DNA of 64,000 bases from Cliona cf. orientalis (taxonomy: Eukaryota > Porifera > Demospongiae > Clionaida > Clionaidae). Position numbers and translations under genes: made by a program. The notes beneath the pieces are model-generated. The model was not told where the DNA came from and did no database searches. It worked only from the letters and a program-made list of their open reading frames with translations. This document shows positions 1-64,000 of this stretch, in pieces. The stretch's first letter is position 1; each line of letters starts with the position of its first letter. The stretch is from assembly GCA_963930775.1 (NCBI GenBank), contig OZ005693.1:868001-932000 (forward strand). Reading direction: 5' to 3'.

Positions 1-579
1 TAGTAAGTAGACAACATTATTGTAGCTAGGTCAACTTACCTCAACGTCTTAAGATTAGCCATTGTCTTGATGGCGTCGGACAGGGCCTTGGCTCCTTCAT
101 CGTCGATGGAGTTCTCACTGAGGCTGTGAGTGGAAGGAGAGGCCGACCGCCATGACACACTAACTCACCTAGCTAGTCTAGTAAGTAGACAACATTATTG
201 TAGCTATGTCAACTTACTACAACTCCTTAAGATTAGCCATTGTCTTGATGGCGTCGGACAGGGCCTTGGCTCCTTCATCACCGATGGAGTTGACACTGAG
301 GCTGTGAGTGGAAGGAGAGAGGAAGACACCGACCGCCATGACACACTAACTCACCTAGCTAGTCTAGTAAGTAGACAACATTATTGTAGCTAGGTCAACT
401 TACACCAACTTCTGAAGATTAGCCATTGTCTTGATGGCGTCGGACAGGGCCTTGGCTCCTTCATCGCCGATGGAGTTGCTCCTGAGGCTGTGAGTGGAAG
501 GAGAGAGGAAGACACCGACCGCCATGACACACTAACTCACCTAGCTAGTCTAGTAAGTAGACAACATTATTGTAGCTAC
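1..579 (-). repeat. Tandem array of single-LRR exon cassettes
   Basis: Three head-to-tail units begin at 1, 179 and 365 (178, 186 and 186 bp). Each holds one 84-bp exon (40-123, 218-301, 404-487) plus intron. On the minus strand each exon has an AG acceptor (cactcacag) and a GTAAGT donor and encodes one ribonuclease-inhibitor-type leucine-rich repeat with the constant core DEGAKALSDAIKTMANL. Exons are symmetric (phase 2 at both ends), so units can be gained or lost without frame change. The two complete introns differ only by an 8-bp deletion and one substitution. Repeat similarity ends at about 579, and at base 1 the sequence is still inside a repeat unit, so the array continues out of the window. 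Confidence 0.9.
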
Positions 580-3500
580 TCTCTAGCTGTTAATTATAAT
601 AAGTAGGTAACTAGCATTAAGTCTAGGTGTTTATTAATGTTGTTATTGTTAATAAAAACAATTTAAAGGAATTTTAATCTTATCACCATGGCAACAATAG
701 TGAGGAATAGTGATTGATTAATTATTGTACCGGGCAAGGTACAAGTACGTGGTGGTAAAATTCAATGTTGTCATGGCAACCACATTAATCACCGGATGTT
801 ATTAAAGTCAATTAACACCGCTAGGCAACAGCTGTATTTCGCTAAGGGCATAGTTGTTGCCTTAGGCTATGGCGATTTCAAAAAGAAGCCCAAAGCTATT
901 GGTTTAAGGCAAAGCTGACTCGTAGGCTACTTTAAATTCAAAAACGTTTGTTCGTCTGCTCATAGATAATTTGCGTAGTCTAAAGGGCAGGCTACTGCTG
1001 TCAACGACGCCCTTCCCTCGAAGGTAGCGACGATGTACGCAGTTAAATGGCAGTTTGTTTTTTTTACAGTATAGGCTCTGGCCTATTAAAGGCTTTTTAA
1101 AACTGCGAGTGGTGAATTGCACCATAGATAATTTAGACTACGTTACATTTGTGGCTATTAAACAATTAGCTGGATAATGCATGCGCGGCTAAAAGAATGG
1201 GGGGTTCGTGCTCAAAATTATATAATTTACAACCTGGCAAAATAACTAAGCTTACACGTACCATTTTCCTTTTAATAAATGTGTCCACGAATAGTGCGAT
1301 ATAGTCAAGCCTCTCAGTCACGTCTATCACGACACAGAACTTTAGCTGCACCACCTACTTTCATTTTTTACTTGCACAAAAACACTGGCCAGTAAACGTG
1401 CAGCTGCCAGAAATTAAACTTCCCACCGCGTACGTGATATCAAATTTGATTGGCCAACTGCAACACCAGCGAGCCCCACCCAACTATGCACATGCACGTG
1501 CAATGCCTAGCGAGCTAGCTACACCCTCCGATCCGAGTGCGCGCATAGCTATAATATAGAGAAGAGTCTAGTACACCAGACTTTAGACCAAGTAACCTAT
1601 GGCCAGACTAGCCTAGCGACAAATTCACGTACTTAAGATATACAAGGTCATATTTTTTATCCTTCCTGAATAAAGCCTTGCACCCATCAGCACCCATGGA
1701 ACAGCCTCCTAGGTACACTTCGAATTGTCTACAATGGGTGAGAAAGTAACCCACAGACAGACAATCTGCTGGACTGAGGCTGATATTCTGTAGACCTCTC
1801 AGCTTCCCTTTGAGTTCCTTGGCTACCAGCTGACACAGAGTCTCATCTTGAGCTTCAAAGAGACAGTGTAGCAATGAGAGAAGAAGCGGTTGGGATTTGT
1901 GGCCCAAGCTGGAGCCTCCTGAATCCAGATCAGAGTCGGTACCAGAATGAGGTGTTAATACTGTCGCTTTCTTTTCTTCCATGCACTTCCGTACAACTCG
2001 GATAACGATTTCATCCATTCCTTGTGTTTTAAGTTTAGTTTTGGCAGCATAAAATTGGAACACAGCGCTAAAGCGAGCCCGACCAAAGAGTTCCTTGAAT
2101 TGTGCCACCTGCTCACTCGGATCCATCTTGGTAGCCATGTGAATGGCCGCCAACAGTTCCTGTATGGAGAGATGGAGGAAGTTGTAGGAGTGTGATGGCA
2201 TTCCACTAGCAAAGCTTTCTACTCCCTGAAGTAAACCAAGAGTGTTGAAACTGTGTTCAAGGTTAAAGGTTATATGGTCTTCTATCACTCCCTTGTATGC
2301 TATCTCACAAATATGTTCAAACTGACTTTGAATAGTAGTTGGAAGCTTATCCAGTGACTTTATTCCACGTATATCAAGTTGCTCCTTCTTCTTTTTCAGA
2401 TGCCGAAATATGCAGTTACAGGTAAGTGCAGAAAAAATGCCAAATTGAGTATGTGGAAGTACACCATCACACTTGAAAAGGTGGACCAGGATGCTGGCAT
2501 TCAAAGGCAAGTAGCAGCTGCCTTCTACAAATGGGTTTTCTTTGATTCTTTGTTGCAGTTGCTTGACCTTGCCGTGATCATCTCCCAGGCATCCAGTAAA
2601 GTACTTCTGCAGTTCAGCTTTTGTGAAACCCAAGATTTCAATTCGAGTATTAACAAATCGATGAAGATTCATTGACGAGATGGGGCGAGACGTGATGACC
2701 ACAGAGCTTTTGTGTAGCTCTTTGCAGTCTAGTATGTCTCTGATGATGGAATGGCCTGGTGCTTTCTCTGGTAGTTCATCCCAGCCATCGAAAATGAAGA
2801 GAACACCTTCTCCATCACGAGTAGTTATCTCCTTCTCTGCATTTTGTCCCATTGTGCCGTTTCGTTTTGGTAACAAATCAGTTATGCTCTTAGCATTTTG
2901 AACCACTTCTTCACGTAATTTCACCAGTATGACTTGACTGTATTCTTTCAATAATCGATCAGCTACCCACTCATGGCAAATGTGCAGAGAGAGGGTACTT
3001 TTTCCACATCCTGGGGCTCCTTCAATCAATATTTTCTTTTGTTCAGATTTTTCAAAGATTTGTTCAAGTGTGATGGGTTCCTTTCTTCGTAAAATATCAT
3101 CTATCTTGCCTGTAATAGTCTCACGTATGAAATGATCATCGATATTTCTTCGCTGCACTTGTTCCGGCATGATCATTGCCAAACTAAATACTTTATCAGT
3201 TACCGGAGGAGGCCAGTGGTCATGGCCACTAAAGCTAGCTTGAGTCTTGGCTTTGTAGAGTGATTTCAAATATGCAGTAAACTCTTCTAATTTGTCATCA
3301 GATTCTGTGACTTCAGACTTTCTATCATCAGCTACAGTTATAAGAGCATACAGGATAGTAAACAGGCATAAATTTCATCTTGCGAAGTTTTATTCACCAT
3401 GCAATGAGCTAAGCATCATCGATATCGTACACTCATTATAGTAGCTCATAATAATATTATAGAACCATTAATTTTAGAATTAAGCTTGCTTGCATAATAT

Positions 3501-5678
3501 TAGTATACCTTCCGCATTTGAGATAAGCTTAGATTGAAGAGCTACTCTGATAATTTCTTTAGTTGGTCTTGGATTGTTTCTGAGCCAGTGCGTAATCATT
3601 TCTTGAAGGCAGCCGCCAACCTTTCTGTTGTTTGCCTCAATTGCGTCAAGTGTACCAGTGTCCACACACAACTCGATACCTATTGACTTCCATCTGGCAC
3701 GATAGTCCCACATCTCATCAAGCACTTCTTTTATATTGTTAATACTGAGGACATCTGCATTGCATCAATTTTGATTCTACTGATAATGTCTCTAAGTATA
3801 CTGCTTCAAGATGCTTACCTTCAGTATCACATGCTTTTGGCTTAGTTTCCTTCTGCTGGGATGCAGTCAAACTTCTTGCTAAAAATGTTAATATGCATAG
3901 AACAGCAGTATACCAAAATTTAATATTAAACACTGTACATTCCAAGTACACAGGATGCATCTGGTCAGTTAATATACATTTCTACAAGTACTACTTTTTT
4001 GAAGCTGGAATGCAAGGATCAAATAGACTGCATGGTCACTTCCTTGGCCTGTGTGTACAGGCTGCATGCTTAATCAAAAAAATTCTAAGTCGTGAATGAC
4101 ACATTTTTATATTATAGAGGTAAAAAAATATGCTTTATTATAGGCTATCATCCACATTTCCACGGCAATGCCTGGACACTTGATACAATTCAAATAATTA
4201 GCTACTACCTGCTGGGTGATTTAAAGCAATTTGTTTGGCCAGCTCATGATTATCTCCACCACTCTTTCTGTCGACAGCTTCCACCAGCATCCGCCATGTG
4301 GGTGGACCATGTTTCTTCTTGTCGTACTTTTGATTAAGCCACAGGAGCAACACATCTTCGAGACCATCCGAATCACTGGGATGTTCATCACGAATCTTTC
4401 GCAAGTCCGTTATTTTCAAATTCAGTGATCGACCAAGATTGTAGTACCTTGATTCTAAGGGCAGTATCTCCTCAATGATTGTGGACAAATCATCTTCGTC
4501 TAGGATGAGCAAATTAATTCCTCAAGATCATGCAGCTGATATTATTGATAACTAGCTTACTCAATTCAGTTGTATCAATGGCATCAAAATTAATATCTGT
4601 AAATGAACATGATATAAACATACACTAATGTATCAGGCTATCAATTTTGTTGTATCATCAAGCACTGTTATAATATCATACAGTACTAATTATTATACCT
4701 CCAACAGGTCCAGGGTTCTCCTCGACATCTCCAGATATCAGCAGTAGAGATAAGATGACAGAAGCTGCTACTGATAACGCAACATCCAGCACCGCTTTTG
4801 CCACTGCCAACACCCATGTCCCCTGGAGCTTGGTCATTATCACAACTTCTACTTCAGTATCAACATAATGCAGCTTCTCCACCAAGTCCTGCTTATTGGC
4901 CAGGGCTTTCCATAGAACACTCAAAGATATCAGACAGTCCACTGTCTGTATGACTGCATGCATAATAACTATACTTATTACTAGCTATTATAGATGTGAA
5001 GATTTTAAGGAGTCATGCATACATAGTAGTACTATAATATGCATAATGTATAATATTATTATTGTACTATGTATAAAAATTATTATTATTACACAAACTA
5101 CATCATGTATTAAGTGTATGTATGTTACGTATATACATTCAAACATATCATGCAGAGCACTCCCCACAGCTATAGATAGCTACCTGAGAGGATCAGCCAG
5201 TGGTCTGGATGCATGCGCATTGACGAATTGATCATTTTCAGCATCAGGAAGATCGAGTAGTAAGCAAAGCAAGTTCTGAAGGAGAGGCTCTCTGATAAAT
5301 CACCATCGATTCCAGCTTTTGATCTCCTGATGGCCATGGATAATAATTGGTAGATCAGAGCAGAGGTAATCTGAAGGATCAGGGTGAGAACGAAGCCAAG
5401 ATTGACCAAATACATTCTATCAGGGATGGTGCCACCTTTGCAAAAATCTGCAAAATTAAAAATGCATACATCACTGAAATGCCGACATTGTGGCAAGCTA
5501 AAAATTGTGTTGACTATGCATACCACTCACTCAATAGTGGGAGGTGATGTCCCCTTGCTACTAAAGTGCGTAGCCCAAGATTGACTCCAATTGACAGTAT
5601 CAATAGAAAAAATGTTGCTACTCCTTGACTCAGCGTCAAAGATCTTTGAGTAGTCTTTCCTCTAAATGGTGACCTCAT
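40..5678 (-). CDS. NLR-type immune receptor (TM module - 2A - Death - Death - NACHT - LRR), 3' end beyond the left edge
   Basis: Predicted cytosolic pattern-recognition receptor of the NACHT/STAND family, made as a 2A polyprotein. Exons in transcript order: 5678-5531, 5447-5184, 4953-4699, 4596-4561, 4499-4209, 3878-3819, 3754-3509, 3331-1633, then LRR exons 487-404, 301-218 and 123-40. All junctions before the NACHT exon are phase 1 and all later ones phase 2, so the chain reads through without a stop (999 codons plus two bases before the LRRs). Order of parts: membrane module (about aa 1-219), 2A motif, Death-like domain 1 (about 235-331), linker, Death domain 2 (352-433), NACHT with Walker A GAPGCGKST near 538 and Walker B LFIFDGWDELPE near 615, then 28-residue LRRs. 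The start could instead be an in-frame ATG at 5753, adding 25 residues. In known NLRs, NACHT oligomerises on ligand sensing and Death domains recruit adaptors; the ligand here is unknown. Further LRR exons probably lie left of the window. Confidence 0.88.
1633..3331 (-). other. NACHT exon of the NLR gene
   Basis: A single 1,699-bp exon, typical of NLRs whose whole NACHT is uninterrupted. It carries Walker A (EGAPGCGKST), a Walker B-like FIFDGWDE, the sensor-1-like VVITSRP, and a winged-helix/helical region ending in an LRR-like cap (GCSMGADGCKALF). Acceptor at 3332-3333; donor GTACGT at 1632-1627 (phase 2), which joins in frame to the LRR exon at 487. The reading frame before base 3269 is open to the acceptor, so no internal start is needed. 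The downstream intron (488-1632, about 1.1 kb) shows no further LRR exon by eye. Confidence 0.9.
3509..4596 (-). other. Two Death-fold domains of the NLR gene
   Basis: Four small exons, all phase 1-1: 4596-4561 (36 bp linker), 4499-4209 (Death-like 1), 3878-3819 (60 bp linker), 3754-3509 (Death 2). Death 2 is the clearer one: motifs WKSIGIELCV, LDAIEANN, CLQEMITHWL and PTKEIIRVAL follow the six-helix Death pattern. Death 1 has YNLGRSLNLKITDLRKI, EDVLLLWLNQKYD and PPTWRMLVEAV. Symmetric phases allow exon shuffling of the domains. Death domains mediate homotypic adaptor binding; DED/CARD alternatives for domain 1 cannot be excluded without a profile search. Confidence 0.8.
4706..4735 (-). other. 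2A ribosome-skipping motif (SGDVEENPGP)
   Basis: Codons read S-G-D-V-E-E-N-P-G-P, a full match to the 2A consensus D-x-E-x-N-P-G/P, in which the ribosome fails to form the final Gly-Pro bond yet continues translation. It lies near the 3' end of exon 4953-4699, in frame with the membrane module before it and the Death domains after it (P-V-G-D-I-N-F...). 2A-like sequences are known from RNA viruses, some non-LTR retrotransposons, and N-termini of some invertebrate NLRs (reported in sea urchin, there with a short signal-like sequence). Skipping activity here is inferred. Confidence 0.85.
4736..5678 (-). other. Multi-pass membrane module upstream of the 2A site (unrecognised family)
   Basis: Exons 5678-5531, 5447-5184 and 4953-4736 encode about 210 residues with several hydrophobic stretches: GVATFFLLILSIGVNLGL in exon 1, LVNLGFVLTLILQITSALIY and FAYYSIFLMLKM in exon 2, a stretch across the exon 2/3 junction (WLILSVIQTVDCLISLSVLW), and a long one running directly into the 2A motif (VALSVAASVILSLLLI). 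There is no classical cleavable signal peptide: the N-terminus is basic (MRSPFRGKTTQR). Three to five membrane passes are plausible. I do not recognise a family. If 2A skipping works, this part is released as a separate integral membrane protein; if it fails, it would tether the NLR to a membrane. Confidence 0.7.
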
Positions 5679-5814
5679 CTTGAATGGGCGGCCCAGGGCA
5701 CACCATGAAGACCCAATGCGGGCTCTCCACTCTCCAATGCTCCAATATGGCATTTCTCAGTGTCACAGCAAACCTAAAATTAGTCACCAGTCGTAATGAT
5801 AACCTGATGGCACT

Positions 5815-5872
5815 ATATATATATATCAGATCTAGACCTGGGGACCAGACGGTCATACTATATAACCCCCCT
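5815..5872 (-). promoter_or_regulatory. Possible TATA elements of the NLR gene
   Basis: A TATATATATATA run at about 5815-5827 and a TATATAG on the minus strand near 5865-5872 lie 60-200 bp before the two candidate start codons (5753 and 5678). Position fits a core promoter, but TA runs are common in this AT-rich DNA, so this is weak evidence. Confidence 0.25.
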
Positions 5873-7234
5873 ATTGTACTGATTAATCTTGATCCACCAC
5901 ATTAATTTTATCAGAACCTTTGGCACAAGCCTATGCTGCATGGGAAACTCTACAAACATGCTATAGCTACTGGTATGAAAGCATGTTGAAGTATATGAGA
6001 AAGAAGATCCAGTGCCATACCCCACCCATCCACTCCTCAAACTTCTTGCAAATCAACCTCCACTTCAGTTTTAGGCTGGCCATATGCCTAGATCTCAAGA
6101 TCTGGTAATTTTTATCCATGAAAAAAAGTCATGGTGATGATAGGATCATCAACATTTAATTACTGTACCGCATGCGCACGTGCATGCACGTGCACACACA
6201 CAGGATAACAAGAACATGTATATCAATGATAAAGTATGCATGGTTAGATATTATATACTACACAGGGCATGCATACGTATATAGCTTTTATTGATGCATG
6301 AATGTAGTTTACATAATCATGCGTGACGGTTATCATAACACACACCCCATATAAGCCTAATAAGGTCACACTGAGATAACGAGGGTACAATAGCCGAGAA
6401 GGAGGAAAACAATGGTATGTGATTTTCGGCCACCACTATCAGAGTGTACTCATGTGTAGCTACTTGCTAGGTATCTGGAACCTCAACCATGACAAACAGT
6501 GGTTACAGCCGGGCTAGCCCGTCATGGGAAACCAAACCATTTGTGGATGGGATGGCATGACCACGGCCCTACAAGCGTGAACATCTGTCAGTGCATACCT
6601 ACCCACACAAAACACAAAATAATATTATTATAAATCTCACAGAAAGCCGTGGTTTAATTAAGATTTCCTTCTGATAGTGTAGTGTTTACCGAAATGTGAC
6701 ATTTCCTATACTTGTTTGTCAGAGCATAGGGCAGAATACTTCATGCAAGTTTGCTAACTTGAATGAATTAAATGTGTAGAAAATTTACGCATTTCCTATT
6801 GAATGAAATCATCAGTGTAGTGCTACTTTGTATACATTCTGTTCAAGTCTGAGTATGAAATCCAAACCCAAACTCAGCCACTGAAAAGTACGAAACAAGT
6901 TTAATCAAATAACAAGATCCTAGTTAAAATATCAGCTCCCTCTGGCAGTGTATAAATTATAGCTATCAGTCAATAATTTGATATAATGTAGCTATATAAT
7001 TAATTTATCACAAATATAGACTACCGTGGGTGGGGTAGGGATGCCCTGTAGCTCAGTTCTTCACGAAGACATGGAAGAGAGGCTCCCTCGCGCAACACCG
7101 TGAAAATTAGCTAATAATTATTATTTTTACCCAGGTTCATCGCGGCCGGGGATCATCTTACCGATTGATTTATATCGCCGGAGAAGTTCGAGTTACCGTC
7201 TTCACTATATATCACTCGAGTAATAGACCCATTG

Positions 7235-7246
7235 CACGTGACGTCA
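7235..7246. promoter_or_regulatory. E-box/CRE composite upstream of AMDHD1
   Basis: CACGTGACGTCA joins an E-box (CACGTG, bHLH proteins) and a full palindromic CRE (TGACGTCA, CREB/ATF proteins) sharing two bases. It lies about 510 bp before the AMDHD1 start codon. Function is inferred from the motif only. Confidence 0.35.
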
Positions 7247-7753
7247 TCATTGAGTTTTATTGCAGTATACGGAAAATTAACGCCCACGCTTGGAGGACAA
7301 CGCGGATTTTGTCTATGGCAAAATGTATAGAGGTCGTGTTTGCAGCTAGTTTGTCGACAAACGAAGGCTCCGCTCACTTGCGCCTTACAGTATGTTAAAT
7401 AGTACCGGGTGCGCTATGACATATTTCTGTGATAGCTGGAACTCTGCTGGAGGTATGGCATAAACGGTGAGAAACACTGCTGATTAGTACAATCCTCCAT
7501 AGTGGTTGTCCTCCAATGCGGCTTTTGCGCGCGCCGCCGAGTAACGTAACCGGAGTTATACGGATTCAGCTTATTCGGGAACCCGGCGTAAGGTGCGGCT
7601 GGCTAGACGCTGTTTTAATGTGCGCAAGGCCGTGCCCAAAGGGGGCGGAGCTCATTCTCGTGACGTGCTACCGTGGGATCCAGATATAATACGCTTTAGT
7701 GGTAGGTGCTGAACGCATTCGCCGTAGTGCCTGGATCCAGTAGGCAGGCAGTG

Positions 7754-10700
7754 ATGGCTAGTCACCTTCTTCGCATCAGGAATGCCTCCCAGCTGGTGTT
7801 GGTCTGCTCTGGCAGAGAGAAGGCGCTAAAAGGAACATCCATGCAGAACCTGGCCATCCTCGACATCCAGGAGGTGGGCGTGGCCAGTGGGCTGAGCATA
7901 GCTGTGGACAGAGAGGGAAGGATAGCAGCCATTGGTCCAGATCATGAGGTGGACTCTAGAATGGATGGGTGCTCATTTGAGCGATGTATTGATGCATCAG
8001 GGATGAGCGTGGTACCAGGTCTGGTGGATGCACACACACACCCTGTCTGGGTGGGGGACAGGGTACACGAGTTTGCAATGAAGGTAAGGAGTTAATGGGT
8101 TAATTAATAGGAGCATACCCCTTCCATAATAGTTAAATAATCAACGTACAGATCCTTTTCTTAATGATTCTCCACATACTTATTATGCTATGTTGAATGA
8201 TTTGTATAGGCAGTCTATGTAATGGGGACATGTAAAGTAAATTTAAGAAACTTTCATCCCATACCCTCCCCTGGTATAGCTGTCAGGTGCCACATACATG
8301 GACATTCATGCCAAGGGAGGAGGCATCCACTTCACTGTGGACTGTGTTCGTCAGGCTAGCATTGACCAGCTCTACAGCTCCCTCTCTGAGCGTCTCTCGG
8401 CCATGCTACGCTGTGGGACCACTCTGGTGGAGGCTAAGAGCGGCTATGGGCTCGACTTTGAGAACGAGTACAAGATGCTAGAGGTGATTGAGAGGGCAAA
8501 GAGAAAACACCCAATTTCAGTATCGACAACATACTGTGGAGCTCACGCTGTGCCCAAGTGAGGGGATTGGTCTACCATGCACATGCATATCGATAGCGTA
8601 TTTTAAACTTCTTCTTTCCATACATAATTATAGGGGCAGCACAGCTGAAGTGGCCACTCAGAATATCATTGATGTTCAGATCCCAGCATTGAAGGATCTC
8701 TGTAGCTCTGGTTCTGTCTCCATCGACAACATTGACGTGTTTTGTGAGACGGGAGTGTTTGACACAGACGCCTCTCGGAGGATCCTGAGGGCGGGGCAGG
8801 AGGCGGGGTGGAAGGTCAATTTCCATGGAGATGAACTCCACCCAATGAACTCAGGAGAGGTCAATTCTGGTTATCAGTATTAAATAATACCATATTTCTT
8901 CTAAAAATTTGGCATGAAAATAATAATATTGCTTTAGCTTCGCCGAATTTTTAGTGGTTAATATTCAACATTCTGTCTGCGTGCGTATTCCATTCCCGTT
9001 TATAGCATAATAATATTATACGCATGACGACCTTTGCTGAAAATTAGAGACTATTTTCAATCATTCGGTAAAGGGTTCCGAATAATTAGAAGAGCCAAAT
9101 TTTTAGAAGAAATACGGTATGCATAATCAAAATGATGTATATTGGAGCAGCAAGTTGCTGCTTCTACCTTGAGTTGGCTGCACAAAATAATAATATATCG
9201 ATGACCTGCTGTGAGAAAATGGACAATTTGGGGAACGAATAAAATCAATTCTTATCGTGATACATGACGTTGTAATGTCCAACTTGTTTTCTACAAATGT
9301 AGTATAGTAGTGTATCCACAGTGTACAGCCACGAATACCAGAGCAAACTACCATAAATCGCGAATATTTCGTTGTTAAAATATTTTCAGACAGCCTGGCT
9401 TGTGCGAAAATTAAATGCACGAAAATACATACGCAATATTAATGATAATGCGGTACAGGGTCGTTTGTCTGAAAATTATTACCCCGCGCGCATGCGCAAG
9501 GGGGTAAAGTAATCGGTTGTTGTTAGCACAAAAATCGCCATATCTCGAGGTCTAGGCACCTGAGCGACTAATAAGCACAATGAATCAGTCGCATTTGGCG
9601 AAAAACGAGCTTGAGTGTGCCTCGAATCGAGGGATATGGTCCACGAGCGTCAAAAATAGTGCCTTTTTGTTAGCCTTCGTAACCACGCCTATCGACAGTG
9701 CCCACTCAATGCATTATGCATACAGGCCTTGTGCTTTCTGCTCATGCGCTGAATAATTATGGATGGTAAAGGTCGTCAATAATGCTAGTGGCACACGTTT
9801 GGCTGGTGGCTATATCCAATGCAAAGCCCCATCGAATCAGAATGTAAGATACCTATATCTACCTAGTCTAGATCTGGTGCAGAGAGAGATTCAATAATGT
9901 TTTGGCTGATATCACCAAGAGCCCTGTATTATACAACCAGGGGCTTATGGGGTCTATAAGTCCTTGATTCAACCAAGCAACAACAAAAGCAGACCTATAG
10001 ATTGCGCAATGTGCGCGCGGGGTATGTGCTCTATAGAGCTCTAGTTTAACATGAAAATTTATCGCATGAATATTTTAGACATGAAATATTCACGATTTAC
10101 GGTATTGTGTATGTGTACATTACAATAGTTATTACACTCCATACACACATGTACAACAACCTACATACCACTAGCCAGAATGGCCTCTTTTCTCGCTATA
10201 CTCTACAGCTTGGTGCAGAGCTGGGGGCCCATGCTGTCAGCCACCTGGAGAATGTTAGTGAGGCGGGGATAGAGGCCATGGCCCAGGCTGGAGTGGTGGG
10301 CGTTCTGTTGCCAACCACCGCATACATACTCAGGCTCCACCCACCTCCCGCTCGGAAAATGATCGAGAAAGGTTGGCTGTCACACCATTAATATTTATGA
10401 TGATGTAATGTCCATTTTCTTAATATTATTGAAAATGATGCTGAATGATGATGTAATGCACTATCAATATTCATGCAGGAGTTGCAGTTGCTCTTGGCAG
10501 TGATTTCAATCCCAATGCTTACTGCATGTCCATGGTAAGAGAATAATTATAGTACTATTCTTTACCTAGGGATGGCATGAAAATAAAAAGATATGGAGGT
10601 AGTTGCAGCTGCACCCATCATGTCTTAATAATGACATCAAACTTTCATTAAATTGTAATAATAGTCCCGGCAATAATGGTGTCCTGTTTAGAACACAACA

Positions 10701-11797
10701 GTTAAATCTAACTTCACGTCAGTGACATGTTAGTGTACCTTTGAGTACATGACAGGATAACTCTAATGCACACCTGCAATCCAAACAATCCTTAATTTTA
10801 GTTAATTGTTTATCTCATTGGATCGTCCTCATACTTCCCAGAGCGTGCTATATTATAGTGACATAGTGAAGTTCAGTTGACAATACTATCATGCTTGGAT
10901 ACATGGCAGGGTAGTCACCTTATTCATTCACGTAGCATAATAATAATATACACGGTTATAAGAATTATTCACCCATATGAACACATCTCCTTTCTTCCTC
11001 TCCCCCCCCCCCCCCCCCCCCCCCCCCCAAAATGATGTAGCCAATGGTGATGCACCTTGCCTGTGTCAACCTGCACATGAGTATGCCTGAGGCGCTGGCA
11101 GCTGCCACCATCAATGCAGCGGCTGCCCTCGGTCTCTCTGAGGACTATGGCTCCTTGGAGGAGGGGAAATGGGCAGACATGATCATCATCAATGCAAACA
11201 AGTGAGTGCACGTATACATGGCATTGTACATTATACTATATAGCCAGAAATATTGGCGGGAATTAGATTTGGCAGTTGAGCCCAAATCGCTTGGTACGGG
11301 ATCGCCATACGATATATGCAAGTAGGAGATTTTGGCGGATTTTAATTTGGCGATTGTAATATATATATAGACCGCCAAACTGCCAAATTTAATTCTCCGC
11401 CAAATTTTCCGGCTATACGGTACCCAGTAGACTAGTAGTATTATAATATTATTATCTTTACAAGTAACATCTCTTTTAATTAGATCCATCACTGCATGTT
11501 GTAGCTGGAAATTTGGTAACTGCCACTTGCGTGTGTATGTATGTATGGTGATCCCGTACCAAACTGCCAAATTTGAATCTGCCAATTTTTCCAGCGGCAA
11601 GTTTGGGACCAATCACCAGTTATTATTAATACCGGAGTAACTTAATTCCTGCCGATAGTACATTTGATTATTACGGGGTGCATCCATCTTTATGCAGGTG
11701 GGAGCACTTGGTGTATCAGTTTGGTTGCCATAGTGACATTGTTAAGTACGTTATCAAGGCAGGTAGAGTAGTGCATTCAAATGGAGAACAAAATTAA
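7754..11797 (+). CDS. AMDHD1: Imidazolonepropionase (amidohydrolase domain-containing protein 1)
   Basis: Third enzyme of histidine breakdown: hydrolyses 4-imidazolone-5-propanoate to N-formimino-L-glutamate, in the cytosol. Exons: 7754-8083, 8280-8557, 8634-8859, 10209-10371, 10479-10534, 11041-11201, 11698-11797; total 1,314 bp, 437 residues plus stop, close to the vertebrate length. The frame is continuous across all junctions. Family motifs seen: metal-binding [41 protein letters not shown] and [10 protein letters not shown]. The start is the ATG at 7754 ([13 protein letters not shown]), which aligns with the family N-terminus; an in-frame codon further up is less likely. Donor at exon 3 (GTCAAT) is weak but gives the conserved join [16 protein letters not shown]. 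Intron 3 is large because of mobile elements; intron 5 ends in a poly-C run just before the acceptor. AATAAA at 11966-11971 is a candidate polyadenylation signal. Convergent with PI3K gene A. Confidence 0.95.
8888..9119. mobile_element. MITE family 1, copy 1 (TACCGTATTTCTTC ends)
   Basis: About 232 bp in AMDHD1 intron 3. The left end taccatatttcttctaaaaa and the right end (ttttagaagaaatacggta) are inverted repeats of about 25 bp. A second copy lies at 62165-62387 with almost the same interior (for example ttcaacattctgtctgcgtg). No coding capacity, so a non-autonomous DNA transposon. Confidence 0.85.
9349..10104. mobile_element. MITE family 2 copy interrupted by a nested element
   Basis: The outer element starts taccataaatcgcgaatatt at 9349 and ends cacgatttacggta at 10104. 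An uninterrupted inverted-orientation copy at 61537-61727 shows the two halves belong together. Between 9481 and about 10044 a foreign segment is inserted; its ends are inverted repeats (accccgcgcgcatgcgcaa at 9481-9499 and gattgcgcaatgtgcgcgcg plus gggta ending at 10024). All lies in AMDHD1 intron 3. Confidence 0.75.
11003..11028. repeat. Poly-C tract next to a splice acceptor
   Basis: About 26 consecutive C just before the acceptor of AMDHD1 exon 6 (11041). It probably serves as, or extends, the polypyrimidine tract; length is likely variable and uncertain in assembly. Confidence 0.8.
11230..11610. repeat. Inverted-repeat-rich intronic segment
   Basis: Between AMDHD1 exons 6 and 7, phrases such as gccaaactgccaaattt and its complements (tttggcggatttta, ggcaagtttggga) recur in both orientations, with cttggtacgggatcgccata and atggtgatcccgtaccaa as a further inverted pair. 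It looks like a degraded foldback element. No open frame of note. Confidence 0.45.
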
Positions 11798-12069
11798 TCT
11801 GATTCATAATTTGTCATACTAGAGGGACTCAATCATGTAACAATCCTTCCCCAAAATATTTTCTCAATGTGAAAGTTAGCAGCTGCTTGTCTTTTAGCAA
11901 TGACGAAATAATATTATTTTTACATAAAAAAATTAACGATGAACCAGTGTAATGTTTGTGACCATAATAAATTAAGAGACAAAGACAGATGGACAGTTGG
12001 ACAAAATTTTTAAATGGATCAATATGATCACATCCTATTTTTAAATAATTTTGGTTACTAAAAATAGCT

Positions 12070-27222
<15,153 letters not shown>

Positions 27223-27538
27223 AGTGAAAGTAAATGGTTACTTAAGAACTATTCCGTGTAGTTGGACAGCTGCTGCCGCATTGCTGATAAGTGTAGCTAC
27301 TTATTAACTAGATCGTCAAAACAACGATTGAACGATATAATACAGACCGGATTGCAGGATGACCAGCTTTTTGTATGCGCTAGTTTTACTTGGAAGGTGT
27401 GGGCGGCTATCACCTCACAAAGGAACGCAAGGGGGTGGAGCTGATTATGCGTGTGCGCATGCGTAAAATTTACTCGCGCACACGCAATAACAAAATTTGA
27501 TAATGGGTAGGAATTTCATCATAAAAATTAATTATTGT
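27223..27538. promoter_or_regulatory. Spacer between PI3K B (3' end) and PI3K A (5' end)
   Basis: 316 bp between the B stop and the A start codon, so it must hold the B 3' UTR and the A promoter. TGCGCATGCG at 27454-27463 resembles an NRF-1 site, and a second CGCGCACACGC stretch follows at about 27475-27485. No coding frame is supported. Confidence 0.45.
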
Positions 27539-34986
<7,448 letters not shown>

Positions 34987-35120
34987 CGAAACATTCCAAG
35001 TGCGCAAGCGCGCGCTTGATGGGCGTGGCCGAAAATATCCAAAGAGGCGTGGTTTGAGCCGGCTAGCTCAGAGGCGTGGTACTGTATGTCTGAAGCTTTG
35101 TGCCGCCATCCAACTTCGTG
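34987..35120. promoter_or_regulatory. Bidirectional promoter of PI3K B and C
   Basis: Only 134 bp separate the two divergent start codons. It contains a palindrome CAAGCGCGCGCTTG (35005-35018) and three GC/CACCC-type boxes in one orientation: GGGCGTGG (35021-35028), AGGCGTGG (35045-35052) and AGGCGTGG (35072-35079), as bound by Sp/KLF proteins. No TATA box. If B starts at 34845 instead, the spacer is about 275 bp. Confidence 0.55.
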
Positions 35121-47183
<12,063 letters not shown>

Positions 47184-47622
47184 GAGCAGATCGTGCGATA
47201 TCAACTAATTCTTCTAATAATGAAAAGCAGCTGCCACCAACTTGTATAATAATAATATTTTTTATTATTATCAGCGTTTTATGTACATAATTATCCTTGT
47301 ATCAAGTATCTAATTTCATTTTTTAGTGTCACAGATTGAAATTTAAGTGTTGCCATAATATTATGAAATTTTCAATGATGTTTATATGCCCCCAGTGTTA
47401 TAATAATTATACCACCGACTACTATAGCTGGCTCCAATAATATCTCGTAATGCATAGGGCTTACCCCAATAATTATAATGCACAATATTGCAAAAGAGTG
47501 TGTCATGTAATATACTCTTGATTAAAAAAAACAACAACAAAAACACGTCTACGTAGGTAAAGATCGGCAAGAAGAGAACATTCATACATGTACAATGTCA
47601 TGTACAGCTTCACTTCAGCAGC
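47184..47622. other. Convergent 3' intergenic region of PI3K C and NCKIPSD
   Basis: About 440 bp of AT-rich sequence that must contain both 3' UTRs. Several AATAAT-like runs are present on both strands, but no single clear polyadenylation signal can be assigned. No coding content seen. Confidence 0.5.
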
Positions 47623-50600
47623 TCATAAATCGGTAACCTCCTCGAAGAGTCCAGGGTAGGAGGACCAGATCTCCTTTACGAGGTCGAGGTCCTTCGTTCC
47701 CTCGCTGCCTTCCTCGTGAGCTATCCTGTTGAGGCAAGCCGTGAGAGCCGACTGCCGGTGCTTGTGCTCCGAGTAGGGGGTGGAGCCGACGATACGACGG
47801 AGCAGCTCGAGGTTGTGGGTACGTACCTGTGTGTGTGAGTGGGGGGAGTGTGTGTGTGTGTGTGAATGCACAATGTATGTTGATCGTTTTATGCTAATGG
47901 AATGCAAGGTTAAAAAATAATTATGATTTTAACTTTTGCATAATTTTCTGGTATAAGTTGTCATCGTCTACACTAAGATACATACAATTCCTAGAACGGG
48001 CATTTCTTGCGCTAATTAGTTGCATTTTATTAGCATAAAAACGGTACTCTCTCTCCCTCTCTCTGCCTTACCTCATCTCCTTGGCTGAGATCTGTCAGTT
48101 GCCTGGCAACGATATCGATGAGCACCATCATGTCCGTTGTGTAGAACATGCTTGATGTCGAGGTGTCATGGAACACGTCCAGGAGGAACTTTGTCATGGA
48201 ATCGGGACAGCATGGCTCCGCTATAGCCACTGGATCCTCTGTGGGAGAAGAAAGAATCGATTAAAATTTGTATTAGTACACACTGTATGTACCGCTCAGT
48301 ATTTGCACACAGCTATAATAATATTATTAATTTAAATACCTCCTCTGTTGATGATGAACATGAGTTTCTCACTGAAGTTGCGAGGGTTGGGTCGCTGCCT
48401 GAGGGCCTTCATCACCAGATTGGTGGAAGGATCTGCATGTACATGTACATGCACATGTATGTCAAGATACGGCAATACACCAGATATCTCTCTCCCTCCC
48501 CCCTCAATTGATCTCTCTCCCTCACGAACACCCCTCCTACCTGTGAAGTGTTGGTTGAAAGACAGTATCATGTTGAGGAAGGCATCCGGGACCTGGTCCT
48601 CCTCATCTTCCTCTGGCGGGCTCTCTATGCAGTCCAGCAGGAACAACACATACTCCTCATCCCATTGGTCTGCAGGATCGATATAGTCACATGATTGGTC
48701 ACATGACTGGTCACATGTTATATGTGTATCTAGACTCACCGTAGACAGGTAGTGGTACAGCCTCAGCCGTGGAGAAGATCATTGTGNNNNNNNNNNNNNN
48801 NNNNNNNNNNNNNNNNNNNNNNNNNNNNNNNNNNNNNNNNNNNNNNNNNNNNNNNNNNNNNNNNNNNNNNNNNNNNNNNNNNNNNNNNNNNNNNNNNNNN
48901 NNNNNNNNNNNNNNNNNNNNNNNNNNNNNNNNNNNNNNNNNNNNNNNNNNNNNNNNNNNNNNNNNNNNNNNNNNNNNNNNNNNNNNGAAAGATAATCGAT
49001 GGTTTTTGGTAATTATTACAGGGGCGGGGAGGGAAGGAGAGAGAGAGAGAGAGAGGGAGAGAAACGTCTTACTCTAGAGTGCTCTGGTCAGCTGTGTAGA
49101 ATCCTCCCTGGGCTGCGGCTGCCTCATGGAGGCGTTGGATATTCGAGTCAATGGACTTCAGCACCTCAGTAAGAGCCTGAGGGATACAAGAAAAAAAAAC
49201 TCATAGCAGCCGTACATTTCAGAAATTCTAAGAAGGAGGGGGGGGGGGGGATTCAACCTTAGCCTAGGGGGATCCTTGTGCTCCCACCCTCCAAATACAT
49301 AACGTCCCTGGTTAATTAACCAATTAGTTAATTAATGGGGACTTACCCCACTGTCATCTATTCCTCCGTTAGCCTGTGGTGCTGTGTGTCCGTCCAGGAG
49401 ATCAGTCGCCTTCTGCTCTTGAGCCGTGTCTAGTTTATCGATGTAGTTGACGGGCACGAGCCCTTCTTTCCCTGAATGGCCGCGCATCATCCACCAAGAC
49501 ACATCCGTCTTATCAACAAGATACAGCTACAGTGGAAATGATTATATATTATTTATTTACTCTTGATATAAAATTTAATGATGTATAAATATGAAATGTG
49601 ATAAGAGATATTACGAGTGAATTATAGAATATTGTTTGAGAAACTTCACATAATATGTGTACATGTACCTCAATAACTCCGAAAGAAATGTATGAGCATT
49701 TATTGGCCATCACCTAGCAACCAAAGTTTTTATAGGCAAATTGCCGGCCACCACAGGGGTGTGGGTGATCATAGGGTAGGCCAATGATGAGAGGGGGTCA
49801 TGGGCCAATAAGACAGTTACAAGACCTTAATTGGGGTGCATTCGACCATGCATCTCATGCACCCCAATTAAGGTCTTGTAACTATAACGTACGTGTACAT
49901 GTACATGTATATATGCACACTCACTGCATTGAAAACTTGTTAAGATGGCCACTTAAATAGCTAATTGTCTGACAAATATCAATTGTTCTGTGATTGTCTG
50001 CCATTAGTGAAAACTACTGTGGGTGGACAATTAGTGGAGAAGCCATCACAATGGACACTCCCACCTAGCAGACACAAGCACCATCCCTTCCACAGTCCAG
50101 GTACCGAGAATAATAATATGGATAAAATTTTTTTATTTGCTCAGAGATTTTTTGCATGGGCCATCCCTACATTAATAGTGCTATGAAGGACAGGGTTTCG
50201 GATTGTAGAGGTCAAGCATTTCGAACTTTCAAGCCCACAGGCTTTATTTGCATACATTGTGGCTCAGAAATCCTTTGAATCAATTATCACAGCATGAGCC
50301 GATCGAAGATGGGTACACTCTCTGTGTCGTCAAATCGAGGTATTGTCTTACTGAGCGATTAATCACAAAATACCACGATCACCGAAATTTCAAAATCTCC
50401 CGTCACTAGTGAATATAATATTATTATACCCGAGCAGGTCAGCCAAAGATGTAAATGTATGTATGTACAGATACAATGAACAATATATTAACAATAAATA
50501 TTACTAAGTCTTAACCAGGCATCACAAAAATAGCCTTACAAGATCAGAGAATCCCAAACAGGATATGGAGATGGTCACATGCCACAGTATAAACATGCAA

Positions 50601-52192
50601 AATAAATCCATAATAATAATATGCATGTTGTATAATGCAGTTTATGTACAAGAATGCTACATTTATGGATTTGGGGGGATGGGGGGCAGTAGCATGGCTT
50701 GAAGAAATCACGACCAAATGCAACAGAAGTATTTTGAAAAAGTCCCTATATACATGCGATGCTCACGAGCATGTACATGTACATGCATACACGCTATAAT
50801 TACAATTTCATGCATAGAACAGCGTCGCTATGACGATGTAAGAATACTTCATAGCAACAGGCTCGATATAGAGATAAAGACTATTATGTAGGGAGCAAAG
50901 AATTTGAATTTTATTAACTTATTTAATGCACTAGTCTAATCAAGTAAACATTTATGCAAGGAGGCATAAGCGTATGTAAGAAAGTAGATATAACTAATAC
51001 TTTGTGTAGGGAGGCGTCAGCTAAACAAGACCTTCTTCTTGCTTAAAGGCAAGATACCCTCTCTCTCTCTCTCCCTTCTCTCTCTCTCCCTCCCTTCTCT
51101 CTCTCTCTCTCTCTCTCTTCCTTTTTTAAACCCTGAGCATCAACACAGCTCCATAGTTAGAGACACTCCACCAGGAAATACATCCTCAAACCATTCTAAA
51201 CAGTCTTGAGAGCCTAACATAGCAATAATACTAGTACAACAGGCATCATCATTACACAAAGTTACGTAGCTGAAGTAAGCTATTTCAAGTTTGTGTATGG
51301 ATGAGTGCAGTATATGTGACACTGGGTTGAAGGGTTGGTCTGATATTGTCAACCTACATGTACTAACCTTCAAACCATTCTGTATAGTCATAATCTCATA
51401 CATGTAAGGTCATGTGTATGGCAGGTCGTTCCAGTATCAGCATGCATATGTGCATTGCTGCTTTATTAGGGGGCGAGTGTGTTATTTTCTGTCATAGTTG
51501 GCATGACTGAATAGGGAAACGGTGGCTAGCCAGCCCATGGGACCTGGCTGCCATGTGGAGAACATATGCCCCTCTCTCTTTCCATACACCTACTTCAAAG
51601 TGACCAGCCACTCTAGGCTACAGCATTCAACATCAAAATGCCGAGTTGGCACTTTGTAGACGGCAATTAAAGTACATATGTGTTTACACTGGGCCTGGTG
51701 TAGCCCGTGAATCGTATCCATGTTAGATTTTTGTATAAGTTAAGTGGAACTTCTCTCTAGCTCTCTCCGCTGCACAGAGAGATACCATTAGCAATGCAAG
51801 AAGCTCTTCCTTTCAAAAGTATCCATGAAAGAAAGTGTCCACATTTCGAGTGGTTCTTCTTAATTTCACAGATTCTAAAGGTTTCCATAAGTAGTATGTA
51901 AAACTACGTTTATTGGAAGCTATGTCTGTCGTACATGCACTTATCGTTCTTTAGCGATGGTAGTATGAAAAACAGTGAAAACAAGTGATGTGACATGGAG
52001 GCTGAATGGAACCCTCTGCCCAGGCCATGGTATGCTCAACAACGGCCGCTTGTTTCGCGACAAACAGAAAACATGAAACTATAGCTGAGGACAATATTTA
52101 GGAAGCTCTTCTAATAGCACAGCAGATGGATAGCTTTAGGATCTAATTCTACATGCACAATGTAGCTTTATTATTGACTGTAACTATAAGAC

Positions 52193-52223
<31 letters not shown>

Positions 52224-52899
52224 CCTCTCCCCTCAAGTGTTTTGACATCAAGCCTATCCATCTACACAAGTATCCCATATACACACAAAAGATAAGGCAT
52301 ACATTATGCCAATGTATTGTACATGTATTAAATACAACAATATGGTACATCAATTTTGTAAATATCCATGTATACTGTCGAGAGGCAGTTAGTAAGCTCA
52401 TACCAGGCTCAATGATCCTTACAGAAACACAGCAACACTGGATAAGCACTGTGCATCGCCATCTAGCTATAGCTGCATGTACACCAACTGACCGACAGTT
52501 TGCATAGAGTATTGGTCACTGACGCAAAACGATACTAAACTGACTACACGTTATTATTAATTTTTGTTATGATGATATTATTGTATACATGTGTTGAGCA
52601 TGGGATATGATTGAGAAAGGCCTAAACACATCAACATACCGTTTCGCCATGTTTGAAGCTAAGCTGGCTGTCGTTCTGAGCAGTGTAGTCGTAGAGAGTA
52701 GTGTAGACCGCTGACTTGGTCACAGCGCCCTCAGGCCTCACCTGGAGGGGGAGAGAAAGAGAGAGAGCTAGAATTAAGCCTTTCAATAATTATTACTGGA
52801 CAGATGGTGCTAAAATTAAATTATTTGCAGGTGTCACCTCAATTTACAATCATTTATAATTATTGACACTCCTTAGAAGTTGGACAATAATTATTAGCA

Positions 52900-52932
<33 letters not shown>

Positions 52933-53128
52933 GACACAGATCTACCTCGCAGGCTCCGACATAGTTGACTGGTACGAGCCCCTTTTCTCCGCTGGGAGAC
53001 CTCACCATCCACCAGTCAGCACTCGTCTTGCTCACCAGCGTGAATTGGTCGCCTTTCTTGAAGGTGAGCACCCCCTCCCCGCTCCCTGAGAAGTCGTAGA
53101 GTGCTTTGAACTGTCCTCCAGCCGACAT
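47623..53128 (-). CDS. NCKIPSD: NCKIPSD/SPIN90-like Arp2/3 regulator with two SH3 domains (interrupted by an assembly gap)
   Basis: SPIN90/NCKIPSD binds Nck and N-WASP and activates Arp2/3 to seed linear actin filaments. Exons seen: 53128-52946 (SH3-1), 52741-52640 and 49526-49347 (SH3-2), 49176-49073, then a 200-N gap (48986-48787) that cuts an exon ending at 48740, followed by 48669-48541, 48432-48340, 48238-48072 and 47826-47623 (stop). SH3-1: KALYDFSGS, FKKGDQF, DWWMVRSPSGEKGLVPVNYV. SH3-2: TLYDYTAQND, LSFKHGE, VSWWMMRGHSGKEGLVPVNY. The C-terminal part matches the SPIN90 helical (armadillo-like) domain: MKALRQRPNPRNFSEKLMFI, FYTTDMMVLIDIVARQL, HNLELLRRIVGSTPYSEHKH. Vertebrate SPIN90 has a single N-terminal SH3. 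The middle, which should include the Pro-rich part and the start of the helical domain, is missing in the gap, so 200 N is probably not the true size. Start is the ATG at 53128, eight codons before the SH3 ALYDF motif. Confidence 0.88.
48787..48986. other. Assembly gap (200 N)
   Basis: Exactly 200 N inside NCKIPSD. Round size suggests a placeholder. The exon whose 3' part is 48786-48740 is truncated by it, and at least part of the central coding region is lost. Confidence 0.99.
49527..52639. other. 3.1-kb intron splitting the second SH3 domain of NCKIPSD
   Basis: No supported exon. It contains a near-perfect foldback at 49815-49883, TC-rich tracts at 51057-51120 and 52195-52228, and otherwise AT-rich sequence. 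Open frames such as 51140-51403 and 52171-52449 have no recognisable content. Confidence 0.5.
49815..49883. repeat. Perfect 27-bp inverted repeat (hairpin)
   Basis: Left arm 49815-49841 starts agttacaagaccttaattgg, right arm 49857-49883 is its exact reverse complement, with a 15-base loop. It lies in the long NCKIPSD intron. Confidence 0.9.
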
Positions 53129-53600
53129 AACTGATTTTAGATCTGTCTTTCTCTGCCGCGCGGCTAGGCTGGCTATAGCTAAGTCGCAAATCTTTGAAGA
53201 TTGTAGCTAGAAGGTTCAGTAGCTTGTCAATGTACGGTGATGGTGATTTTCTTTCGTTTCAGGATATCCAAAGAAACACACGACATCAATCACACGTAAT
53301 AGGGGCGTCCGACGTCCACGTATCATCGATCGGTGGCAGCTGGCTATCGATTTGTGGCTAACGTCGATCGACTTCTCCTACGTGCCTCTTGGATCTGTCT
53401 CCTTCGTGAGTTTCAATGGCTTGACACTCGAAATCGATCGTCCCCCCCACACGCACACGCACACTAATGAATCTCCCACGAGGATTCGATATTAATTGAC
53501 CGCACAGCGTGCACACAAATTATATTATAGCATAGCTAGCGACAAAGTGAACATGAATGAAATCAATAATGACGTGATAGAAATTGATCGGGAAATCCCC
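53129..53600. other. Intergenic region between CDC123 (3') and NCKIPSD (5')
   Basis: About 470 bp. The right part must contain the CDC123 3' UTR, the left part the NCKIPSD promoter and 5' UTR. A (CA/CG)n run lies at about 53448-53464. No coding frame and no clear TATA box. Confidence 0.5.
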
Positions 53601-56080
53601 TCAGCCAGCTGACTCCGCCCCTTCATCTTTTTCCAATTCCCTCTCCAGCTCCAAGGCATATTGCTGCAGATCGATATGAACAATTTTATTTATCTCTCTC
53701 TCTCTCTCTCAGCTGCTGAACTGACTTACGCTTTTGAATAGATCAACAAACTTATCGATATCTTCACCACTGCTTAGGTCAACAACGTCCTATATAAAGA
53801 GAGACAAAAATTATCATGGACACATGGTAGCCTTGCCCCCAGGCCCTCTCCTCACAATAATTATTATACAAGCTTGGAGGGCCTGGGAATGAGGCTAGAT
53901 ATAGATAGATACTGTACATCCACGGTCAGTATTGTCTTGTCTAGATTTAATCACCTTTGGTAGCCTGAAGCTCTGTAGGTCAGAAGGTTGGATAGACTCA
54001 CCGTCCACTATTCTAAACACTGGTAACAGCTGCTGCCAGAAATCTAAATCTCCACCAATAGCAGCACCACCATTACAACATCTACCATGGTCACTGCTAT
54101 CATTATGGTGAGGAGTGTGGTTGGGGGGAGGGGGAGAGGGGAGAGATGATGAAAGATTGTCTGTGGATTTGTTTGGAGTCAGTAGTTCTTCCCAGGAGAA
54201 GAGCAGAGGGTCAGTGGCGGGACAGTAGGGGTTGAAGTCAATCAGTAGGAATTTATTCTGCAAAACGAGAGAGAGGGAGTATAACATAATTATAGCAAAT
54301 TTATAAATTATTCCGGTGGGATGTTATGATAAGCAAAAGAGCATATATACCTGATTCACTCTGTAGATATCAAAAACATCTGGAAAAAAAAAAAACAAAT
54401 TATTATGGCATTCTCTAAACTATTGGATGGCAATAAACTTTGGTACTAAATGCATTCTCAAAATCGCCTATATAGTGTAGCTCTTAATTGTACAAACAAG
54501 CCAATTGCATAGTTACTGGCTGTCTGGACTCACAGTTGGCGCTGGGAAACTTCTTGGCGATTTTCTTTCCAAAGAAGGCGATTATTTCCCCCCTGATCTT
54601 CTCCCTGTTGTCAGCCAAGTGTCTGTAGTAAGCACAGTGCTGCCTCTGGCAGATGCCTAGACAAGATAAAAATCACCAACCATAATTACTGTTATAGCCC
54701 CACCCCCAGGCCCTCCCAGCTTTTCAATGTCCCACCTTTCTTGTGAAAGCTGAGAGGGCCTGGGGACGAAGCTAAAATTAATATAATATTTGTCATGCCC
54801 TAGCTAAAACTTTAACGATGTGATATAGTTACTGACCTATGAGCTGGTGTTGATGGACGAAACATCGAAATTCAGAGGAAGGATAAATTTCCAACCACTT
54901 TCTCAGGCACAACTGAAGATAAGAAAAAAAGCAGCTGTATTGGCGACCTTTACCAGATATATACCCCTTACGGTGTAACGCATCTTCACTGGCACATCTT
55001 GCTCTTTATCTATTGCATTGGAGTCCTCTTCTTTGCAATAATCGAATCTGATTCAGAGTTAGAGTAACATAATAAAATATTAATACTGTCTCGGTATCTC
55101 CGCTTGCTTAAGCTTACATTCTTGTCAAATCGTGAGCTATGAAATCCGAGCTTTTTAGCAATAGAAAGATTTCTGCAGGACAACTGCACCGTAGGGAGTT
55201 CCCAGGAGATATCCAGGTAGCATCCTAGAGATGACATGGAAAGTGAGGTCCCTCTCTGTCTCTCTCTCACACACACACACCTCACCCTTGGTGAACTCCA
55301 GTTGAGTTTTGGCAGCACAGATCCTCCTAGAGATTCAATGGCTGAGGAAATCTGCTGAGTCAGCTCCGGAAATGATGGCACAGGTTCATTCTCTTCATCA
55401 CTCTCGCCATCCCCTCCTCCCTCATCACCCCAATCCTCCTGCAATTACCAACAATATAATAATATGTCCAGATCATTATTTAAGGGCAGGCATATAGAGC
55501 ACATCTGCTGTGATGACCCAACCTTGCCATAATGTACCATTTGGAGCTTGAATTAGGTGCCATACATGGTGACCACTATATATTACACACAGTATGTACT
55601 ATTAAAACTCTCCTTACTTGTTCACTCTCTGAAGAGAAGCAGCTGTCTTGATCATGAGTCACTAGCACTGGGAGGCTGCAGCTGGTGACAACAAAGGAAT
55701 CAGGCAAGCACCAAATCTGCACAAAATTTTTAAGTATTGGAGTTTACTCTTGAGGCAGAAAGCAGCCATCACTGTTCAGGTAGTTGATGAACTCTTGTGA
55801 AAGGTCGATTAGAACGCTACAGATAGAGCATGAGGGTGCAAAATGTGGATTATATGCTTTCTTAGTGATTTTTAGGCCAGTCACGTTTTGATAGTGATGT
55901 CCTTGAACCGATCATACCAGCTCGGGAGAGCACACTGAAGAATCTGAAGGATTTGTGATCAAAAAAATCACAATAGCTAATAGATCTAGAAATTTACTGC
56001 ATATTTTATACCTCTTCCCTAGTGATTTGTAGCTCTGGCGCCGCACTGGGGGCAGTAGGTGAGTCAGATACCGATGCCAT
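53601..56080 (-). CDS. CDC123: CDC123, eIF2 assembly factor (D123 family)
   Basis: ATP-grasp-fold protein that binds eIF2-gamma and promotes assembly of the eIF2 translation-initiation complex in the cytosol. 13 exons: 56080-56012, 55943-55885, 55816-55748, 55681-55618, 55438-55286, 55224-55118, 55047-54972, 54912-54837, 54656-54534, 54379-54351, 54257-53955, 53789-53730, 53663-53601; 1,251 bp, 416 residues. Family motifs seen: [15 protein letters not shown], acidic linker then [66 protein letters not shown]-like VFDIYRVNQ, and the metal/ATP-binding LIDFNPY with [10 protein letters not shown] Ser/Pro/His-rich loop (about 40 residues) after SWEELL makes it longer than the roughly 340-residue human protein. 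The exon 55681-55618 acceptor was chosen because the upstream AG gives a stop in the required phase. Exon 2 could start 9 bases later. Confidence 0.93.
53828..53897. mobile_element. Short foldback element (TAGCCTNGNCCCCAGGC family), copy 1
   Basis: 70 bp in a CDC123 intron. Left end tagccttgcccccaggccct and right end agggcctgggaatgaggcta are inverted repeats. Copy 2 lies at 54695-54774 in another CDC123 intron, and a shorter relative at 43201-43248. Confidence 0.7.
54695..54774. mobile_element. Short foldback element, copy 2
   Basis: 80 bp with ends tagccccacccccaggccct and agggcctggggacgaagcta as inverted repeats. Same family as 53828-53897. Non-coding. Confidence 0.7.
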
Positions 56081-56768
56081 CCTGCAAAAATGGATTTATT
56101 CTAAATCAAGTGCACCTTGGTGTAGCGGTGCACTTTATTTGGAAATTTTGTCCAACCATGTGCACCTACGTACGTAGTACCTAGCTCGAGCAGGCATGAA
56201 CAGGGGTAAGTGATACATAATGGATACTTCTTGCGAGGCAACACTCTGTGTCAGCTCTTTTTCACTGTGAGCTGGTTCAATTTTTTCCCTCGCAAAATCA
56301 AGTGCCTTTGCTGGTGGCAAAGCTAGCTGCACTGAAGTGCAATGTTATCTCAAGTCACAGCATGGCACACACTTCAGTGCTGTATGCAGTGAATTTCATG
56401 GAATTTTAAACAATGAATTATTTTTATTCTACAGTGCATCTATAGCATGGAAACCAGAATGAACCAGCAAGATGCAGAATTTTTTTAAACTCTAGACTTG
56501 TATCTGGATCAAGCATCATGGTATCCGATTTCATTGTGCAAGGATATGGATACCTTTGTACTTACAATAACTTTTCAGTACTGGGTGTTAATTGTTGGTG
56601 TCACTATACTTCTGAAGTACATGTATATTATTACGCGACTGAAAAAAGTTATGAGATTACTGCATCGAGTCAACAAGTCAAGAATGTATATATAACATTG
56701 TGACATTAATTTTAATGACACTGACATTAATGTTTAGGAGCATAATAATTATTATGTGCAGGTTTTAT
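56081..56768. other. Intergenic region between MRPS5 (3') and CDC123 (5')
   Basis: About 690 bp, holding the MRPS5 3' UTR and the CDC123 promoter. Short open frames (56135-56332 minus, 56498-56703 plus) overlap nothing recognisable. No motif stands out. Confidence 0.5.
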
Positions 56769-57803
56769 CTATGATTGCAACATTTGCTTCTTTTGCAAGT
56801 AGTCTCTAGTCTCCTTTGTATCTTCCGACTTTGGGAGGGCCATTACGATGGGTCTATTGTAGCATTCTCTCCTGTTCTCAACCAGGAACTGCTCCGACTC
56901 ATCACTAACTGACTGATACATCTGCTGTGAAGTTACCCCCTTAAAAGTTGCTCTCACAACGTTCAGTGGATTTTTTGAATTCCCAATGATCTTTGCTTTT
57001 GCATCTTTGATCCCGGCTAGCTGAAATATAGCGGTGATGATTCTATGGCAGCTCAACCCAGTCCCCGGACACCTCCTCTCCATCTGGATTTTAGTCTGCT
57101 TGTACTTTACACTGATGTTATGAAACAGCGTATGGCCACTGTATCGAGGTATAAACTGCAGATAGTTGACAGCTTTGTTTTTAGCCTTTCTTATCGCAGC
57201 TCTCGACTCTTCTCCCCTTCCGACACCGAATCCAACCAACCCGTTGCCGTTCCCTACTAAGACTGTTGCACTAATAGTTCTCTTTCTACCGGTTGGGGTT
57301 TGATTCGCTACACGCTTTAAGTCGACCATCACCGAATAGAACTCCGTCAAAGGTTCTCCATTCGGGGCCTCCGGGCACCCAATGTATCGGCCTTTCAATG
57401 ATTTCCCCGTCCACCCCTTTGTGCTCCAGTACATCTGTGAAAGAGGAAGGACCCTTTTTTGTTGGCCTTCGATTTGAGTGAGGGTGAACGTGGTCTGCTG
57501 ATCTTCGTGGTCACTTTGAGTGGGTTTTTCTGCACTGCCACTGTTTGAATCTCTCAGCCAAGAGGTACCGTACAAGTACTTTGCAGAAGTTTTCCACGGC
57601 CACTGTATGAGATCTTTACCATGACCAAAAGTGACTTCTGAAGTGTCTTGCTTCGGAACCTTCTTTTTCTTGATGCCTCTTCCCCCTCTCCTGCCCCCTC
57701 CCACCGCACCCGTCAATTCTTCCATTGTACGAGTCTTTGTGGGATACCTCGCGTACCCTCGACGAATATATAAAGCAAAGTTGACGCATCTCGAGCTATG
57801 CAT
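56769..57803 (-). CDS. MRPS5: Mitochondrial small-subunit ribosomal protein uS5m
   Basis: Component of the mitochondrial ribosome small subunit. One intronless frame of 344 residues. Basic N-terminus without acidic residues at first (MHSSRCVNFALYIRRGYARY) fits a mitochondrial targeting peptide, then a Gly/Arg/Lys-rich stretch (GGGRRGGRGIKKKK). The S5 core is clear: SATVLVGNGNGLVGFGVGRG and AIRKAKNKAVNYLQ form the N-terminal double-stranded-RNA-binding-like domain, and GTGLSCHRIITAIFQLAGIK with KNPLNVVRATFKGV the C-terminal domain. The frame runs open further upstream, but the ATG at 57803 is the only methionine there. Lack of introns contrasts with all its neighbours and may mean an old retrocopy replaced the parent, or simple intron loss. 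Divergent from COPG1. Confidence 0.95.
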   Translation of the reverse strand: MHSSRCVNFALYIRRGYARYPTKTRTMEELTGAVGGGRRGGRGIKKKKVPKQDTSEVTFGHGKDLIQWPWKTSAKYLYGTSWLRDSNSGSAEKPTQSDHEDQQTTFTLTQIEGQQKRVLPLSQMYWSTKGWTGKSLKGRYIGCPEAPNGEPLTEFYSVMVDLKRVANQTPTGRKRTISATVLVGNGNGLVGFGVGRGEESRAAIRKAKNKAVNYLQFIPRYSGHTLFHNISVKYKQTKIQMERRCPGTGLSCHRIITAIFQLAGIKDAKAKIIGNSKNPLNVVRATFKGVTSQQMYQSVSDESEQFLVENRRECYNRPIVMALPKSEDTKETRDYLQKKQMLQS

Positions 57804-57981
57804 GTTGCCTCCAGTGGAGTGGTATGTGATGTGATGGAGAACATGCACGAACCAATGTGCGCATGCGCATAATAGAGGCCCAGACGGGTGTGCTTCTTTT
57901 GGAAAGCAAATTAGTTTACGGAGCGATATCCGGAGTTTGACAACGTGGCAAGAGGCTGGAGAGTGAAGGGTGCAGCTCAAA
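57804..57981. promoter_or_regulatory. Bidirectional promoter of MRPS5 and COPG1 with NRF-1-like palindrome
   Basis: 178 bp between divergent start codons. TGCGCATGCGCA at 57858-57869 is a perfect NRF-1 consensus palindrome, and ACCAAT just before it (57851-57856) is a CCAAT box. NRF-1 is an established activator of nuclear genes for mitochondrial proteins in vertebrates. No TATA box. Confidence 0.6.
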
Positions 57982-60900
57982 ATGAACGTTCTAAAGGCCT
58001 ACAAGAAAGACGATGAAGATAGTAAGCAACAAAAAATATTCGCCTCGGTTCTGAACTATACGAATTTTCAAATTATTTGTCTTTTTTTTTGCCGAATAGG
58101 TGGGGCCAACCCATTTCTTCATCTTGAAAAGACTACCGTCCTTCAGGAGGTTAGGCTCCTTCGAGATAAATTTATTCTAGACAAAAATTTATGAAAACGG
58201 CGCATATTGTGTTCACTACAGGCTCGCTCCTTCAATGACAATATCATCAATGCCAGGAAGTGTGCCGTCATTTTGACCAAGATACTCTACCTGCTCAATC
58301 ATGTATGTGTCCTTGATTTATATGATTTCTTGGTACTCTTTATCTACTAAACCTTATGCATCTTGCCAGGCTTTTTCTATGTGTGATCGCAAGGGGCTTA
58401 TAGACCCCAAAAGTCTATAAGCCCTTGGTGATAGTAAGCCTTAGAACCCAGTAACGCCAGGGAGGGAGGATGGGTGAAAATTCCTGATTTTTTTGGCAGT
58501 AAAAGATATCGATAATTATGGTATTTTAATAGTAGATTGAGAAAACACTGAGAAATTCCATGAATAGGGAGCATTCATAATTTCTGCAGGGAACTCCTCT
58601 CAGTTCGACGGAGGCTACAGAGACATTCTTTGCGGTGACCAAGCTGTTTCAGTCTCAGGACCTGACCCTCCGTCGACTCGTCTACCTCGCCATCAAGGAG
58701 ATGTCCAAGATTGCTGATGATGTCATCATCGTCACGAGCAGTCTGACGAAGGACATGACCGGGAAGGAGGACCAGTATCGAGCATCGGCCATTCGAGCCC
58801 TCATCACCATCACTGACGTGAGTTGGTGTGTGTGTGTGTGTGTGTTTTGAGGTTGATTTTTTCGTAAATTTTATAATCGGAGTACCGTAGATCAGGTTAT
58901 TTTTGCCGGTAAAATATTTCGCTTGTAAATTTTTGCATAGTCTAAATTTCGTCACCAGACTTAGCGACCAAAATAGGTATTGGTCGACGTACATGTACGT
59001 TGCACAAAATATTTCGCGTGTTTAATTTTCGTCGGAAAGGGTCATCGACGTAAATTTTTTTAACAGCAAAAAATTCACAATCTACGGTATTCTTTTTGCA
59101 TGTGTGTGTGTGTGTGGAGGTATTGATTGTTCGAGTTTACTATTATTTTCTTGTCCTACCTGCTCTATCTGTGTTTGTACAGGCTAGTATGATCCAGGCT
59201 ATTGAACGCTACATGAAGCAGGCCATCGTCGACCGCAACTCAGCTGTCTCCAGTGCTGCCCTCATCTCCTCCTTCGTAAGCCTCTTCATAATCCATTATA
59301 GCAGGGTTTCATAGGGGTGGGGGGTGGGGGTGCTGAAAATTGGGTGGAAATATCGAGAATTGGTTACATTTGATCCATCATCCCTCCTAATTTCATGATA
59401 CATCACTAGTACCTTCCCCCCACCCCCTAGAAAGATTTCTGAATGCCCCCACCCCCCCCCCCCCCCCCCCCCCCCCAAAAATACAAATAGCAAAGCTAAG
59501 TGATGGCTGTATGTCTTGCTCTATCTATAGCACTTGTGTGTTCGTGGGAGCACGGAGATAGTGAAGCGTTGGGTGAACGAGACCCAGGAGGCCGTCTCCT
59601 CCGACAACCTCATGGTGCAGTACCACGCCATGGGCCTGCTCTACCATATAAGGAAGAGGGATCGACTGGCCGTCACCAAGATGGTTACCAAGCAGATACG
59701 TTCCTCCCTGCGCTCACCCCACGGCTACTGCCTGCTGATACGCATCGCCTGTAAGATGCTGGAGAACGAGGAGAGGACTTCGAATACCATGCTCTATGAC
59801 TTCCTTGAGACATGTCTCAGGCACAAGAGTGAGGTACATAATATTGAAAGTATGAGAGAGAGCAAGAGAGAGAGAGAGAGGTGACTTGATAGATTGTTAC
59901 TTGATATAATTATTGTCCCCCCCCCCCCCCCAACAAAAAAAAACCATAAAGATGGTTGTGTATGAAGCTGCCAGGGCGATGGTGAACCTGAAGAATGTCA
60001 CGGCCAGGGAAGTCCAGCCTGCTGTTTCAGGTACATATGTGTATAGTGCAAGTATTCCATGACCATGCAATGAAAGTTAAATATTTAAACAAAAGCAAAA
60101 TATCGACTGTTTTTTACCCGCTACCTTCATTTGTTCCCAGTCCTACAGATGTTTTTGACGTCAGCCAAGCCAACCATTCGTTTTGCTGCTGTGAAGACAC
60201 TGAACCGCATCGCCATGATCCACCCGGATGCTGTGACCTCTTGCAACGTTGACCTTGAGAACCTCATCTCTGACAGCAATAGGAGCATCGCCACGCTGGC
60301 CATCACCACCCTGCTCAAGGTAAGGTCAGGCAGGGAGAGGGTGGTGGGCACCAATTAGGAAATATCATTCAATATTATCTCCCCAGTAGAAATTTACTTT
60401 TCTGTGGTTATGAGGTAATTGTGGTGTAATGTATGATGAAACCTATGGTGTAATCTCTTAGGTAATCTATGAGGTAATTATGAGAAAATCCAGGGCCTCG
60501 CTGGAGCCTTTCTGGGACTTGAAAATCAGTAAATATGTAGAGTATCTTACGCGCGTATCCAGCAAATACATTACAAGCTGAGCGCTACTTTCTCTGAGAA
60601 GTACTGTTGGTTGAACTTCACGTGTTTCCTTGGCTTACGTAATGCCGTGGATAAATAAAGCTAGCCTTGCGCTATATATAGCACGCATCACTGTCACAAG
60701 GGGCTGGCCCGCACGGTGACTGCAGCAGCGTGACCAACCTGAAATTCGGAAGGAATACTGTGCTGTCGAGTTCGTCTCTGTAATTGAAGCATCGAAACTT
60801 GTCGCTATCAAGGTTGAGAGTCGATCTCTGACGCCATCTCCATGATTTCTGGGGCCAGCATCATGAGCGTCGATCGATGTGTACGCATTCTATTGACGAC

Positions 60901-63813
60901 CTTTTACCACATGCACCATTACACTGTGCAGCTACTGGGGAGATGGTCAAGTGTTCATTGAATATGCATGCAAGAGCCAAGTACATGTATTTTTTTCCCA
61001 AATTCTGCCAGCATCTGTGGCTGGTCATATATTATTTCCCAGCAATATGTACCACACTATAATATTTGTAATACTTGTAAAATATCCACTGCCAGGGGTG
61101 TTCCCTAAGAGGAAGTTACTTTCTGATATATGAATATACACATACATTGTACCCACATACATGTACATGCACACAGACTGGCAATGAGGCTAGTGTGGAG
61201 CGTCTAATGAAGCAGATCACCAGTTTCATGTCCGAGATCTCGGATGAATTCAAGACGATTGTCGTCCAGGCGATCCAGTCGGTGTGCATCAAGTTCCCCC
61301 GTAAGCACCACATCCTCATGACATTCCTCTCCTCCATGCTGCGGGAAGAGGGCGGGGCCGACTACAAGAAGGCGATCGTGAATACCATTATCACCATCAT
61401 CGAGGAGAACCAGGAGGCAAAGGAGGCAGGTGGGTCAATTTGGTAGCTTCAGAACACTAAGCAATGGGAATGGGAATGAAATTTTAGTGAAGGGCCATGT
61501 CATGAGCATTGTCACTGATATTCCACAATTTGATAATACTGTAAATCGCGAATATTTCGTGTCTAAAACATTTCGTGTAATAATTTTTCGTGTTAAATAA
61601 TTTTCGGACAAACAACCCTGTACCACATTATTATTAATATTGCGTGTGTATTTTCGCGCATTTAATTTTCGCACAAGCCAGGCTGTCTGAAAATATTTTA
61701 ACAACAAAATATTCGCGATTTACGGTATGTATCTGACTATGTACGTAATAATAATAATAATATTCTGTAGGTCTGTCTCATTTGTGTGAGTTCATCGAGG
61801 ACTGTGAGCACATTGACCTTGCCATTCGCATCCTTCACCTTCTCGGGAGGGAGGGGCCTCGCACACCAAAGCCGTACAAGTACATCCGATTCATCTACAA
61901 CCGTGTCCTCCTCGAAGCTCCGGCCGTTAGGGCAGCGGCTGTCACCTCATTGGCCAAATTTGGTGCGTCGTGCGAGGATCTTAGCCAGAGCGTGGTGGTG
62001 CTGCTCGAGCACTGTCTCCTTGACAACAACGACGAAGTGAGAGATAGGGCGCTACTCTACCTCGAGGTGCTCAGGCAGAAACAGAAGGCACTCTTCTCGG
62101 CTTATATACTCAACCGTAAGCTCTGTCCCTTGGTACCTACATGTATTTTTTTGTTGATTTCTAGTACCGTATTTCTTCTAAAAATTCGGCATGAAAATAA
62201 TAATATTGCTTTAGCTTCGCCGAATTTTTAGAGGTTAATATTCAACATTCTGTCTGCGTGCGCATTCCATTCCCGTTTATAGCATATACACGTGACAACC
62301 TTTACCGAAAATAAGAGACTATTTTCAATCATTCGGTAAAGGGTGCCAAATAATTAGAAGGGCCGAATTTTTAGAAGAAATACGGTATTGGAATTCTTAG
62401 CTCAATTACATATAGTGTTCGAATTATGGGCAGTGGTGTGTTTCTGTCAAAGCGTATCTTGTACCGTTATACTATATACAACAAAAAAATATTTTTTAGA
62501 CGATCATTTTTCTTACATACAGCACCAAATTATCTCTGCCGTGACAAGGGTAATGTTGGTAAAATATTGGTAAAATTGGTGAAGTTAGTAATGTTAGTGC
62601 CATAGGCGACAGCAGCGACAAGGGTAATGTTGGTAAAGTTGGTAATGTTGGTGCCATAGGCGACGGCAGCAATAAGGGTAAAGTTGGTAAAGTTAGTAAT
62701 TTTGGTGCCGTAGGCAACGGCAGTGACAAGGGTAGTGTTGGTAAAATTAGTAATTTTGGTGCCATAGGCGACAAGGGTGATGTTGGTAAAGTTGGTAAAA
62801 TTAATAAGTTTGGTGCCGTAGGATGGCAGTGACAATGGTAATGTTGGTAAAATTGGTAAATTAGTGATTTTGGTGCCGTAGGCGACGGCAGCGACAATGG
62901 TAATGTTGGTAAAGTTAGTAATATTGGTGCTGTACCTTAAGGACACTTTTGTTTGTGGGTATTAAATTTAGCGAAATTAGCAATTTGCCTAATTTTCGCT
63001 AAAAATTTTACCCGCGAATATTAAATTTTCAAATAAATAGAATGTTATTATTTTGAAAAAAAAATGCCAAAATGAGTACCTGCTAAATGCGCTATTTCCG
63101 AAATCCGCTACAATTTGTATCCGCAAATAATTACTATCTTGGTAGTATGGTAGAATATTTTATGGGTGAAATTTTTGTTATATATCACTTCTAACTGTAT
63201 TGTAATTATTTTTTTTTTTTTCCCCGCTCAGCTCTGAGTGTGTCAGTGGTGGGTCTGGAGAGAGCTCTGGTTCAGTACTGCAGTCAGCCAAATGATCAGC
63301 CGTTCGATATCAAGACTGTTCCCATCGAGACCGCGCCATCCCTGGCACAGGGACCAAGATGTAAGGGAAACAATTATTAATTATCTGGACAGGGATTTAT
63401 TCCCAATTTTTGAAGGGAATGGTAGTGAAGTATCAAGTCTTGATTTCTCCTCCTGTAGAACCAAAAAATTGATAATCTTGCATTAATCCATCTTCTGTGC
63501 TTTATTCCTTTCCTGTAGCTATCGGTGAGACGACTCCTGGTGCGTCTGTGCAGAAAGCCACCCCAGCTGCTTCTAGGCAGGACATCTTTGCTGGTAAATT
63601 TAACCTCCTTGATTACTTTATTGCTTACTTACTATCACGTTTTACAATTGAACTTGTATTCTTCTTTCAGAGCAACTTGGATCTATTCCAGAGTTTTCTA
63701 CACTTGGTCCTTTGTTCAAGTCTGCTGACAAGCCTGTCGAGCTGACTGAAAGTGAGACAGAGTACGTCGTGCGCTGCATCAAGCACACTTTTGCCGACCA
63801 TATTGTATTCCAG
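57982..63813 (+). CDS. COPG1: Coatomer subunit gamma (COPI), 3' end beyond the right edge
   Basis: Gamma-COP is part of the COPI coat that forms Golgi-to-ER and intra-Golgi vesicles. Exons: 57982-58021, 58100-58149, 58222-58302, 58590-58817, 59183-59275, 59531-59833, 59952-60030, 60141-60319, 61177-61429, 61771-62115, 63232-63360, 63519-63593, 63671-63813; the last ends at a GTGAGA donor and further exons lie outside. Conserved trunk sequences: [67 protein letters not shown] [67 protein letters not shown] and [20 protein letters not shown], the last being the start of the appendage domain. The adaptin-like alpha-helical trunk is complete here; the clathrin-adaptor-type appendage is missing only because the window ends. 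The N-terminus ([13 protein letters not shown]) is the ATG nearest the conserved region. Confidence 0.96.
58883..59089. mobile_element. MITE with TACCGTA...TACGGTA ends in COPG1 intron
   Basis: About 207 bp. Left end taccgtagatcaggttattt and right end aattcacaatctacggta are imperfect inverted repeats. Interior is rich in tttcgt/acgaaa phrases like MITE family 2 but is not the same sequence. Non-coding. Confidence 0.6.
59296..59478. repeat. G-rich and poly-C tracts in COPG1 intron
   Basis: A ggggtggggggtgggggtg run at about 59318-59332 and a poly-C run of about 25 at 59452-59476, before the exon at 59531. A further C run of 14 lies at about 59917-59930 before the exon at 59952. Confidence 0.7.
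61537..61727. mobile_element. MITE family 2, intact copy
   Basis: 191 bp in a COPG1 intron. Ends tactgtaaatcgcgaatatt and aatattcgcgatttacggta are inverted repeats. The interior matches the interrupted copy at 9349-10104 in opposite orientation (for example caagccaggctgtctgaaaa). Non-coding. Confidence 0.85.
62165..62387. mobile_element. MITE family 1, copy 2
   Basis: 223 bp in a COPG1 intron. Ends taccgtatttcttctaaaaa and tttttagaagaaatacggta are near-perfect inverted repeats of 27 bp. Interior nearly identical to 8888-9119 in the same orientation, so transposition was fairly recent. Confidence 0.88.
62547..62940. repeat. Minisatellite (about 60-70 bp higher-order unit) in COPG1 intron
   Basis: At least six units built from ggtaatgttggtaaagttgg blocks alternating with tggtgccataggcgacggca blocks. 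The long Thr/Asn/Leu-Pro open frames on the minus strand are products of the repeat, not genes. Confidence 0.85.
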
Positions 63814-64000
63814 GTGAGATTTTTATTGGTCGGTTTTGGTAATGTTGGTCACATGATCATTTGTGGACTATACATCAGCACTGCAGGGCCCTCTTCAGAA
63901 AGTTGAGGAATATTTCACTCAGCTTTCCCTCATTTACCCTGCTAGAGAAATATTTCTAGCTACTGAGCGCCCCTTCTGCATACAAATTGAAGGGGTTTGA

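Follow-up and report, generated by a model that had tools for sequence, protein, structure and literature searches.

The minus strand of the 64,000-nucleotide stretch of Cliona cf. orientalis DNA analysed here (the window; C5:868001-932000 in an assembly of 216.8 Mb and 149 contigs) harbors a gene which quite probably encodes a host two-protein polyprotein, consisting of a leader and a receptor split from it at a 2A motif, with the leader-2A unit representing a family-wide device.

Architecture of the window gene

Within the window, eight minus-strand exons can be joined into a stop-free frame of 3,074 bases (1,024 codons). All seven introns have GT/AG borders, and a GT donor closes exon 8. 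This model bears out the earlier note on this DNA, which placed a hydrophobic leader, a 2A, two Death domains (here termed Death-like) and a NACHT domain in one frame, followed by LRRs. In the joined frame, the 2A divides a leader of 244 residues from a receptor half, of which 780 residues lie within the joined part. Phase-1 junctions had been claimed throughout; this holds up to the NACHT domain, with phase 1 after each of exons 1-7, but the NACHT-to-LRR junction is of phase 2, the exon 8 donor fitting LRR exons that start at 487, 301 and 123.

The leader and the 2A are encoded by the first three exons. Exon 1 (5531..5753, minus strand) comprises the ATG at 5753, an N-terminal module (MPYWSIGEWRARIGSSWCALGRPFK), a basic stretch and hydrophobic segment 1, and exon 2 (5184..5447, minus strand) carries hydrophobic segment 2, a weaker stretch recognized by eye and the onset of the following segment. 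The remainder of that segment is located in exon 3 (4699..4953, minus strand), together with a polar loop, the final hydrophobic stretch (LDVALSVAASVILSLLLIS) and the 2A, the exon encoding ...SVILSLLLISGDVEENPGP-VG. In the 2A motif DVEENPG/P (4706..4729, minus strand), the bond predicted to be skipped is that joining Gly 244 to Pro 245.

The exons neighboring the 2A encode Death-like, NACHT and LRR sequences. A short linker without Met (DINFDAIDTTEL; exon 4, 4561..4596, minus strand) precedes Death-like domain 1 (exon 5, 4209..4499, minus strand; Pfam Death: 20.1 bits; e-value: 7e-4), and a second short linker (exon 6, 3819..3878, minus strand) precedes Death-like domain 2 (exon 7, 3509..3754, minus strand; Pfam Death: 14.1 bits), both domains falling under the Pfam cut-off of 22.6 bits. 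Eight further pieces were compared with Pfam, a Death match being obtained in three, all under the cut-off, and none in the other five. Exon 8 (1633..3331, minus strand) encodes the NACHT domain (74 bits against a Pfam cut-off of 26.7; e-value: 1.7e-20) and the helical part after it. LRR exons are found at 404..487 (28 residues), 218..301 and 40..123 on the minus strand, their ends having been set by eye, and more exons are possible outside the window; when concatenated, the three LRR pieces match LRR_6 with 51.5 bits against a cut-off of 23.4. The receptor half is Met-free over residues 1-85, and its first Met, at residue 86, lies within Death-like domain 1, so that a complete receptor requires translation to enter upstream of the 2A. 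No viral domain above the Pfam cut-off was found in the searched pieces.

By eye, the introns between the LRR exons (window 1-540, minus strand) are near-identical, which points to a recent duplication of exons in tandem. Adjoining the NLR gene, plus-strand frames at 7706-8883 resemble, by eye, what we take to be an amidohydrolase, perhaps imidazolonepropionase. A run of 200 N occupies positions 48787-48986.

Start and hydropathy of the leader

The ATG at 5753 is conserved at all 19 loci having exon 1, each with an in-frame stop at most 55 codons ahead of it, and sequence conservation begins near this ATG. A second in-frame candidate, the ATG at 5678, located 75 bases downstream, was rejected as the start, the codon reading ATC in locus L010 and ACG in L021 and L022. 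The leader length of roughly 219 residues given in the earlier note is as such superseded by 244 amino acids, and the 25 residues added show the strongest conservation within the entire leader.

On the Kyte-Doolittle hydropathy scale, four segments of the leader rise above the threshold, and a weaker fifth can be seen by eye; residues 1-47 carry eight K or R. The leader is probably a hydrophobic, multi-pass protein. Assuming a cytosolic N-terminus, four segments would leave a fused receptor in the cytosol, while five would place it outside. The leader has no match in Pfam and none among solved structures at an e-value of up to 1, and the structure model of one of its relatives, P0048, is poor (mean pLDDT 59).

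The 2A motif and its sequence context

A six-frame scan of the window identified a single DxExNPGP motif; NPGP occurs just once more, at 60487 on the plus strand, closely flanked by stops. In the window gene, D(V/I)ExNPGP stands in frame between two coding parts. Across the 216.8-Mb genome, the D-x-E-x-NPGP pattern has 153 matches and its reversed control none; on this count and on the motif-blind exon-3 search given below, a chance motif was rejected.

The sequence context of the 2A was compared in 39 copies from the fetched loci, 20 of the window subfamily and 19 others, with positions counted back from the last Pro. Leu 13 is found in all 39 contexts, including the 19 outside the window subfamily, and Leu 14 in 32/39. 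Gly 9 is likewise invariant, having been built into the search pattern for part of the sites. Position 11 is Arg in seven contexts and Ile in 19; the window 2A has Leu at 13 and 14 and Ile at 11. Changes at R11, L13 and L14 of an urchin 2A, R11A included, have been reported to reduce recoding (PMC4981915). With Leu 13 present in 39/39 contexts, the hydrophobic stretch ahead of the motif belongs in part to the 2A context itself and, taken alone, is therefore no sign of a force sensor.

Thirteen near-identical DIEVNPGP sites, perhaps belonging to a retroelement, are located on contig C1 of the genome (G000) between 18.0 and 35.5 Mb.

The leader-2A unit across the genome

All 18 other GDVEENPGP sites and two DIEENPGP sites were fetched, giving 21 loci with that of the window. 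Leader exons 1 and 2 are present upstream of the 2A exon in 19 of these motif-chosen loci, the exceptions being L024, whose fetched stretch did not reach its module 7.7 kb upstream, and L026, which has a different leader. Conservation of the motif within motif-chosen loci is circular, and a search with the module and a motif-blind search with exon 3 were used instead.

The strict pattern for the N-terminal module (EWRARIGSSW) has 41 matches in the genome and none in the control. For 39 of the 41 modules, a 2A follows downstream on the same strand at a distance of up to 8 kb, while none has one upstream or on the opposite strand, as counted with 148 listed of the 153 2A sites. The two exceptions are L045, where the motif reads NVEENPGP, and L046, without a 2A in the 2.2 kb fetched. 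Module-like sequence missed by the strict pattern can furthermore be recognized by eye upstream of the 2A in L035, L038, L039 and L040. The motif-blind exon-3 search recovered 26 genomic copies (27 candidates scored), all free of internal stops, of which 25 run into D(V/I)EENPGP at listed 2A sites; the 26th is the NVEENPGP copy. Exons 1-3 join in frame in all 14 modelled copies, 13 of which have phase-1 joins together with an AG exon-2 acceptor. As judged from these genomic sequences, the leader-2A-receptor architecture is conserved and family-wide.

These counts bear on the very unlikely alternative that the motif does not skip and that a single membrane-anchored NLR is made. Retention of D(V/I)EENPGP in 25/26 motif-blind copies and of Leu 13 in every context fits selected skipping, and the NVEENPGP copy shows that a change of the motif is possible; such an anchored product would nevertheless have company in the sponge NLR architectures with transmembrane domains reported in PMC12909245, and upstream context can block skipping on the endoplasmic reticulum (ER) (PMC2978324).

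Several copies deviate from the common pattern. In L045 (C1:1617700-1619600), NVEENPGP replaces DVEENPGP, and the module, leader and Death-like exon frames are open. In L021 (C5:1033000-1042500), three in-frame copies of the final hydrophobic leader stretch precede the 2A; the exon-2 acceptor of this locus is AA, and its Death-like exon contains stops. The leaders of L015 and L028 are broken. Two 2A-Death copies with equal scores, at C5:1023584 and C5:1123680, lie 100 kb apart and represent either a recent duplication or an assembly repeat; neither has a strict N-terminal module within 8 kb upstream.

Relatives of the leader and other leaders

Two profile searches, the first of which scored the best 7,996 candidates by shared words, returned 56 and 117 leader relatives, respectively, amounting to 140 distinct proteins (sources ena, lgn and jgi). 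Among these, the module is present in 89 by a looser pattern and a 2A in 21. The distant relatives are about one third identical to the window leader over the aligned part and still hydrophobic, some of their frames possibly including an intron. In P0048 and P0106, the module, the hydrophobic segments and the 2A occur in one uninterrupted frame, with module-2A distances of 142 and 144 residues, so that the assumption of splicing can be dropped for these two; they share 51% identity over all of P0048, which shows that the frame is coding. P0118 is similar, with a module-2A distance of 153 residues, and may read through an intron. Among viral contigs, 41 stretches matched a pattern, none of which was confirmed by tblastn.

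An urchin-type gene, with transcription or translation starting in exon 3 (MTKLQGTWVLAV...), only a short 2A signal leader, and exons 1-2 belonging to another transcript, is an unlikely reading in light of these relatives. P0048 and P0106 run from module to 2A without interruption, exons 1-3 join in frame in every modelled copy, nearly always with the AG acceptor, and a listed 2A lies downstream of 39/41 modules. A Met does stand just ahead of the last hydrophobic stretch in exon 3 in 21/21 copies, and a short form of this kind would be similar to the urchin 2As, N-terminal and 26 residues long (PMC4981915), but the distant relative P0055 lacks Met at that place.

Beyond the window subfamily, L031 (DVESNPGP) shows the same anatomy at low identity, with separate exons for the module, hydrophobic sequence and the 2A, then Death-like exons and NACHT, and has three phase-1 donors with fitting acceptor candidates. 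L026, L043 and L044 have module-free leaders in one frame with the 2A, followed in L026 and L043 by a Death-like match; in L044 a Death match in frame with its own 2A reaches 21.7 bits, just below the cut-off. The leader of L043 (C15:615700-617900), which lies ahead of the Death-like exon, combines a single hydrophobic segment with a long part that is charged and perhaps forms a coiled coil. In L033, a long hydrophobic frame precedes DVELNPGP, with a Death-like exon recognized by eye and no Pfam match. Two loci carry tandem 2As, 370 bases apart in L035 (C10:758700-762000) and 204 bases apart in L036 (C10:772900-775500), joinable in frame via phase-1 sites before a Death-like exon; if joined, they would give three products.

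Selection on the leader

Nei-Gojobori dN/dS was pooled over 14 modelled leader copies, the pairs of which are not independent. Omitted from the 21 were L015 and L028 with broken leaders, L011, L023 and L027 with unmatched splice patterns, and L024 and L026, which have no exon 1, whereas L021 was kept despite its AA acceptor. The pooled value for the whole leader is 0.37. By part, it is lowest in the module (0.06) and rises over the last hydrophobic stretch (0.27), the remainder of exon 1 (0.35) and exon 2 (0.46) to the loop encoded by exon 3 (0.53). These values indicate that the leader copies are under purifying selection and that the leader is a conserved protein sequence.

The leader may serve merely as a tail that docks the ribosome on the ER, tunes skipping and is discarded after synthesis, without a role as a protein, a serious possibility that we nonetheless regard as appreciably short of even. 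The hydrophobicity kept by relatives of about one-third identity (some frames of which may include an intron), as well as the hydrophobic leaders before the 2As of L026, L033 and L044, which by eye are dissimilar, would agree with such a tail. However, the first 25 residues are almost invariant in the subfamily, and this near-invariance of the module (dN/dS 0.06) exceeds the need of docking alone. In alignment A2, whose rows were picked by leader similarity and are biased towards module-bearing ones, 17 of the 19 invariant columns furthermore fall within the first 25 residues of P0048, at a mean column identity of 34%.

Coupling of the 2A to Death-like domains

Searched across the genome, the pairing of NPGP with a following Death domain, to which the earlier note had pointed, recurs. 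Of the 148 listed 2A sites, 63 are followed on their own strand by a Death-like match at a distance of up to 3.5 kb, compared with one that has such a match upstream and none with one on the other strand, while 85 have no Death-like match among those listed. The Death-like matches comprise the best 150 of 391 candidates, of which 149 were used, leaving out one that hit the L021 exon for a second time. The Death (best 150 of 1,292) and NACHT (best 103 of 490) family lists were excluded from the counts. All of the top 12 matches (at least 86% identity to Death-like domain 1 of the window) have an upstream 2A, followed by 17/22, 16/41 and 16/74 of the successively lower-ranked matches. The 2A thus characterizes some, but not all, members of the Death-like set.

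Of the 40 2As with a module upstream, 36 have a Death-like match within 3.5 kb, among the matches listed. This count, and the position of 39/41 modules upstream of a 2A, make it hard to credit that the leader-2A unit is a recent passenger of retroelement origin, an idea which could appeal to the 2As present in non-LTR retrotransposons (PMC4981915) and to the 13 DIEVNPGP sites on contig C1 as a candidate element. The introns of the leader and the purifying selection on it argue further against such a passenger.

Proposed production of leader and receptor

For the two-protein polyprotein that we favor, the ribosome would be brought to the ER by the first membrane segments of the leader. On reaching NPG/P it would mostly skip the bond, releasing a membrane-protein leader that ends ...DVEENPG, and would then continue into a receptor beginning at Pro. 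Where skipping fails, the receptor would stay fused to the leader, and the topology would decide whether it is bound to the membrane or positioned across it. In this way, Death-domain-type proteins throughout the family would be put behind a common membrane leader by the leader-2A unit. An active split of leader and receptor at the 2A is likely. Of the earlier proposal that a membrane protein and an NLR are made via a 2A, the encoding in one frame and the probable multi-pass leader stand and extend to a family; equal amounts of the two products, a fusion tethered on the cytosolic side and a regulatory switch set by skipping are further possibilities.

More tentatively, with a prospect that we place slightly below even, the 2A may be a general host device in this genome, yielding dozens of Death-domain-type polyproteins with several apparently unrelated hydrophobic leaders and at least two tricistronic genes with two in-frame 2As. 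A membrane leader, in many cases bearing the common, almost invariant module, would then be made together with a cytosolic signalling protein, with skipping on the ER setting the membrane-bound share.

Relation to known 2A systems

The occurrence of 2As at the N-termini of sea urchin NLRs, mentioned in the earlier note, is published, together with a signal function (PMC4981915), and a cellular 2A before an NLR is as such a known kind of arrangement. The model described for SpNLR2A includes termination at the 2A (Roulston et al. 2016, PMC4981915). The window gene resembles SpNLR2A in its DxExNPGP before Death-NACHT-LRR, in the hydrophobic stretch ahead of it and in Leu 13 and 14, and dual localization by incomplete skipping, as proposed for SpNLR2A, is proposed here also (PMC4981915). 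The urchin 2As tabulated in that paper are 26-residue N-terminal leaders, others being placed "within the N-terminal region" (PMC4981915). In contrast, if translation begins at 5753, the skip site of the window gene is preceded by 244 residues, which include a conserved module and four to five segments of hydrophobic character, and its layout forms a gene family in which two sampled genes carry two 2As. A long conserved multi-pass leader before an NLR 2A was not found among the matches listed in the literature searches, which returned mostly titles and the starts of abstracts. As far as these searches reach, the long membrane leader with its own conserved module, the several unlike leaders and the tandem 2As are new.

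Some of the NLR genes described in sponges encode transmembrane domains, and N-terminal Death domains are found in others (Dysidea avara, PMC12909245, and Amphimedon as cited there); the genome analysed here, whose window gene has introns and domains of animal type, resembles such published sponge NLR repertoires. That paper treats the membrane part as giving a membrane-bound NLR, and the word "skipping" is absent from its main text.

The published cellular 2A genes that were found are urchin NLRs with short leaders. If true, a conserved leader-2A-receptor family would provide a natural case of one immune-receptor message giving two proteins of different location, and would allow the effect of translation at the ER on soluble versus membrane-bound receptor to be asked directly. 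The NVEENPGP copy, the copy with the tripled helix and the tandem 2As are natural variants that offer ready test cases.

Like viral 2A polyproteins of the foot-and-mouth disease virus type, the window gene has one frame with a 2A between two different proteins; unlike them, it is an intron-containing gene of host type that encodes NACHT and LRR domains. Translocon-docked ribosomes are able to carry out the 2A reaction (de Felipe et al. 2010, PMC2978324), and the reaction can be inhibited, with fusion as the outcome, by sequence lying 28-48 residues away from the catalytic centre (PMC2978324). The matching residues of the window leader, 197-217, span the loop and run into the last hydrophobic stretch. 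Such inhibition at the ER by upstream sequence provides an experimental precedent for membrane context modulating skipping, and PMC2978324 offers the best published support found for membrane control of skipping. With the artificial signal-bearing 2A polyproteins of that work, in which upstream sequence can likewise inhibit, the window gene shares an ER-targeted part upstream, here a predicted one, and an untargeted part downstream (PMC2978324); unlike these constructs, the window layout, known here from sequence alone, is natural and conserved in a genome.
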